Source: Desulfoluna sp. | Lineage (GTDB): Bacteria > Desulfobacterota > Desulfobacteria > Desulfobacterales > Desulfolunaceae | Assembly: GCF_030145185.1 (NCBI RefSeq) | Contig: NZ_JAQYWB010000016.1 | Span: forward strand, 1 to 64,000 | DNA: 64,000 bases | Reading direction: 5' to 3' | Shown here: positions 1 through 64,000 of the stretch, piece after piece | How positions within the stretch are numbered: the first letter of the stretch is position 1 | Layout: the number at the start of each line of letters is the position of its first letter | The notes under the pieces: generated by a model | The model's database searches: none | What the model was told of the DNA's origin: nothing | Seen by the model: the letters and a program-made list of their open reading frames with translations, nothing else | Translations under genes and position numbers: made by a program

Positions 1-956
1 GTGCCAGGTGCCACTTCCACAAAAGCGCCAAAGGGAGCCAGGCGAACGACCTTGCCGCTGAACTGTTCCCCCTCACGAATGGTCTCGCCCACAAGTTCCC
101 AGGGATCCTGAGAGGCCTGCTTGACGGAGAGAGCAATACGGGGAGCGTTTTTCCCTTCCACGGTATCGATCTTCAACACTTTTACGGGGAGAGTGTCCCC
201 CACCTTCACCGCTTCTTCACACGTCTTCACACGGCTCCAGGAGAGCTCGGAGATGTGCACCATCCCCTCCACGCCAGCGTGTAGTTCCATGAAGGCACCG
301 TAAGGCATCAGCTTGATGACCTTCGCCTCCAGGGTATCCCCCAGGGAAAGACCCTCAAGGAATGCGGCACGAACTTCTTGAAGTTCCGCCTCCAGAAGCT
401 TGCGCCTGGAGATGACAATGTTCTTTCCATTGCCCTCAATCCGAGTCACAAGAAACGAAAAGCTCTTGCCTATAAATTCGTCTCCCTTTTCCACAAACGC
501 GGTGTCGATCTGACTTACCGGACAAAAAGCCCGCATGCCCATCAGGGCAACGGAAAAACCGCCCTTGACCTGTTCATTGACCTTCCCTTCCACCGGTGTT
601 CCGCTGGAAAAGACGTCAAAGAGCAAATCCAGATTCCCAGCCCCAGACATCTTTCTGGAGAGGACCACTTCGCTTTCGGTAGCGCTGACCACATAAAGGG
701 TCAGGCTGTCGCCCACGTCAACGGTCAGTTCGCCTTCCTCATTGGTGAGTTCCATGCGGTCTACAACACCGTCACTTTTTGTTCCGGTGCTGACGTAAAC
801 ACTGCTCTCTCCAATGGAGATCACTTGTGCGTCTACTTTGTCACCACTTTTCAACTCCTCACCCAACCCGTCGCCGTAAGCTTCCAGCAACTTCTCAAAG
901 CTCTCCTCTTCAGGAATGCCCATGTCACCCTTGTCGTTCATCATACTCTCCGACAT
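1..956 (-). CDS. S1-domain RNA-binding protein (30S ribosomal protein S1-like), 3' end outside window
   Basis: Open frame on the minus strand running off the left edge; 318 codons are visible. It holds a string of OB-fold S1 domains at about residues 35-102, 118-187, 205-280 and 296 onward (cut). The third and fourth carry the usual GAF(M/V)E and VEGMVHISELS signatures, which marks the family. S1 proteins bind mRNA on the ribosome or act as general RNA-binding factors. A full S1 usually has four to six domains, so more may lie outside. The ATG at 954-956 is the most upstream start. Two further ATGs at 939-944 follow a GGAG and are equally plausible, because the first ATG lacks a clear Shine-Dalgarno sequence. 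Whether this is the main S1 or a second paralogue cannot be told here. Confidence 0.88.
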   Translation of the reverse strand, partial: MSESMMNDKGDMGIPEEESFEKLLEAYGDGLGEELKSGDKVDAQVISIGESSVYVSTGTKSDGVVDRMELTNEEGELTVDVGDSLTLYVVSATESEVVLSRKMSGAGNLDLLFDVFSSGTPVEGKVNEQVKGGFSVALMGMRAFCPVSQIDTAFVEKGDEFIGKSFSFLVTRIEGNGKNIVISRRKLLEAELQEVRAAFLEGLSLGDTLEAKVIKLMPYGAFMELHAGVEGMVHISELSWSRVKTCEEAVKVGDTLPVKVLKIDTVEGKNAPRIALSVKQASQDPWELVGETIREGEQFSGKVVRLAPFGAFVEVAPG

Positions 957-1289
957 GCCCCCAAGGGGGGATCTGGTTCACCCGGTATCTGACTGTCGAT
1001 TACCTGCTTCGCACCGACGCCGTCCTCATCCGCAAAACATCTCTGCTTAATTCAGAGATACAGAATCAGAAGCGCGGTACATGACAACACCGCAACACCC
1101 GGTAAAAAACATCTAACTGTGAGATCTTAACCCAGCGCCACCCACGGCGGGGAGGACGATGTCTTATAGTGAATCCGCAATGCCGTCAACAGCCCATCTA
1201 TAAACTGTATTCATGAAATACGCCACCCTTTTCACGCCCTCTGAACACAGAAAACCCGCGGTATTCTGGCCCTATCCCATGCAAAATCT
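957..1289. other. intergenic region, no gene seen
   Basis: 333 bases between the S1-like gene and the stop of the next minus-strand gene. It should hold the promoter of the S1-like gene. I see no convincing -35/-10 pair, no hairpin with a T-run for the upstream gene, and no copy of the interspersed repeats. Confidence 0.5.
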
Positions 1290-3434
1290 TTATTGAGGGA
1301 CCTCAACCACAAGGCGCATTCCCACTTCGGCGCTGGCACGCGTCGGATCCGTCGCCTCACGATTCGCGCTGCGGGCGTTGTAGGCATACGTCGCCCAGCC
1401 CCCTCCGCGAACCACCCGGTTAGACCCAGAAGACGGCCCCAGGGGATCTCTTGTCGATACCCGCGGGTAACGTCCGTACCAGTCCCGACACCACTCGCCT
1501 ACATTGCCATGCATATCATAAAGGCCCCAGGCATTGGGCTTGAAGGATCCCGACGCGACCGTCCCACTGGAGGCCTCCCCGGCCGGGCAATCTCCCCAGC
1601 TGGCGTTTGCGTCTACGTTGGCATCCCCACTTCCCAGGCAGGCCCCGGTCGAAAAGGCCGTAAGTTCACCGGCTCGAGCGGCATACTCCCACTCGGCTTC
1701 GGTGGGCAACCGATAGGTGATCGCCCCATGATCATTGAGCCACCGGATAAAAGCCAGGGCATCGGCGTAGGTGATTCCCGTGACAGGGTGTTCCCCTTTC
1801 TGGGCAAACCCCGGATTCTTCCAGGAATACTCGCGACTCCGGGTCCAGCTGTAGTCTTCCATCGCATAAGCACCCCCGGATGTTTCCGCTTCACTTTTGT
1901 ATCCCGACGAAGCAACAAAGGCCTTCCACTGAGCCACCGTCACCTCCCTGTCCAGCATAAAAAACCCTCGGGACAAGGTCACGGCATGGGGGGTCTCGTT
2001 CTCCTTTCGACGTGTTTCAGAGACGGGGCTCCCCATCCTGAAAGAACCCGCCTTAATGTAAACGAAGCGGCCCCAATCCCCGCTAAACGCAGGAAGAGGC
2101 GTTAAGAACACCTCCACCCAGGCATCTTTGCCCGGAGAAACCACCACCTTTACCTCACCGGGCTCGAAAAGGGGCGCAACCACCTTGACCCTGTGGGTCC
2201 CGGCGTGAACAAAGGTCCCGCTTTTAAACGAGGACCCATCGAGTTTCACCGCGGCCGAGGCCGGCTTCACCGAGACAAAAAGCTTTCCTTTTTTCGGTGG
2301 TTCTTTTGTCAGCGTGGCGTTGACACGGCTCTCTTTTCCCCGTTCAATCTTAACGGTTTCGTTCCAGGCCAGATACCCCTGCTTGGTCAAGGTGATTTTA
2401 TGCGTACCGGCCTTAAGAGTCATCCCGCTTACCGGTGTTTTCCCCAAGGCCCTGCCGTTAACCGTCAACTCAGCCCCCCGGATATTGGCCAGCACATCAA
2501 GCCGCCCGTTCACAGACTGAGGCTTGGGCTTCGGGGGCACCAGCTTCACCGCAGGGACCGGCGCGGCTTTAGCCGGGGGAGCCTTCACAGCCACCGGCTG
2601 GGAGGTGCCTGCAAGTAAAAAGACAAATTCACCGCCCTGGTCGCCGGTATTACGCAAAGAGCGACATCGAGGCGGCATGCCCCCCGCCTTCCTGAGCTCT
2701 TTTTTCATGGAGCTGAACATCTCCATGGTGGTGAGACATCGGGCTTTTCTATCCGAAAGGGCCTTTACGACACCTTCGGCGAAAACGCTCATCTTTGCCC
2801 CTTGAGACACAGGCAGGCTGTTCCCGGAGATCATGGCCCAGCGGCTTCGTTTGTTAAAAAGATCGACATAATAATCGCCGTCCCGACGCTTCGCAAGCCG
2901 GTGAGTCGCTCCGAACATATTGTCTCCCAGCGCCGCATCGGAAAGAATCAATACATCTCGAACCCTCATGGAGTTCACGGCCACCTGGATCTCGCTGTCG
3001 GCAATCCAGGTGGTCTCATCACCTGTGGCTGCATCACTGGGATACCACCACGCTTTGCGGGTTGCCTTGTCAACCCGTGATGAGCCGGAAAAGTAAATCA
3101 CCACACTGTCATTGATGCCCATGCCCCGTGCCAACCCGCGAAGTTCGCGCAACACGGCGGCCCGGTTTGCCTTGGCATTGACCAGGAGCTTCACATCAAA
3201 ACCGGCCCGAGTCCTCAGCACCTCGGCGACACGGGTCGCCCCTTTCACCGCAACGGACGATCTCTCAATACCCGGGTCGACATAGGTATCAATCCCAATC
3301 ACCAGGGCTTTATAACTTCCCACCGCCCCCTGGTGCCGCTCCAACTCCTCGAAGGAGGTGACATCTGCCGAGGCGGCCACCGTCCAGGCGGCCATCAAAA
3401 GAAAAATGATAACGGATCTGATCTCTCTCGCCAT
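1290..3434 (-). CDS. secreted caspase-fold / PEGA / FGE-sulfatase-fold protein with degenerate active sites
   Basis: 714 residues. A signal peptide with an ASA cleavage motif ends near residue 23. Residues 40-270 have the peptidase C14 (caspase/metacaspase) pattern: YKALVIGID, a later YFSG strand and an ILSDA strand. The catalytic His expected after YFSG is Ser118 and the catalytic Cys expected after SDA is Ala168, so it should be inactive as a protease. Two PEGA beta-domains follow (about 310-375 and 380-445), then a C-terminal FGE-sulfatase/C-type-lectin fold (about 450-714; GSFRMGS, YRLPTEAEWEYAAR, GLYDMHGNVGEW, RVVRGGGW). That domain lacks the Cys pair of true formylglycine-generating enzymes. 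A GGAG lies 7 bases before the ATG. It follows the upstream gene by 14 bases, so they are probably co-transcribed. A periplasmic or surface binding role is inferred. Confidence 0.85.
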   Translation of the reverse strand: MAREIRSVIIFLLMAAWTVAASADVTSFEELERHQGAVGSYKALVIGIDTYVDPGIERSSVAVKGATRVAEVLRTRAGFDVKLLVNAKANRAAVLRELRGLARGMGINDSVVIYFSGSSRVDKATRKAWWYPSDAATGDETTWIADSEIQVAVNSMRVRDVLILSDAALGDNMFGATHRLAKRRDGDYYVDLFNKRSRWAMISGNSLPVSQGAKMSVFAEGVVKALSDRKARCLTTMEMFSSMKKELRKAGGMPPRCRSLRNTGDQGGEFVFLLAGTSQPVAVKAPPAKAAPVPAVKLVPPKPKPQSVNGRLDVLANIRGAELTVNGRALGKTPVSGMTLKAGTHKITLTKQGYLAWNETVKIERGKESRVNATLTKEPPKKGKLFVSVKPASAAVKLDGSSFKSGTFVHAGTHRVKVVAPLFEPGEVKVVVSPGKDAWVEVFLTPLPAFSGDWGRFVYIKAGSFRMGSPVSETRRKENETPHAVTLSRGFFMLDREVTVAQWKAFVASSGYKSEAETSGGAYAMEDYSWTRSREYSWKNPGFAQKGEHPVTGITYADALAFIRWLNDHGAITYRLPTEAEWEYAARAGELTAFSTGACLGSGDANVDANASWGDCPAGEASSGTVASGSFKPNAWGLYDMHGNVGEWCRDWYGRYPRVSTRDPLGPSSGSNRVVRGGGWATYAYNARSANREATDPTRASAEVGMRLVVEVPQ

Positions 3435-3448
3435 GCTCTCTCTCCACC

Positions 3449-4633
3449 TTACTCGCTGGTCTTTTCACTTGTAAAATGAGGATTCTTACCGCCCTTGGTC
3501 CGTCCGCGCTGGCCGTTGATGCTCGTGTACTCGCCCTTAGCGGTATTTTCCGAACCACCCAAAATGGAGACATAACCCCCCGGTGCCTTGTTATCTTTTC
3601 CACCTGCAACCACGGAATAATCACCCGACACCTTGTTTTTCTCCCCCCCCAGAATGGCCCCACAATTTCCACTTAACGCGTTGCCACGCCCGGAGACCAC
3701 GCCTCCGAAGCCCTCGTAGCGGTTCGCCGTCCCCACCACAAGGTTATGGGAGCCTTTCCCCAAGGATCCGTACCCGATGATCACGTTGCCTTTGCCGTTG
3801 ACTTTATCGGCCTGGCCGGTGCCATTGGTCACGTAGAGATTCACCCCGTTAAAATAAATATTGCCCCCTTTACGGGTAATATTCGTCAGAAGATTCTCCA
3901 GCTCCTTCACCCGGGTCTCTAAGGCCGCCACACGCATCTGAAGCTCCGGAGAACCGGCGCTGGCTTTCATAGCGGGCAAGGCTTTGGGAATATCCGACTT
4001 TTTCGCATACCCGGAGAGCATCTGCTGCAGCTCGCTGTCCCGGGTAATGGAGGCATCAATATAATGCTCGCCGACCACGCCATCCTTAATATCACTGCCT
4101 GACACCCTGAACGCCTGAACAGGCTGGGTGGCTTTGGGTTTCGCGACAGCGGTCACCTTCACGTTCACCCCGGCGTTATGAAAGAGGCTGGCGAGCTTCG
4201 CATCGGTCATGGCCCCGTAGGAGGCCACCGAAGCCGGGTCGCTCAAGATCATCAATGCCTGCATCTCATGGTCCAACCCGCCTTCCGTCTTCTTGGAAAA
4301 AAGCAAAACATAGATGGCCGACTGCCCCTTGGCGCGGGCACTCCCCGCTTTTTTCACAGTGGCAGCAAAGGCGACGGTGGCATAACGCGCACTCAGCACA
4401 CGAAAATCAATGGGTTTTTCAAAGGACACCACCCGCTTGTAGCGGCTGAGCTGGTGTTTGGTCACACTGCGAAGGGAATGATCGAGCAACCCCGACTGCT
4501 CTTTTTCACCAAAAGCCTGGACAAGGCGGTTGGCGGAAGCCATACCACTGACTTTCTGCGCCGCGGCAAAACACGGCATCAAAAAAATCACGGCAAAAAC
4601 ACACGCGATACATTGAAATCTTCGTCTGGTCAT
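3449..4633 (-). CDS. secreted coiled-coil protein with YadA-like head repeats
   Basis: 394 residues from the ATG at 4633, chosen because GGAGGGG lies just upstream; an ATG 27 bases earlier has no such site. It has a signal peptide (FAVIFLMPCFAAAQ) and an N-terminal globular region of about 200 residues that I do not recognise. A heptad-like coiled coil follows (MRVAALETRVKELENLL). The C-terminal part is a left-handed beta-roll of about 14-residue repeats (NVIIGYGSLGKGSHNLVVG, then repeated SGxxxxILGG and SGDYSVVAGG) as in YadA/Hia head domains. There is no YadA membrane anchor after the head, so it is not a complete trimeric autotransporter. It probably trimerises in the periplasm or on the surface. 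It lies 14 bases upstream of the pseudo-caspase gene in the same direction. Confidence 0.8.
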   Translation of the reverse strand: MTRRRFQCIACVFAVIFLMPCFAAAQKVSGMASANRLVQAFGEKEQSGLLDHSLRSVTKHQLSRYKRVVSFEKPIDFRVLSARYATVAFAATVKKAGSARAKGQSAIYVLLFSKKTEGGLDHEMQALMILSDPASVASYGAMTDAKLASLFHNAGVNVKVTAVAKPKATQPVQAFRVSGSDIKDGVVGEHYIDASITRDSELQQMLSGYAKKSDIPKALPAMKASAGSPELQMRVAALETRVKELENLLTNITRKGGNIYFNGVNLYVTNGTGQADKVNGKGNVIIGYGSLGKGSHNLVVGTANRYEGFGGVVSGRGNALSGNCGAILGGEKNKVSGDYSVVAGGKDNKAPGGYVSILGGSENTAKGEYTSINGQRGRTKGGKNPHFTSEKTSE

Positions 4634-4691
4634 CACATCCCCTCCGAAAAGACCCTTCACGCTAAAATGCTTTGTTTAAAATCCACCCATG

Positions 4692-4737
4692 AAAAATGCC
4701 GGCATCGCCATGGGACATGACCGATGCCGGCATCGCT
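4692..4737 (-). terminator. rho-independent terminator after the porin gene
   Basis: On the minus strand a 12-bp perfect stem (ATGCCGGCATCG with CGATGCCGGCAT) around a 14-base loop is followed by TTTTT. It lies in the 131-base gap between the porin stop and the coiled-coil gene, so the porin pair and the coiled-coil/pseudo-caspase pair are probably separate or only partly coupled transcripts. Each arm contains the self-complementary sequence GATGCCGGCATC. Confidence 0.75.
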
Positions 4738-4764
4738 TTTATGCTGAAAGATTTCCCACCAAGA

Positions 4765-6042
4765 TTAGAAGCTGTAGGAGACCTTAGCTGTATAGAGTTC
4801 CCAGTTTTTGGTGTAGTCAGGCCCGATATTTGGGGCAAGCGAAGTTCCATAATTTTTGGTATTGCCATCGGAATTGAGCATGATGGCGCCCCCCTTCATC
4901 TTGTGGCCCTCCACCTTGAGAATCCAGTTTTCCGTGATGTCAAAGCGCAGGGAAAGAGCCAAATCCTTGAGGTAACCGCGGTGTTCTTGGCCATCTGGAT
5001 ACCTGCCATCATCACCATCCTTATTCGTTCGGTCAGCATAATACTCAGAGTAATAGGTTCCCAGCTCAAACCAATCGCAGAAACGATAGGTCCCCATGCC
5101 GTAATACCCTTCACTGTCGAAATCCGATTCAAAGTTTTGATTCATAGGAAGGAATTTAGGCGCCGAAAGCTCATAGTTGATGCGGTTGTATTCTGTGGAC
5201 AGCACCAAGTCACCGATGGCGTACTCTAAGGAGGTGGTCCACCCTGTCTGGGTCACATCGATAAGACAGCTAACAGGATTCTCCTCACTCAAAGCCTTGA
5301 CAGGATTCCTTGTGATATCCCCATCAAAACTCATCTGCCATCCACTCGCCCCGATACGAAACCCTTCCAGGGGGGTCTCCCAGACCAGGCTGCCGACATA
5401 GGTCGCATCCACCTGGTTGTTTGTCACATCGACCCCCAAAGCAACGGGGAACTGATCTTCCAGAAGCCGCATCTCCGCGCCATCGTCTTTAAACTGGTTC
5501 ACCCCGCCCTGGGCGTGGTACTCAAAACTCCCCACAGCCCCTGCGGGCACGTACCCGTAGAGTTCAAACCCGTTCATGGCGTTGATAGAATCTCGCCAGC
5601 CTTCGTTATAGACACTCTGGGGAAGAAGGATCGAGGTCCGGAGCATGTCCACGTCACGACTGGTGTTGTAAAGACCCTGAGGTAACTTGATTTTGCCGGC
5701 CTTGAAGTTGGCCCACTCGGTAAAGGTATAATCGGCATAGGCCCAGTCGATGGTCACCTCGTTGTCGCCCAAGGTGCCAAAGTCCCGGGAAAAGACCTGA
5801 AGGCCGATGCGAAGCCGATCGCTTACGTCGGACGAGAAGTTAAGCCCGCGTTCGTTGAACTGATAAGAACCTCCATCATCCGTGTCTCCGAAAAATTTGT
5901 TATCGGTGGTCATGATATATCCCTGGGAGATAAACCCATGGATATTGACGTTTCCGAGCGCTCCCAATTCATAGGCGCCCACATTTTGTGCCAACAGGAA
6001 AACCAAAAGCCCTGCGAACAGACTGGCCGTTCTTTTCATCAT
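4765..6042 (-). CDS. outer-membrane beta-barrel porin
   Basis: 425 residues from the ATG at 6042, which has GGAGG nine bases upstream. A signal peptide is present (LFAGLLVFLLAQNVGAYE). The mature protein starts NVNIHGFISQGYI and continues as alternating aromatic/polar beta strands (GRLRIGLQVFSRDFG-type, WAYADYTFTEWANFKAGKI), ending AKVSYSF with the C-terminal Phe recognised by the BAM machinery. This is the general look of 14-18-stranded porins; substrate specificity is not readable. The upstream neighbour, 52 bases away, encodes a small phosphate-binding-protein-like secreted protein. That suggests a shared ligand, possibly an oxyanion, but this is inference. Confidence 0.82.
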   Translation of the reverse strand: MMKRTASLFAGLLVFLLAQNVGAYELGALGNVNIHGFISQGYIMTTDNKFFGDTDDGGSYQFNERGLNFSSDVSDRLRIGLQVFSRDFGTLGDNEVTIDWAYADYTFTEWANFKAGKIKLPQGLYNTSRDVDMLRTSILLPQSVYNEGWRDSINAMNGFELYGYVPAGAVGSFEYHAQGGVNQFKDDGAEMRLLEDQFPVALGVDVTNNQVDATYVGSLVWETPLEGFRIGASGWQMSFDGDITRNPVKALSEENPVSCLIDVTQTGWTTSLEYAIGDLVLSTEYNRINYELSAPKFLPMNQNFESDFDSEGYYGMGTYRFCDWFELGTYYSEYYADRTNKDGDDGRYPDGQEHRGYLKDLALSLRFDITENWILKVEGHKMKGGAIMLNSDGNTKNYGTSLAPNIGPDYTKNWELYTAKVSYSF

Positions 6043-6094
6043 CGTCTCAAACCTCCGCATCAAGATAGGAATTTGGATATATTCAAAAAACCGT

Positions 6095-6529
6095 TTAGAT
6101 GGACATTTCGCTTAGGATCTTTACCTGATCCGTGGCGGCGCCGGAGGTCACAAACCCGATGGCCCCTTTGGTTTTTTCTACGAACTCAACGAGATCGCGC
6201 TCTTTTTCAAAACTCAAGGGCATCTGCCCTTCTCCCGTGAACACCTTCTTCTTCCAATGCCGGTTAAAGGTGCTGCGATTTTTTTTGACGTATTTCTTCA
6301 AAAATGCGTCCTGGGTGTCCCCCTTGGTCAGGGTCACAAACACAACCTTCATGCCGTTATTCCACATCGTCACCTTGCCAAGGTAAATGTCCTTGATTGC
6401 CTTCTGCTCAAGAGATGCGACGGGGACACTCCGATTGCCGATAACTCTCAGCTGCTCTGCAAATGCACTGCTCGAAAACAGGCAAAGGATCGCAGCAACC
6501 CACATGCCCCTTAAAACCATTTTCATCAT
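6095..6529 (-). CDS. very small PstS-like periplasmic binding-domain protein
   Basis: 144 residues from the ATG at 6529, with AAGGAG eight bases upstream. After a signal peptide (LCLFSSSAFAE) the sequence LRVIGNRSVP...IKDIYLGKVTMWNNG matches the start of PstS-type phosphate-binding proteins, where the motif 'I..IF.G....W..G' is typical. It ends near TKGAIGFVTSG, also PstS-like. Full PstS proteins are about 300-350 residues, so this is a single-lobe or miniature form. Such small proteins commonly precede a porin in Proteobacteria. Direct phosphate binding is not shown. The AT-rich 6539-6678 gap upstream should hold the promoter of this gene and the porin. Confidence 0.75.
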   Translation of the reverse strand: MMKMVLRGMWVAAILCLFSSSAFAEQLRVIGNRSVPVASLEQKAIKDIYLGKVTMWNNGMKVVFVTLTKGDTQDAFLKKYVKKNRSTFNRHWKKKVFTGEGQMPLSFEKERDLVEFVEKTKGAIGFVTSGAATDQVKILSEMSI

Positions 6530-6678
6530 TCCTTGCACTCCTTAACATTTGGTGGTGAAAATCAGCTGCCAACTATACCAAACAAAACGTATACATATTA
6601 AATAATAGAGCCTTTAAATTAACTTTGTTACCTTATGTGAACTACTAATTCCTTTACGAGGTGTCAACACCATTCGCG

Positions 6679-7194
6679 CTACAAATTTCTCATGGCTTCT
6701 CTCAACGCATCCCGACGCCGCCGAGCCTGCACTTTTAACGGGATCTCATCTGCCCCTTCAGAGACGACATCAATCACTGCCTGACCTTTCTTTGGAAGGA
6801 AAAGGCGAACGGTCCGATCGGGAGATTCCCACACCCTGACCATCCCCTCTGATGCCGCCACTTGCCTTAGGGCCCCATATCGAAGAGAGACAAGAGCCTC
6901 AAGCCTTTCAAGGGTGTCCGACCTCTTGAGGGGCAAAACATAACGTGCCCCCACAAGACGGTCCTCAGCCAATCGATACATAAGGTACGCAGGCCGCTTA
7001 AACAGAGGAACCCGGTAAAGTATGTCACCGTTTCTCATTCGTTTCGGCGCCCGGTCTTCCGAAGCCATCACCTCAAACCGATTCATCCCCCAACGCACAT
7101 TCCGAAAGTCAAACCCTTCGGCAAACGCACGGCCAGAGGCCATAAAAAGGCAGAAAAGACAGACGGTGCTCCTAATGCGGCGACATCTCTTCAT
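6679..7194 (-). CDS. small secreted protein of unknown function
   Basis: 171 residues from the ATG at 7194. The start was chosen because AGGGG lies six bases upstream, inside the 3' end of the kinase gene. A signal peptide (TVCLFCLFMASGRAFAE) is followed by FDFRNVRWGMNRFEVMASE, a motif seen in small periplasmic proteins where 'W.M...EV' opens the mature chain. The rest is mixed beta and charged helix (VQARRRRDALREAMRNL at the C-terminus). I do not recognise a named family. The start overlaps the kinase gene by 23 bases, so translation is probably coupled; it may be a periplasmic partner of that signalling pathway. Confidence 0.7.
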   Translation of the reverse strand: MKRCRRIRSTVCLFCLFMASGRAFAEGFDFRNVRWGMNRFEVMASEDRAPKRMRNGDILYRVPLFKRPAYLMYRLAEDRLVGARYVLPLKRSDTLERLEALVSLRYGALRQVAASEGMVRVWESPDRTVRLFLPKKGQAVIDVVSEGADEIPLKVQARRRRDALREAMRNL

Positions 7195-8860
7195 CGATTC
7201 CCCTGCCGTCCAGAGCATTGCGTATGGATAGGGAGAGCTCCCTGATCTCCAGGGGCTTCATCAGCAAATAGTTAATCCCTGCCGCCGAGACCTCTCCCGC
7301 TGAGACACTGTCGCTGTAGCCGGTGCAGATAATCACCGGCACGTTGGCGCGCAGGGCTTTCACCTTGCGCGCCAGAGCCAGACCGGTCATCTTCGGCATG
7401 GTCAGATCGGTCACAAGGAGGTCGTAAGCCTCAGGCGACGATGAAAAGAGATCCAGCGCCTCCTGACTGCTCGTCACGGCCGTAACGGTGTAGCCCAGAC
7501 GTTCCAGCATGGTCCCCACCATTTCAGCCAAATCGGATTCATCATCGACAAAAAGAATTCGCTCACGGCCTTGAACAAGACCCGCCACAGCCACCGGTTC
7601 CTCTCCGGCGCGTGCGTTGGAGATAGGGAAATAGAGATGAAACACACTGCCCTGTCCCTCCTCGCTTTCCACACGAATCGCCCCCCCATGCACCTTAAGG
7701 ATGCCATGAACCACTGAAAGCCCCATGCCTGTCCCCTGGCCTTTGCCCTTGGTGGTAAAATAGGGGTCAAAAATCCGTTTCTTGACGTCGAGATTCATGC
7801 CGCAGCCGGTATCGGTGACTGAAAGCTTCATGTAGGGGCCCGGCTCCAACTCAATGAACCCATGGACATCCAGCTCGTTGACCGTGACCACGTCGAGCAA
7901 AAGCGAGAGCGTTCCGCCCTCCGGCATGGCATGGGCCGCGTTGGTACATAAATTCATAATGATCTGATGAATCTGCGTGGAATCGGCTTCAATCGGGAAA
8001 ATCTTGGAGGTCATAGACCGCTTGATCTCAATGGTACTGGGCAGGCTGGCTCTTAGCAGCTCCAGGGATTCATCGATAATCTGCTGCATAAAGACCGGTT
8101 TTTTTTCATGCACGGACTGCCGGCTGAAGGAGAGAATATGGCCCACCAGGTTGCGGGCGCGCTGAGACGCTTTGTAGATCTGGTCTATACTTTTTCGGGC
8201 GGGGCTTGCCTCATCCACGTCAAAACGAGCCAGCTCAATGTACCCGAGAATGGCGGCAAGGACATTGTTAAAATCGTGGGCGATGCCCCCGGCAAGGGTC
8301 CCCAACGCCTCCATCTTCTGAGCCTGACGAAGTTGTTCTTCAAGGGACTTCTGCGCGGAGTTATCCCGAATAAGAGTCAGCTTTCGGAAAGGCTCTCCCC
8401 GGCTGTTACGCAAAAGCCAGCTTCTCACCTGGGCGGGAACCCGGCTGCCGCCTTTTCGGATAAACTCTTTTTCGTACTCCCCGGTCTCGCCGTTGGCCAA
8501 GAGGGCAGGAGTTACGACACGGGATTCAAGCAGGCGCCATTTTTCAGGGGTCATCTGCTGCTCAAATTTGTCACACACCTCCCCGTGAGGATATCCGACC
8601 ATCTCAAGAAAGGCAGGGTTGGCATCCTCAATACGCCCATTGAGATCTGAAAATAAAATCCCGTCGCGACTTGTCTTGAAAAGCTCTTTGTATCGTTCAG
8701 AGTCCACTAAGGGTTCGTGACCGTCACGGTCCAACGCTTCCGCTGGGCACACTCGCGCTTGCGTGGTTATCCCGGCTGATTCCAGGAGTTGCCGGGCACG
8801 GGCCAGGGTCTTATCATCACCATCTACCACGAGAACCACTCGATTACTGTCCTGGTTCAA
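7172..8860 (-). CDS. hybrid sensor histidine kinase (PAS-HisKA-HATPase-REC)
   Basis: About 562 residues. No transmembrane segment is visible, so it is likely cytoplasmic. From the N-terminus: a short receiver-like stub (VVLVVDGDDKTLARARQLL), a PAS domain (YKELFKTSRDGILFSDLNG...), HisKA with the phospho-acceptor His in GGIAHDFNNVLAAILGY, HATPase_c with N box (MNLCTNAAHAMPEGG), G1 (DTGCGM) and G2 (GKGQGTGMGLSVV), and a C-terminal receiver (ILFVDDESD, phospho-Asp in LLVTDLTMPKMTG). The H-box type is that of PAS kinases with C-terminal receivers common in Deltaproteobacteria. I chose the TTG at 8858-8860 because GAAGGGGAT lies upstream; an in-frame ATG at 8917 is possible but has no ribosome-binding site. 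The phosphotransfer target is unknown. Confidence 0.88.
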   Translation of the reverse strand: MNQDSNRVVLVVDGDDKTLARARQLLESAGITTQARVCPAEALDRDGHEPLVDSERYKELFKTSRDGILFSDLNGRIEDANPAFLEMVGYPHGEVCDKFEQQMTPEKWRLLESRVVTPALLANGETGEYEKEFIRKGGSRVPAQVRSWLLRNSRGEPFRKLTLIRDNSAQKSLEEQLRQAQKMEALGTLAGGIAHDFNNVLAAILGYIELARFDVDEASPARKSIDQIYKASQRARNLVGHILSFSRQSVHEKKPVFMQQIIDESLELLRASLPSTIEIKRSMTSKIFPIEADSTQIHQIIMNLCTNAAHAMPEGGTLSLLLDVVTVNELDVHGFIELEPGPYMKLSVTDTGCGMNLDVKKRIFDPYFTTKGKGQGTGMGLSVVHGILKVHGGAIRVESEEGQGSVFHLYFPISNARAGEEPVAVAGLVQGRERILFVDDESDLAEMVGTMLERLGYTVTAVTSSQEALDLFSSSPEAYDLLVTDLTMPKMTGLALARKVKALRANVPVIICTGYSDSVSAGEVSAAGINYLLMKPLEIRELSLSIRNALDGRGIDEEMSPH

Positions 8861-8917
8861 TGCTATCCCCTTCCCTCTTTTATGAAAAAGCTCATTAAGC
8901 ACAGCACGCGCATACAT

Positions 8918-9643
8918 CTATAAGTATATCGGCAACTGACTCAATTATCTTTAACTCACAGCGGTAGAATCATCAGCAAACGGACCGTTCCACCGAAGCA
9001 TTATAGCCAGCAAAAGCCTACCTATCCCGGATATTTCATGAGAAAACAATCAGGACTAAAGAATAATTTGTAATGACAGTTCTTTGCAGTCATATTTTCA
9101 GTCGTTTCAAAAATGCAAAATGTAATCCACGGTATTCTGTTTGATTTTCTCACCCTTCGGGCGAGCCGAGTGCACTCATCTGCTGCGTTATCAGAGTCTT
9201 GAGGTAAACCACTACATCTTCAGCTCTGATGCCTTGCATATGAGCGCACCCAACTCGTGAAATATCCGGGCTATATTCAAATCAGGTATTTATGATGAAG
9301 GTCGGCCCGCACTCTGAGACAACAACGCAAAATGACACAAACGATTATCCCTCACAAAATGTCACCTGATCATCACTCAATTTTCATGAGTTCATAAACA
9401 CCTGTCTCTAACATACCTGTTTCATGGGTGCCACCTTTCCCTCTCCATGGCCCTCTCGCTTTCTTAATTTAGGAAGTCCCCCTCCCACCGGTGGTGACCC
9501 TCCGCGGGCGATATGCCGTCAAAAAAATAAACAGGAGGCCTATCCCCTGACTGTTCCTTGAAAAAGCAAAAGAAGAGCCCGGAGGCCCGGAGGCCAGGAA
9601 AACCCCTTGCAATTGGCCAACCCATGTTTATCTTTGTGACACC
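8918..9643. other. long intergenic region containing an inverted-repeat element
   Basis: About 700 bases between the divergent kinase and ClpX-like genes. Apart from the 245-base element described at 9026-9270, I see no gene. The last 80 bases before 9644 lead into the ClpX-like gene; a clear promoter is not visible. Confidence 0.5.
9026..9270. repeat. MITE-like element with 17-bp terminal inverted repeats
   Basis: The ends are CCCGGATATTTCATGAG (9026-9042) and CTCGTGAAATATCCGGG (9254-9270), an inverted repeat with one mismatch. Both sides are flanked by CTAT, compatible with a 4-bp target duplication. The interior contains GATTTTCTCACCCTTCGGGC and no ORF. Related copies lie at 23701-23838 (left part, also preceded by CTAT) and 33209-33283 (shortened). 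The structure is that of a non-autonomous transposable element, but no matching transposase is in the window. Confidence 0.7.
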
Positions 9644-11431
9644 ATGAGCCCATATAATGAAAATATACCCGACCCCAAGGAGCTCGAAAAGGAGATCGGT
9701 CATTTCCTCAATCAAAAGTTTGGTGGAAACGTAAAGATCGTCTCTCCCTTCTCGACACCCGAGCGGGACAAAAATGAAGACAAGAGCGTCAGAGCAGAGA
9801 AGAAGAGCTTCAGCCTCGACTTCCACATGAAGCCCGAAGAACTGGTTGCGTATCTGGACCGGTTCATCATCCGTCAGGAGAGGGCCAAAGCCGTTCTGGC
9901 AACCAAAATCTGCACTCACTTCAACCGCATCCGTCACCTCGAACAAGAGGGCCGAAAAGCCTCTGGAATTGTGGGGGGGATCAAAAATAACGTCCTGATG
10001 ATCGGTCCCACCGGGGTCGGCAAGACGTACATGATCAAGCTCATTGCCGACAAAATAGGGGTCCCCTTTGTGAAAGGGGACGCCACCAAATTCACGGAAG
10101 CCGGCTATGTGGGCGGCAACGTCGAAGACCTGATCCGTGACCTGGTACACGAAGCCGATGACCACATAGAACGGGCCGAATACGGCATTGTCTATATTGA
10201 TGAAGTCGACAAAATTGCCGCGTCCCCCCATGCCATGGGATCCGATATTTCCCGAACTGGCGTCCAGCGAGCCCTTCTCAAGCCCATGGAAGAGACCGAC
10301 ATCGAGTTGAAGGTCCCCCATGACCCCGTCTCCATGCTCAAAGAGATGGAGCGCTACCAGAAGACCGGGGCCCTTGAAAAGCAGGTGGTCAACACAAGAA
10401 ACATCCTCTTCATCATGAGTGGCGCCTTCAGTGGCCTCTCAGAGATCGTCGAAAAGCGAAACCGAAAAAAAAGCATCGGTTTCGGCGCCTCGCTCCACGA
10501 CGGCAACAACACCGACTCCATTTTAAAAGAACTGCGCACCGAAGACCTCGTAGAATACGGCTTTGAAACGGAATTTATCGGCCGCCTCCCCGTTCGCACC
10601 ACCCTGGAGACCCTTTCCGAAGACGACCTGTACGAGATCCTCAAAAATCCTAACAATCCGGTCATCCTGAGCAAGAAGCTGGACTTTTCCGCCTACGGAA
10701 TCGCCATCCGCTTCTCAGATGAAATCCTCCGGGAGATTGCACGGCGAGCACACCTGGAAAACACGGGTGCGCGCGGACTGGTCAGTGCCGTAGAAGAGGT
10801 GCTGCTCCCCTTCGAGACCCGCCTCCCGTCTCTGAGCATCCGAGAATTCCCCGTCACCCTTGAGGCCGCAACCGACGCCAGCGAAACGCTGAACTCCCTG
10901 ATCGACCCGAACCGAAAAGAGATCTGGCAACAGCATTTCAAACGCCTCGAGGAAGAAGAAACAGCCTACCTCTCCTCGTACATTGAAAACCACTGGGAAC
11001 AGCTCACTATAGAGCACCTCCTGCCCCATACCCCTTGGCGTTCCGGGCTTACCGCAACGCTCTGTATCAGCAGGGGAATTGCCACAGACGCTGCCATAGA
11101 GACGATTCATTCACACTATGAAGAGATTAAAAAACTTGAGGTGAATTTTTTCTCGAAATTTGGTATGCATATTCTGTTTGATGAAGAGGCAGTGGATTTT
11201 CTCATGGAGCAGATCCTGACAGCCGGTGCCACCGGAGATGAGATGTTCACCAAACTGACCGGTGACTTTGAGCTGGGGCTGGCCCTTGTGCGAGAAAAAA
11301 CCGAAAAAACACATTTCTTCATCACCCGAGAGGCCCTTTTATCGCCCGAACGTTTTTTAGAAGACCTTATTAAAGAGGCTCTCATTAAAAAAGACGGCGC
11401 CATAAGGCTCCCTGACAACACGAACACATAA
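9644..11431 (+). CDS. ClpX-like AAA+ ATPase without zinc-binding domain
   Basis: 595 residues. The N-terminal 60 residues are unlike the ClpX C4 zinc finger and hold no Cys cluster. The AAA+ module has Walker A GPTGVGKT (121-128), the ClpX pore loop GYVG (154-157), Walker B with IVYIDEVDK (about 182-190), an IGF tripeptide (278-280) where ClpX has the loop that docks on ClpP, and a sensor-2 GARGL further on. The order and spacing match ClpX rather than HslU. The C-terminal 190 residues or so extend beyond the ClpX small domain, with no family I recognise. It may unfold substrates for ClpP or act alone. It is 595 residues against about 420 for ClpX. No clpP or adaptor gene is adjacent; the next gene is ahbC, 111 bases downstream. 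Confidence 0.85.
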   Translation: MSPYNENIPDPKELEKEIGHFLNQKFGGNVKIVSPFSTPERDKNEDKSVRAEKKSFSLDFHMKPEELVAYLDRFIIRQERAKAVLATKICTHFNRIRHLEQEGRKASGIVGGIKNNVLMIGPTGVGKTYMIKLIADKIGVPFVKGDATKFTEAGYVGGNVEDLIRDLVHEADDHIERAEYGIVYIDEVDKIAASPHAMGSDISRTGVQRALLKPMEETDIELKVPHDPVSMLKEMERYQKTGALEKQVVNTRNILFIMSGAFSGLSEIVEKRNRKKSIGFGASLHDGNNTDSILKELRTEDLVEYGFETEFIGRLPVRTTLETLSEDDLYEILKNPNNPVILSKKLDFSAYGIAIRFSDEILREIARRAHLENTGARGLVSAVEEVLLPFETRLPSLSIREFPVTLEAATDASETLNSLIDPNRKEIWQQHFKRLEEEETAYLSSYIENHWEQLTIEHLLPHTPWRSGLTATLCISRGIATDAAIETIHSHYEEIKKLEVNFFSKFGMHILFDEEAVDFLMEQILTAGATGDEMFTKLTGDFELGLALVREKTEKTHFFITREALLSPERFLEDLIKEALIKKDGAIRLPDNTNT

Positions 11432-11542
11432 CGACCCATGCGGCGCACTTTTTGCGCCTGTGGATTCGACACCATCAAACGAGATAACAACAAAGGCCCC
11501 TGTTTGTGGGCCTTCGCTGTCACAACCGGAGAGTATACGTAG

Positions 11543-12730
11543 ATGATCGGAATATCCAAACTCTACTGCGGAACCGTGGAACCCTCGGACGCCCTGCGTT
11601 ACGGACGCCATTCCGGGAGCCTCCCTTCTCACCTGCTTCAGTTTTCCAAGGACAAGAAGCCGGTGGTGGTCTGGAACTGCACCCGTGCCTGTAACCTTAA
11701 GTGCATTCATTGTTACGCCCAGGCCAAAGCCACGTGTGAAAACAACGAGATGAACACCGAAGAGGGCAAGGCCCTCATCGACGACCTGGCCGCCTTTGGT
11801 GCCCCCGTCATCCTCTTCTCCGGTGGTGAGCCCCTCATGCGCAAAGACATGCCTGAGCTGGCGGAATATGCCGTATCCAAAGGGATGCGAGCTGTTATCT
11901 CCACCAATGGCACCCTGATCACCCCGGAGGTCGCCCAGAACCTGAAGCGCATCGGCCTCTCCTATGTGGGCATCAGCATGGACGGCATGGAAGAGACCCA
12001 TGACCATTTCCGTGGAGAAAAAGGAGCCTTTAAAGCCAGCATCGAAGGAATCAAAAACTGCCAGGCCGCAGGGATCAAGGTGGGCCTTCGCTTCACCATG
12101 AACCGCCTGAACGTTAAAGATATCCCAGCCGTTTTCAAGCTTCTCGAAGAGATGGACATCCCCCGTATCTGTTTTTACCACCTCGTCTACGCAGGACGCG
12201 GCGTCAAGATCGGAGATGAGGTGCTCTCCCACGAAGAGACACGAAAGGCCGTGGATCTCATCGCCGATGAGGCCAAGCGCCTCCACGACGCGGGCAAGCC
12301 CAAAGAGGTGCTCACCGTAGACAACCACGCCGACGGGCCCCACATCTACCTGCGCATGCTCAAAGAAGACCCGAAACGCGCCGAAGAGATTCTTGAACTG
12401 CTCCAGATGAACGAAGGCAACAGCTCCGGCCACGGCATCGGCTGCGTCAGCTGGGACGGCGAGGTGTACGCGGACCAGTTCTGGCGTCACCACAGCTTCG
12501 GCAACGTGCGTCAGCGGCCCTTCTCAAAAATCTGGACCCAGCCTGAGGACGACCTCCTTCTCAAACTCAAAGAGAAGAAGAATCACGTCACAGGCCGGTG
12601 CGCCAAGTGCAAATGGCTCAGTATCTGTGCCGGCAACTTCCGCGTGCGTGCAGAAGCTGCCACCGGCGATGTCTGGGCCCCCGACCCCGAATGCTATCTC
12701 ACCGACGAAGAGATCGGTTTAACTGAATAA
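11543..12730 (+). CDS. ahbC: 12,18-didecarboxysiroheme deacetylase (AhbC), radical SAM
   Basis: 395 residues. AhbC removes the two acetate side chains of 12,18-didecarboxysiroheme to give Fe-coproporphyrin III in the siroheme-dependent heme pathway of sulfate reducers and archaea. The radical SAM cluster is C50-x3-C54-x2-C57 (CNLKCIHC), followed by the GGEP motif ([11 protein letters not shown]). A SPASM-type C-terminal Cys set is present ([13 protein letters not shown]...PECY) for an auxiliary FeS cluster. The N-terminus [10 protein letters not shown] and the immediate neighbours hemB and ahbD support AhbC rather than another SPASM protein such as NirJ or a peptide maturase, which it resembles. 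GGAGAG lies about 11 bases before the ATG. Confidence 0.85.
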
Positions 12731-12846
12731 CCCGCAAGTCGAAGGTGACTGAACGTATACCCGGGTGCGACGGATTAATCCCCAAAAGCCGTCGCACCCT
12801 GTTCAGCCTCACACCCCACCGACCCTCACCTTCAAAGGAGTTCCTG

Positions 12847-13824
12847 ATGCTGTTTCCCCAATACCGAGGCCGACGCATGAGAGCGTCTTCCGCCCTGCGC
12901 CGCATGGTCCGCGAGACCTCCCTCTCCGTTAACGACCTGATCCTTCCACTCTTTGCCATTGGCGGGAAGGGAGTCAAAAATCCTATTGAGTCCATGCCAG
13001 GCCATTTTCAGTACTCCGTGGACAACATCGTCAGAGCAGCCAAGGAAGCCTATGACTTAGGTATTCCGTCCATCATGCTCTTCGGCATCCCCGACAGAAA
13101 AGACCCCTTGGGGACCTCCGCCTACGACAAAAACGGCATCGTCCAAAAGGCGGTACGCGAAGTCAAAAACAAGGTGCCCGAGTTGGCCGTCATCACCGAT
13201 GTCTGCCTCTGCCAGTACACCGACCACGGCCATTGTGGTGTGGTGGAAAAGGGAAAAATTGACAACGACATGAGCCTCGATCTTCTTGCCCGTATCGCGG
13301 TGTCCCATGCCAAGGCGGGTGCCGACATGGTGGCACCTTCCGACATGATGGATGGCCGGGTGGGCGAAATCCGCGAAGCCCTTGACGAAGAAGATTTAGG
13401 CGAAATTCCCATCATGAGTTACGCCGTGAAGTACTGCTCGGCGTATTACGGCCCCTTCCGAGCCGCCGCGAACTCTGCCCCCACCTTCGGGGACCGACGC
13501 ACCTACCAGATGGATCCGGCCAACGTCCTGGAAGCCATCCGGGAAGCCACCATGGATGTACAGGAAGGTGCCGATATCATCATGGTCAAGCCCGCCCTCT
13601 CTTACCTGGATATCATCTCCAAGGTACGGGATGAAGTGGATCTGCCCATGGCCGCCTACAACGTCAGCGGGGAATACGCCATGATCAAGGCGGCGGATCA
13701 ACTCGGCTGGATCGACGGCACCAAGGTGATGATGGAAACCCTCACCTCCATCAAACGGGCCGGGGCCGACATCATCCTCACTTACCACGCCCTGGAAGCC
13801 GCCCGGGAGCTTGGCGGAAAATAA
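12847..13824 (+). CDS. hemB: porphobilinogen synthase (delta-aminolevulinate dehydratase)
   Basis: 325 residues; condenses two 5-aminolevulinate molecules into porphobilinogen in the cytoplasm. The ATG at 12847 follows AAAGGAG and begins the usual [12 protein letters not shown]; an in-frame ATG 34 codons upstream is spurious. The zinc-site cysteines are C120, C122 and C130 ([15 protein letters not shown]), so this is the Zn-dependent type. The two active-site lysines are K195 ([16 protein letters not shown]) and K248 ([11 protein letters not shown]). It sits between ahbC and ahbD on the same strand, giving an early and two late steps of heme synthesis in one cluster. Confidence 0.96.
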
Positions 13825-13892
13825 ACGACGCATGAGACGGGGCTGCCTCCGGCTGACCGGCCGGGGGCAACCAAAAAATAAAGGACACGACG

Positions 13893-14999
13893 ATGCACGA
13901 CCCTATGAAGCACGGTGCCCCCCACGGCCACGGCGGCGGGCACGAAAAAAAAGAGGCAGACCTGAGGCTGGTGGCCTGGGAGACAACCCGGAGCTGCAAC
14001 TTGAGCTGCGCTCACTGCCGTGCCGCAGCCGAAAAAGGCCCCTATCCCGGCGAACTGGACACCCAGGCCGCGTTCAAGCTTCTGGATCAGATTGCCGAAG
14101 TCAGCAAGCCCATCATCATCCTCACCGGGGGTGAACCACTCCTGCGAGAAGACATCTTCGAGATTGCGGCCTACGGACACAAACTCGGGATGCGCATGAC
14201 CATGGCCCCCAACGGCACCCTCATGACCGAGGAAAACACCCGAAAAATGGTGGAATCGGGCATCGTCCGCATCAGCCTGAGCCTGGATGGGGCCAGCAAA
14301 GAGTTTCACGACGGTTTCAGGGGAGTCCCAGGAGCCTACGAGGGTGTCATGCGTGCGGTGGAATTGGCCAAAGCCGCGGGCCTTCCCTTCCAGATCAACA
14401 CCACCATCACCAAAAACAATTTAAGCCAGATTCCCGATATCCTCGCCACGGCTGAGAAGATCGGGGCCGTGGCCCACCACCTTTTTCTTCTCGTCCCCAC
14501 GGGAAGGGGAAAGTACATCGCCGACAGCGAGATCAACGCCAAAGAGTACGAAGAGACCCTCAACTGGTTCTACGATCAGCGGGATAAGACAACGCTTCAG
14601 CTCAAAGCCACCTGCGCCCCCCACTACTACCGGATTCTTCGCCAACGGGCCAAAGAGGAAGGCAAAAAAGTCACCTTTGAGACCCATGGCCTGGACGCAG
14701 TCACCCGCGGATGCCTGGGCGGCATTGGCTTTTGCTTTGTCTCCCATACCGGCAGAGTCCAGCCCTGCGGGTTCCTCGACGCCGACTGCGGAGACGTCAC
14801 CAAAGATTCCTTCGCCGACATCTGGAGGGATTCCAAAACCTTCAATGAGCTGAGAGACTACGATCTTCTGGAAGGGAAATGCGGCCCCTGCGAATACAAA
14901 CGCGTCTGCGGTGGTTGTCGTGCCCGTGCCTTTGAATCCACGGGCAACTACCTCGCCGAAGAGCCCCTCTGCAGCTACCAACCGCCGCGGATGAAATAA
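13893..14999 (+). CDS. ahbD: heme synthase AhbD (Fe-coproporphyrin III decarboxylase), radical SAM
   Basis: 368 residues. AhbD oxidatively decarboxylates the two propionates of Fe-coproporphyrin III to vinyl groups, giving heme b without oxygen. The radical SAM motif is C35-x3-C39-x2-C42 (CNLSCAHC), with LTGGEPLLRED after it and a SPASM-like C-terminus (CGPCEYKRVCGGCRAR...PLCSY) for the auxiliary clusters. The N-terminus is His-rich (HGAPHGHGGGHEKK), a feature often seen in AhbD homologues and possibly metal-binding. It lies 68 bases after hemB and ends just before a strong terminator at 15101-15141, so ahbC-hemB-ahbD is likely one operon. Confidence 0.88.
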   Translation: MHDPMKHGAPHGHGGGHEKKEADLRLVAWETTRSCNLSCAHCRAAAEKGPYPGELDTQAAFKLLDQIAEVSKPIIILTGGEPLLREDIFEIAAYGHKLGMRMTMAPNGTLMTEENTRKMVESGIVRISLSLDGASKEFHDGFRGVPGAYEGVMRAVELAKAAGLPFQINTTITKNNLSQIPDILATAEKIGAVAHHLFLLVPTGRGKYIADSEINAKEYEETLNWFYDQRDKTTLQLKATCAPHYYRILRQRAKEEGKKVTFETHGLDAVTRGCLGGIGFCFVSHTGRVQPCGFLDADCGDVTKDSFADIWRDSKTFNELRDYDLLEGKCGPCEYKRVCGGCRARAFESTGNYLAEEPLCSYQPPRMK

Positions 15000-15021
15000 G
15001 AGAAAACAGACAAAAAGCGAT

Positions 15022-15066
15022 GGCTCCGGCGGCAAAGTAAGCCACCTTGAAAGCCGGATTATGCAT
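15022..15066 (+). repeat. degenerate copy of the GCCTCCGGCGG end module
   Basis: Reads GGCTCCGGCGGCAAAGTAAG then GCCACCTTGAAAGCCGG, a diverged form of the 46-48-bp module seen intact at 23296, 50568 and elsewhere. It lies between ahbD and its terminator. Confidence 0.55.
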
Positions 15067-15100
15067 CTACTTTTTGCGTGAGCCATAAACACCTCGCCCC

Positions 15101-15141
15101 AAAAAAAGCCCTGCACCTTACATGGATGCAGGGCTTTTTTT
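15101..15141 (+). terminator. rho-independent terminator of the ahbC-hemB-ahbD operon
   Basis: Stem GCCCTGCA/TGCAGGGC (15108-15115 with 15127-15134), an 11-base loop, then seven T. A seven-A run precedes the stem, so it can also work on the minus strand. Confidence 0.88.
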
Positions 15142-15166
15142 ATGGGGGGGGCTTTTTCAGCTTACG

Positions 15167-15275
15167 CCTCCGGCGGCCCTGCCGGGGCTAAACCTTTGCC
15201 AATTTGTATGAGCTGGGTTTGATAAACAGGTCTTGGTACAGAGCTCAGATTTACGTCGAACCAAATACGGATGCG
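15167..15275. repeat. partial interspersed element, left end
   Basis: Begins GCCTCCGGCGGCCCTGCCGG, the left end of the element that is complete at 50568-50754. Recognisable interior follows (GGTTTGATAAACAGGTCTT) before it diverges. The opposite end module is missing here. Confidence 0.55.
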
Positions 15276-15380
15276 CTTCGCCAGCCTTGGTCATCGTTTC
15301 GCCACCTTCCGCGTTTACCTCACCCACCGACGCAATAAAGCCTGACTGTATCCCATAGCCACCATGGATTCCCGCCTGCG

Positions 15381-15540
15381 CGGGAAAGACGAGGATGAGA
15401 CGGGAAAGGCGAGGATGGGACGGGAAAGGCGAGGATGAGACGGGAAAGACGAGGATGAGACGGGAAAGACGAGGATGGGACGGGAAAGGCGAGGATGGGA
15501 CGGGAAAGGCGAGGATGGGACGAGAAAGGCGGCTTCGTTC
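15381..15540. repeat. 20-bp tandem repeat, seven full units plus a partial one
   Basis: Units of CGGGAAAGACGAGGATGAGA and variants (GGC for GAC, GGGA for GAGA) run head to tail from 15381 to 15520; a degenerate eighth unit starts at 15521. The array begins inside the palindrome GGATTCCCGCCTGCGCGGGAA, a widespread bacterial interspersed repeat. Unit length is not a multiple of 3, and translation of any frame gives only low-complexity peptide. It lies between two terminators, downstream of both flanking genes. Confidence 0.9.
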
Positions 15541-15546
15541 CCCAGA

Positions 15547-15588
15547 CAAAAAAACCCCTTAAAAAACCAAACGGTTCTTCAAGGGGTC
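15547..15588 (-). terminator. rho-independent terminator of the phosphofructokinase gene
   Basis: On the minus strand a long stem (ACCCCTTGAAGAACC with GGTTTTTTAAGGGGT) around GTTTG is followed by a T-run. It starts about 20 bases after the stop of the gene at 15607. Confidence 0.85.
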
Positions 15589-15606
15589 CTGTAACAGGGC
15601 AAAAAC

Positions 15607-17688
15607 TTATGACAGGGCGTTCAAACAAAGGGTCATAGGTTTGTCTTCTTCCAGATCCCCCTTAAAACGGATCGCTCCGGGCTTGCGATAACGGTCTGGG
15701 CCAGGGCTTGCAGCCATCCAGTTATCCCGCATGGCCTTGACGAGACGAAAGGCATTGGAGTCGAGCTCGACGACACTCTTCTCCAGAACCAGTTTCATTT
15801 TCCCCCCCCGCTCTTCCAGGTGCATGAGAGGCGCAATGGGGATCCCAAGGGGCTCCCACTCTTCGAAGGGTTTTTCGAGATTTCGGATGCCCACCATCTG
15901 GCCGGTACTCCCCCCCGCGATGAGGCTAAACGCGGTCATACCCAAATTGTAGGTATAGGTGCAGTCAAACTTGGTGGGATCGGCACCGCGCCCGTCATAC
16001 CCATAAAAATGGGTCTGCACTTTCAGCTTTGGAACGGACTTCTCATAAATTTTCATGATGGCGACAGGAATCGGGGCCTCGTCCTCCAGGAGTTCGGCTT
16101 TCATCAGTACCTGCTTCAATGTTTTCTGGGAGATAAGCTCCTCTTTCGTCAGGAGGTAGCGCCCTACCCCGTAATTCCGAAAGAGCACCGGCCCGTAGAC
16201 ATCGGCATCGAGGCCGGCCTGGCTGAGAGTGTTGGTAAAACAGGTGTGTTCAACCCCCACCTTGTAGCGCCCCTTCTCCTTGAGAATGCCCAGATAGTCC
16301 TTCACCAGCTCCAGGATGACCCGATCGGTTTCCACTTGGGAAAACTGAAAGTTACCATGGCTGTCCCGCTCCGTCAGAAGACCGGCTTTAAAGAACTCAG
16401 GGATATCGTTAAAGAGTTCGTCATCCCGAGCATTCCAGATGGTTTCCGGTCCTATTTTACGAATGCCCCGCACCAGGCGCCTCAGGTACTCCAGCTTATC
16501 TTCCAGGCTCCTGAAATCGGAATGAAAGGAGGTGTCGTGGACGTCGTTGTATTCTGAAATGATGGTGTTGAGTTTGATAATAAAAACCTGCACTTCATTG
16601 ATAAATTCCAGAACGCCTTCCGGAATCACCACCACCCCGTAATTCTTACCGACGGCGGCACGCCGGACGATGGCATCACACACCACCCGGGAGAGATGAC
16701 GCAGGGTCATGCCGTAAGCCGTGTAGTCCAAGGTGCCTTCCTCTTTGGCCTTCTCAACACGCTCTTCGTCTACGTACTCTGCCAGGTCTTCCCCGATAAG
16801 GGTCAAGTTGACATGGGTTTGAAGCGCCACCTCAAGGGCAAGATGACTGGCCACACGGCCCATCACTTTACAAAAATGCCAGTACTTCACATCCGAGCCA
16901 CCGTCGGTGCAAAGATCACCAATGTTCCGTGAAAAAGAACGAGCCGCGCTGTGAAAACCGAAAGAGATGGCACAAAGGCTCTTTCCATCGGAATCCTTAA
17001 CCTGAATATCGCCATCAATGGTCTTGGGCACCCCAATGACTTGAATGCCCTCGTCCTTCATGGCCTCGGCCATAAACGCCGCGTTGGTGTTGGAGTCATC
17101 GCCCCCCACCACCACCACCGCGTCCAGACCCAGTTTTTTACAGGTCGCGATGGAAAGCCGCATCTTGGTACGGGTATCAATTTTGGTCCGGCCTGTCTTG
17201 ATCATGCAAAAGCCGCCCAGATTTCGATACTGAGTCACTCTCTCGTCGGTGAGTTCGCAGACATTGCCTTCAATGATCCCGTCCTGACCAAGAATAAAGC
17301 CATACACTCGATTCTCAGGGTTCGCTTTTTTGGCGGCATCATAGAGCCCGGCAATCACATTATGCCCCCCCGGTGCCGGCCCACCGGAAAAAACGATGCC
17401 AATGGTTCGGGGGCGGGCATAGCCGTTAATGGCATCCCCCGCAGCCGTCACCACTTTTTCGACCCGATTCTCGACCAGGTGAGGAAGCTGCTCCTGTGCT
17501 GCTTTATCGATGTCAAACCGGTATTGATCCTGGGGCTCGAGGGCGGTCGGACCATCTTGAAAAACCCCACACAAAGGGGGGATATACAATCTTCTTGCCA
17601 TGACATCCAGACTGTCATCACCCATGGTCTGCTGAACACAATCGTATGAAAAGAGTTCATCCAGGCTCACCAGGCATTTTTCCGACAT
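15607..17688 (-). CDS. pfp: diphosphate--fructose-6-phosphate 1-phosphotransferase (PPi-PFK)
   Basis: 693 residues from the ATG at 17688, which has GGAG eight bases upstream; the open frame extends 75 codons further but that part has no coding character. It interconverts fructose 6-phosphate and fructose 1,6-bisphosphate using pyrophosphate, saving ATP in glycolysis. Seen: the Gly-rich start of the PFK fold (GIVFSGGPAPGGHN, 97-110), GGDDS at 195-199 (the second Asp is the hallmark of PPi use instead of ATP), PKTIDGD at 221-227, and a later MGRVASHLALE substrate motif. The length fits the long PFP class found in plants, spirochaetes and some anaerobes. It stands alone between two intergenic regions. 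Confidence 0.93.
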   Translation of the reverse strand: MSEKCLVSLDELFSYDCVQQTMGDDSLDVMARRLYIPPLCGVFQDGPTALEPQDQYRFDIDKAAQEQLPHLVENRVEKVVTAAGDAINGYARPRTIGIVFSGGPAPGGHNVIAGLYDAAKKANPENRVYGFILGQDGIIEGNVCELTDERVTQYRNLGGFCMIKTGRTKIDTRTKMRLSIATCKKLGLDAVVVVGGDDSNTNAAFMAEAMKDEGIQVIGVPKTIDGDIQVKDSDGKSLCAISFGFHSAARSFSRNIGDLCTDGGSDVKYWHFCKVMGRVASHLALEVALQTHVNLTLIGEDLAEYVDEERVEKAKEEGTLDYTAYGMTLRHLSRVVCDAIVRRAAVGKNYGVVVIPEGVLEFINEVQVFIIKLNTIISEYNDVHDTSFHSDFRSLEDKLEYLRRLVRGIRKIGPETIWNARDDELFNDIPEFFKAGLLTERDSHGNFQFSQVETDRVILELVKDYLGILKEKGRYKVGVEHTCFTNTLSQAGLDADVYGPVLFRNYGVGRYLLTKEELISQKTLKQVLMKAELLEDEAPIPVAIMKIYEKSVPKLKVQTHFYGYDGRGADPTKFDCTYTYNLGMTAFSLIAGGSTGQMVGIRNLEKPFEEWEPLGIPIAPLMHLEERGGKMKLVLEKSVVELDSNAFRLVKAMRDNWMAASPGPDRYRKPGAIRFKGDLEEDKPMTLCLNALS

Positions 17689-18278
17689 GATTGTCTCCGT
17701 AGTATCACTCAATTCGGCAGGCAGACAGAATGCCGATCCGTATGAGATAAGAGTAGTCGTCCACAAAAGAATATCAACGTAACCACTGGGACATCTCACC
17801 CGACAAGGCCACAAGCCTTTCACAAGCAACGGCAATCCAAAGAGAAGAAAGAGGACTGGCAGCGGTAAGTCGTCCAGACAGAGATTACAAAGAGATCGCT
17901 CGGGACTTTGCAAAAAAGGGGCGACTCACACCTCATCACCCCTGTCGACATTACATAAAAGAACCACACACAACCAAAGCTGAGGGGCTCATCTGAGGCC
18001 GGCCAAAAAGCACATGAATCCAACCTTAGTAATCATTGCTATAGCAGACAGTTAAAAGAGGATGCAAGAAGCAATCCATATAAATAGAGTTTACCGCTCC
18101 GGCCACCTGTGGCCACAGCCAAAAATCATCTTACGGATTCAGGCGTTTCCGTCATCTTTACATCCCCACGATGGAATGGTATGTGATAGCTGATGTTACG
18201 ACGACAGGCCTCCCGGCTCGTCATGTCCCCGCGGCCTGAACCGCTCAATCCACCACCCTTTCGGACACACCGACACCC
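17689..18278. other. divergent intergenic region between pfp and smc
   Basis: 590 bases that must carry the promoters of both divergent genes. No convincing promoter pair, riboswitch or small RNA is visible. The only clear structure is a palindromic stretch around GGCCACCTGTGGCC near 18100-18115. Short open frames here show no codon bias or family. Confidence 0.5.
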
Positions 18279-21200
18279 ATGAAACTTAAAAAACTCGAGA
18301 TTGCCGGGTTCAAATCATTTATGGGAAAAACACGCATTGTGTTCCCCCCGGGTACCACGGGCGTGGTGGGCCCCAACGGATGCGGTAAAAGCAACGTGGT
18401 GGACGCCCTGAGGTGGGTCATGGGCGAACAGAACGTAAGAAAACTTCGCGGTAAAACCTCCGAAGACATCATCTTTGCAGGCTCCACCGGCAACGCGCCC
18501 ATGAATATGGCCGAGGTCTCCCTCACCATTGACAACGAAGACGCCTCCATCGTCGGTCCCTTCAACGAGTACAGTGAGATCACCGTCACCCGCCGGATTT
18601 ATCGTTCCGGGGAGAGCAACTACCTCATCAACCGGCAACCCGCCCGCTTGAAAGACATCCAGACCCTGTTTCTGGGAAGTGGCACAGGCAAAAATGCTTT
18701 TGCCGTGATCCAACAGGGCAACATCGGTGCCCTCACGGATGCCAGCCCGGAGGAACGGCGTGTCTTCATTGAAGAAGCGGCAGATGTCACCAAATACAAA
18801 GCGCGCAAACGGGAAACCGAATCAAAGATCAAATCATCCCGTGAAAATCTTGAGCGTGTCGGAGATATCCTCTCTGAGCTCCAGCGCCAGCTGGCTTCCC
18901 TGAAACGCCAGGCAAAAAAAGCCCTGCTCTTCAAGGAACTCCAGGGGCGAATCCGAAATCTGGATCTAACCCTCTCCGGGGTGGAGTACCTCACCCTGAG
19001 CCGGAAGGTCGCCGAACTTACCCGCTCGACGGAGCGCATCAAAGAGCAGTCGAAGGGGGCCGTGACCCGACGCGAGGCCCTGGCCAGCGCCATGGCACGC
19101 CTGAAAATCTACACCCAGGAGACCACAGACGCCATTGAGGCCCACAACCGCAAAATTTTCGAGCTGAAACGCCTGGCAGACCGTGATGAAAATGAGGTCA
19201 CCCACCTCAAAGAGAAATCCATGGCCCTCACCGCCGAGGGTGCTGAAGACAACCGTCACCTGACGGAAGCCCGGGCTCGAAACCATGAGTTAACGGAAGA
19301 AATTCGTACCCTGCAGCTGTCCCACGGAAAACGGAGTGAAGCAGTCGCGCAACTGGAACAGAAGATACAGACCGCCGAAAGCCTCCGCAGCACCCACCAG
19401 ACCCGTGTCACCGCCCTTGAAAAAAAGAGCCTTAAAGAGTCCTCCCTCCGTATGGAGAGCGTGGCAAAAGAGGCCTCCTTGCGCCATGCCTTTTCCAACG
19501 CTAAAAAACTGCAGGAAAGCGCCACTCGAAAATTAAAGCGTCGGGATGAAGACCTGATCACGGCCAAAGCGGCCCTCACGGCGTCCACAGAGACAGGGCG
19601 CTTGCTTGAAGAAGAAAAAGAGAACCTGAAAAAGGAAACGGCAAGCCTGAGTGACCATTTGGTGACCCTCCGAAACGGCATTCAGGCCCAAGAATCCGAG
19701 GCCCTTCGTCTGGATGAGGTCATCAAACAAAAAGAGATTGAAGAGAGCCGCATTCGTTCCTTTTTCGACACCATGCAGCACATGATTCAGAACCTCGAAG
19801 GCTATGGAAATGGGGTCAAGGAGGGGATGACCCAGCTGGACCACTTAGGCTCCACGCATCACGAGGTGCTGGCGGATCTGATCCAGGTGGAGAAGGGGTA
19901 CGAAGGAGCGGTGGAAACTGCTCTCGGAGCACTCCTTACCCATATCGTCGTCGCCTCAAGGGAGATGGCCCTGAAAGGAGCCCGGGCCATGCAGGGGGAA
20001 GAGACCGGCCGCTGTGGTTTTCTTGCTCTGGAACCAAGTCGAATGTCCCCCTTTGCCGAGCCCCCCCTGACCGGATGCCGTCCCCTGACAGACCTGGTCA
20101 CCTTAGATGATCGATTCAACGCGCCCTTCCCTGCCCTTCTCTCTCGACTCTTTGTGGCAGACGATCTGGCCTCCGCCCTGAATGCCAGAGGCGAGACCGA
20201 CCAGCCGGTGGCCATCGCGACCCACGACGGGGGCCTCGTGGATTTTTCCGGGGCCGTGGTGGCGGGCACCCAGGGCGCCTCCGCCTCCCCCCTCAAACGA
20301 CGGCGTGAAATGGCCGATGCGAAAGAGAAACTCGCCACCCTTGACGCCGACCTCTTGAAACGCAAAGGCGTCAGAGAAACCCTTGGCCTTGAGATAAAAA
20401 CTCGCAAAGAGACCTTGACCGCGGCTGAATCTGAGCTCCGCGAGCGACTCCGTTTACTCTCCGATAAAGAGCGGGTCTGCCTTCTGGCCAACGAAGAGAT
20501 CAAGCAGAAGCAAAAACACCTCACCCTGATGGATCTCGAAACGGAGCAACTGGAAGGGGACCTCACCGATCTTGAGGATGAGATCTCAACGACCCAGGAA
20601 AAACTTGAATCCGTTCAGGGGGAGCTCGCCCAGCTGATCCAGAAAGCGGAAACCGCAAGGCATGAACTCAGCGAAACCCGCCAGAGCCTTTCCGCGGCTG
20701 ACCAGGCCCTTGTAGAGCTCAAATTGAGCCTTGCCCGGGAAGAAGCCAAGCATGAAAACCATCGAGGCTCTTTGGTGCGACTCACCGGTTTTCTCAAAGA
20801 GGGTGAAGACCGTGTTCAAAGGCTTCACGACGGAATCGCAAAGAAAGAGCAGGACTCAAAAGCCGGCCTGGCCCAGGCGCACAAACTCGAAGAAGGGCTG
20901 TTAAAAGCCTTTGCTGCGATCACCGCCGAGGAAGAGGCCCTTGCCGCCACACGCCTTCGCCTTGCCCGTCTCGAAGCGGACATGGGCGAAAAAGACAAAG
21001 AGCTGAAAGAGCTTGCATCCCATCATGACGAACGTTCCGAGACGCTGAGAAAAGAAGAGGTGGAACTGGCCCGTGTTCGCACGCGGGGCGAGGAACTCAA
21101 AACACGAACCCTGGAACAATACCGCGCCCCCATCGATGAGCTGATCCCCGCCTTCGAAGAGGAGATCCACGCGGTCCTCCGGGGCGAAACCACCCAGGAA

Positions 21201-21881
21201 GCGCTGAAACAAAAAATCGACGGATTAAAACGAAAAATCGGCCGAATAGGCGATGTAAACCCTGCCGCCGTGACGGAGTACGAAGAGGTGAATGAGCGCC
21301 ATGGGTTCCTTCATGGACAGCAGACAGATCTCATCGCCTCCCTTGATGACCTTGAAGCCATCATTCGAAAGATCAACCAGATCACCCAGGAACGGTTCAT
21401 CGATACCTTTCACCGCATCAACGAAAAACTTGAAGAAATCTTCCCCAAACTCTTTGAAGGAGGATCCGCACGCCTGGTGCTCACCGATCCCAAAAACCCT
21501 TTAGAAACAGGCGTGGAGCTCATGATCCAGCCACCGGGAAAAAAACAGGCGCGACTCTCCCTCCTCTCCGGCGGAGAAAAGGCCCTGTCCGCCATCGCCT
21601 TTGTTTTCTCGATCTTTCTGCTCAAGCCGTCGTCCTTTTGCGTGATGGATGAAATCGATGCCCCCTTAGACGACGCCAACGTCATACGATTCAACAACCT
21701 CGTCACCCTGATCGCAGAAAAATCTCAAATTCTTGTCATCACCCACAACAAAATCACCATGGAACACGCCGACATCCTCATCGGAGTCACCATGGAAAAA
21801 AAAGGCGTCTCCAAGGTCGTCTCCGTCAACTTAAGCGGAAAAGAACTGGCCTTCAGCGCCCCGGAAATCGAGTCTGCTTAA
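18279..21881 (+). CDS. smc: chromosome segregation protein SMC
   Basis: 1200 residues. SMC dimers with ScpA/ScpB form the bacterial condensin that compacts and segregates the chromosome. N-terminal head: KKLEIAGFKSFMGKT and Walker A GPNGCGKSN. Long coiled coils occupy about residues 170-500 and 670-1020, with a hinge between (VLADLIQVEKGYEGAVETALG to LVDFSGAVVAG). C-terminal head: ABC signature LSLLSGGEKALSAIAF and Walker B with catalytic Glu (FCVMDEIDAPLDDANV). Length is normal for the family. The conserved gene order smc-ftsY is kept, with ftsY 150 bases downstream. No scpA or scpB is nearby. Confidence 0.97.
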   Translation: MKLKKLEIAGFKSFMGKTRIVFPPGTTGVVGPNGCGKSNVVDALRWVMGEQNVRKLRGKTSEDIIFAGSTGNAPMNMAEVSLTIDNEDASIVGPFNEYSEITVTRRIYRSGESNYLINRQPARLKDIQTLFLGSGTGKNAFAVIQQGNIGALTDASPEERRVFIEEAADVTKYKARKRETESKIKSSRENLERVGDILSELQRQLASLKRQAKKALLFKELQGRIRNLDLTLSGVEYLTLSRKVAELTRSTERIKEQSKGAVTRREALASAMARLKIYTQETTDAIEAHNRKIFELKRLADRDENEVTHLKEKSMALTAEGAEDNRHLTEARARNHELTEEIRTLQLSHGKRSEAVAQLEQKIQTAESLRSTHQTRVTALEKKSLKESSLRMESVAKEASLRHAFSNAKKLQESATRKLKRRDEDLITAKAALTASTETGRLLEEEKENLKKETASLSDHLVTLRNGIQAQESEALRLDEVIKQKEIEESRIRSFFDTMQHMIQNLEGYGNGVKEGMTQLDHLGSTHHEVLADLIQVEKGYEGAVETALGALLTHIVVASREMALKGARAMQGEETGRCGFLALEPSRMSPFAEPPLTGCRPLTDLVTLDDRFNAPFPALLSRLFVADDLASALNARGETDQPVAIATHDGGLVDFSGAVVAGTQGASASPLKRRREMADAKEKLATLDADLLKRKGVRETLGLEIKTRKETLTAAESELRERLRLLSDKERVCLLANEEIKQKQKHLTLMDLETEQLEGDLTDLEDEISTTQEKLESVQGELAQLIQKAETARHELSETRQSLSAADQALVELKLSLAREEAKHENHRGSLVRLTGFLKEGEDRVQRLHDGIAKKEQDSKAGLAQAHKLEEGLLKAFAAITAEEEALAATRLRLARLEADMGEKDKELKELASHHDERSETLRKEEVELARVRTRGEELKTRTLEQYRAPIDELIPAFEEEIHAVLRGETTQEALKQKIDGLKRKIGRIGDVNPAAVTEYEEVNERHGFLHGQQTDLIASLDDLEAIIRKINQITQERFIDTFHRINEKLEEIFPKLFEGGSARLVLTDPKNPLETGVELMIQPPGKKQARLSLLSGGEKALSAIAFVFSIFLLKPSSFCVMDEIDAPLDDANVIRFNNLVTLIAEKSQILVITHNKITMEHADILIGVTMEKKGVSKVVSVNLSGKELAFSAPEIESA

Positions 21882-22033
21882 CCCCCATCGCGCCCCGGAG
21901 AATCCCTGAACGAGCCGTTTCCCGTCCTGCCTCCCGTCGAACGCAAGCACCTGTTTACAACCGCGCCGCCCCCTGCTACATTACGCTGATTTATAGGTAT
22001 TAACGCTCCGACTCTGACCACAGGACAATCAAT

Positions 22034-23278
22034 ATGGATTTCACGACTCTTCTGGAAAATATGTCTGTTTACTTTGCCCCCGTTAAAACAGCCCTTGAGG
22101 GCATTGGCGACAAGGCTGCCGTTGCCTTCCCCGCCCTTGCCCCTTACCAGGAATCGATCTGGTGGATGATCCCGGCGACTGCGGTGATTCTGGTTCTCTT
22201 TCTTTTTGTCGTGTCAGCGGCGCTGAAAGCGCCCAAAGCACCCGCCAAAGTAACGGCCAAAATCCCGGCACAAGAAAAACCCCGCATGGCTGAAAAGCCG
22301 GCGGCAGATGCCGTTGCGACAAAAGAAGCGCCCCCTGCAGCGCCCCGGCCAGCGGCCATAGAACCCACTCCGGCAGAGACCGGTGTCTTCAAGAGCCTCA
22401 AGAGCGGTCTTTCCAAGACCAGAGACGCCCTGTCCAATGGCGTTGACGCTCTTTTTAAGGGGGGACGCACCCTGGACGACGAGCTGCTGGAAGAGCTCGA
22501 AGAGCTCCTCATCACCTCGGACGTCGGGGTTCGGACCACCATGGAGATTATTGAATCTCTCTCTGAAAAAGCCGCTGGCATCTCCAATTCCGCCGAACTC
22601 AAGGCTGAGCTGAAAACCCTCCTCCTGGAAAGGATCTCCTTTGATACCCCGCCTGAAACCACCCTCAACAAACCCCATGTGATCATGGTGGTGGGGGTCA
22701 ACGGTGTGGGCAAGACCACCACCATCGGAAAAATGGCCACTCAGTTTGTCCGTGAGGGAAAAAAAGTGATCATCGTAGCCGGGGACACCTTCCGCGCAGC
22801 GGCGTCCGAACAGCTTACGATCTGGGCCGAGCGTTCCGGTGCGGAGATTGTCCGCCACAAGGACAACTCCGACCCCGCCGCCGTGGCTTTTGACGGCGTC
22901 CAGGCCGCCGTGGCACGAGACGTGGATATCGTCATCATCGACACCGCAGGCCGCATGCACACCAAAAAGAACCTCATGGAAGAACTGAAAAAAATCCGCC
23001 GCAGCGTCTCCAAAACCATCCCCGATGCCCCCCATGAGACCCTCATGGTCGTGGACGCCACCACGGGCCAGAACGCCCTCACCCAGGCCCAGCTCTTTCA
23101 CGAGACCGTGGGCATCGACGCCGTGGCCTTGACAAAACTTGACGGCACCGCCAAAGGCGGCATCGTCATCGGCATCACAAGCACCCTGGGGGTCCCCTTA
23201 AAATACATCGGCATCGGCGAGCAGGCAGACGATCTGCGCCCCTTTAACGCCGAAGAGTTTGCGGACGCTCTCCTATAG
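22034..23278 (+). CDS. ftsY: signal recognition particle receptor FtsY
   Basis: 414 residues. FtsY docks ribosome-SRP complexes at the inner membrane for co-translational insertion. It has an N-terminal transmembrane helix at about 42-64 (WWMIPATAVILVLFLFVV) and an Ala/Pro/Lys linker to about residue 120. The N domain follows (GLSKTRDALSNGVDALF...LEELEELLITSDVG), then the G domain: G1 GVNGVGKTTT, DTAGRMHTKKNLM, TKLDGTAKGG. A real membrane-spanning N-terminus is less common than the amphipathic targeting segment of E. coli FtsY. A repeat element starts 18 bases after the stop. Confidence 0.96.
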   Translation: MDFTTLLENMSVYFAPVKTALEGIGDKAAVAFPALAPYQESIWWMIPATAVILVLFLFVVSAALKAPKAPAKVTAKIPAQEKPRMAEKPAADAVATKEAPPAAPRPAAIEPTPAETGVFKSLKSGLSKTRDALSNGVDALFKGGRTLDDELLEELEELLITSDVGVRTTMEIIESLSEKAAGISNSAELKAELKTLLLERISFDTPPETTLNKPHVIMVVGVNGVGKTTTIGKMATQFVREGKKVIIVAGDTFRAAASEQLTIWAERSGAEIVRHKDNSDPAAVAFDGVQAAVARDVDIVIIDTAGRMHTKKNLMEELKKIRRSVSKTIPDAPHETLMVVDATTGQNALTQAQLFHETVGIDAVALTKLDGTAKGGIVIGITSTLGVPLKYIGIGEQADDLRPFNAEEFADALL

Positions 23279-23295
23279 CAGAGCACAAGAAACAA

Positions 23296-23390
23296 GCCTC
23301 CGGCGGCAAGGTGTGCCACCTTGAAAGCGGGTTTGCGAATGCACTGTGGGTGTCGTCATTCAGGGCTGAAAGGCATTCGCGTGAAGGGTG
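23296..23390 (+). repeat. interspersed repeat module with hairpin extension
   Basis: GCCTCCGGCGGCAAGG opens the module. AAGGTGTGCCACCTT forms an internal hairpin, and the module ends GGGTTTGCGAATGC. A second stem is formed by GCGAATGC (23335-23342) with GCATTCGC (23373-23380). The same extended form is at 24789, 36642 and 49066. It follows the ftsY stop by 17 bases. Confidence 0.75.
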
Positions 23391-23490
23391 AGGCCGTGCA
23401 CGTGTTGCGGTGAAGCCAAAGGCGTAGACTGATTACTTGTCCATCGACGCGGGTTGAGTGATGACATACAGAATCATCATTAACCGCAGT

Positions 23491-23628
23491 GCGAAGCGTG
23501 CCCATCTGGCAGTCGGGAAACCCACAACGATGAAAATTACATAAATTTCGATGATGCAGCATCTTTCCCCGGCGTGATCGGTTGCACCCGTGCCAGATGG
23601 GCACGGCACGACCTTTGCCCATCCTACA
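23491..23628 (-). repeat. 138-bp repeat core, copy 1
   Basis: The reverse complement of this stretch matches 54791-54928 over the same 138-base length with scattered mismatches. It starts TGTAGGATGGGCAAAGG and ends GGGCACGCTTCGC. It contains CCATCTGGC and GCCAGATGG as inverted arms, so the transcript could fold on itself. It has no ORF. Confidence 0.7.
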
Positions 23629-23700
23629 GGGTTTTAAGCGTATCCATCGGATAAGGTTTATGCGGGTATAATCCCTCTGTTTTTATCTCCCCCTCACTAT

Positions 23701-23838
23701 CCCGGATATTTTATGAGAAAACAATCAGGATCAAGGAATAATGTTTAATTACAGTTCTTTGCAGTAATATTTTTCGTTGTTTCAAAAATGCAAAATGTAA
23801 TCCACGGTATTCTGTTTGATTTTCTCACCCTTCGGGCT
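23701..23838. repeat. truncated copy of the CCCGGATATTTCATGAG element
   Basis: Left end CCCGGATATTTTATGAGAAA and interior closely match 9026-9163, down to GATTTTCTCACCCTTCGGGC. The right inverted repeat is missing because the copy runs into the end of lipA, whose TAG stop (23837-23839) lies at the junction. It is preceded by CTAT, like the copy at 9026. Confidence 0.7.
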
Positions 23839-24736
23839 ATGCGTGCCCCCTATTAAACAGCTCTTTGGCCTTATACGAGCTGCGGACAAAGGGGCCGCTG
23901 GCCACATCGGCAAAGCCCAGGGCAAGGGCGCGCTTTTTCCAATCTTCAAAAACTTCCGGGGTGATATAGCTTTCAACGGGAAGATGATCCTTTGAGGGTT
24001 GCAGGTACTGGCCCAGGGTCAGCAGTGAGCAGCCGGCGGCGAGCAGATCGACCAGGGTCGCCTCCACCTCGGCATCGGTTTCACCCAATCCCAACATCAA
24101 ACCCGACTTGCCCGGCATCCTGGGAGCCGCCTCTTTCAAGTGCCGAAACACAGCAAGGGACCGCTGGTAGATGGCCTGGGGCCGTACGGTGGGGTAAAGC
24201 CGGGGCACGGTCTCAATATTGTGATTCAAAACATCCGGTCCAGCATCAATCACGCACTGAAGATCTTTGGCGCGACCCTTGAAATCCGAGATCAACACCT
24301 CCACATAAACCCCGTCGATGCGCTCTCGCAACGCATGAATGGTCCGAGCAAAATGTGCGGCCCCACCGTCTTCCAGATCATCCCGGGTCACGGAGGTCAC
24401 CACCACGTACGAGAGGTTCAGGGTTTTCGCCGCCTCGGCCACACGCCCCGGCTCTCCCGGGTCGACAGGCAAAGGGCTTCCCTTCTGAACGGCGCAGAAC
24501 CGGCACCCCCGTGTGCACCGCTCCCCCAGAATCATGAAGGTAGCGGTTCGATTGGAAAAGCATTCCCACTGATTGGGGCACTTGGCCTCCTGACACACGG
24601 TATGAAGACCCGAGGCCCCCATAAGCCGCCTCACCGTCTCATACTCAGGCGAGGTGGGCAGGCTGCGCCGAAGCCAGATCGGCTTTCTCCTGCGCTGATA
24701 TGTTTTCGCCTTATCCCGACACAAATCCTGTTTCAT
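23837..24736 (-). CDS. lipA: lipoyl synthase
   Basis: 299 residues from the ATG at 24736, which has GGAGGG upstream; the frame extends 52 codons further into a repeat element and that part is not real. LipA inserts two sulfurs into protein-bound octanoyl groups, using SAM radical chemistry. The auxiliary cluster motif is CQEAKCPNQWEC (C-x4-C-x5-C) and the radical SAM motif is CTRGCRFC. The C-terminal RSSY motif that ligates the auxiliary cluster is present (VRSSYKAKELF). It is downstream of lipB on the same strand with a repeat element in the gap, and belongs functionally with the glycine cleavage genes, whose H protein needs lipoate. Confidence 0.96.
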   Translation of the reverse strand: MKQDLCRDKAKTYQRRRKPIWLRRSLPTSPEYETVRRLMGASGLHTVCQEAKCPNQWECFSNRTATFMILGERCTRGCRFCAVQKGSPLPVDPGEPGRVAEAAKTLNLSYVVVTSVTRDDLEDGGAAHFARTIHALRERIDGVYVEVLISDFKGRAKDLQCVIDAGPDVLNHNIETVPRLYPTVRPQAIYQRSLAVFRHLKEAAPRMPGKSGLMLGLGETDAEVEATLVDLLAAGCSLLTLGQYLQPSKDHLPVESYITPEVFEDWKKRALALGFADVASGPFVRSSYKAKELFNRGHA

Positions 24737-24788
24737 GCGCCCTCCAAAAAACAAAAATCTCAGGAAGTGACTATCCCTGTCAAAAAAA

Positions 24789-24890
24789 CCTCCGGCGGCA
24801 AGGTGGCGCCACCTTGAAAGCGGGTTTGCGAATGCGCACTGGGTGTCGCCACTTCGGGCTGAAATGCGTCCACATTCGCGTGAAGTGTGC
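24789..24890 (+). repeat. interspersed repeat module between lipB and lipA
   Basis: The module CCTCCGGCGGCAAGGTGGCG to GGGTTTGCGAATGCG, then a diverged copy of the hairpin extension ending CACATTCGCGTGAAG. It is close to the copy at 23296. Confidence 0.75.
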
Positions 24891-24958
24891 AAGGAAACGC
24901 ACAGTACGTCGCAAGTGCAGGCGTTGTCGATGGTCAGAATTCAACTCAGCCGTTGACT

Positions 24959-25642
24959 TTAACCGGAGTGTGACAGACGGTTCAACGCGTCCAGGGAAAT
25001 CTCAGAAAAGCCACCTGAAAAAAGCGCCCCAAAAGCCCCTTTCATCTCCGCCCGTGCCTCACTCATGGAGACCTCATGGCCCAGGACCTTTGCCGCCGTG
25101 GTCATGGGCACGGACAGCCCGCAGGGGTTGATCCAGGAAAAGCCGGTAAGATCTGGTGCCACGTTCAAGGCCAGCCCATGATACGAGACCCCTTGGGTCA
25201 CCCGAATCCCCACGCTTCCGATCTTCGCGTCTCCCACCCAGACGCCTCGGTTCGAAGGATCCCCGCAGGCCACAACCCCCATCGATGCCAGGGTCTTTAC
25301 CATCACCTCTTCTAACGCAGCCACAAACCCGGCCACCCCCATCCCGGCTTTTTCCAGATGCACAAGGGGATACGCCACCAGCTGACCCGGACCGTGCCAG
25401 GTGATATTGCCTCCCCGCTCCGTCTGAACCACAGCAATCCCCTTCTCTTCCAGAAAGGCTTCAGAGACCCTCAGGTTCTCTCGCCCCCCCCGCTTGCCCA
25501 GGGTATACACCGGTGGATGCTCAACCAGAATCACCAGATCCCGGTCCAAGCGTCCTGAAACCCGTTGCCCCACCCACCGCTTCTGAAGAGCGTGCACCTC
25601 TTCATAAGCCGTCAACGGCAACTCAAGCAGCAAGCCCTTCAT
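24959..25642 (-). CDS. lipB: lipoyl(octanoyl) transferase
   Basis: 227 residues. LipB moves octanoyl from acyl carrier protein to lipoyl domains, before LipA adds sulfur. Seen: VEHPPVYTLGKRG, the RGGNITWHGPGQLVAYP motif, the conserved Lys in DAKIGSVGIRV, and the catalytic Cys in INPCGL. Length is normal. The start ATG at 25642 follows GAAGGGAAAG. It lies 195 bases downstream of gcvPB and upstream of lipA in the same direction. Confidence 0.95.
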   Translation of the reverse strand: MKGLLLELPLTAYEEVHALQKRWVGQRVSGRLDRDLVILVEHPPVYTLGKRGGRENLRVSEAFLEEKGIAVVQTERGGNITWHGPGQLVAYPLVHLEKAGMGVAGFVAALEEVMVKTLASMGVVACGDPSNRGVWVGDAKIGSVGIRVTQGVSYHGLALNVAPDLTGFSWINPCGLSVPMTTAAKVLGHEVSMSEARAEMKGAFGALFSGGFSEISLDALNRLSHSG

Positions 25643-25740
25643 TTCTTTCCCTTCTATGGTTAAACTTAACCCGTGAATTGACGCGGAAGCACCGGCAGCT
25701 CATGCACTTGCGACATCCGTTGTCACTCCTCTCCCGTCGC

Positions 25741-25830
25741 GCGAATGCGGACGCGAGGTGCCCAAGGTGCCGCCAGCCGCAGAGCATTCGCAAACCCGCT
25801 TTCGAGGTGGCTCACCTCGCCGCCGGAGGC
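25741..25830 (-). repeat. interspersed repeat module between gcvPB and lipB
   Basis: The module is in reverse orientation: GCATTCGCAAACCCGCTTTC at 25784 to CGCCGGAGGC at 25830. It is preceded by GCGAATGCGG at 25741, the partner arm of the extension hairpin. It ends eight bases before the gcvPB stop codon. Confidence 0.7.
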
Positions 25831-25837
25831 ACAGCCC

Positions 25838-27298
25838 TTACCCGCTCAGGCACGGCTTTCGTGCGGCAGCGGTTTCATCGAGGCGCCTTACTTTGCTGCG
25901 TATAGGGGCATTTTTCAAGAGCTCGGGTGACTCTTTGGCCTCCCTGGCGATGACTTTCAGGGTATTGATGAAGTGGTCAATATCCTCTTTGGTTTCGGTC
26001 TCTGTGGGTTCGATCATGAGGGCGCCGTGCACCACCAGGGGAAAGTAAATGGTGGGGGGATGAAAGCCGTAATCAATGAGCCGCTTGGCGATATCCAGGG
26101 TGGTGACGCCGAATTCCTCCTGATTCGCATCGGAGAAGACGCACTCGTGCATGCACGTCTGATCGTAGGCGAGGTGAAAGGTATCTTTCAGGCGTTCCTT
26201 GATATAATTTGCGTTAAGCACCGCGTGGGCGCTGGCCTCCTTAAGGCCTTCGCCTCCCATGGAGAGAATGTAGCTGTAAGCCCGCACCAGGATGCCGAAA
26301 TGGCCGTAAAAGGTCATCATGCGCCCGATGGAATCCGGATACGTCGTCACCAGGCGATAGCGATCTCTCTCCTTCTCCACCCGGGGCACCGGCAGGAAGG
26401 GGGCCAGGATATCGTTTACGGCCACCGGCCCGGAGCCTGGGCCGCCTCCACCGTGGGGCGTAGAAAAGGTCTTGTGAAGATTAAAATGCATCACATCCAC
26501 CCCGATCTCTCCCATCTTCACGTATCCCATCACGGCGTTCAGGTTGGCGCCATCGCCGTAGACCAGCCCGCCCTTTTCATGAACAATCGCACAAATGTCA
26601 CGGATGTTTTTTTCAAAGAGCCCGAGGGTATTGGGATTGGTCACCATGATCCCTGCGGTCTCTTCATCCATTCGCTCCCGCACATCCTCCACCCGCATGA
26701 TCCCCTCTTCGCTGACGGGAACAGGCACGGGAGTGTAGCCACACAAGGCCCCGCTGGCGGGGTTGGTCCCGTGGGCCGTATCGGGGACCAGCATCTTCGT
26801 GCGGATCTCCCCCCGTTTCTTATGGTAGGCATACATCATCAGAATCCCTGTCAACTCGCCGTGGGCCCCGGCGGCGGGCTGAAGGGTCACGGCGGCCATC
26901 CCGGTGAGCTCCTTGAGAAACTGCTCCAGATCGTACATCAACTTGAGGGCTCCCTGGGTGCGAGCCTCCGGAAGAAGGGGGTGGGCATCGGCAAAACCCG
27001 TCAGGCCCGCCTGGCGCTCATTGACCTTGGGGTTGTATTTCATGGTGCAGGACCCCAAGGGGTACATGCCGGTATCCACGCCAAAGTTCCAGGTGGAGAG
27101 GCGGGTGTAGTGACGCACCACCTCCACCTCGGAAAGATCCGGGAAATCCGGGCCGTCTCCGGCCAGCGCCTCGTCAAAACACACCTCGTCCACATCGCAC
27201 GCCGGCAATGAAAACCCGCAACGCCCTTTTTTTCCTTTTTCCCAGAGCAGGGGTTCATTCAAAATGAGGCCGGACTCTCCCTGGCTGTATCCGCTCAT
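25838..27298 (-). CDS. gcvPB: glycine dehydrogenase (decarboxylating) subunit 2
   Basis: 486 residues from the ATG at 27298, which overlaps the gcvPA stop by 4 bases; that fixes the start. It is the PLP-binding half of the two-subunit P protein, which decarboxylates glycine and passes aminomethyl to the H-protein lipoyl arm. The PLP lysine is in HFNLHKTFSTPHGGGGPG; other family motifs are YPLGSCTMKYNPK, ANLNAVMGY and the C-terminal PTETETKEDID. The C-terminal tail (about 15 residues, ending ARKPCLSG) sits next to a repeat element and may have been altered by it. Confidence 0.95.
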   Translation of the reverse strand: MSGYSQGESGLILNEPLLWEKGKKGRCGFSLPACDVDEVCFDEALAGDGPDFPDLSEVEVVRHYTRLSTWNFGVDTGMYPLGSCTMKYNPKVNERQAGLTGFADAHPLLPEARTQGALKLMYDLEQFLKELTGMAAVTLQPAAGAHGELTGILMMYAYHKKRGEIRTKMLVPDTAHGTNPASGALCGYTPVPVPVSEEGIMRVEDVRERMDEETAGIMVTNPNTLGLFEKNIRDICAIVHEKGGLVYGDGANLNAVMGYVKMGEIGVDVMHFNLHKTFSTPHGGGGPGSGPVAVNDILAPFLPVPRVEKERDRYRLVTTYPDSIGRMMTFYGHFGILVRAYSYILSMGGEGLKEASAHAVLNANYIKERLKDTFHLAYDQTCMHECVFSDANQEEFGVTTLDIAKRLIDYGFHPPTIYFPLVVHGALMIEPTETETKEDIDHFINTLKVIAREAKESPELLKNAPIRSKVRRLDETAAARKPCLSG

Positions 27299-28626
27299 TC
27301 CGTCACCTCCTTGACCAGCTGGTCCATATCGGTTTTCGACAGGGTCTCCGTCACGCAAAGCAGGTAATACCCCTCAAGCTCGGGATAAAACCGTCCCAGG
27401 GGAAGCCCGGCCACCACCATGCTGGAGAGAAGGCGATCGTAGGTGCTCTCAAAGCCCTGTGGAAATTTCGCCACAAACTCGTTGAAGGTGGGGGACGCAA
27501 AAGGAATCTCCACCCCCGCAGCCATCAATTGCCGTTTCAGGTACTCGGCCTTGTTGTGGTTGATCTGCGCCAGGCGCTTAAACCCCGAACCCCCGAGGGA
27601 GGCCATGTACATGGCGGCGTTCATGGCGCACAGGCCGTTGTTGGAGCAGATATTGGAGGTGGCCTTCTCACGCCGGATGTGCTGCTCCCGAGCCGCCAGG
27701 GTCAACACAAAGCCCCGCTTACCATCCAGGTCTGTGGTGGTCCCCACAAGGCGTCCCGGAAGCTGCCGCATCAGCGCTTTGGTGCTGGCCAGAAGCCCCA
27801 GACCCGGACCACCGAAGGCCTTGGGGATACCCAGGCTCTGGCCGTCACCTGCGACGATGTCCACCCCCTGGCTGCCCGGAGTTTTCAAAAGGCCCCAGGC
27901 GATGGCTTCGGTAAAGGAAGCGATCATCAGCCCCTTTTTGGCGTGAATCGCATCGGAAAACTCGTTCAGGTGTTCCACCACACCGAAAAAATTGGGAGAC
28001 TGCACGGCCACGGCTGCCACATCATCCAGGGCCTCAAGGGCCGCAAGATCTGTACGGCCGTCTTGGCCATAAGGGAGCTCAACGATCTCGACCCCGGCTG
28101 GTCCCAGATAGGTCCGAAGCACCTCCCGGTGAAAAGGATGACAGAGGGCTGAGACGGCGACTTTCTTCTTTTTGGTTTTTCGCACCGCCATCAACAGGGC
28201 TTCGGAAAGACCGGTGGCCCCATCGTAATGGGAGGCCGTGGCCACCTCCATCCCGAGCAGACGGGTCACGAGGGTTTGAAATTCATAGATTCCCTGGAGG
28301 GTGCCCTGGCTGATTTCTGGTTGGTAAGGGGTATACGCCGTGGCAAATTCAGAACGGGAGAGGAGGTAAGGAACCGATGAGGGGATGTAGTGATTGTAAC
28401 TGCCGGCCCCAATAAATACGCGATACTCACGGGAAGACGCCATGGTGGCGGCCAGCGCGTCCATATGTGCGTTGAGGTCCCACTCACTCATGGCCGCAGG
28501 CAGGTTCATGGGCTTCGTGGTCCGACACGATGCGGGGATGGCGTCAAAAAGAGCCTCCACCGTGTCGACGCCGATGACAGACAGCATCTCCTTGATATCT
28601 TCCTGGGTATGAGGCAAATAACGCAT
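27295..28626 (-). CDS. gcvPA: glycine dehydrogenase (decarboxylating) subunit 1
   Basis: 443 residues from the ATG at 28626, which follows CAGGAGGACAAG; the 40 codons upstream in frame are discarded. It is the first half of the split P protein. Family motifs are MRYLPHTQEDIKEML, AGSYNHYIPS, TAYTPYQPEISQGTLQ and EKATSNICSNNGLCAM. Its stop overlaps the gcvPB start (ATGA), the usual arrangement of translational coupling for a 1:1 complex. Confidence 0.95.
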   Translation of the reverse strand: MRYLPHTQEDIKEMLSVIGVDTVEALFDAIPASCRTTKPMNLPAAMSEWDLNAHMDALAATMASSREYRVFIGAGSYNHYIPSSVPYLLSRSEFATAYTPYQPEISQGTLQGIYEFQTLVTRLLGMEVATASHYDGATGLSEALLMAVRKTKKKKVAVSALCHPFHREVLRTYLGPAGVEIVELPYGQDGRTDLAALEALDDVAAVAVQSPNFFGVVEHLNEFSDAIHAKKGLMIASFTEAIAWGLLKTPGSQGVDIVAGDGQSLGIPKAFGGPGLGLLASTKALMRQLPGRLVGTTTDLDGKRGFVLTLAAREQHIRREKATSNICSNNGLCAMNAAMYMASLGGSGFKRLAQINHNKAEYLKRQLMAAGVEIPFASPTFNEFVAKFPQGFESTYDRLLSSMVVAGLPLGRFYPELEGYYLLCVTETLSKTDMDQLVKEVTE

Positions 28627-28780
28627 TTTCTCTTGTCCTCCTGAGAGGTGAGCCCCAAAAGGCTGCGAAAAAATTCGCACGTGCAAAACGCTTTTCGCGC
28701 CATGGGGCAGACCGATCCCCAGGCAGGCTTCCACCCGCCTGAGCAACCGCGAGACACCCGAGCCAAATAAAAAAACCGGG

Positions 28781-29179
28781 TCAGCCGTTGAGCAGATCCT
28801 GGTAGGCGGACTTATCCAGCAAACCCTCCAGCTCAGACAGATTCGCCGGTTTGATGCGGATCAACCACCCCTGGCCATACGGGTCGCTGTTAACCAGCCC
28901 CGGGTCATCCTCAAGGACTTCGTTGACCGCCACCACCTCTCCGCCCAGGGGCATATAGAGCTCCGACACCGCCTTCACGGACTCCACGGTGCCGAACTCT
29001 TCCCCTTTGTCAAAGGAGTCACCCACCTGGGGGAGTTCCACAAACACAATGTCCCCCAGCTGATCCTGGGCGTAATCCGCAAGGCCAATCAAGACCTCGT
29101 CTCCGTCCTCCCTGGCCCATTCATGGCCCGTGGCGTACTTGACATCTTCAGGCAAAACAAGCTGGCTGATCTCTTTCAT
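28781..29179 (-). CDS. gcvH: glycine cleavage system H protein
   Basis: 132 residues. It carries the lipoyl arm between the P, T and L proteins. The lipoylated Lys is in FGTVESVKAVSELYMP, with HEWAREDGDEVLIGLADYAQ before it and DPYGQGWLIRIKP after, as in all GcvH. The start follows AAGGAGGAG. It lies 154 bases upstream of gcvPA. Confidence 0.96.
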   Translation of the reverse strand: MKEISQLVLPEDVKYATGHEWAREDGDEVLIGLADYAQDQLGDIVFVELPQVGDSFDKGEEFGTVESVKAVSELYMPLGGEVVAVNEVLEDDPGLVNSDPYGQGWLIRIKPANLSELEGLLDKSAYQDLLNG

Positions 29180-29234
29180 GACTCCTCCTTTGCAGCGCGT
29201 TTTTAAAATGACATCACGTAACGATTCAGCTTAT

Positions 29235-29566
29235 GCCTCCGGAGGCCCTGCCGGGGGCTAAACTTTTAAAAAGTTTAATAAATAGTTCTTAAAAATTCAT
29301 TTTTGATGAGATCTCGTTTAAAGGCGAATGTGATTTGACCCGAGGAATCCGCCTACGCAAAAGCCTCCGGCGTGACAAGTCCGCCTACGTAAAAGCCTCC
29401 GGCGTAACAAGTCCGCCTACGCCCATATCTCCGCGCCACCATTCGACCAAGGCCAATGGGCTACGGCGCGACAAGCGATCCGTCTTCGCCTGCGGCTACG
29501 CCGTGACAAGGGGGTAAAGCGCATTCGCTACCTGCTTTCAAGGTGGCACACCTTGCCGCCGGAGGC
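29235..29566 (-). repeat. full-length interspersed element with internal tandem repeat, between gcvT and gcvH
   Basis: The left end is GCCTCCGGAGGCCCTGCCGG (29235) and the right end is the module GCATTCGCTACCTGCTTTCA to GCCGGAGGC (29521-29566). The shared interior includes GTGATTTGACCCGAGGAA. An extra stretch holds 2.3 tandem copies of a 32-bp unit (CCGCCTACGCAAAAGCCTCC... at 29349-29380 and 29381-29412) not present in the 187-bp copy at 50568. No ORF is supported. Confidence 0.75.
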
Positions 29567-29623
29567 TTTTTTTTAAGCTGAATAGTTACGAAGACTGTTG
29601 TTCATGAGCTGAATTTCATACGG

Positions 29624-30898
29624 CTACAGCATCGTCTGCATGGGGCAACGCGCCGTCCGTCCCGGACGGATATCCGAGACAATTTCCACCGGAATTTTTC
29701 GTTTGCCGTCGGTGAGGATAACCCGCTCGCCAGGGGAGAGAGGAACCGTCAATCGGACAAAGCCACAGGACAGTCCCCGCACCTTGGCCCCTTCGGGCAA
29801 GGTCCCCGACACGGCCGAGACAATCTGGCCCTCATGCCTTCCCAGGGACACATCCGTGGTACAGGTCAGGATGATGCCCAGGGGCTTTCCGGCCTCACTC
29901 AACACCGCAGAGGTCTCTCCCACAGGAACTTTTCGAGGATCAAATCCGGCAAAAGGAGAGGTAAAATATATCTCGGAGGGATTCTCCAGGGCAGATCTAC
30001 CCCAAAACTGTTTGGTGAAGCCTTTTCTCTCCGCATCCCACGGCAAGGCAAAATCCCAGGGGTGATTCAGATAAGGCCAGGGCCCGATGTCCTGGTGGGA
30101 GAGGGGCAATACAGCACCGGCACGAAGGGAATCACGGGCAGCCAGGCCGCAGGCGCAAAGCCCTGAGGCCTTTCCCGCGTCAAGGAGAGAGGTCCAGAGT
30201 TCCTCGGTTCTTTCAAGGGGCAAGAACATTTCGAAGCCAAACTCCCCGGTATAACCGGTACGAGAAAGCAGGATGGGGCTTCCGTCTTTGAGGTGCACCT
30301 GGCCACTCTCGGGAGCACGGGCATCAAAGTGCCCTTTAAAGGAGAAGTAAGGCATCGTCGCAAAGACGGCGTCGGGGTCCGCCAGGAGGGTGCCCAGAAT
30401 TTTTGCCGCACCGGGTCCCTGGATATCCATTTTCCCCAGGCTGCCGGTGAGGTCGGTGACACGGCTCAACCGACCGTCTGAATGCCGCTCCAGCTCCGAG
30501 GCGATCGCACTCCCCATGCCAGCATTCACACAGACCATATACCGATCCGCGCCCACCATATAAACCAGCGCATCATCAATAACATGGCCCTTATCGTTCA
30601 AAAAAACGCCATAAACGGCACGACCGGTGACCAGGGGACCCGGCGCTTTTCCGACGCAGCGGGAGAGGTCTTTGGTAAAACACGCCTGAAGCAGACCCCG
30701 CGAACCTCCCCCGTCCACAAGGACCACGGCCATATGGCTGGTATCGAAGAGACCCGCCGACCTGAGCACCGCCATATGCTCTTCACGAATCCCACCGCCA
30801 TACCAGAGCGGCATCTCATAACCTGCAAACTCAGCCATATGGGCACCCTGTTCACAGTGCCAGGCGTGCAGGGGCGTTTTTTTCATCAAAGAATCCAT
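29624..30898 (-). CDS. gcvT: glycine cleavage system aminomethyltransferase (T protein)
   Basis: 424 residues from the ATG at 30898, which follows AAGGAAG. It transfers the methylene from aminomethyl-H protein to tetrahydrofolate, releasing ammonia. Seen: MKKTPLHAWHCEQGAHMAEFAGYEMPLWY, FDTSHMAVV, the GCV_T core with GKMDIQGPGA and LSRTGYTGEFGFEMF, and GLAARDSLRAGAVLPL. The barrel-like C-terminal domain follows. It is longer than the usual 360-370 residues. It lies 163 bases after the Lrp-type regulator and is separated from gcvH by a repeat element. Confidence 0.93.
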   Translation of the reverse strand: MDSLMKKTPLHAWHCEQGAHMAEFAGYEMPLWYGGGIREEHMAVLRSAGLFDTSHMAVVLVDGGGSRGLLQACFTKDLSRCVGKAPGPLVTGRAVYGVFLNDKGHVIDDALVYMVGADRYMVCVNAGMGSAIASELERHSDGRLSRVTDLTGSLGKMDIQGPGAAKILGTLLADPDAVFATMPYFSFKGHFDARAPESGQVHLKDGSPILLSRTGYTGEFGFEMFLPLERTEELWTSLLDAGKASGLCACGLAARDSLRAGAVLPLSHQDIGPWPYLNHPWDFALPWDAERKGFTKQFWGRSALENPSEIYFTSPFAGFDPRKVPVGETSAVLSEAGKPLGIILTCTTDVSLGRHEGQIVSAVSGTLPEGAKVRGLSCGFVRLTVPLSPGERVILTDGKRKIPVEIVSDIRPGRTARCPMQTML

Positions 30899-31061
30899 AC
30901 GCACTTCCTTTTCACCTGTTGTCATGTTCATAGCGGGGTTAAAATCCGGACAAAGGCAACGCAACGCAGGGTTTTCAATTAAGAGACAGGCGAGATCAAG
31001 ACACCTCCGGATGGCTTCACTCAGACACCAATCAATGCCTGAGGCCCCCTTCCGGATTCAC

Positions 31062-31505
31062 TTACAGCAAATAGGGCACTTTCAAATTATACCCTTTGTA
31101 AACAACAAAGGTCTCTACGGACTGTATATCCTTTACCTTTGAAAGCTCTTCGGTGTAAAATTCAAGCAAGCCGTAGCCCTCTTTGAACAGCACCTGGACA
31201 ATCAGATCGTACCGGCCCGTGACCACGCTCACCGATACCACCCCTTTCAGGCGACTGATCTCCTCGCCCTTGTCCACCAGATTCACGTGACAGATTTTCA
31301 TGCCCACGATCACCACCCGATGCCCCCGCAGGGATTCAGGGTTCACAAGCCCCGTCACATCCAGAACCCCCTCATCCTGAAGACGACGGACCCGGGCACG
31401 CACCGTATTTTCTGTAATGGAGAGCTCTTCAGCGATCTTTTTAAACGAACGACGTCCGTCCCGAAGCAGCTTCATGATGGCGATATGGGTTTCATCAATG
31501 TTCAT
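31062..31505 (-). CDS. Lrp/AsnC-family transcriptional regulator
   Basis: 147 residues from the ATG at 31505, chosen because MNIDETHIAIMKLLRDGRRS is the canonical start of the family and GAGAG lies upstream; 22 further in-frame codons upstream look non-coding. N-terminal helix-turn-helix (FKKIAEELSITENTVRARVRRL), then the RAM ligand-binding domain (VVSVSVVTGRYDLIVQVLF). Placed at the head of the gcvT-gcvH-gcvPA-gcvPB-lipB-lipA series and divergent from lpd, it probably senses an amino acid, with glycine or alanine the obvious candidates from context, and controls these genes. Confidence 0.9.
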   Translation of the reverse strand: MNIDETHIAIMKLLRDGRRSFKKIAEELSITENTVRARVRRLQDEGVLDVTGLVNPESLRGHRVVIVGMKICHVNLVDKGEEISRLKGVVSVSVVTGRYDLIVQVLFKEGYGLLEFYTEELSKVKDIQSVETFVVYKGYNLKVPYLL

Positions 31506-31586
31506 AGACTCTCTTTTGTCCCCGGAAATCATTTGTTCATCAGTAAACATAATTTTTTCACTTTCTGTCAATAATTATTTAAAGAG

Positions 31587-31636
31587 TTGATGTTTACATC
31601 AATGAAATTGACAATAGTTGATGTTTTGCCTAACAT
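31587..31636 (+). promoter_or_regulatory. Lrp-like operator and lpd promoter
   Basis: TTGATGTTTACATCAA (31587-31602) is an inverted repeat with 7-bp arms. A further TTGATGTTTT half-site is at 31618-31627. Between them TTGACA (31608-31613) and TAACAT (31631-31636) are 17 bases apart, a good sigma70 promoter toward lpd. A TTGACA facing the regulator gene lies at 31567-31572 on the other strand. The sites would let the divergent Lrp-family protein control both directions; binding is inferred. Confidence 0.6.
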
Positions 31637-31756
31637 TCTTAAAACGGTTAAAATTCCTTTTCAACCGACGAATCCTGAAATAAACGCCTGAATCACCCAA
31701 AACACCTGCCCCCAGGCAGACACCCCGCAAGCAAATCCGTTCACAGGAGACGACGC

Positions 31757-33199
31757 ATGGCTTTGAAACTCATCATCATTGGCGCCGGACCCGGCGGCTA
31801 TGACGCTGCCCTTAAGGCCGCGTCCCTGGGCGCCGAGGTCACGGTTATCGAAAAAGAGGGCGCAGGCGGTACCTGCCTGAACTGGGGATGCATTCCCTCA
31901 AAAATCATGAAACACAGCGCGGATCTGATGGAAAAGATCGCCCATGGGGACGCCTTCGGACTCTCGGGGGGGGGCGGCGTCACCGTAAATATGAAGTCCC
32001 TGATGGCACGTAAACAGTCCGTTATCGCCAGCCAACAGAAGGGAATTGAAACCCTTTTGGCGCGTGCTGGTGTCACCTGCCTTCGTGGAACGGGGCAAAT
32101 CACCGGGAAAGGTCATCTCACCGTCTCTGGAGAAAAGGAGGGGACCACCGAGTTGCCTTGGGATAATCTTATCATTGCCACAGGCACCGTGCCAATGCCC
32201 TTGTCTTCCTTTCCCTTTGACGGCCACCGAATCATCTCCAGCAATGAGGTACTCAGCCTCACCGAGATTCCCGAAAGCATCGCCATTGTTGGCGGCGGCG
32301 TTATTGGCTGCGAATTCGCCTGCATCTTAAACGCCTTAGGGGCTCGGGTCACCCTGATCGAGGCGATGCATCGGATCCTTCCCCTCGACGCCCTTGAGGA
32401 CGCATGTTCCAAAATACTCACCCGAGAGATGAAAAAAAAGAAAATAACGGTCCTGACCCACCAGACGGTCACCGCGATAAAGACCACAGCCACGGGTGCC
32501 CACATCACCCTCGGCCCCTCGCCTTTTGCCGAAAACCTCAAAGCCAGCGAAAAAGCGATGACCACAAAGGAGGTCTCCCAGGTGGCCGTCTGCATCGGGC
32601 GCAGCCCCAACGCATCGGCCCTCGGCCTCGAACACACCGGGGTCACCTCAGATCACCGGGGGTGGATCCAGGTAAACGAGCGGATGCAGACCCGGGACCC
32701 TGCCATTTACGCCATCGGTGACATCACCGGGCCAGAGCGGATCATGCTGGCCCATGTCGCCTCGGCCGAAGGCATCGTGGCCGCGGAAAACATCATGGGC
32801 GGCAGCCGCGACATGGACTACCGCGCCATCCCCAATGGCATCTTCACCATGCCCGAAGTGGCCTGCACCGGCTTGACAGAAAAACAGGCCAGGGCCCAGG
32901 GGATGAATATCCGCACGGACAGTGCCCTCTTCCGTACCCTGGGTAAAGCCCAGGTGATGGGCGAAATTGCCGGTCAAGCCACCCTGGTCTCAGAGGTCCC
33001 CTCCGGGCGTGTTGTAGGCGTTCATATGGTGGGCCCCCATGCCACCGACCTCATCGCCGAAGGGACCCTTGCCGTCGCCAAGGGACTCACCGTCACCGAC
33101 CTGGTCGAAACCATCCACGCCCACCCCACCCTGTCCGAAATCATGATGGAGGCTGCCATGGTGGCCTCGGATCACGCCATCCATGGATCCGTCACCTGA
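31757..33199 (+). CDS. lpdA: dihydrolipoyl dehydrogenase (L protein)
   Basis: 480 residues. It reoxidises dihydrolipoyl groups with NAD+. Seen: the N-terminal FAD-binding GAGPGGYDAALKA, the redox disulfide GGTCLNWGCIPSK, the NAD-binding GGGVIGCEFACILNALG, the second FAD motif YAIGDITG, and the catalytic His-Glu pair in HAHPTLSE. The position beside the glycine cleavage genes, and their apparent shared regulator, point to a role as the L protein of that system. Confidence 0.95.
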   Translation: MALKLIIIGAGPGGYDAALKAASLGAEVTVIEKEGAGGTCLNWGCIPSKIMKHSADLMEKIAHGDAFGLSGGGGVTVNMKSLMARKQSVIASQQKGIETLLARAGVTCLRGTGQITGKGHLTVSGEKEGTTELPWDNLIIATGTVPMPLSSFPFDGHRIISSNEVLSLTEIPESIAIVGGGVIGCEFACILNALGARVTLIEAMHRILPLDALEDACSKILTREMKKKKITVLTHQTVTAIKTTATGAHITLGPSPFAENLKASEKAMTTKEVSQVAVCIGRSPNASALGLEHTGVTSDHRGWIQVNERMQTRDPAIYAIGDITGPERIMLAHVASAEGIVAAENIMGGSRDMDYRAIPNGIFTMPEVACTGLTEKQARAQGMNIRTDSALFRTLGKAQVMGEIAGQATLVSEVPSGRVVGVHMVGPHATDLIAEGTLAVAKGLTVTDLVETIHAHPTLSEIMMEAAMVASDHAIHGSVT

Positions 33200-33208
33200 G
33201 AACCCTAA

Positions 33209-33283
33209 CCCGGGCATTTCATGAGAAACCGCAAGGTAAAAATCCATAGAGTTGTCTGTTCGACTTTCTCACCCTTCGGGCTG
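33209..33283. repeat. shortened copy of the CCCGGATATTTCATGAG element
   Basis: Begins CCCGGGCATTTCATGAGAAA and ends GACTTTCTCACCCTTCGGGC, matching both the left end and the interior end of the 9026 element but with the middle deleted. It lies between lpd and the alanine dehydrogenase gene. Confidence 0.55.
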
Positions 33284-33345
33284 AGGAGGCGCTTCTATAT
33301 CCACGCCATACATCCGGCCGAATTCCCGGCCCCATGGAGGTTTCT

Positions 33346-34464
33346 ATGATCGTAGGCATCCTGAAAGAGATAAAATCCGAGGAGAATCGTGTGTCCATGA
33401 CCCCGTCCGGCGTCGAGGTGATGATCGCCAACGGACATACCCTGCTCGTGGAAAAAAACGCCGGAGTCGGCAGCGGCTTTTCCGATGCCATGTATATCGA
33501 GGCCGGTGCCAGCATAATCGACACCCCGGCGGCTGTGTTTGAAGCCTCCGATATGGTCATGCACGTCAAAGAGCCCCAACCTTCCGAATACGCCCTGGTC
33601 AAAAAGGACCAGATCGTCTTCACCTACATGCACTTTGCCGCCGACGAGAGCCTCACCCGTGATTTTTTAAAAACCCACGCCGTGGCCATCGCCTACGAAA
33701 CCATAGAAGACAAAAAGGGAGGTCTCCCCCTTCTGACCCCCATGAGCGAGGTGGCCGGTCGCATGTCAATCCAGGAAGCCGCCAAGTACCTTGAAAGGGT
33801 CCATGGGGGACGCGGTATCCTCCTCGGCGGGGTCACCGGCGTGCCCCCCGCCACGGTGGTGATCATCGGCGGCGGCATCGTGGGCACCAACGCGGCGCAA
33901 ATGGCCTGCGGGCTCGGGGCAAAAGTCTATCTGCTGGACATGAACCTCAACCGTCTTCGCTACCTCTCCGAGGTCATGCCCAAAAACTGCTTCCCCATCA
34001 TGAGCTCTCCTGCCACGGTCCGGAAACTCATCCAGGAAGCGGATGTGGTGGTAGGTGCCGTCCTCATCCACGGAACCAGGGCCCCGAAACTTATCACCCG
34101 GAGCATGCTCGGCTCCATGAAGCCCGGTGCCGTTATCGTGGATGTGGCCATCGACCAGGGCGGCTGCTTCGAAACCTCGAAACCCACCACCCACGGCGAC
34201 CCCATCTTTGAGGTGGACGGCATCATCCACTACTGCGTGGCCAACATGCCCGGGGCCGTCCCCATCACCAGTACCATCGCCCTCACCAACGCCACCTTGC
34301 CCTATGCCGTTGAGATTGCAAATAAAGGATGGAAACAGGCGTGCAGGGAGAACCAAGGCATCACGTGGGGCCTCAATATGGCGCAGGGCCACATCACCTA
34401 CAAAGGAGTCGCCGACGCCTTCGGCCTTGACTACACCGACCCCGACACCCTGATACAGGCATAA
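33346..34464 (+). CDS. ald: alanine dehydrogenase
   Basis: 372 residues from the ATG at 33346, which follows GGAGG. It catalyses NAD-dependent L-alanine to pyruvate plus ammonia. Family motifs: [20 protein letters not shown], the substrate Lys in [11 protein letters not shown], the catalytic His in [13 protein letters not shown]-binding [18 protein letters not shown], and [10 protein letters not shown] with [11 protein letters not shown] near the end. It follows lpd by 146 bases. Together with the glycine cleavage genes it suggests a region for amino acid breakdown to ammonia and C1/C2 units. Confidence 0.96.
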
Positions 34465-34466
34465 AC

Positions 34467-34503
34467 AAAAAAAGGCCGCAGCAGATGCTGTGGTCTTTTT
34501 TTG
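34467..34503 (+). terminator. rho-independent terminator of ald
   Basis: Stem AGGCCGCAGC/GCTGTGGTCT (with G-T pairs), loop AGAT, then TTTTTTTG. The preceding A-run makes it usable from the minus strand too. Confidence 0.85.
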
Positions 34504-34569
34504 TTTGACGGGCTCCGATGCGCATCCGGAGGCTTTTTAAGAGCTAAATCAATACGATAAGCGGATGTA

Positions 34570-34683
34570 AATTAATAATCATACATTGGATCACCAGAAT
34601 TCCGTTGGGATTTGACCCGAGGAACGAGGCGCAAAGCCCAGCGGAAACCTGCTTTCAAGGTGGCTCACCTTGCCGCCGGAGGC
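34570..34683 (-). repeat. diverged interspersed element downstream of the DUF4857-like gene
   Basis: Contains the interior motif GGATTTGACCCGAGGAACGA and the end module AACCTGCTTTCAAGGTGG to GCCGCCGGAGGC. The left end is degenerate (a CCGGAGGC remnant near 34526-34533). Confidence 0.6.
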
Positions 34684-34718
34684 ATTGATTTTTGTACTTT
34701 TATATTTTTCTTACAGCC

Positions 34719-35951
34719 CTAACTTTTTGACATCTCACAAGAGCCCGCAAGCACCACGGCCAGAAGACCGCAGGCACCCGTGAGAAGCACCAGCACGAGG
34801 TCTTCAGGGTGACGCATCACCTCTCTTTTCTTCAGACGCCAGCCCAGAAGCACGGCAAGGCTGAAAAGAGACGCCATCCACCCTTGAGGGCTCCAGGAGA
34901 AATCCAGAAGGGCAAAGTGTGTCTCGGCCTTTGCACGAATCACACGCAAAGGGAAGAGGCGCTTCAGGATCTTCCCGCCCTTTTTCCCTTCAAGGGCGTG
35001 AACATGTTTCGCCACAAGGTGGTAGTCGCGATCCGTCACCCAGACCCGGATGGTTTTCTTGTCCTTCATCACAAAGGTGCGCTTCAGAAGATCGCAGTTA
35101 ATCGTCAGGCTCATGGAGTCTGGGTCGTAGCCCTTGATCGGCAGGTCAATGGGCGTGTAGGTATCACAAGACAGAAGGCTTGCCCTGCCATCGCCCTCGA
35201 CCATCAGGCCGTAGAACTCACGCCTGGAGTCTTCCTCCACCCCGATATAGCGAATACCGCTCGCCGGGGCCAGGCCGGTGTTTTTTACCAAGGGGGTGCC
35301 CTTGACCAACTTCAGGTGAAAGAGCGCCCCCTTGGCGTCGGTGATAAAATACCCTTCGTCAAAGGGCTTCATCGGGGTGGGGTTGCCAAAAATCCGCCGG
35401 GCGGGAAAGGTAAATCCCTGGTCTTGAAGAGCCCGGGTAAATCGCTCTGACTTGTCCGTCACCACCTTATTGGACTCCGTATCGATAAATTCCAAGGACT
35501 CGGTAATACGAAACATATCGGCGGGATTCTTGAGCCTCGTAAATCCGGACGCCGACTCATACAAAGGATAAAGGGGAACCACCGGGCTGTTCAGGTCCTT
35601 GGGGCTGAGCCTGACGAACTGCCGGTTGCGGGCTACTTTTTTCAAGGTCACCTCCACCCCGTCAATGGATTCCGGCAGACAGCCCCAGGTGGCCAGGTCC
35701 CGGAAAAAAAACATGGGCAGGGCCTTCTCATAGGTCGTCTGGGAGTACTCGTTTCCGGCGAGATCGGTGATCCGGCGTCTCTGGTCGACCGGGTCCCAGG
35801 CACTGATAAAAAAAGTCTTCAGGGGGGAACTGTACTGGATAAAAGGGGAGACATGCCGCTCCACGAGCAGGCGCCGCGCCTGCTCCGGGGCGTAGATGGC
35901 AAACACCAGGGTCATCAAAAGGAGTATGGCGATTCGTGAGACCTTAAGCAT
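34719..35951 (-). CDS. DUF4857-like membrane protein of an ABC exporter
   Basis: 410 residues. An N-terminal transmembrane helix (IAILLLMTLVFAIYA) is followed by a large, mostly beta, extracytoplasmic region of about 300 residues. Two C-terminal helices close the protein (GWMASLFSLAVLLGW; LVLVLLTGACGLLAVVLAG). This layout and motifs such as FFFRDLATWGCLPESIDG fit the DUF4857 family, found next to ABC ATPase and permease genes. Its start codon shares one base with the stop of the permease gene upstream (TGATG), so they are translationally coupled. Substrate and mechanism are unknown. Confidence 0.72.
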   Translation of the reverse strand: MLKVSRIAILLLMTLVFAIYAPEQARRLLVERHVSPFIQYSSPLKTFFISAWDPVDQRRRITDLAGNEYSQTTYEKALPMFFFRDLATWGCLPESIDGVEVTLKKVARNRQFVRLSPKDLNSPVVPLYPLYESASGFTRLKNPADMFRITESLEFIDTESNKVVTDKSERFTRALQDQGFTFPARRIFGNPTPMKPFDEGYFITDAKGALFHLKLVKGTPLVKNTGLAPASGIRYIGVEEDSRREFYGLMVEGDGRASLLSCDTYTPIDLPIKGYDPDSMSLTINCDLLKRTFVMKDKKTIRVWVTDRDYHLVAKHVHALEGKKGGKILKRLFPLRVIRAKAETHFALLDFSWSPQGWMASLFSLAVLLGWRLKKREVMRHPEDLVLVLLTGACGLLAVVLAGSCEMSKS

Positions 35952-36616
35952 CAGACAATCCCCCTTTTAAAACGATGGGCGGGCAGAAGAACGGTGGGCA
36001 GAAAGAGGGCAAAGACCAGGGCATACCGGCCAAGGCTCTGCTCGAAAATATTCAGGGTGCCATCCATCATCAGAAGCACCAGTCCAAACGCCACCAGCCC
36101 GAAGGCTCCTTTTCTCCACCAGGCCGTCTCCACCAGGGCCAGAACCGTCCCGAAGTAAGCCGGTACCGCAGCCAGAAACCAGGGAGAGGCCGTTACCACG
36201 GCGCTCGTCACCAGCTGAGAGGGAAAATAAGTGCCCATGGTCAGGGCGAGACACAGGGTGCTGAGGCCGCAGAGAAGCACCACGCAAAGTCCCCCCACCG
36301 CCAGCATGCAGGCAAGGGAGCGGTTGTGGGGAAGGGGCAGATGAAAAAGGATGCGCAGCCGCCTTTTCCCCGTCTCCGGCACAAACTGGGCCAGGGCGGC
36401 AACCAGCCCCATAAAGGGCCCCAGCCACATGATGTCCCCGTAAAATACGCTTTGACGAACGGCCGCCATGTACCAGAGCTGGTACGCCCCGTTGGCCACC
36501 ACGGCCGATCGGAGCATGATAAAAATCTTCAAATGAACCGCCAGGGTAATCCCCAGCATGATCAGGAGAAACCAGCGCAGCTTGATCCACTCCTTATAAA
36601 TAATGGCCTTGTACAT
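35951..36616 (-). CDS. ABC-2-type transporter permease
   Basis: 221 residues with about six transmembrane helices: residues 13-33, 60-80, 103-127, 140-160, 170-187 and 195-212. Its soluble N-terminus MYKAIIYKEWIKLRW is typical of small ABC-2 permeases. It pairs with the ATPase gene 216 bases upstream, the gap being filled by a repeat element, and with the DUF4857-like gene it overlaps. The substrate cannot be read from the sequence. Confidence 0.75.
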   Translation of the reverse strand: MYKAIIYKEWIKLRWFLLIMLGITLAVHLKIFIMLRSAVVANGAYQLWYMAAVRQSVFYGDIMWLGPFMGLVAALAQFVPETGKRRLRILFHLPLPHNRSLACMLAVGGLCVVLLCGLSTLCLALTMGTYFPSQLVTSAVVTASPWFLAAVPAYFGTVLALVETAWWRKGAFGLVAFGLVLLMMDGTLNIFEQSLGRYALVFALFLPTVLLPAHRFKRGIV

Positions 36617-36641
36617 ATATTTTTATTCCTTGATTCGATGA

Positions 36642-36738
36642 TGCCTCCGGCAGCAAGGTGGGGGCACCTTGAAACCCGATGGCGAATGCGTGGAGGAAAT
36701 CACTATGCGTTTGTTTTCGTGGCATTCGCGTGGAGGAT
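36642..36738 (+). repeat. interspersed repeat module with hairpin extension
   Basis: GCCTCCGGCAGCAAGGTGGG opens the module. GCGAATGC (36681) and GCATTCGC (36722) form the outer stem. It lies between the ABC ATPase and permease genes. Confidence 0.7.
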
Positions 36739-36832
36739 AAAATCCAGCAACCTTCCCTGGGGGCGAGCCCGATGCCGTTGTTCCGAAAACCATACTCCGT
36801 GTCTTTCCCGGCTGTGTGGTATCCCGAGGCCC

Positions 36833-37720
36833 TTAATATTTCCCGGTAAGCCCGATAAACGCATCTTCCAGGCTCATGGGCACCGGCGCCAGGGTGAAGC
36901 CCGTCAGACCCCGGGTCGCCAGATGCTCTAACACCTCTTCTTCAGAGCCAAAGCTGTACAGCGCCTGCCGGTCTCCCAAGCCCTCCACGCGGGCGATAAT
37001 ACCGTCGGCTTGAAGGGCCGGCCCGCCCCCGGCTGAGAGCCCATAGCAGCGAAACCCCTCGGTAAAATCCTCCAGGCTGCTGCTGATCAGGGTCCGCCCT
37101 TCATCCAGGATCACGATATCGTCCACAAAACGCTCCAGATCCTGAACAATATGGGAGGTAATGAGGATGGTGGTGCCGTACCGCGAAGCATACTCCACGA
37201 GGTATTCGAGAAACAGCCGGCGGTACCCGGCGTCCAGGCCCAGGGAGTAGTCGTCTAAAATCATCAGCTCAGGCATCTGGGCCAGAATCAGGGCCAGAGT
37301 CACCTGGGAACGCTGTCCGCATGACATGCGGTGGATCTTCCGGTTGTCCGGCAGCCCCAGTTTGTCCATGAGCTCCCGGAACACCGCAGGGTTCCATTTG
37401 GGATAAAAAGACGCGTAAAACCGTTCAGCCTGGGCGATGGTAAAAAACTCATACTGAAGAAAGGTCTCGTGCAGCAGCCCGATGCGGGCCCTTGTCTGCG
37501 GGCTTAAACTGTGGGACGGCTCGCCGAAGATCCGGCACACACCCCCCTTGGGAGAGAGAAACCCCATCATAATATTGATGGAAGTGCTCTTCCCCGCCCC
37601 GTTTTTTCCCAGAAGGCCGAAGATGCGTCCCTTTTTCACCTCAAAGCTGAGGTTTTTAAGCACATCTTTCCCCCCGTAACTGTGGCACAGGTTTTCCACC
37701 TGGATCACCGTATCCGACAT
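36833..37720 (-). CDS. ABC transporter ATP-binding protein with DD-type Walker B
   Basis: 295 residues from the ATG at 37720, which follows AAGGAAACT; an ATG at 37741 overlaps the receptor stop. Walker A is GKNGAGKST, the signature is MSCGQRSQ instead of LSGGQ, and Walker B is LMILDDYSLGLD, in which the usual catalytic Glu is Asp. The switch His is present (ITSHIVQDLE). The C-terminal 80 residues are the extra domain seen in ABC-2 exporter ATPases. Energises the permease and DUF4857-like protein downstream. It begins 20 bases after the TonB-receptor gene, so the two are probably co-transcribed. Confidence 0.87.
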   Translation of the reverse strand: MSDTVIQVENLCHSYGGKDVLKNLSFEVKKGRIFGLLGKNGAGKSTSINIMMGFLSPKGGVCRIFGEPSHSLSPQTRARIGLLHETFLQYEFFTIAQAERFYASFYPKWNPAVFRELMDKLGLPDNRKIHRMSCGQRSQVTLALILAQMPELMILDDYSLGLDAGYRRLFLEYLVEYASRYGTTILITSHIVQDLERFVDDIVILDEGRTLISSSLEDFTEGFRCYGLSAGGGPALQADGIIARVEGLGDRQALYSFGSEEEVLEHLATRGLTGFTLAPVPMSLEDAFIGLTGKY

Positions 37721-37740
37721 AGTTTCCTTGCTCCTTTCCA

Positions 37741-40365
37741 TTAGAAACTCACCTCACCGCCCAGCCAGAATTGGCGACCCAATTCATAGTTTTTTCCCTC
37801 GGCAAGAACTCTTTTGTTAAAGAGGTTATTCACCTCCAGGGTGGTGGTAAACACGCTCTGCCGCCACAGGGGAAGTTTCCATCGGAGCTTGCAATCCACG
37901 ACGATGCTTGAAGAGCGGTCCCGTTCGGCATAGATGGGGAGCTCTTCGGAGACCGGCTTGCCGGTGAGGGGGTTGGTCCGAGCCTGGTCGTCGGGCACCT
38001 GCCTTGTTTTTCCCATGCTTTCTACTTTGGTGTAAGGACCCCGGTATCGGGCGATGGTGGTCAGGGTCATGCGGACGGGAAGAGAGACAATGGCCGTGGC
38101 GTTGGCCATCCAGGGCTTGTTGAAAGTGCTTCTGGGCAGCTCGGCCTTGTAGATCACCTCGTCGCCATACCAGACGCGATCATCGTCCACCTCGCTGTCA
38201 TAGGACCCGTTGGAGGAATCGGTGTCCTGCCAGGTCACATTCAGGTTGAGGCTGTGGGCACCGAGACGACGCCCCCAGGCCACACGGTGGCTCTCATGGT
38301 CGTAAAACCCATCGTTGGTCATGGTGTAATACTTCAAGCCGTTGGGCTGCACGGCCCCGTAGGTTCGGGCGAACTGATCCTGCCCCTTGCGCCGGACATA
38401 CTTGTACCCCAGGGTTCCGCCCCCGAGTTGCTGGTCCACCCCGGCCTGAAATTCATCAGCATAGGGGGTTTTAAGGGTGGAATACGTTTCCACGTTGTTC
38501 CCGGCATCCGACACCGGCCACCAGAACCCACCCTGGGTCCCCGATGGATCGCTACCCGAAAAAACCATGTCCTGATAAGGTTTTCGCACCTCGGTGCGGT
38601 AGGGTTTTTTTGCTTCCCGAAGCTTGTAAGTCATAAAGGTGGCGCTGTGGTAACGGTTGATCCCCGAGGTAAAGACGGTCTGCCCGTTGCCGAAGCTGTC
38701 CCAGGAAGCCGCCATCCTCGGAGCCACATCAAGGTTGTCCATGAAATCATTGGCGGCGATTCGCAGCCCCGGCCGCAGGGTCACGCGGCCGTAAACCATC
38801 TCGTCATCGCCATAAAGGCTCAGGGCGTTGACCACCACCGAAGAGTCATCGGCGTCATAGGCTCTTCGCATGCTGAAGTACTGCTGGTTGTCCTCGCAGT
38901 CGTAGCTGTTGCCGGGGGAAACCACCGTATCGGAGGTCACCGGATCCGTGTAGATCATGGTGGTCTCCTTTCGGTCAAACTGCCCCTTGGTCAGGTCATA
39001 GGCAATACCCGTGCTCAGGGTATGGAGCCCCCCCCACCCGTTAAAAGAGATCTCCGACAGATCGGCGCGGGTGGTGAAGCTCTCCTGGGTCTTGGTGATG
39101 TCCCCATGGCCCCCTTCCTTAGAGTATGCCGAGTTCGCATCGCCCCCCCACGGCTTGGAGGCTGTGGCAAGCCATTGCCGCAAATCCTTTGGAGCCTCGC
39201 GCTCGTTAACGCTCTTCCTCAAGGCCCCCTTCATCTCCAGCTCACCAAAACTCAGCCCCCGGTTCCAGGTGCCCTGGATCCGGCTCCCGCCACCCACGAC
39301 GGTATAATCGCTCCCTTTGACATCCTCAAGGAACCGCTCCTCCTCATAGGGGGAGTGAAAAAGGCTCAGCTCAAAGGAGTTTAAATAATCTGGATCCCAG
39401 GTGAGCTTGGTCATAAAATTCTGGAGCAGCCGCTCTTCATCCTTCCAGCCCTTAAAGTGTCGCTTGGAGATGGTGGAGCGGACCTCGTTCACCGATCCGA
39501 TGGCGCCGAAGGTCTCTCCTATGGGCATGCTGAGGCTGCCGCCGTAGATGTGCTTTTCGAACCGGGGGTCTCCGTCGGCGTCGTCGGACAACGAAGGGGC
39601 AGACGTGTCGTCATCGTCCTCTTCCTCCTCCCACTGGAAAAAATGGGCCCACTGACTCCGGGTGGTCCGGTAGTAGACCTTTCCCTTGGGCTTGATGCCC
39701 GCCTTGACGGTTTTGGCGTCCACCACACCCCCTGAAAAATCACCGAACCGGGCAGGGACGTTGCTGTCGTAAACGGCCACCTCCTCCACCAGGTCCGAAT
39801 CCAGGAAGATTTCCTGGGGGTGGCCGGGCACGTCATTGACCACCTGATGCCGTTCGGATCCCGGGTCCAACAGGCTGTTGTTGGAGATCCCGTCCACGGA
39901 AAAATTGTTCTGGTACGCCTTGCCCCCGGAAATGGAGATATTCACGGGCAGGATCTCGCCGGCTGTCTTGGCCGAGCGCCAGGAGTCGTCCGGCTGGATA
40001 TCCGGCAGCACCAGGAGCAGCTCGTTTAAATCCCCGTTGCCGCCGGAGAGGTGCCGAAGCATCCGATAATCGAGGATAGAGACACCGGAGGCCTTGCTCT
40101 CCATGGTCCCTGTAACGGTAAGGGTCTCCCCTTCCACCGCCACCTCTGTGGTTTTTTTTTGAGCTGTTTTTTCAGCCGTTCGTTCCAGCGGCTCAGAGAC
40201 CGACGACTCGCCGAAAGCCTCCGGGGAGCCTTCCCCGGCCCAACCAGTTGCCGTTGCCCCCGCCACCACCAGGGCCATCACAATCGCCAGCCACACAGGG
40301 CGCCCGCTGTCCTGGCGACGCCCTCGCCCAAGGCCACCGCATCGCCTTACATATTCTCGCATCAT
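37741..40365 (-). CDS. TonB-dependent outer-membrane receptor
   Basis: 874 residues. The signal-like region MALVVAGATATGWAGEG lies unusually far in (about residues 30-47), so the real start may be later than the ATG at 40365. A TonB-box-like ETLTVTGT is followed by a plug domain (GDLNELLLVLPDIQPDDSWRS; ISGGKAYQNNFSVDGIS) and a long beta barrel ending GGEVSF with a C-terminal Phe. It imports a ligand across the outer membrane with TonB energy, or acts as a surface binding protein; the ligand is unknown. Its plug begins with a short form lacking the CarboxypepD-like domain of Bacteroidetes SusC. Confidence 0.9.
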   Translation of the reverse strand: MMREYVRRCGGLGRGRRQDSGRPVWLAIVMALVVAGATATGWAGEGSPEAFGESSVSEPLERTAEKTAQKKTTEVAVEGETLTVTGTMESKASGVSILDYRMLRHLSGGNGDLNELLLVLPDIQPDDSWRSAKTAGEILPVNISISGGKAYQNNFSVDGISNNSLLDPGSERHQVVNDVPGHPQEIFLDSDLVEEVAVYDSNVPARFGDFSGGVVDAKTVKAGIKPKGKVYYRTTRSQWAHFFQWEEEEDDDDTSAPSLSDDADGDPRFEKHIYGGSLSMPIGETFGAIGSVNEVRSTISKRHFKGWKDEERLLQNFMTKLTWDPDYLNSFELSLFHSPYEEERFLEDVKGSDYTVVGGGSRIQGTWNRGLSFGELEMKGALRKSVNEREAPKDLRQWLATASKPWGGDANSAYSKEGGHGDITKTQESFTTRADLSEISFNGWGGLHTLSTGIAYDLTKGQFDRKETTMIYTDPVTSDTVVSPGNSYDCEDNQQYFSMRRAYDADDSSVVVNALSLYGDDEMVYGRVTLRPGLRIAANDFMDNLDVAPRMAASWDSFGNGQTVFTSGINRYHSATFMTYKLREAKKPYRTEVRKPYQDMVFSGSDPSGTQGGFWWPVSDAGNNVETYSTLKTPYADEFQAGVDQQLGGGTLGYKYVRRKGQDQFARTYGAVQPNGLKYYTMTNDGFYDHESHRVAWGRRLGAHSLNLNVTWQDTDSSNGSYDSEVDDDRVWYGDEVIYKAELPRSTFNKPWMANATAIVSLPVRMTLTTIARYRGPYTKVESMGKTRQVPDDQARTNPLTGKPVSEELPIYAERDRSSSIVVDCKLRWKLPLWRQSVFTTTLEVNNLFNKRVLAEGKNYELGRQFWLGGEVSF

Positions 40366-40383
40366 AAATCACACTTCCATCTG

Positions 40384-40412
40384 AAAGGGGCCTTCCATGG
40401 GAAGGGCCCCTT
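40384..40412 (-). other. intercistronic hairpin between lipoprotein and receptor genes
   Basis: On the minus strand AAGGGGCCCTTCC CAT GGAAGGCCCCTTT forms a strong stem with one bulged C but only three T after it. It could attenuate or process the transcript between the two genes rather than end it. Confidence 0.45.
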
Positions 40413-40488
40413 GGGGTATATCCGGTCAGCCGCCCCGTCTCACTGACAACAGCGCAGCCAAATCCAACCACATATTCGGCACGGCTTC

Positions 40489-43400
40489 TCAGTCGGCAAA
40501 CAGAGGACGGGTGTCCGTCGTATCCGGGATGCCGTCTCCGTCGCTGTCCGGGTCCAAGGTCAGGCCCGATGCAGCAATGTCCGCAGGAGTTGCCAAGGGA
40601 CTGAAAAAGTTCGGTAGGCCGTCGCCGTCAGTGTCGACCTGTGCGATCCAATAGTCAGGTTTGGGACTGTATGAGGATTTTTGAGGAAAATGATCCCGCC
40701 CCGTCAAGCTGGCGGCCACCATTTTGATTCCCTGGTTAATTTCCGAGGTGTTCCCAAGAGCCCTGGCCACATCAAGGGCCTTGGCAGTGGCATCAGCATG
40801 GGCATAAGCATATACTAAGGTTTTTTCGCTCACTGTTTTGGAGGATTCCCCGACACAAAGCGTGACACACACGTCGTCGTCATAAAATACGTCCTTGGTG
40901 GCAATCACGTTGTCCAAAGCAGCCACGGCGTCATCCGTCTGCCCGAATGCAACCAACAGCTTTGATAACTGAATGAGGTTTCCACCCCGATCTTTCAGGA
41001 GACTATCGTGCTTTCCATAATTTCCCGTGGCCCACTGGTCGTCTGTGAGGGACTCATCAAAAATAAGGACGCTCTTGGCCGCATACATGTTTGCCGCCTC
41101 CGTGACCTTTCCTCGATCCCCGAGTATCTGATAGGCACGCATGAGCCAATGGTACATTTCTGCCATTTTTTCTGCGTCGAGCTCTCCCCCACGCACGGCA
41201 TCTGCTGCAAGCCGGGCATCGTCCAGACACCGGGTCATTCGGGAGTCATGACCAAGCCCGTGCCACCCCAGAGCCGTATCGCATAGGGCCTGGACCTTCC
41301 ATAGGGCACCGGAGATGCTGTAAGCCTGCGCCTCCGCTTTTTCAAGGTTCGCCTCCTGCCCGGCGACATGGCCCATCAGCCCATAGAGATATGCCAGCTT
41401 AACGTACCCTCGCTGCACCTTGACCTTGTAATTGAGTTCCCCATCATCCGTGGCAAAGGCGTCCAGGAGCCCCCTGGCTTTTTCAAGGGCCTGAACCGCG
41501 TGGGGGTACCGATGGGGGCCTTTGGCGATAAGGCTGGCCGCGATGTATTTCACCTTCGTATTGGCAGCAAAATACGTCAGGGCATCAACCTTGTAAGCCA
41601 CCTCGTCTTCGGGGTCCTTGTCGGTAATCAGGTCCACCGTCGCAAAGGCGCCCACCATATCCTCGCCAGCCACAGCCTTGCTGGTGGCCAGCGAGGCGTA
41701 GATATATTTCCGGTAGCGTGAGGAAAACCCATCGGTGAGGGCCTGGGCAATCCCGTCCTCGCCAATGGCAAACAAGGAAGGGATACCCCATTTCGCCAGA
41801 AATAATTCGGTTCTTTCGGCTGTGTAGGCATAGGTATCCCGCAGCTCTTTGATCAAATTGTAGGCCTCCAGGGCACCGGCCTTGTATGAAGCACCCCCAA
41901 AGTTCTCGTACAAAGAACCGTAGAGTTCCAACGTCTTGGTAAGGTTGTAAACCCTGGCCAGATAGTAATCGACGATAGCGGGATCATCCGGTTTCTTCGG
42001 GTAATCGGGATTGGCCGCATCGTTGGCTGGAACCTCTTTGGCCAACGCCAACATCACGCCGGGATACACAGCGGCCTGAGCTTCATTGCCCTCTTCTATA
42101 TAGACATCAGCCGTCTTGTTCATGGAAACAATGATACGTGGGAGGGCCGACTTATTTAACTCAGACATGGCGATGGTGCACTCTTCCATATATTCAGTCA
42201 GGGCATCCGCCCTGTCCATCGCGCCCGCAGCCCTGTAACCCCTAATGAGGCACTGCACTCCAGCCGCGTCTTTGCCATTGAAAAAGGCCTTGCCCACGGA
42301 CTCTATCTTTTTTTTATACAAGGGTTCCGCTTTCTTAAAGGCCCCCACCACTTTCTCTTGGGAAATGCTCCCGGTACGCTCTTTGAAATCATGCAGAGAG
42401 GCTCCCAGCCGCCGTAGCCCCTCGGCGCGGCACCAGGTAGAAAAAATCTTCGTATCGAGAATGGTTTCCGCCTCTGTAAAAAAGCCTGCCTCGGCCAGTC
42501 CGTGGGCGATGCGCTCCAGAATGTAGTCGTTGACCGTATCATCCCGCACCGTCTCGATAAGCTTTTCAGCCTTGTACAGATGGGAGGCATCGGAATTGAA
42601 ATAGTAGGCCAGACGCTTGGCGTTGTCGTTGCCCAGCAGTTCGCTTGCAAACAGGGATTCCCTGATATCGTATTTTGCCGCCACCGGAGTGATGATAGCA
42701 GCAATCTCCGTGTTCTCCCGGACCCAGCTGGTGAGGACCGGAAAGGTGTCCCCCAAAAAGATGTCGTAGGTTTCGATGCCGGAGGTCCTGAGCACCCAGC
42801 GGATGACACGTTCAGGGGCCATGCTCTCAAGGTGAATGGAACGGCCGCCTGTGGCCGCTAAGATATCCCCGATGAGATGGCTCGCGCGGGCCTTAAAATC
42901 CGGGTCCTCCTTTGAGGAGGCAGGGCTGTTGGCGTCCAGGACGTCGGCCAGGCAGGTAAAAAGACGTTGTCTCACAAACACCTCACCGGGAGCGTCCCCC
43001 CTTTCGAGGGCGCCCTTGATGACGGCAACCACCTCGTCAAGTTCGGGGTGCTCTGAAGTATCGGGGAGCCCGTCCGCTGAAAACGCAACCCCGTCAAAGG
43101 CGCTGCCCTTGCATCCCTGGGTCCTTCTGGCCGTCGCCACCAAAGAGAGCATCATGGTCTTGGCGTGAAAACTGCCCCCTTCCACCGTAGGCCGGGCAGT
43201 CAGCTTGGCCTCTGCAACCTTCAGCATATCGGCCACGGCAGTGCGGGCTGCGCTCAGGGACGAGCCGCTTGCCACATCAAGGCCCACCAGGGTGGTCACC
43301 GGGCTCACCACAACGGCCCCTGTGTTGCCTTCAAACATCTCCAGAGGGGCCATCATGACCATCCCCCTGAAGCTAATTCCCTCGGGCCCGGTGGTGCCGT

Positions 43401-43689
43401 CTTTGCCGCCCCGGGCAAAAAGCATCAGGTCTTTAAGGGCCACCCCCGCATCCACGGCCACAGTAAACCGGCCCTGCTCATCGGTGACGCAGGGCCCGTA
43501 AAGGCCACCACTGCCGTCCCTTCGCAACGCATAGACCGTGGCTTTTGACACGGGGCCGTCTTCCACAACCCCGGACAGGGTCGTTGGCTGACCCGGGTCC
43601 GTTCCGCCTCCCCCAGACCCGCCACACGCCGACAGGTTCAGGGCCAAGATGGCCGCCAGGAGCAACCGGGTCCATACGTAATTTTTCAT
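40489..43689 (-). CDS. large lipoprotein with helical repeats and C-terminal Ca-binding repeats
   Basis: 1066 residues from the ATG at 43689, which has AAGGA upstream. The lipobox is LSAC (Cys22), followed by a Gly-rich linker (GGSGGGG). Residues 35-110 look like a carboxypeptidase-regulatory-like beta domain (LSGVVEDGPVSKATVYAL...). About residues 330-1000 are helical repeats of TPR-like look (for example NYILERIAHGLAEAGFFTEAE; AYSISGALWKVQALCDTALGWHGLG). The C-terminus has two thrombospondin type 3 calcium-binding repeats (DTDGDGLPNFFSP; DPDSDGDGIPDTTDTRP). It lies 123 bases upstream of the TonB receptor; a surface or outer-membrane partner of that receptor is a reasonable inference. Confidence 0.8.
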   Translation of the reverse strand: MKNYVWTRLLLAAILALNLSACGGSGGGGTDPGQPTTLSGVVEDGPVSKATVYALRRDGSGGLYGPCVTDEQGRFTVAVDAGVALKDLMLFARGGKDGTTGPEGISFRGMVMMAPLEMFEGNTGAVVVSPVTTLVGLDVASGSSLSAARTAVADMLKVAEAKLTARPTVEGGSFHAKTMMLSLVATARRTQGCKGSAFDGVAFSADGLPDTSEHPELDEVVAVIKGALERGDAPGEVFVRQRLFTCLADVLDANSPASSKEDPDFKARASHLIGDILAATGGRSIHLESMAPERVIRWVLRTSGIETYDIFLGDTFPVLTSWVRENTEIAAIITPVAAKYDIRESLFASELLGNDNAKRLAYYFNSDASHLYKAEKLIETVRDDTVNDYILERIAHGLAEAGFFTEAETILDTKIFSTWCRAEGLRRLGASLHDFKERTGSISQEKVVGAFKKAEPLYKKKIESVGKAFFNGKDAAGVQCLIRGYRAAGAMDRADALTEYMEECTIAMSELNKSALPRIIVSMNKTADVYIEEGNEAQAAVYPGVMLALAKEVPANDAANPDYPKKPDDPAIVDYYLARVYNLTKTLELYGSLYENFGGASYKAGALEAYNLIKELRDTYAYTAERTELFLAKWGIPSLFAIGEDGIAQALTDGFSSRYRKYIYASLATSKAVAGEDMVGAFATVDLITDKDPEDEVAYKVDALTYFAANTKVKYIAASLIAKGPHRYPHAVQALEKARGLLDAFATDDGELNYKVKVQRGYVKLAYLYGLMGHVAGQEANLEKAEAQAYSISGALWKVQALCDTALGWHGLGHDSRMTRCLDDARLAADAVRGGELDAEKMAEMYHWLMRAYQILGDRGKVTEAANMYAAKSVLIFDESLTDDQWATGNYGKHDSLLKDRGGNLIQLSKLLVAFGQTDDAVAALDNVIATKDVFYDDDVCVTLCVGESSKTVSEKTLVYAYAHADATAKALDVARALGNTSEINQGIKMVAASLTGRDHFPQKSSYSPKPDYWIAQVDTDGDGLPNFFSPLATPADIAASGLTLDPDSDGDGIPDTTDTRPLFAD

Positions 43690-44318
43690 CAATTCATCCT
43701 TAAATATTTCTGGTTCACATCACATCAATCAGCAACGGCCCTCATACAAAGGTATTGAGGTTCGGGCTGAAAATGGACCGGCCTTCCGGCAGGGCTCGCT
43801 TGTCCTCATTGTCTATCAGCGAAAAAAACGGTTATCGCCCAGCGAAACAATCTTCGAACGCTCATTTTTATGTTACCTGTCCCTTTTTACGGTGCTCGCA
43901 CTGCCCTCGCTTTGAGTTGGACACAAAAACAGATTTCGGCTCAACTAACTTTTTGTCGTTTGGCACAGACATCTATCGATTAGCCCTTTGGCTGTCAAGG
44001 TATTTTTGGCATTCAACTATTTTCTTGGATCGCCTAAAAAAAGAAAAAAGCTTTGTAATTAAGCAGTTACAGCCTGGCATGAACGATCAACACAAATTCA
44101 ACCCATTGACAAATGGTATAAGGCCCAGTACTTAACTGCCTTGTTTGGACTGCCGAAACTATATTGGCAGTCAAAACGAAAACCGCCGACCGCACTTAAA
44201 ATTATCGGGTTCACGCTGTCCTGCCTTTCACACCGACGTGAGGCGATGGACACGGCGCACCGTTTTCCGAGCTGGCCTTTAGCAGCTCCCGACCCCATTT
44301 TTACGGAGTAAACCGTCC
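43690..44318. other. divergent intergenic region, AT-richer, no gene seen
   Basis: About 630 bases between the divergent lipoprotein and M16 peptidase genes, noticeably AT-richer than the surroundings from about 43860 to 44200. It should hold two promoters, but none is clear. It contains CTCAACTAACTTTTTG at 43940-43955, a string found again 155 bases upstream of the kexin-like gene (58239). No copy of the interspersed repeats occurs here. Confidence 0.5.
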
Positions 44319-47219
44319 ATGAAACCAAGCCCAAACCCAAACCCAAACACAAGCCTCGCCTCCGTTTCCGTGTCCCCGACCGGAACCCGCAGCAAAGGCT
44401 CTCTGTTTCTTTTTTTTACAGCCCTCCTGCTTCTGGGCAGCGCCTGCGCGGTTCTCAAATCCCCCTCCCAGACAACCGAGCCCCTCCCTGTCAGCAAAAA
44501 AATACTCACCGGCACTCTGGACAACGGGCTCCGGTACTACATTCGCCAAAACCCCTACCCGGAGGACCGCGTGGAACTCCGGCTCAACGTCCGCACCGGG
44601 TCCCTCAATGAGACAGGCAAAGAGTTGGGCCTCGCCCACTTCGTAGAACACATGGCCTTTAACGGAATCCGCCATTTTGAACACAACGAGCTCATCGCAT
44701 TCATTGAGGAGGCGGGCCTCACCTTCGGAGCCCACACCAACGCCTACACCTCCACCGAGGTCACAAACTACCAGCTCAGCATGCCCCTGAACCGTCCCGA
44801 GCTGCTGGATAAAGCTTTTTTGGTGTTGGGAGATTGGGCCGACGGCCTGCTCTTTGATCCGAGCGAAATCGAAAAGGAAAAAGGGGTGATTGTCGAAGAA
44901 TGGCGCATGCGTGATGGCGTGCGAAAGCGAATCAGCAATCAAAGCCGGGCCGTGCTGCTGGCCGGGTCCCTCTACCCCGAACGGGACCCCATCGGTGAAA
45001 TGCCCATTGTGCGGGGAGCGGATCGCGCTGTCCTGAAAGGGTATTACGACGCCAACTACACCCCGGATCGCATGAGCGTTGTGGTGGTGGGTAATATTGA
45101 TGTAAACGACATGAAAACACGCATCGAAACCGCCCTGGGCGATGTCGCCCCCCGAAAGCCCCGCGCAGCCGCCTCAAAAGAGGTGCCCCTCACCCCGGGC
45201 CTGCGTGTCACCACCCTCACCGACCCCGAGCTCACCTCCGGGGTCGTGGCCACCGACCACCTCTTCTCCCGAACCCCCACCACCACCTTCGAGGACTTTA
45301 AACGGGACCTCACGGAACAGCTGGCCTTCTCCGCCTTTAACCGACGCGTTCAGAAAAAGATCACCGACCAAGAGCTTCCCCTGCTCCGCGCCTTTGCCCG
45401 GGTCACGAATATTGAAAGCAACCTGTGCACGGCCCGCTTCATGGCCCGCCCCGTTAAAGGGAAGGTCTCCGAAGGGATCTTTGCTCTCTACGCCGAGATG
45501 GAGCGGGTTCGCCGCTTCGGTTTTCTGCCCGAAGAGCTTGCCGAACAAAAAGCCGCCTTCAAAAAGGCCCTGACCGAAGCGGCCCGCCCCGGTCGCCGCG
45601 TGGAGTCGTCCGACCACGCCAACGCCATCTGCGAATTTGACACCAGCGGTGGGTCCCTGACGGATCCCGACCAGAATCTGGCCCTGTTCCTCCAGGCCGA
45701 AGCGAACATCTCCGAAGGGGACCTGAACCGGGCCTTTGGTCGATGCCTCTCCCCTGCGAGCCGCTCCGTCCTCTTCACCTTCCCAGAAAAAAGAAAAGAC
45801 GAAACCCTCTCAAAACCGGAGATCACCGCCCTGATGACCAAGGCCCACCAAACGGCCCTGACGCCCTACACCCTGGCCCCGGCCATCACCTCACTGCTCC
45901 CCACACCGCCCCAGGGCGGTGCCGTGGCGGACAGACAAAAAATGTCCACCATCGACGGCCTCTCCTACACCCTCTCCAACGGAACCCGCCTTATCATCAA
46001 GCCCACCTCCTACACCCCCGGCGAGTTCCTCATCCGAGGAACCGCCAAGGGGGGCCTCTCAAGCGTCCCAGATGCCGATTACAAACGAGTGTCCATGGCC
46101 GCCACCTTAGTCAATCAAAGCGGTTTTAAAGGGATCGCACTCGCTGAGCTGAACCGATTCCTGGCGGGCCGGAGCGTCAATATCTCCCCCTCCCTGAATG
46201 CCAACACCACCTCCTTGACCGGTGGCGCTGCGACCGTTGAGGCCGAGACACTCTTTCAGATGCTGCGTCTTTACTTTATCGCCCCTGACGTCTCCCCCAA
46301 GGCTCTGTCCATACACAAAGCGCGGATGACACAAAGCATCAATGCCCGGGCCCAGGATAAGAAATTCCTCTTCTCTGCAAAGGCTGCCGAGGCACGCCAC
46401 AACGATAAATTCCGAGACCAGCCCCTGGCCACAGGCGACCTGGAAACGCTTACCCCTGAGGCCCTCCTCGCTGATTATCAAGGTTTTTTTGCCTCACCCT
46501 CCACATTTACATTTACCGTTGTGGGGGACGTAAAGCCCAATGAGATCGCCGACCTGGCCGCCCGCTACCTGGGCGACATTCCAGCCATAACCAATGAAAG
46601 AAAAGGGGTGGACCGCGGCCTCCGACAAAATCCTGTCGCAGGCCCTTCAAGTATCCGCCTCACCGGCAAAGGCGACCTGGCCGAGCGCGCCTCGATCTCC
46701 GCCTTCTACGAAAAAGAGAGCCATTTCACCCTCAAACGAAACGTTCAGCTCTCCATCTTGAGGAGAATCCTCTCCCGCAGGTTCAGGCTCTCCGTCCGAG
46801 AGGAGATCGGAGGGGTCTACGCCATCTCCGCCGGGCTCCGCATCCTGCCCGAACCCACTCCCCTGTTCAAAGGATCCCTCTCATTTACCTGCGACCCGCA
46901 GCGCGTGGATGAGCTGATTCCCCTTGCCGAAGGCATCCTGCGGGACATAGGCGAAAACGGCGTGACAAAGCAGGAGATGGAGATGGCAGTGAAACAAAGC
47001 CTCACCTCCCTGGTCCAGGTCCAGAAAAAGGACCGCTATTGGTTAGGCACCCTCTCTACGACCTTTGCCTACGACTGGCCCCTTGATGAGGTGGTAAACC
47101 GCGAAGACACCCTGCGCAGCACCACCCTTGAGGAGCTCAACACCCTGGCCGCTGAAACACTCACCGGTATCAAAGGATTTATCACCGTCTACACCCCCGA
47201 AATAAAGGAGGCTTCATGA
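44319..47219 (+). CDS. M16 (insulinase-family) zinc peptidase, predicted lipoprotein
   Basis: 966 residues. After an odd N-terminal n-region with a CCCAAA hexanucleotide repeat (PNPNPNTS), a hydrophobic stretch ends in LLGSAC (lipobox, Cys43). The inverted zinc motif HFVEH is at 106-110, with the third ligand Glu in VIVEEWRM about 80 residues later. A second, inactive M16 half follows (from about residue 545). This is the one-chain, two-halves layout of PqqL-like and pitrilysin-type peptidases, which degrade peptides within an enclosed chamber. The stop overlaps the yejA start by 4 bases (ATGA), so peptide cleavage and peptide uptake are likely linked. Confidence 0.88.
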   Translation: MKPSPNPNPNTSLASVSVSPTGTRSKGSLFLFFTALLLLGSACAVLKSPSQTTEPLPVSKKILTGTLDNGLRYYIRQNPYPEDRVELRLNVRTGSLNETGKELGLAHFVEHMAFNGIRHFEHNELIAFIEEAGLTFGAHTNAYTSTEVTNYQLSMPLNRPELLDKAFLVLGDWADGLLFDPSEIEKEKGVIVEEWRMRDGVRKRISNQSRAVLLAGSLYPERDPIGEMPIVRGADRAVLKGYYDANYTPDRMSVVVVGNIDVNDMKTRIETALGDVAPRKPRAAASKEVPLTPGLRVTTLTDPELTSGVVATDHLFSRTPTTTFEDFKRDLTEQLAFSAFNRRVQKKITDQELPLLRAFARVTNIESNLCTARFMARPVKGKVSEGIFALYAEMERVRRFGFLPEELAEQKAAFKKALTEAARPGRRVESSDHANAICEFDTSGGSLTDPDQNLALFLQAEANISEGDLNRAFGRCLSPASRSVLFTFPEKRKDETLSKPEITALMTKAHQTALTPYTLAPAITSLLPTPPQGGAVADRQKMSTIDGLSYTLSNGTRLIIKPTSYTPGEFLIRGTAKGGLSSVPDADYKRVSMAATLVNQSGFKGIALAELNRFLAGRSVNISPSLNANTTSLTGGAATVEAETLFQMLRLYFIAPDVSPKALSIHKARMTQSINARAQDKKFLFSAKAAEARHNDKFRDQPLATGDLETLTPEALLADYQGFFASPSTFTFTVVGDVKPNEIADLAARYLGDIPAITNERKGVDRGLRQNPVAGPSSIRLTGKGDLAERASISAFYEKESHFTLKRNVQLSILRRILSRRFRLSVREEIGGVYAISAGLRILPEPTPLFKGSLSFTCDPQRVDELIPLAEGILRDIGENGVTKQEMEMAVKQSLTSLVQVQKKDRYWLGTLSTTFAYDWPLDEVVNREDTLRSTTLEELNTLAAETLTGIKGFITVYTPEIKEAS

Positions 47220-49066
47220 AGCGCCGCCTGATGCACATGGGCGCGGCGGCCCTTTTCCTTCTGGCCGGCAGCCTGCCGGCCACGGCCGAAGAGCATACCA
47301 CCCATGCCGTCACCCTCATCGGTTCACCGAAATACGGGGAAGACTTCACCCACTTTGCCTACACCCGCCCCGATGCCCCCAAGGGAGGAACCTTTCGCCG
47401 GGGCATGGTGGGCACCTTCGACAGTTTAAACGACGTGGCCGTCAAGGGTCGCTGCGCCGCAGGCGTGAGCTTCATCTACGACACCCTCATGGAGTCCTCC
47501 GCGGATGAAGCCTCCGCCGCCTACGGGCTGCTCGCCGAAAAGCTGACCACCTCAGACGATAACGCCTGGGCCATCTTCCACCTGAGAAAAGAGGCAAGAT
47601 TCCACGACGGCCACCCCGTCACCGCCGAGGACGTCTGCTTCAGCTTTGCGGCCATCACCGGCGAGAGCCCCTTTTATAAAAACTACTTCAAGGCGGTGGA
47701 CCGCGTGGAGGCCTTGGGCCCCCACACGGTGAAATTTCACTTTAAAAAAGAGGGACGAAACCGCGAGCTGCCCTACATCGCCGGCCAGCTCAAGGTGCTT
47801 CCCAAGCACTACTGGAAAGGCAGGGACCTGTCGAAAAGCACCCTTGAAATCCCCCTGGGCAGCGGCCCCTACCTCATCGCCTCCGCGGACCCGGGCAAAC
47901 GCATCACCTTTACGCGCGTGCCCGATTACTGGGGACGCGGCCTGCCGGTCAACAAGGGCCGCTACAATTTTGATCGCATGGTGTTTGAGTACTTCAAGGA
48001 CCGCACCGTCGCCTTTGAGGCCTTTAAGGCGGGCCACTACGACCTTCAGGGAGAAAGCGCCGGGAAAAACTGGTACCGAGGATACACCGGAAAAAACGTG
48101 GAGAATGGCTGGATTAAAAAGGAGGAAATCCCCCACAGCAGGCCCACCGGCATGAAGGGGATTGTCATGAACACCCTGGCACCTCCTTTAAACGACCGAA
48201 ACGTCAGATGCGCCCTCACCCGCGCCTTCGACTTCGAGTGGATCAACAGCAAAATCTACTTCGGTCAGCTCAAACGGCACACCAGCTTTTTCTCGAACTC
48301 CGAGTTCGCCAGCAGCGGGATCCCCCAAGGAGAGGAGCTCAACATACTGGACACTCTCCGGGACCTGGTCCCCGCGGAGATCTTCACTACCCCTTTTAAG
48401 CTGAAAACAGGCGATGGCTCCGGCATGGACCGCCAGCGCCTGGGCGACGCCGCAGCCATCCTCGCCGAGTCGGGATACGGGTTTAAAGACGGAGCCATGC
48501 GGGACAAGAGAGGAAACGCGTTGAAACTCGAGGTTCTCATGGGCTCCAAGGCCATGCAGAAAGAGCTCCTCCCCTTCAAGCAGAGCCTGGCCCGCCTGGG
48601 CATCGAACTCACCCTGCACCTGGTGGACTCCACCCACTACATCCAAAAAGTCCGCAACAAGGAATACATGATGGTCTTCTCCGGCTTCCGCCAGTCCCTC
48701 TCCCCGGGCAACGAGCAACGCGGCATGTGGCACAGCGAAACCGCCGGGGTCAAAGGGAGCCGCAACCTCTGCGGCATCCATGACGCCGCCGTGGACGCCC
48801 TGGTGGAAAAAGTCATCGCCGCCCCGGACCACGACGCCCTGGTGGCAAGGACTAAAGCCCTGGATCGCCTCCTGCTCTACGGACATTACATCATCCCGGA
48901 CGGCTACAGCGACCGCTTCCGCCTCGCCTGCTGGGACCGCTTCGGCAAACCCGAGACCCGCCCCACCCACGGCCTGAGCATCGACACCTGGTGGGTCGAC
49001 CCGGCAAAAGACGCCAAAATGCCGGACTGCCTGGTGTCAAAATCGATGGAGATGAGCAAAAAATAG
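47216..49066 (+). CDS. yejA: peptide ABC transporter substrate-binding protein, YejA-like
   Basis: 616 residues. A signal peptide (AAALFLLAGSLPATAEE) precedes an SBP_bac_5 domain. The opening pattern PKYGEDFTHFAYTRPDAPKGG and the later PLGSGPYLIASADPGKRITF are those of YejA, the binding protein for microcin C-type and other peptides, rather than OppA or DppA. Its start overlaps the M16 peptidase stop by 4 bases. The TAG stop shares its last G with the first base of a repeat module. The next three genes supply the permeases and ATPase. Confidence 0.9.
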   Translation: MKRRLMHMGAAALFLLAGSLPATAEEHTTHAVTLIGSPKYGEDFTHFAYTRPDAPKGGTFRRGMVGTFDSLNDVAVKGRCAAGVSFIYDTLMESSADEASAAYGLLAEKLTTSDDNAWAIFHLRKEARFHDGHPVTAEDVCFSFAAITGESPFYKNYFKAVDRVEALGPHTVKFHFKKEGRNRELPYIAGQLKVLPKHYWKGRDLSKSTLEIPLGSGPYLIASADPGKRITFTRVPDYWGRGLPVNKGRYNFDRMVFEYFKDRTVAFEAFKAGHYDLQGESAGKNWYRGYTGKNVENGWIKKEEIPHSRPTGMKGIVMNTLAPPLNDRNVRCALTRAFDFEWINSKIYFGQLKRHTSFFSNSEFASSGIPQGEELNILDTLRDLVPAEIFTTPFKLKTGDGSGMDRQRLGDAAAILAESGYGFKDGAMRDKRGNALKLEVLMGSKAMQKELLPFKQSLARLGIELTLHLVDSTHYIQKVRNKEYMMVFSGFRQSLSPGNEQRGMWHSETAGVKGSRNLCGIHDAAVDALVEKVIAAPDHDALVARTKALDRLLLYGHYIIPDGYSDRFRLACWDRFGKPETRPTHGLSIDTWWVDPAKDAKMPDCLVSKSMEMSKK

Positions 49067-49160
49067 CCTCCGGCGGCAAGGTGACGCCACCTTGAAAGTG
49101 GGTTTGCGAATGCGTGGGGCCTTCGTTATGCCTGCGTTTTCGAGGCATTCGCGCCAAGGG
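49066..49160 (+). repeat. interspersed repeat module abutting the yejA stop
   Basis: GCCTCCGGCGGCAAGGTGAC starts at 49066, whose G is also the last base of the yejA TAG. The outer stem GCGAATGC/GCATTCGC and the tail CGCCAAGGGTGAG match the 23296 copy. Confidence 0.75.
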
Positions 49161-49369
49161 TGAGATTCTTCAAGCGTCTTTGCAGGAGATGCCGGTTTTA
49201 TAAATGTAGAATGCTGTGGGCCGGTTCTGTTCAGTGAGACTGAAAAACCAGGGAAGACGAGGCCCCATGGTTGCTAAGCAGTTTAGTGAATTTTTTTAAT
49301 TGAGCTGATGGTGTGAAAACGCAGATGGCCGAAACGATGGGCAAGGCCACAAAATCATCCATCACGGGC

Positions 49370-49409
49370 GCAACCCGCTTTCGAGGTGGCACACCTCGCC
49401 GCCGGAGGC
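49370..49409 (-). repeat. interspersed repeat module before yejB
   Basis: GCAACCCGCTTTCGAGGTGG to GCCGGAGGC, reverse orientation to the copy at 49066. It ends 24 bases before the yejB start, so it forms part of the yejB leader. Confidence 0.75.
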
Positions 49410-49433
49410 TTTTTTCTTATTTTCGGAGACCAT

Positions 49434-50543
49434 ATGACACACTACATCGCCAAACGGGTTTTACTGATCTTCCCGACCCTTTTGGGCATCATCACCATCA
49501 ACTTTTTTCTGGTCCAGGCCGCCCCCGGAGGTCCGGTAGAGACCATGATCGCCCGATTATCCGGCATCGAGGTCTCGGCCGTGGACCGGGCCACGGGCTC
49601 CCAGGAGACCAGCGGGCCCTCGGACACCGAAGAGGCCTTGGATGAGTCGGTCTCCCCGTACAAAGGTGCCGACGGCATCCCGCCGGAGGTGATCGCAGAG
49701 ATCGAGCGCCTCTACAACTTCGACAAACCCCTGCTCACCCGGTATGTGCTGATGCTGAAGGATTTTGCCAGCTTTGACTTCGGCGAGAGCTTTTTCCGGG
49801 ACAAGCGGGTCATCGACCTGATCAAAGAAAAACTGCCCGTCTCCATCTCCCTGGGGGTCTGGAGCACCCTTCTCATCTATCTCATCTCCATCCCCCTGGG
49901 GATCGCCAAAGCCGTGCGCCATGGCAGCCGGTTCGACCTCTGGAGCTCCCTGGTCATCATCGTGGGGGATGCCGTGCCCATGTTCCTCTTTGCCATCGTG
50001 CTCATCATCCTTTTTGCCGGTGGCAATTATCTGACCCTTTTCCCCTTACGGGGCCTGGTCTCCGATCACGTCGCCCAGCTCAGCACCTGGGGAAAAATCC
50101 TGGATTATCTCTGGCACATGGTGCTGCCCATCGCGACCCTGGTCATTGGCGGGTTTGCCTCCCTGACCCTGCTCACCAAAAACGCGTTTTTAGATGAGAT
50201 CAGCGCCCAGTACGTCAACACGGCCCGGTCCAAGGGCCTCACCGAGAAGCGAATTCTCTACGGCCACATCTTTCGAAACGCCATGCTCATCGTCATCGCA
50301 GGGTTCCCAGCGGCCTTTATCTCCATGTTCTTTACGGGCTCGCTCATGACCGAGGTGATCTTCTCCTTAGACGGCATGGGGCTCATGGGCTTTGAAGCGG
50401 CCATGAGCCGGGACTACCCCGTTATGTTCGCCACCCTCTATATCTTTACCCTCATGGGCCTGGCCTTGAGCATCGTCAGCGACCTGACCTACACCCTGGT
50501 GGACCCCCGCATCTCCTTTGGGTCGTCGGGGAGTAGCCTTTGA
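49434..50543 (+). CDS. yejB: peptide ABC transporter permease, YejB-like
   Basis: 369 residues from the ATG at 49434 ([19 protein letters not shown]), with GGAG upstream; the longer frame reads into a repeat element. It has the DppB-type N-terminal helix, a periplasmic insert of about 70 residues, and five further helices. The EAA loop is present ([22 protein letters not shown]). YejB-type permeases are longer than DppB because of that insert. It forms the membrane channel with YejE. Confidence 0.92.
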
Positions 50544-50567
50544 TGGCTGAAAACCGGGAAAGAAAAA

Positions 50568-50754
50568 GCCTCCGGCGGCAAGGTGTGCCACCTTGAAAGC
50601 AGGTTGCGAATGCGTTTTGCCCCTCGTTCCTCGGGTCAAATCACATTCGCATTTGGGTTGATGTAAATTTGAAATATGTATTTAAGACCTGTTTGTTAAA
50701 CCCGACTTTATAAAATCAGGCAAACGTTTAGCCCCCGGCAGGGCCGCCGGAGGC
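50568..50754 (+). repeat. complete 187-bp interspersed element between yejB and yejE
   Basis: The clearest full copy. It begins with the end module GCCTCCGGCGGCAAGGTGTG... and ends CAGGGCCGCCGGAGGC; the outer GCCTCCGGCGG is inverted at the other end. The interior carries CCTCGGGTCAAATCACATTC and a TA-rich centre, and no ORF. Comparable in size and form to a MITE. Confidence 0.8.
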
Positions 50755-50784
50755 AATCGTTTTGCCCAACCCTAAACCGTGCCC

Positions 50785-51837
50785 ATGGATACACGCGCCA
50801 TCATGAAATTATCTTCCCTCACCCGCAAGCGCCTCACCGTCTTTAAAAGGGACCGGCGCGCCTTTTTTTCCCTTGTGGTTTTCGGCCTTCTCTTTGCCAT
50901 GAGCCTGGGGGCCGAGCTCATCGCCAACGACAAACCCTTTTACGTCCATTACCAGGGGAAGCACTACTTTCCCCTCTTTGCCGCCTACAGCGAGCAGGTG
51001 TTCGGCGGATTTCTCCCCACCGAGGCCTGCTATAGCGATCCCTACCTTAAAGAGAAGATCGAAAAACAGGGGTGGATCCTCTGGCCCCCAATCCGGTACA
51101 GCTACGACACCATCCGCTACGACCTGCCCTCCCCGCCCCCCACAGCGCCCACTCTGACCAACCCCCTGGGCACCGACGACCTGGGCCGGGATGTCTTTGC
51201 CCGGAGCCTCTACGGATTTCGCCTCTCGGTCCTCTTCGGCTTCGCCTTCACCTTGATTACCTCCGTCCTCGGCATCACCGCGGGTGCCATTCAGGGGTAT
51301 TACGGCGGGAAGGTGGACCTCTGGGGCCAGCGTCTCATGGAGATCTGGTCGGGCATCCCCATGCTTTATCTTCTCATCATCATGAACAGCTTTATGACCC
51401 CGGGGTTCTGGTGGCTCCTGGCCCTGATGGTCCTCTTCGGCTGGATGCGCCTCGTGGGCGTGGTCCGCGCCGAATTTCTCAGGGGTCGCCAGCTCGACTA
51501 CGTCCAGGCTGCCCGGGCCTTAGGGGTCAAAGACAGGGAGATCATCACCCGCCACATCCTGCCCAACGCCATGGTGGCAGCCATGACCTTCCTCCCCTTT
51601 ATCCTCTCAGGCTCCATCGGCATCCTGACCTCCCTGGATTTTCTCGGCTTCGGCATGCCCCCGGGCTCCCCCTCCCTGGGCGAACTCCTCGCCGCAGGCA
51701 AATCCAACCTCCACGCCCCCTGGCTCGGCCTCTCTGCCTTTGCCATCGTGGCCAGCATGCTCACCCTGCTGGTTCTCATCGGGGAAGGCGTCAGAAACGC
51801 CATGGACCCGAAGCATATTCAGGGAGGGGGCGCGTAA
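50785..51837 (+). CDS. yejE: peptide ABC transporter permease, YejE-like
   Basis: 350 residues from the ATG at 50785; a GTG two codons earlier and an ATG at 50803 are alternatives, and none has a strong ribosome-binding site. Second permease of the Yej system: an N-terminal helix (FFSLVVFGLLFAMSLGAELIA), a long periplasmic loop with the YejE pattern NDKPFYVHYQGKHYFP, the GTDDLGRDVFARSLYG motif, and an EAA loop (AARALGVKDREIITRHILPNA). A repeat element lies 30 bases upstream of the start. Confidence 0.92.
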   Translation: MDTRAIMKLSSLTRKRLTVFKRDRRAFFSLVVFGLLFAMSLGAELIANDKPFYVHYQGKHYFPLFAAYSEQVFGGFLPTEACYSDPYLKEKIEKQGWILWPPIRYSYDTIRYDLPSPPPTAPTLTNPLGTDDLGRDVFARSLYGFRLSVLFGFAFTLITSVLGITAGAIQGYYGGKVDLWGQRLMEIWSGIPMLYLLIIMNSFMTPGFWWLLALMVLFGWMRLVGVVRAEFLRGRQLDYVQAARALGVKDREIITRHILPNAMVAAMTFLPFILSGSIGILTSLDFLGFGMPPGSPSLGELLAAGKSNLHAPWLGLSAFAIVASMLTLLVLIGEGVRNAMDPKHIQGGGA

Positions 51838-51850
51838 ATCTTAAAAAAAA

Positions 51851-52098
51851 GCCTCCGGCGGCCCTGCCGGGGGCCAACCTTTTGAAAAGGTTGCCAAACA
51901 GCTTCTTTTTACAACGCTGAATGCGGATGTGATTTGCCCCGAGGAATCCGCCTACGCAAAAGCCTCCGGCGTGACAAGTCCGCCTAAGCCCAAGTCTATG
52001 CGTCGCCATTCGACCCACGTCAATGGGCTACGCCGTGACATAGGGACAAAGCGCGTTCACCACCTAAGGTCCAGGGGATTATCCCCTGGCCGCCGGAG
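51851..52098. repeat. interspersed element with altered right end, between yejE and yejF
   Basis: The left end is GCCTCCGGCGGCCCTGCCGG and the interior has GTGATTTGCCCCGAGGAATC and CCGCCTACGCAAAAGCCTCC (as in 29235). It ends GGCCGCCGGAG after an unrelated hairpin (CCAGGGGATTATCCCCTGG), so the usual end module is replaced. Confidence 0.65.
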
Positions 52099-52232
52099 TT
52101 ATGCCGGTTAATATCACCCCATGAGTTGCCAGTGAAAAACCGCCTGCTCACGCACATGCGGCTCACATTGCCGACCTTCACTCTTCGGGTGAATGCGGAC
52201 GCATTGCAGCCTCAAGAGACGCCTCCCGATGC

Positions 52233-52279
52233 GCATTCGCAAACCCGCTTTCGAGGTGGCACACCTCGCCGCCGGAGGC
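52233..52279 (-). repeat. interspersed repeat module before yejF
   Basis: GCATTCGCAAACCCGCTTTC to GCCGGAGGC. Together with the element at 51851 it fills the 494-base gap between yejE and yejF. Confidence 0.75.
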
Positions 52280-52331
52280 AGCATTTTAAAAGCTAAATAG
52301 TTACCCTTTATTTTTCAATTAAGGAGGCGTC

Positions 52332-53912
52332 ATGACACCACTTCTTTCCATCCGGAATTTGGCCGTGGATTTTCAGACCAGTCAGGGCCTGTGCCCTGCC
52401 GTACATGATATGAGTTTTGAGGTTAAAACGGGAGAAATCCTGGCCCTGGTGGGCGAGAGCGGTTCCGGAAAATCGGTCTGCTCCCACGCCGTGGTCCAGC
52501 TCCAGAGACATCTGGGGGCAAGGGTGCGCGGCTCCATCACCTTCGAGGGCACCGAGCTCACCGCCCTTTCGGAAAAAGAGCTCCGCGGCTTTCGGGGCTC
52601 GGAGATCGCCTACATCTTTCAAGAGCCGGGCACCTCGCTAAACCCCTTGCACCCCGTGGGCAAACAGATGACGGAGAGGGCCCGCATGGTGGAAGGCATG
52701 GACAAAAGATCGGCCATGGAAAAAGCGATCGTTCTTTTGGGCGATGCGGGGATCAAAGAGCCGGAAGAGCGCATCCACCATCTGCCCCACACCTTCTCCG
52801 GCGGTGAGAAGCAGCGCATCATGATCGCCATGACCCTGATGGGAAACCCCAAGTTGATTGTGGCGGACGAGCCCACCACGGCCTTAGACGCCACCCTCCA
52901 AGACCAGATCCTCACCCTCCTCACCCGGGTTCGGGACCGCTTCGGCACCGCCATCCTCCTGATCACCCACGACCTTGCCATCGTCCGGACCCATGCCGAT
53001 CGCGTGGTGGTGGCAAGGTGCGGACGCATCGTGGAGAGCGCCCCAACCTGCGAACTCTTTGCCTCCCCCAAGGACCCTTATACCCGCACCCTCCTCAACA
53101 AAAACCACGGTGGGCCCGTCCCCGCCCCGAAAAAAAAGAAAAACCTCCTCGAACTCGAAGGGGTCGGGGTCACCTACACCCAGCACGCCCGGTTCAAAAA
53201 GGGGCACCCCATCCAGGCCGTCGACGGCCTCTCCCTGATTTTAGAGGAAGGCACCACCCTCGGCGTCGTGGGAGAGAGCGGCTCCGGCAAAAGCTCCCTG
53301 GCCAAGGCCATCCTGCGCCTCATCCCCTCGACCGGCACCATGCGCTTTGACGACGAGCCCCTCTCCGAGCTCACCGGTGAGCCCTTAAGACAGCTCCGCC
53401 GCAGCATCCAGGTGGTGTTCCAGGACCCCCACAGCAGCTTCAACCCCAAGATGACCGTGGGAGACATCGTGGGCGAGGGCCTGCGCGCCTTTGCCCTCCC
53501 GGGGCCCTACATCGAAAAGGCCGTGGACCGATGCCTCACCGACGTGGGCCTCTCCCCTGAAGATAAGGAAAAATACCCCCACCAGTTCTCCGGCGGCCAG
53601 AAACAGCGCATCGCCATCGCCCGAGCCCTGGCCCTGGCCCCAAAGCTGGTGATTTTGGACGAACCCACCTCGTCTCTGGACCGCAACATCCAGTTCCAGA
53701 TCATCTCCCTGCTCAAAGAGCTCCAGACAAAACACGGATTAAGCTACCTATTTATCAGCCACGATTTAGACGTGATCCGCGCCATCAGCCACCACATCGC
53801 CGTGATGAAAGAGGGTAAACTCGTGGAGTCCGGCCCCGCGGCCACCGTCTTTGCCGCCCCCGACCACCCCTACACCCGGATGCTGCTCAAAGGCCAAAGG
53901 GAGGCGGCGTGA
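52332..53912 (+). CDS. yejF: peptide ABC transporter double ATPase, YejF-like
   Basis: 526 residues: two ABC domains in one chain. Both have Walker A GESGSGKS. The signatures are FSGGEKQRI and FSGGQKQRI, and Walker B is VADEPTTALD and ILDEPTSSLD. Each domain has the C-terminal oligopeptide-family tail (DPYTRTLL, HPYTRMLL). The start follows TTAAGGAGGCGTC. It powers YejB/YejE import of peptides bound by YejA. It is the last gene of the yej series despite the repeat-filled gap before it. Confidence 0.94.
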   Translation: MTPLLSIRNLAVDFQTSQGLCPAVHDMSFEVKTGEILALVGESGSGKSVCSHAVVQLQRHLGARVRGSITFEGTELTALSEKELRGFRGSEIAYIFQEPGTSLNPLHPVGKQMTERARMVEGMDKRSAMEKAIVLLGDAGIKEPEERIHHLPHTFSGGEKQRIMIAMTLMGNPKLIVADEPTTALDATLQDQILTLLTRVRDRFGTAILLITHDLAIVRTHADRVVVARCGRIVESAPTCELFASPKDPYTRTLLNKNHGGPVPAPKKKKNLLELEGVGVTYTQHARFKKGHPIQAVDGLSLILEEGTTLGVVGESGSGKSSLAKAILRLIPSTGTMRFDDEPLSELTGEPLRQLRRSIQVVFQDPHSSFNPKMTVGDIVGEGLRAFALPGPYIEKAVDRCLTDVGLSPEDKEKYPHQFSGGQKQRIAIARALALAPKLVILDEPTSSLDRNIQFQIISLLKELQTKHGLSYLFISHDLDVIRAISHHIAVMKEGKLVESGPAATVFAAPDHPYTRMLLKGQREAA

Positions 53913-54158
53913 ACTATTTATTTCGACCTTGCTGATTCCCCTCAGGGCGAAAGACCTGGAAACCCGAAGAGTTGACGGGGTCATGCACGATTTTGAGGCC
54001 ATGTCGCCGTTTATCGCCAAACGGTCCAGCAAACATCCCGATGTCAAGGGCTATGGCACCCCCTTCAAGTGGAGCATAGCCTATTCAAATAAACCCTTTT
54101 AGAATATAGATCGTTGACGTAACAATCCCAAAAATCGAAGCATTCTATGGAGCCCGCC
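53913..54158. other. short region after yejF, no supported gene
   Basis: A frame continuing to 54102 (tail MHDFEAMSPFIAKRSSKHPD) has no ribosome-binding site, and its start lies inside yejF in another frame. It may be a gene remnant or chance. No terminator with a T-run is visible after yejF. Confidence 0.4.
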
Positions 54159-54566
54159 ATGCGCACTTTATCCCTGACCGCCCTCGCCGTTTTGACCATT
54201 CTGGCCTCAACTGCCGCCGCGTTTTACACCACTGAGTTTAAAATTCGTGTGGACATTACCCCGAATGCCATCACACTGATTCCGGTGGAGGGCTGCACAT
54301 GGAGCGCCACCACTTTCAAGAAAACTGATCGCTGGCCCCGTCTCATCGTCACCTCCGATGAAGCCTACAAGGCAATTTCCCGAAGCACCCAGCCCACAGG
54401 GTCCTTCAGCTTTGTTCTCTTGCCGGAAGATCGGGGAGCAAAACTCACATCCATCTGCGGCATCACCTGGGGCGGCGCCTCCTTCCACGGCGGCCTCCAC
54501 CCCGATTCTCCTGTCTCCTGGCATGTGGACAACATGGGGGTTAACGTGGCCACCCCTCCGGAATAA
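54159..54566 (+). CDS. small secreted protein of unknown function
   Basis: 135 residues from the ATG at 54159; GGAG lies eight bases upstream. A signal peptide (LTALAVLTILASTAAAFY) is followed by a compact, Trp- and Thr-rich sequence (VDITPNAITLIPVEGCTWSA; ICGITWGGASFHGG) with two Cys that could form a disulfide. I do not recognise a family. It stands alone, flanked by repeats downstream, and may be a lineage-specific gene. Confidence 0.6.
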   Translation: MRTLSLTALAVLTILASTAAAFYTTEFKIRVDITPNAITLIPVEGCTWSATTFKKTDRWPRLIVTSDEAYKAISRSTQPTGSFSFVLLPEDRGAKLTSICGITWGGASFHGGLHPDSPVSWHVDNMGVNVATPPE

Positions 54567-54603
54567 GGGGTCACGTCTTAAGGTTGCAGGAAAAAAAAAC
54601 AAT

Positions 54604-55129
54604 GCCTCCGGCGGCCCTGCCGGAGGCTAAACTTTTGAAAATTTAACAAACAGGTTTTAAAAATCGTTTTTGATCAAATTTCATCTTAAAGGCGAATCTG
54701 ATTAACATCCTTTCCCATCCATATTTGAGTGATCAATGGCCAGGTTTTGGTGCCGCATAACCTCTGTACGCTGGTTATTGTTGGAAACCTGTAGGATGGG
54801 CAAAGGGTGTGCCGTGCCCATCTGGCGCGGGTGCAACCGATCACGCCAGGGAGAGATGCTGCGTCGTCGAAATTTATGTAATTTTAATCGTTGTGGGTTT
54901 CCCGACTGCCAGATGGGCACGCTTCGCGCTTTGATATTAAATGGGTGCCCATCATAGGACGCCACCGTAATCTCACCGGTATGGGTAACATTGGAGCCTG
55001 AAATGGACAGGGAAACCATGGCTGTGAATAAGAGATAATCAGAAAGGCGGATGTGATTTGACCCGAGGGACGAGGGGCAAAACGCATTCGCAACCTGCTT
55101 TCAAGGTGGCACACCTTGCCGCCGGAGGC
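54604..55129 (-). repeat. interspersed element interrupted by a nested insertion
   Basis: The left end GCCTCCGGCGGCCCTGCCGG and the right module GCATTCGCAACCTGCTTTCA to GCCGGAGGC belong to the family at 50568. The interior is split between ...AAAGGCGAA (54696) and AAAGGCGGATGTGATTTG (55043 on) by an insert of about 347 bp. Confidence 0.75.
54697..55043 (+). mobile_element. nested insertion with 8-bp terminal inverted repeats
   Basis: The insert begins TCTGATTA (54697-54704) and ends TAATCAGA (55036-55043), which are perfect inverses. It is flanked by AAGGCGAA and AAGGCGGA, a near-perfect 8-bp repeat that looks like a target-site duplication. It carries the 138-bp core found also at 23491-23628 and no ORF, so it would be non-autonomous. 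The boundaries are inferred by comparison with uninterrupted copies of the host element. Confidence 0.55.
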
Positions 55130-55257
55130 TTTTTTTGGAGTTGAATAGTTACAGAGACGAAACGTCGAACCGGAGGATGAGCCTGTCGTCCCCCTGCCAA
55201 ATGCAAAGACGCGCCCCCCTTCTCCTTGACATCACTTGTCGTCCCGTTGTATCCAAA

Positions 55258-55279
55258 GTGTATTAGTGACATAGTACAC
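55258..55279 (+). promoter_or_regulatory. probable operator of the YtrA-type GntR regulator
   Basis: GTGTA (55258-55262) and TACAC (55275-55279) are inverted with a 12-base spacer, extended by TTA/TAG inside. This is the kind of site used by YtrA-subfamily GntR proteins on their own ABC operons. It overlaps a weak promoter (TTGTAT at 55247, CATAGT at 55270) and ends 16 bases before the first ATG. Binding is inferred from the regulator gene at 56891. Confidence 0.5.
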
Positions 55280-55295
55280 CAAAACAGGAGACACC

Positions 55296-56135
55296 ATGAT
55301 CCAACTGAATCACGTGCGCTTTGCATACCAACGCAAGCGCCCCCACTTTTCTGACGTCTCCCTCAGCGTTGAGGCGGGCACGATTTCCGGCCTGCTTGGA
55401 AAAAACGGCGCAGGAAAGACGACCCTGTTAAAATTGATGGCCGGCCTCCTCCATCCGGCAAGCGGAACCTGCGTTACCTTTGACTCCCCCGCTCATAAAA
55501 GGCGGCCTGGGATGCTCGCAAAGCTCTTTTTCATTCCCGAAGAATTTCAGCTCCCGCCGGTATCCATCTCCCGATTCGTCACACTCCACGCACCATTTTA
55601 TCCCCACTTCGACGCAGGATGGTTCCATGAACAAATCGGCCGCTTCGGCCTGAGCCCTTCGGACAGACTGCCTGCCCTCTCTTTCGGGCAACGGAAAAAG
55701 GTCCTCATCGCCTTCGGTCTTGCCGCAAACACCCGGCTCCTCCTCCTGGATGAGCCCACCAACGGGCTGGACATCCCATCCAAGGGCATGTTCCGAAAAA
55801 TGGTGGCAGCCTCCATGCGGGAGGACCGGGCCATCCTCATCTCCACCCATCAGGTCAAAGACGTGGAGAACTTAATCGACCGGGTCGTGGTGCTGGATGA
55901 AGGCCGCATTGTCTTCGAGCAGTCCATGCAGGAGGTCTCCAGATGCCTTGAAATGACCCACCTTGCCGATCTGCCCGACACCGCCGTCTATCACGAAAGG
56001 GGAATCGCCGGTTACACCGTGGTCCAAAAAAACGAGACCGGCGTCGACTCAGCCATTGACCTTGAGCTGCTCTTCAACACCATTCTTACCAGCCCCGATG
56101 CGATGCACACCTGCTTTCAGGGAGACTTGCCATGA
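55296..56135 (+). CDS. ABC transporter ATP-binding protein (YtrA-operon type)
   Basis: 279 residues. Walker A GKNGAGKTT, signature LSFGQRKKV, Walker B LLLLDEPTNGLD, switch His in ISTHQVKDVE. The C-terminal 60 residues are the extra part common in ABC-2 exporter ATPases. The start follows CAGGAGACACC. It overlaps the permease gene by 4 bases (ATGA). The organisation ATPase-permease-GntR regulator is that of YtrA-type operons, which often respond to cell-envelope stress or antibiotics; that function is only suggested. Confidence 0.88.
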   Translation: MIQLNHVRFAYQRKRPHFSDVSLSVEAGTISGLLGKNGAGKTTLLKLMAGLLHPASGTCVTFDSPAHKRRPGMLAKLFFIPEEFQLPPVSISRFVTLHAPFYPHFDAGWFHEQIGRFGLSPSDRLPALSFGQRKKVLIAFGLAANTRLLLLDEPTNGLDIPSKGMFRKMVAASMREDRAILISTHQVKDVENLIDRVVVLDEGRIVFEQSMQEVSRCLEMTHLADLPDTAVYHERGIAGYTVVQKNETGVDSAIDLELLFNTILTSPDAMHTCFQGDLP

Positions 56136-56890
56136 CAACCCAGGAGACTTTTGAATTCAGACGTTTTATGCTTTTACTTCGACACGAACTGCTGCTTGAT
56201 TTTAAGGAAAAAATCATCGCCGCCGCAGTCATTGTGGGCCTGCTCTCGTTTCTTCTTTTCTTCAGCAAGGTCATCGGCATCTTACCTGGCCTCCATGTCA
56301 ACTCATTTGGGTTCTACCTGCTCCTGGCAGGATATCTCTCCACCGCAACCGCGTTTAAAAGGCTCCATGATAAAACCCAGGGCTGGCTCTACCTGACACT
56401 CCCGGCATCCACCCTTGAAAAATTTCTCTGCCGCCTGGGGCTGACGTCCATCGGTTTTGTCGCAGGAGTTGCCCTGATTTTTGCGCTCTTCTCACAGGTG
56501 GCGTCGGCGGTCTCATTTTGGATGCACGGGCAAGCACTGCCGGTCTTTCACCCGCTTGATCCCATGAACCTTAAAATCATCCTGTTTTATCTCATCACCC
56601 ACGCCCTTTTCTTTCTGGGGTCCCTTGTCTTCAAGAGCCATCAATTTTTGAAAACCACACTCTGCATCTGGCTGTGCCTTGGTTTTATTGCGCTCTTTAC
56701 AGGGATTCTTGGCTGGAGCGCCTTCAACGCCCCCCATGCCAGCGGATACCATCTCTCCTTTTTCCTTACCCCCGGGCAAACAAGTCATGGACACCTCATC
56801 CTCAAACTCGTCAAAGGAGCCATAACCTACGGGCTGGCACCGTTTTTCTGGTTTATCAGCTACCTGAAGCTCAAAGAGTATGAGGTGTAG
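56132..56890 (+). CDS. ABC-2-type transporter permease
   Basis: 252 residues with about six hydrophobic helices (for example IIAAAVIVGLLSFLLFF; FYLLLAGYLSTATAF; IWLCLGFIALFTGILGW). The pattern LHDKTQGWLYLTLPAS after the second helix is typical of ABC-2 permeases in YtrA-type operons. Start and stop are tightly linked to both neighbours: a 4-base overlap upstream, and the regulator begins at the next base downstream. Substrate unknown. Confidence 0.78.
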   Translation: MTTQETFEFRRFMLLLRHELLLDFKEKIIAAAVIVGLLSFLLFFSKVIGILPGLHVNSFGFYLLLAGYLSTATAFKRLHDKTQGWLYLTLPASTLEKFLCRLGLTSIGFVAGVALIFALFSQVASAVSFWMHGQALPVFHPLDPMNLKIILFYLITHALFFLGSLVFKSHQFLKTTLCIWLCLGFIALFTGILGWSAFNAPHASGYHLSFFLTPGQTSHGHLILKLVKGAITYGLAPFFWFISYLKLKEYEV

Positions 56891-57265
56891 ATGAACTTTT
56901 CCAACCATCAGGCCATCTATCTTCAGATCGCCGATCAAATCTGCCATGCCATCCTCACGGGCACCCGAAAGGCCCAGGAGAGGCTCCCGTCTGTCCGGGA
57001 TCTGGCCGTGGAGATTGAGGTGAACCCCAACACCGCAGCCAGAGCATATACCCACCTCCAGGACCGACAGATCGTCTTCAACAAACGAGGCATCGGGTAC
57101 TTCATCACAGAGGAGGCCCGGGAGATCATCCTTTGCGAAAAAAGGGAGCACTTTCGTTCCACAGAGCTGCCCCGGCTCTTCAGGATGATGGATCTCCTGG
57201 ACATAGGCATGGACACCCTTCAAAAACTTTATGAGGATGACCCCAATACGGAGGATAAAGCATGA
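56891..57265 (+). CDS. GntR-family transcriptional regulator, YtrA subfamily
   Basis: 124 residues: an N-terminal winged helix (AIYLQIADQICHAILTGTRK; LPSVRDLAVEIEVNPNTAARAYTHL) and only about 50 further residues, the short effector-less tail that defines YtrA-type GntR proteins. It likely represses its own operon through the inverted repeat at 55258-55279. Its TGA overlaps the ATG of a small membrane ORF. Confidence 0.9.
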   Translation: MNFSNHQAIYLQIADQICHAILTGTRKAQERLPSVRDLAVEIEVNPNTAARAYTHLQDRQIVFNKRGIGYFITEEAREIILCEKREHFRSTELPRLFRMMDLLDIGMDTLQKLYEDDPNTEDKA

Positions 57266-57423
57266 AGCCAAGCAATCTCTGGCTCCTCATCGGAGCGATC
57301 TTTCTGCTTATCGGCATCACCGTCCTGGTTTTGACATTCTGCCGGCAGGCTCAAAACATCAAAAAAAAGGCCCCGAATCCCCGGAGCCTTTTTTTCTCAT
57401 ACCCCGCCTGCTGGGCCTGTTAG
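57262..57423 (+). CDS. small membrane protein, 53 residues
   Basis: A short ORF whose ATG (57262) overlaps the regulator's TGA (ATGA), so translation would be coupled. It encodes one strong transmembrane helix after a short polar start (MKPSNLWLLIGAIFLLIGIT then VLVLTFC) and a Lys-rich tail. The tail is encoded across the terminator at 57361-57395 and the ORF ends 4 bases inside the convergent gene. The helix and overlap argue that it is real; the passage through the terminator argues for caution. Confidence 0.5.
   Translation: MKPSNLWLLIGAIFLLIGITVLVLTFCRQAQNIKKKAPNPRSLFFSYPACWAC
57361..57395. terminator. bidirectional rho-independent terminator
   Basis: An eight-A run, a stem AAGGC-CCG/CGG-GCCTT with a small bulge, then seven T. 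It sits between the converging YtrA-type operon and the unknown minus-strand gene and would serve both. Confidence 0.8.
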
Positions 57424-57731
57424 CCTCCACGCTTGGAGGCTTTGATGGGGTTGAGTTTCTTCTCCGTGGACCCGCTGACCGCAAGGGCAGCCACAATATG
57501 ATGGTTTTCGTTCCTGAGCTTTTGCGTGTCGTAGCCCATGGACTCCAGGGTGTCGATAACCCGGCTCCGGTCCACCCCGTAACGATTCACATCGGCCGTG
57601 GGCCGGGCCACCTTATCGGGGGTTGTCAGGTAAAGCCCCTTTTCATCGATGGCCATCACCTGTCTGATACCGTTGACTTCAATCTCATCGATCACCATCT
57701 CACGGCTCGTTCCGAAGCGATTGGGTTCCAT
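57420..57731 (-). CDS. small cytoplasmic protein of unknown function
   Basis: 103 residues from the ATG at 57731, which follows AAAGGAGAGAGC; an ATG further upstream lacks a ribosome-binding site. There is no signal peptide or membrane helix. The sequence is beta-rich at the start (MVIDEIEVNGIRQVMAIDEKGLYL) and helical later (RSRVIDTLESMGYDTQKLRNE), ending in a basic tail. I do not recognise a family. It is a lone gene convergent with the YtrA-type operon. Confidence 0.65.
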   Translation of the reverse strand: MEPNRFGTSREMVIDEIEVNGIRQVMAIDEKGLYLTTPDKVARPTADVNRYGVDRSRVIDTLESMGYDTQKLRNENHHIVAALAVSGSTEKKLNPIKASKRGG

Positions 57732-58407
57732 AAAGCTCTCTCCTTTATTCACATTGAGGTAGATCACGCAGGGGGTGCCCGGCCCCTCAAGGACTCCTGC
57801 CATTGAGGGTTCCGAACCACTCGTTTCGTATTACGCTAAATATTTATGACACCATGAATATTGTTTGGCAAGCCTAAAATATTCCACGGTATGGGCAAGG
57901 GTGCCTGACCACTGCGTCGCCGCACCTTTCGATTCGGCAAACACTCCGCAAAACGTAAAACCAGACATAGCTCTCCCTGTGGCAGCCCCAAATCTCCAAG
58001 ATATCTTCATCATACACCAGCAGTTAATCATTCGAATATTAGAGCGATTTCGCATAAAAGAAAAATATCTGATCTCTTTTGCCCACTATTTTTGCCTATC
58101 TAAGTGACCGGGTTCATTACCACAAAAAAGCCAGCCTCCGCCTGGTTGAACGCATCACGCATTCGGCTCCCTACAAAATGTTTGACTTGCCAAAGTTAGT
58201 CACGTAATAAACTATCGGTCAAAACGATTATTCTTTGTCTCAACTAACTTTTGCCATTCTCTTTTGCGGATACAATGGCTCGGCCACGTGAAAGACGGAA
58301 ACAGGTATCGCGCTCTCCACCCGATTGGACCCCTCTGTTTTGACCCTGATCCTCAGGATATCAGAATCGATACCGTTGCCCCTCTGCCCCGGCTGGAAAG
58401 ACGTCTT
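57732..58407. other. intergenic region before the kexin-like gene
   Basis: About 675 bases, AT-richer in the middle. Short frames on both strands have no ribosome-binding site or recognisable product. It contains CTCAACTAACTTTTG at 58239-58253, shared with the region upstream of the M16 peptidase gene. CAAAGTTAG (58191-58199) could pair with CTAACTTTTG downstream. No interspersed repeat is present. Confidence 0.45.
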
Positions 58408-61400
58408 ATGCGCCATCTTCATTATCTCTTGATCCCGCTCCTCTGTCTGGGTCTGGGAGGGTCGCCCCTTTATGCCGCCCCCCCGTCGGCCATGGATTAC
58501 AAAGCGTTTCTCAAAACAAAAAAAACCGGGACCGCACCCCGAATCCCCTTGGACGCCCCAGGGGCCGAAAAAATCCGGGAACCTGAAAAGGCCACCGAAG
58601 AGTGGGTGGTCAAGGTCACCCCGGAGACATCGGTCCAAGACCTGGCCCGTGATCTCGGGGCCGAATATGTCGGCCCGGTCGGTTCTCTGCCCCGGACCCA
58701 CCTCCTCCGTCTGACGAACTCATCGGAGGCCGGTACGTCCCGTGTGGTACGTCGCCTCATGCGCGAGGACAAGCGTATCCTCTGGTACCGTCAGCAAAAA
58801 GCAAAATGGAATTTCAGCGACGATGAGGTCAAAACGCCCGACTTCAATGACCCCCTGGCCAAGGATCAATGGCATCTCAACGGTTCGTATGAAGGCAGCG
58901 ACATCCACATCCGAGAGGCCTGGGAAAAGGGATACACCGGAGAGGGCATCCTCGTGGGGGTGGTGGATGACAGCCTCCAGGGGAGCCACCCGGATCTGAA
59001 CGCAAACTATTTTCCCGAACTCAGCCACGACTTCAACGACAAAGACGATGACCCCTCCCCTGCCATCAAAGGCAAATACGGCACCGACAAACACGGCACC
59101 AGTGTGGCGGGTGTGGTGGCTGCGGTGGCCAACAACGGTATATGCGGCGTAGGGGCGGCCTACGACGCAAAGGTCAGCGGGCTTCGGCTCATCAGTGGCC
59201 CCACCACCGACGCCGACGAGGCCACGGCCCTCTCCTACCACCCAGAGGAGATCGACATCTACTCCAACAGCTGGGGCCCCCACCCCACCATGCTCGTGGC
59301 CCCTGGCCCCCTCTATGAAGAAGCCATCGCCGAGAGCATCAAAACCGGTCGAAACGGCAAGGGAAATATCTACGTATTCGCCGCGGGCAACGGCAAACAA
59401 TACGACAACAACGTCAACTACAACGGCTACGCCTCGTCAAGATACGCCATCGCCGTCGGGGCCGTGGACATCAACGGGGTCCAGTCCTACTACAGCGAGC
59501 CCGGCGCCTCCATGCTGATTACCGCCCCCAGCAACGGAGATGAGATCGGCATCACCACCACGGACCTCACCGGCCAGAACGGCTACAGTGCCACAGAATG
59601 CACCAACGACTTCGGCGGCACCTCATCGGCCACCCCCCTGGTCTCCGGGGTAATTTCCCTTTTGCTTCAGGCCAAACCCGAGCTCACCTGGCGGGACGTG
59701 CAGGAGATCCTCGTGCACACCGCCACCCAAAACGACCCGGAGGATGAAGACTGGACAAACAACGGCGCGGGCCTCCACGTCAACCACAAATACGGATTCG
59801 GCCTGGTCAATGCCGAGGCCGCCGTGGACCGGGCCACAGCCCCGGACTGGACGACCCTGCCCCCTGCCGTAGAGCTTCCATACGGCCCCGTGGAGGTCAA
59901 CCAGCCCGTGCCGGACTTTGACGAGGCTGGGGTGTCCTCCACCCTTCATGTCACCCAGGATCTGCGCATGGAACACGCCGAGGTGGTCCTCACCGCCGTC
60001 CACCCCTTCCGCGGGGACTTTACCGTCACCCTCACCTCCCCTTCGGGCACAAAAAGCGTCCTGGCCGAAACCCGAAAAGACAGCAAGACCAACTATCTCA
60101 GATGGAAGTTCACCACCGTCCGCACTTGGGGTGAGAGCTCACAAGGAGACTGGACGCTCACCGTCGCGGACAACCACAGCGGGGACACCGGCAGCTTCAA
60201 CTCCTGGCACCTCAACCTTTACGGAAGCCTGGCGGAAAATGAAAACCAACCGCCCCTGCCTTCTGCCGACAACGCCCAGACGGCTCGCGAGACCGCCGTC
60301 ATCCTCCAACCCCTTGAAAACGACAGGGATTTAAACGGCGACGAGCTCACCCTCACCGAGGTAGAGTCCCCGGCAAACGGCACGGCCGTCATCTCTGAAG
60401 ACGGGAAAACCATCGCCTACACCCCGGATGCCGGATTCGCGGGCCTGGATCGTTTCACCTACACGGTCCGCGACAACGCAGTCTCTGCCACCGCCGCCAT
60501 CAGCGTAGCCGTGGGGCAGGAAGAGACCCCCTTTGCCTCCGAGCAAAACGACCTGCTGATCCCCGACGGCAAAGGCAAAGCCGTCTCCACCATCCACGTC
60601 AAGCGTGGGGGTATGTTCATGGGTGCCCGGGTACGGCTGAATATCGAGCACTCCTACGTCAACGACCTCAAAGCCACCCTCATCTCCCCCCAGGGTACCC
60701 GGATTCCCCTGTTCAACAGGCTCCAGGGGATGGTCAAGGGTAACTTTCTCGCCGGTAACTTCGTTGATACCGTCTTCGATGACGAGGCGGACCTCATGAT
60801 CATCGAAGGAGAGCCCCCCTTCACCGACGCCTACCGGCCGGTGATCCCCTTGAGCGGACTCTACAAAGAGCCTGTCTTTGGGCAGTGGCAGCTGGAGGTG
60901 GAAGACAGCGTCAAACTCGCCCAGGGCAAACTTAAAGACTGGGAGCTCACCCTCCGATACGCCCCCATGAGCGATGACACCGCCCCTGTGGCCAAAGATG
61001 ACACGGCCGAGATCTTCAAGAAGCCCGTCATCATCCCGGTGCTGGCCAACGATTTTGACTACAACGGAGACGCGCTCACCCTCACCGACCCCGGCACCCC
61101 GGAACACGGTACCGTCGAGATCACTGGCGACGGCATTCGCTACACCCCGGACAAAGGGTTCAAAGGCGAAGATGCCTTCACCTACACCCTGTCCGACGGA
61201 ATCAAGGATGCCACAGCAACGGTCACCGTCACCGTGAAAGGAAACCGCGCCCCCGAAACGGATAATGACGCCTCGGCCACCGCCGCAGGTGCCCCCATTG
61301 ACATTCGGGTCTTAGAAAATGACACCGACGCCGATGGAGACCCCCTCACCATCACCGACGTCACCGCGAAGACGGCCTCCGGAACCGCCACCGTCACAGA

Positions 61401-62886
61401 GGACGGGCTCCGTATCCATTACGTGCCCGCCGACGGATTCACCGGCAGAGACAGCTTCACCTACACCATCAGCGACGGAGAGGCCACCGCCACAGCTGAA
61501 CTCACCGTCTCCGTGGGCGAAGGGAGCCTCTTTTACCCCCATGTGGAAAAACCCGCCTTGATCATCCCCGACGATGACCCCACGGGGGTCCGCTCCGTGA
61601 TTCACGTCCCGGCAGGCGGCATTGTCCAGGACATCGACGTGACCCTCAACATCCGCCACGACTTCAACCGAGACATCCGGGCCGAGCTGATCTCCCCTTC
61701 CGGCACCCACGTCAAGTTGCTGGGCTACGTCGAGCAGATGCTCTATCAACACCACTTCACTGGCACGATTCTCGATGACGAGGCCCCCAACGCCATCGAG
61801 CCCGGCGGCCAACCCTACACCGGGCGCTTCCGTCCCGCCGAGCCCCTCTCCAAGCTGGACGGGGAGCCTGTCTACGGCGACTGGACCCTGGTTCTCTACG
61901 ACAAGGGGGAATACATCGACGGTCGCTTAGACTCCTGGGACCTCTCCATCGGCCTGACCCCTTTGTCTGAAAACGTCCCCCCCACCGTGAAAAACGAATC
62001 CGTGCACATGGCAGGGGAGTTTGTCACCCTGGCCGTACTGGACAACGACTTTGACTTCAATGGAGACGCCCTGTCCGTCACCTCCGTCTCCAAACCGGGG
62101 CACGGCACGGCCCAGGCCAACGCCAACCACACAATCACCTATACCCCGGCCCCGGGATTCTCCGGTCCTGATAGCTTCACCTACACCGTCAGCGACGGCA
62201 AAGCCGAGACCCAGGGCGTGGTGACCCTTACCGTGGGCGAGACACAACTCACCGCCCTTCGAGACGGAGCGCCCCTTCCCATTCCCGACGGCGACCCCCA
62301 AGGGCTCTCCTCCACCGTCTGTGTCACCCATCCGGGATGGGTCCACGACCTGAACCTTAACCTCAACCTGAAACATCGCTGGATCTACGACCTCACCTTG
62401 GAGCTGATCTCCCCTAAAGGGACCCGGGTACGCCTGGTGAGTCAGGTCGGCGGAGCCCGCTACGACTACGCCAACACCACCTTTGACGACGAAGCCGCCG
62501 TGGGCGTCAAGCAAGGGATATCCGCCATCCCCGCTGCGGGCTGGGACGACTACCCAGGCCCCCGCAACGCCTCATACATCCCCGTAGAGCCCCTGAGTCG
62601 CTTCGACGGAGAACCCGTAGCGGGCACCTGGACCTTAAAAGTGGTGGATGAAGAGAAGAGAAAGAGCGGCACCCTGGGCGACTGGTCCCTGCGATTCACC
62701 CTGGTGCCAGACTCCGAGTCCCCGATTCTTTCGGAGGCCACCCCTGAGGCCATCATCCAAGGCCTGAAAATCCAGGTGCGTATCCCGGTTGAAGACCCCA
62801 AAACACTGGACCACATCACCGACGGCCGGGTGGACATGAAAGATGTCCTCTATTTGTTCAAAAAAACGGCAAAAACCGAGCCCTGA
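58408..62886 (+). CDS. secreted kexin/furin-like subtilase with four P-domains and four Ig-like domains
   Basis: 1492 residues from the ATG at 58408, with GGAAAG upstream; the longer frame is not supported. A signal peptide (LIPLLCLGLGGSPLYAA) and a propeptide-like region run to about 150. The S8 catalytic domain has Asp187 (VGVVDDSLQGSHPDL), His229 (DKHGTSVAG), oxyanion Asn328 (AAGNG) and Ser406 (GGTSSATPLVSG). The VDD, the NYNGYASS stretch and the following P-domain place it in the kexin/furin group. Four P/Homo B domains alternate with four cadherin- or VCBS-like modules, each with a variant of GDxLTLT...YTPxxGFxGxDxFTYTxxDG. Kexin-type enzymes cleave after basic residues, but specificity here is unknown. 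It ends 66 bases before another large secreted protein gene. Confidence 0.9.
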   Translation: MRHLHYLLIPLLCLGLGGSPLYAAPPSAMDYKAFLKTKKTGTAPRIPLDAPGAEKIREPEKATEEWVVKVTPETSVQDLARDLGAEYVGPVGSLPRTHLLRLTNSSEAGTSRVVRRLMREDKRILWYRQQKAKWNFSDDEVKTPDFNDPLAKDQWHLNGSYEGSDIHIREAWEKGYTGEGILVGVVDDSLQGSHPDLNANYFPELSHDFNDKDDDPSPAIKGKYGTDKHGTSVAGVVAAVANNGICGVGAAYDAKVSGLRLISGPTTDADEATALSYHPEEIDIYSNSWGPHPTMLVAPGPLYEEAIAESIKTGRNGKGNIYVFAAGNGKQYDNNVNYNGYASSRYAIAVGAVDINGVQSYYSEPGASMLITAPSNGDEIGITTTDLTGQNGYSATECTNDFGGTSSATPLVSGVISLLLQAKPELTWRDVQEILVHTATQNDPEDEDWTNNGAGLHVNHKYGFGLVNAEAAVDRATAPDWTTLPPAVELPYGPVEVNQPVPDFDEAGVSSTLHVTQDLRMEHAEVVLTAVHPFRGDFTVTLTSPSGTKSVLAETRKDSKTNYLRWKFTTVRTWGESSQGDWTLTVADNHSGDTGSFNSWHLNLYGSLAENENQPPLPSADNAQTARETAVILQPLENDRDLNGDELTLTEVESPANGTAVISEDGKTIAYTPDAGFAGLDRFTYTVRDNAVSATAAISVAVGQEETPFASEQNDLLIPDGKGKAVSTIHVKRGGMFMGARVRLNIEHSYVNDLKATLISPQGTRIPLFNRLQGMVKGNFLAGNFVDTVFDDEADLMIIEGEPPFTDAYRPVIPLSGLYKEPVFGQWQLEVEDSVKLAQGKLKDWELTLRYAPMSDDTAPVAKDDTAEIFKKPVIIPVLANDFDYNGDALTLTDPGTPEHGTVEITGDGIRYTPDKGFKGEDAFTYTLSDGIKDATATVTVTVKGNRAPETDNDASATAAGAPIDIRVLENDTDADGDPLTITDVTAKTASGTATVTEDGLRIHYVPADGFTGRDSFTYTISDGEATATAELTVSVGEGSLFYPHVEKPALIIPDDDPTGVRSVIHVPAGGIVQDIDVTLNIRHDFNRDIRAELISPSGTHVKLLGYVEQMLYQHHFTGTILDDEAPNAIEPGGQPYTGRFRPAEPLSKLDGEPVYGDWTLVLYDKGEYIDGRLDSWDLSIGLTPLSENVPPTVKNESVHMAGEFVTLAVLDNDFDFNGDALSVTSVSKPGHGTAQANANHTITYTPAPGFSGPDSFTYTVSDGKAETQGVVTLTVGETQLTALRDGAPLPIPDGDPQGLSSTVCVTHPGWVHDLNLNLNLKHRWIYDLTLELISPKGTRVRLVSQVGGARYDYANTTFDDEAAVGVKQGISAIPAAGWDDYPGPRNASYIPVEPLSRFDGEPVAGTWTLKVVDEEKRKSGTLGDWSLRFTLVPDSESPILSEATPEAIIQGLKIQVRIPVEDPKTLDHITDGRVDMKDVLYLFKKTAKTEP

Positions 62887-62909
62887 TCACACGAATAAAT
62901 CGACAAAAA

Positions 62910-62933
62910 GCCCCCGGCGAACCCGCCGGGGGC
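62910..62933 (+). other. strong intercistronic hairpin
   Basis: GCCCCCGGCG AACC CGCCGGGGGC is a perfect 10-bp stem with a GC-rich base but no T-run on the plus strand (a T-run exists on the minus strand). It may protect or attenuate the transcript between the protease and the beta-helix gene. Confidence 0.5.
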
Positions 62934-62952
62934 CTGTCCCTTAGGAGATTTC

Positions 62953-64000
62953 ATGATGAATAAAAAAATATTTCGATTCCTCCTCCCCTTTGCCGCCGTG
63001 CTCCTGCTGGCAACTGCCAGCGCCGCCCTGGCCGCGGACTACGTGGTGAGTGGCTCCACGGATGTGGATGGCCGCTACACCCTCACCGAACGAATCCAAG
63101 GTAAAAAACCGGTCTACAGCAACGGAACCCATGACCTGGCCTTTGACGACAGTTATGGCTATTGGCAGATTCAGCCAAAAGACGATGTCTTTGACTGCTT
63201 ATACTATGATGAGGCCGAGGCGGCATCGGAGACACCCCCCTTAAAAAACTATGCCCAATATAATGGTGACAGCGAAGGCGGTGCCACGGTAGCCGAGGCC
63301 ACGGGAACCCCCAATCCCGAACTCACCTACAATAAAAAAACCTTTATAGAAACCGACACCGACGACGGCAGCCTGGCCCCAGCCCCCCTTGCCGTCACCC
63401 TTGCCAATGACACCTTCACCGGAGACAACGGGGCCGTGTATGACGAAACCAAAGCCGTCATTGCCAATCTTCCCGAGGGCCTCACCGCCACCCTCACCAA
63501 GGTCAGCGACACCGAGCTCTCCTTTGCCCTGGCCGGACAGGCCACAGCCCACGACACCGACGTGACGAACCTTAACGTCACCTTTACGGCCGACGCCTTT
63601 GCCGCAAGCGATGACGTCTCAAAGGTAACAGGGGCGATCACTTCCGATCTCACCATCGATTTTATCCGCACCCACACCGTAGGGAGCGGCAAGGACTTTT
63701 CCACCCTTGCAACAGCCATCGCAGGGGCTGGGGCCCGGGACCGCCTGGTGCTTTTCGGCACCTTCACCGAGACCGGCCTTGCCATCGACAAGGACCTGAC
63801 CCTTGCGGCTGAAGAAGGCGCTTCCGCTACGCTCCAGGGGTACGTCCCACCCTCGGATGATTCCACAAACGACCGCCTGCTGACCATCGATGAAGGTGCC
63901 TCCGTCTCCATCAGCCAGCTCTTCATTCAACACTCAATCACAACGGCCAAAGGATCCGCGGCCATCTGGAACAAAGGAACCCTGACCCTTTCCGACTGCA
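62953..64000 (+). CDS. large secreted protein with Ig-like and beta-helix regions, 3' end outside window
   Basis: An open frame to the right edge, 349 codons visible. AGGAG lies five bases before the first ATG (62953) and eight before the second (62956). A signal peptide (FAAVLLLATASAALAAD) is followed by a short unknown domain, an Ig-like region (PLAVTLANDTFTGDNGAVYD...VTNLNVTFTADAF) and the start of a pectate-lyase-like beta helix (HTVGSGKDFSTLATAIAGAG...AIWNKGTLTLSDC). Such proteins are exported adhesins or surface enzymes. It follows the kexin-like protease by 66 bases and may be its substrate or partner; this is inference only. The C-terminal anchor or sorting signal is not visible. Confidence 0.75.
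   Translation, partial: MMNKKIFRFLLPFAAVLLLATASAALAADYVVSGSTDVDGRYTLTERIQGKKPVYSNGTHDLAFDDSYGYWQIQPKDDVFDCLYYDEAEAASETPPLKNYAQYNGDSEGGATVAEATGTPNPELTYNKKTFIETDTDDGSLAPAPLAVTLANDTFTGDNGAVYDETKAVIANLPEGLTATLTKVSDTELSFALAGQATAHDTDVTNLNVTFTADAFAASDDVSKVTGAITSDLTIDFIRTHTVGSGKDFSTLATAIAGAGARDRLVLFGTFTETGLAIDKDLTLAAEEGASATLQGYVPPSDDSTNDRLLTIDEGASVSISQLFIQHSITTAKGSAAIWNKGTLTLSDC

Follow-up and report, generated by a model that had tools for sequence, protein, structure and literature searches.

A bacterial gene for a kexin-like protease with four P-domains raises the question of whether such an enzyme still cuts as furin does, and of what its additional domains are for. The gene lies in a stretch of 64,000 nucleotides of contig NZ_JAQYWB010000016.1 from Desulfoluna sp., a member of a sulfate-reducing order, referred to here as the window; the source genome is a 5.79-Mb draft in 152 contigs.

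Domain layout and the two kinds of P-domain

The open reading frame at 58408-62886 (+) was confirmed to be real. Translation from its ATG start gives a protein of 1492 residues with a clean-looking signal peptide, as judged by eye. An in-frame TTG at 58264 would allow a 48-residue extension. The following features were identified, with positions given in the window:

58408..58479, +, Sec signal peptide, residues 1-24 (translation inspected by eye)
58597..58809, +, S8 pro-domain, residues 64-134 (PF16470)
58798..58833, +, pro/catalytic junction KAKWNFSDDEVK (alignment with relatives)
58846..59835, +, peptidase S8 catalytic domain, kexin/furin group (Pfam, PDB comparison, alignment)
59878..60228, +, P1, P-domain of the catalytic-partner type (PF01483, 94.8 bits)
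60244..60516, +, Big_9 module 1 (Pfam)
60547..60966, +, P2, stalk-type P-domain with FDDEA loop (PF01483, 53.7 bits)
60979..61242, +, Big_9 module 2 (Pfam)
61243..61518, +, Big_9 module 3 (Pfam)
61552..61962, +, P3, stalk-type P-domain with LDDEA loop (PF01483, 42.0 bits)
61972..62238, +, Big_9 module 4 (best Big_9 stretch 1189-1275; predicted as strands)
62269..62709, +, P4, stalk-type P-domain with FDDEA loop (PF01483, 60.4 bits)
62710..62883, +, C-terminal tag with EF-hand-like loop DHITDGRVDMKD at residues 1468-1479 (aligned with the C-termini of eight relatives)
62953..64000 as visible in the window (62953-65274 on the full contig, 773 aa), +, gene 2, beta-helix protein with a C-terminal EF-hand-like loop

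The chain thus runs from the signal peptide through the pro-domain, the S8 catalytic domain, P1, one Big_9 module, P2, two Big_9 modules, P3, one Big_9 module and P4 to an EF-hand-like C-terminus. The signal peptide (seen by eye) and the module anatomy bear out the initial annotation of a long, secreted chain with a stalk; no membrane anchor was evident by eye in the protease chain. The proposed alternation of P-domains with Ig-like modules holds broadly and is not strict, as P2 and P3 are separated by two consecutive Big_9 modules and none lies between the catalytic domain and P1. Pfam analysis of the protease revealed four Big_9 stretches, a tandem-95 or cadherin-like type of module, so that the cadherin-like half of the original 'cadherin/VCBS-like' description stands and the VCBS half does not.

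All four proposed P-domains, repeats 2-4 included, scored above the PF01483 cut-off of 21 bits. A search of the whole 5.79-Mb genome found no further match at E ≤ 0.001, all four lying within this reading frame. Structure prediction by segment gave P4 a P-domain fold: in a model with a mean pLDDT of 67.6, the best Foldseek matches were ASP and furin, and the predicted structure aligned with the furin P-domain over 121 residues (Z 15.7, rmsd 1.7). Pairwise identity is 39-41% among P2-P4 and 27-29% between these and P1. In a P-domain tree from which G031_P and G035_P were excluded, P1 clusters with the P1 domains of relatives (support 100/99), and P2-P4 lie across a 99/99 branch from P1, together with the second P-domains of two other species; the position of G273a_P2 is unsure because its branch is very long. 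The mutual identity of P2-P4 and the branch that splits off P1 do not fit the recent duplication for which a comparison of the four copies had been suggested. Judged from their sequences, the P-domains fall into two types, P1 being the partner of the enzyme itself and P2-P4 an older stalk type.

Catalytic domain, S1 pocket and autoprocessing junction

The Peptidase_S8 match in Pfam spans residues 178-465. Against solved subtilases, the best matches of the catalytic domain are furin (E 1.7e-97, 330.6 bits) and kexin (5.4e-89), followed by Aeromonas ASP (108.7 bits, E 1.4e-30) and Mirolase (91.5 bits, E 2.3e-25); the domain was therefore correctly assigned to the kexin group. Alignment revealed that the S8 triad (Asp187, His229 and Ser406) and the oxyanion residue Asn328 are all intact. 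The triad, the oxyanion Asn, furin and kexin as nearest neighbours and an attached P-domain together place the protein in MEROPS S8B by sequence. The pro-domain scored 25.4 bits against PF16470, marginally below the cut-off of 25.5, and over 80 aligned columns is 31-36% identical to the pro-domains of seven of eight relatives and 28% identical to that of the eighth.

In furin, the residues that touch ligands within S1 include Asp258 and Asp306, according to the relevant passage of PMC8453481. In the Desulfoluna protease both acids are replaced, with Pro293 at the Asp258 position and Asn339 at the Asp306 position. Relatives have Asp at the former in 16 of 17 cases and Glu in the remaining one, and Asp at the latter in 16 of 16 (fragment G176f being excluded from this count). 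Glu271 and Asp188, on the other hand, are kept counterparts in the alignment of furin Glu236 and Asp154, which we take to be S4 and S2 pocket residues, respectively. Eight more distant S8 rows (G272a, G272b, G018, G060a, G060b, G059, G193 and G252) have an acid at the Asp258 position in no case, at the Asp306 position in five and at neither in three; a non-acidic S1 is therefore not unique among such proteins.

Furin makes its first self-cut in the linker between the pro- and catalytic domains (passage in PMC12405487). At the P1 position of the corresponding junction, Arg is found in 14 and Lys in one of the 15 relatives with a pro-domain (G031 and G035, without an alignable pro-domain, were excluded); here the residue is Asp. 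The aligned stretch reads Asn-Phe-Ser-Asp, and the basic autoprocessing site is lost. Isolated Lys residues are still present close to the junction.

The combined loss of the two S1 acids and of the basic autoprocessing site makes it most likely that the enzyme has stopped cleaving after Arg or Lys; its specificity would be neutral and probably broader. Cleavage after basic residues, which the initial annotation had put forward for assay, is thus not to be expected. In a tree of catalytic domains, from which G176f and G165f were excluded, the end branch of the protease measures 0.81, tied for the longest (median 0.38). The changes in pocket and junction were seen in one lineage. A structure model of the pro-domain, catalytic domain and P1 was discarded (mean pLDDT 34.4, from a two-sequence alignment).

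The C-terminal tag and the neighbouring genes

One EF-hand-like loop is visible in the C-terminal tag, with Ile at loop position 3. A profile of the C-termini of eight relatives, built without any sequence from the window's genome, matched the tag with 13.8 bits (E 0.005 among 2868 reading frames). Type I dockerins consist of two repeated F-hand loops; the protease tag has a single loop, and no match to Dockerin PF00404 was found at E ≤ 10 in the tag or genome-wide. The C-terminus of one relative, G690, scored 18.9 bits against PF00404 (cut-off 22.9). Searches of the PDB with the tag profile found EF-hand proteins as readily as dockerins (best E 0.02). When the last 59 residues of the protease were searched against the genome, the only match was the query itself, and among the protein ends of the sister species there was no match to the tag profile at E ≤ 0.05 and no Pfam dockerin call. 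A match of gene 2 to the tag profile at 1.8e-15, which would have pointed to a tag common to it and the protease, had been obtained with both in the profile; gene 2, once left out, scored 7.7 bits (E 0.39, not significant), so that a common tag is not shown. The two C-termini are 14% identical.

The protease gene lies in a 12.6-kb stretch that two sister species with the same flanks lack. Within this stretch, the protease gene, gene 2 with its EF-hand-like end and a weakly cohesin-like gene 3 stand side by side. Gene 3 scored 12 bits against Cohesin PF00963, below the cut-off of 24.1 (E 0.7), and is the genome's only match at E ≤ 10. Its isolated N-terminus matched no Pfam family and, when compared alone with the PDB using phmmer, no cohesin, with one weak and irrelevant match. 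In an alignment of the gene 3 family that left out L088 and L089, two of the 19 homologues, 12 of 18 rows match Cohesin and the row of gene 3 does not. The family profile matched 15 PDB chains, seven of them at E ≤ 0.006 and the best at 8.1e-5; among the best 12, ten carry the names of scaffolding, anchoring or cohesin proteins and two that of endoglucanase, and the other three chains are LptD. The sister-species homologue of gene 3 scored 24.7 bits against PF00963 (cut-off 24.1). Scores for the CFI-box sorting motif NF041763 were below the cut-off of 15.9 for both gene 3 (11.6 bits) and this homologue (12.8 bits), and a literature search on CFI-box with sorting found no paper.

Searches with the gene 3 family profile found no gene-3-like cohesin at any of the relatives' protease loci searched, where some contigs are short. 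Cohesins were found in 34 of 146 genomes, and these 34 include six in which a tagged relative occurs. Genes with EF-hand-like ends, recognised by eye, precede a cohesin gene in a sister species. Promoter-like sites in the 12.6-kb stretch occur at chance level (2 versus a mean of 4.1). No inverted repeats of at least 25 bases were found, nor any tRNA in 20 kb of L033, and no integrase was recognised by eye among reading frames of at least 250 residues from contig position 62900 onward.

Proposed role, alternatives and relation to known systems

We consider the protein to be a secreted protease of the kexin/furin fold with altered specificity, possibly docked on the cohesin-like protein, and give this reading a probability of about 0.45. 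The pro-domain would fold the enzyme and then be cut off, P1 would stabilise the catalytic domain as in furin, and the stalk would serve as a spacer for the enzyme. The C-terminal loop may bind calcium and dock on the cohesin-like protein two genes downstream, and the enzyme may degrade or remodel proteins in a biofilm or on the cell surface. The weakest element of this reading is the docking. Surface display of the protease is possible, with the EF-hand-like loop, near a cohesin-like gene, as the candidate link.

It is also conceivable, if somewhat unlikely, that the specificity is altered as proposed and that the loop acts as a free tag for calcium binding or secretion, the cohesin-like neighbour being an independent adhesin. 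The single loop without a PF00404 match, the generic EF-hand proteins matched in the PDB, the tag of gene 2 with no significant similarity to that of the protease, and relatives' loci in which no gene-3-like cohesin was seen are all consistent with a free tag; the adjoining of the protease, gene 2 and the genome's only weakly cohesin-like gene in an accessory stretch argues for docking instead, as do the presence of cohesins in six genomes with a tagged relative and the gene order in that sister species. A bolder view, which we regard as unlikely, is that of a natural specificity switch, with pocket and own cleavage site changing in step, inside a self-contained accessory docking kit; the protease, and perhaps the beta-helix protein, would then be attached through minimal one-loop tags to one cohesin-like surface protein.

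An ordinary basic-specific bacterial kexin with a longer stalk, as initially annotated, would account for the overall similarity to furin and for the retained Glu271 and Asp188, but is improbable given the loss of the S1 acids and the basic junction, in contrast to close relatives. Use of the S8 and P-domains for binding, in a non-catalytic or barely active adhesin, is distinctly improbable: the catalytic residues and pro-domain are present, although the stalk and the end branch are long, and S8-protease-domain proteins are counted as adhesion-related in syntrophic sulfate reducers in passages of PMC10553843. An assembly error or a recent loss of function is very remote. The draft state of the genome, functional positions that deviate from those of relatives and the long end branch would fit either; the gene is, however, a single open frame without stops, and P2-P4, being only ~40% identical, are not repeats produced by misassembly.

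If the preferred reading, an altered-specificity protease, is correct, the loss of the S1 acids and the cleavage site would illustrate how an enzyme can abandon furin-type specificity; the paired changes in pocket and junction are directly testable. Within a single chain, the protein also distinguishes a catalysis-linked kind of P-domain from a kind used as a stalk module. Should the tag bind the cohesin-like protein, a small cohesin-based complex would form around the protease.

With furin and Kex2 (MEROPS S8B) the protease shares a pro-domain and an S8 domain immediately followed by a P-domain, the alignment covering residues 147-611. It differs in the replacement of S1 Asp258 and Asp306, in having no basic autoprocessing site where relatives have one, and in three extra P-domains, four Big_9 modules and the EF-hand-like tag; furin prefers R-X-K/R-R sites (passage in PMC12405487). 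The bacterial enzyme ASP from Aeromonas sobria (3hjr) is, according to a passage of PMC6697317, a close structural relative of Kex2. Its similarity to the Desulfoluna protease is much lower (108.7 bits). To our knowledge, it has no repeated P/Ig stalk. In ANME-partnered sulfate reducers, cohesin/dockerin and S8-domain proteins are described as adhesion-related, with transfer between clades; the setting is one of syntrophic consortia, and the relevant passages hold no link between a kexin-type protease and a cohesin (PMC10553843). A literature search named no multi-P-domain kexin beside a cohesin among the matches listed, which does not prove absence from print. The protease of Desulfococcaceae bacterium HSG8 (L010, 957 aa) has the order pro-S8-P-Big_9 and a C-terminal EF-hand-like tag; unlike the present enzyme, it has a LamG module and one P-domain and keeps the S1 acids. 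The closest architecture found is that of the kexin-like protease G208 (979 aa) from a genome of the same order, with pro-S8-P-Big_9-P-Big_9 in the same order and an alignable C-terminus; it has two P-domains rather than four, and both the S1 acids and the basic junction are kept. Four P-domains are thus a real and striking feature, as first noted, but since G208 shares the module order, the protease is not an isolated oddity; it is an unusual elaboration of an already known bacterial protease family.

Domain anatomy and kinship of the protease

The protease ORF (58408-62886, plus strand; 1492 aa) lies on an 88.5 kb contig, of which the window covers bases 1-64000, in a draft genome (5.79 Mb, 152 contigs). 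Pfam assigned to it four P-domains and four Big_9 stretches behind an S8 catalytic domain, with the S8 pro-domain scoring just below cut-off; module boundaries were set from motifs by script. All four P-domains (P1-P4) exceeded the PF01483 cut-off, including repeats 2-4, on whose scoring the initial annotation had made its reading depend, and no further PF01483 match was found elsewhere in the genome at E <= 0.001. Assignment of the catalytic domain to the kexin group was likewise upheld: the nearest solved relatives, aligned over about residues 147-611, were furin (1.7e-97) and kexin (5.4e-89), followed by Aeromonas ASP (1.4e-30) and Mirolase (2.3e-25).

Homologues of the catalytic domain plus P1 were detected in 19 of 291 genomes sampled from the class (E <= 1e-30) and, at E <= 1e-60, in 15/389 sampled from the order and 2/395 sampled from the phylum, each count including the window's own genome. 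Desulfococcaceae bacterium HSG8 (order Desulfobacterales) holds one relative. PF01483 was not found at E <= 0.001 in five other genomes searched from the genus, and was found in both genomes from other genera of the family, with two P-domains apiece on one protein. These pairs (locus L045, 7550-9829; locus L046, 6659-8914) lie on proteins that by eye resemble M6-type metallopeptidases.

All nine relatives scanned with Pfam have at most two P-domains, compared with four in the window protease. The relatives from HSG8 and from genomes G246, G162 and G172 are arranged as pro-S8-P-Big_9-LamG and that from G208 as pro-S8-P-Big_9-P-Big_9; an alignable C-terminal tag is present in all five. G126 has pro-S8-P plus the tag. 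In G273a, cut by a contig end, LamG occurs together with three Big_9 and two P-domains. Locus L035 (G273:C62, 4194-9947, minus strand) encodes a kexin-like protease of 1918 aa with P-domain, Big_9 and BACON domains and FG-GAP repeats, in which the furin 258 position is Glu, not Asp. In L037 (G059:C33, 3-5099, minus strand), S8 and a P-domain lie inside a long chain with RTX-like repeats (by eye), which runs off the contig at both ends.

An unrooted tree of 28 P-domains placed P1 with the catalytic-partner P1 domains of relatives (support 100/99), and P2, P3 and P4 with G208_P2 and G273a_P2 across a 99/99 branch, the placement of G273a_P2 being unsure owing to its very long branch. P2-P4 share 39-41% identity among themselves, 37-42% with G208_P2 and 27-29% with P1. 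An inserted loop with the motif [FL]DDEA occurs in P2-P4 and G208_P2; the motif is missing from G273a_P2. These identities and the intervening branch argue against recent duplication, which the initial annotation had suggested checking; judged from sequence, P2-P4 are neither recent duplicates nor copies derived from P1. A model of the P4 unit (mean pLDDT 67.6) gave ASP and furin as top Foldseek matches, and aligned with the furin P-domain at Z 15.7 and rmsd 1.7 over 121 residues.

S1 pocket and pro/catalytic junction

Furin numbering was hand-counted along the alignment with furin; it yields Asp-Asp 153-154 and His 194, the positions expected for furin. Asp187, His229, Ser406 and Asn328 were all found in the protease, in which Asp188 and Glu271 correspond to furin Asp154 and Glu236. 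At the furin Asp264 position the protease, like most close relatives, has Pro (Pro299). Furin Asp258 and Asp306 are replaced by Pro293 and Asn339; among relatives, the former position is Asp in 16/17 and Glu in 1/17, and the latter is Asp in all 16 covering the site. These acids are often missing too from more distant S8 rows of the alignment. In furin, both residues touch ligands in the S1 region (PMC8453481). The end branch of the protease in the catalytic tree (0.81) is the joint longest with G273b (n = 16; median 0.38); its lineage is faster than most, yet within range.

The aligned cleavage position at the pro/catalytic junction is Arg in 14 and Lys in one of the 15 relatives having a pro-domain, and position P4 of the junction is also Arg in 13 of them. 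The window protease has Asn-Phe-Ser-Asp at the aligned stretch, with isolated Lys residues close by. The first self-cleavage of furin falls in this linker (PMC12405487). Joint loss of the S1 acids and the basic junction site, seen in one lineage, is the pattern expected of a changed specificity and suggests one. Cleavage after basic residues, which the initial annotation proposed to test, is disfavoured by both losses, and the protease should not be classed as a basic-specific proprotein convertase. The observation made in the initial annotation is confirmed, and its interpretation holds in part. The chain would be exported with the pro-domain assisting its folding, be activated at a site other than the relatives' basic one, and work extracellularly, held on its stalk.

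The accessory stretch, the C-terminal tag and gene 3

Two species of the genus (G002 and G006) lack, at the equivalent site, a counterpart of the contig segment at about 57.7-70.3 kb: the corresponding flanks lie about 350 bp and 520 bp apart, respectively (40 kb compared per species; matches > 150 bp counted). The stretch and its left border comprise:

55296-57265, directly upstream of the stretch: one gene for an ABC transporter ATPase and one whose product has no Pfam match, next to a GntR-type regulator
57420-57803, minus strand, left edge: small conserved gene, matched in G002 (79%) and G006 (78%); Pfam gives just a weak UBA_3 match, below cut-off
58408-62886, plus strand: protease
62953-65274: gene 2, beta-helix protein
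65419-67278: gene 3, cohesin-like
within the stretch: ABC-type substrate-binding protein
within the stretch: ABC-type permease

Gene 2 has a beta-helix match above cut-off, a choice-of-anchor Q domain and C-terminal EF-hand matches below cut-off. A ten-tag profile, itself containing the tags of both protease and gene 2, matched the protease (2.0e-18), gene 2 (1.8e-15) and two weak candidates (0.23 and 1.1) over the genome. A control profile built from eight relatives' tags only, run over 2868 ORFs of collected loci, gave 13.8 bits (E 0.005) for the protease and 7.7 bits (E 0.39) for gene 2. By this control the protease tag is kin to those of its relatives, and the gene 2 end is just EF-hand-like. 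The protease tag may function in the manner of a dockerin but should not be classed among the dockerins.

Gene 3 is the sole PF00963 (Cohesin) match in the genome at E <= 10 (12 bits); as a CFI box, its C-terminal end scored below cut-off. The N-terminal domain of gene 3 has homologues in 18/291 genomes of the order, its own genome included. Of the 18 rows of the family alignment (gene 3 plus 17 of its 19 homologues), 12 matched Cohesin, the row of gene 3 itself having no match. The family profile matched 15 PDB chains (best E 8.1e-5): the best 12 comprise ten named scaffolding, anchoring or cohesin and two named endoglucanase, and the remaining three are LptD. The homologue in G004, of the same genus, reached 24.7 bits for Cohesin (cut-off 24.1) and has a choice-of-anchor U domain. 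At its locus (L126, G004:C267:14000-33000; 4782-11165), genes with EF-hand-like ends (by eye), two with HAF repeats, precede the cohesin homologue, and a TonB-receptor-like ORF (by eye) lies upstream; dockerin identity of these ends is backed by neither Pfam nor the tag profile.

PF00963 was matched in 34/146 genomes, including six with a tagged relative (G246, G208, G162, G172, G173 and G126); the other two such genomes are G690, from outside the searched order, and G325, which is absent from the listed rows (unsampled or matchless). The protease tag would probably bind calcium and perhaps a cohesin-like partner. As a setting for such docking rather than proof of it, PMC10553843 lists cohesin/dockerin and S8-domain proteins as adhesion-related, with inter-clade transfer, in sulfate reducers that live alongside methane-oxidising archaea.
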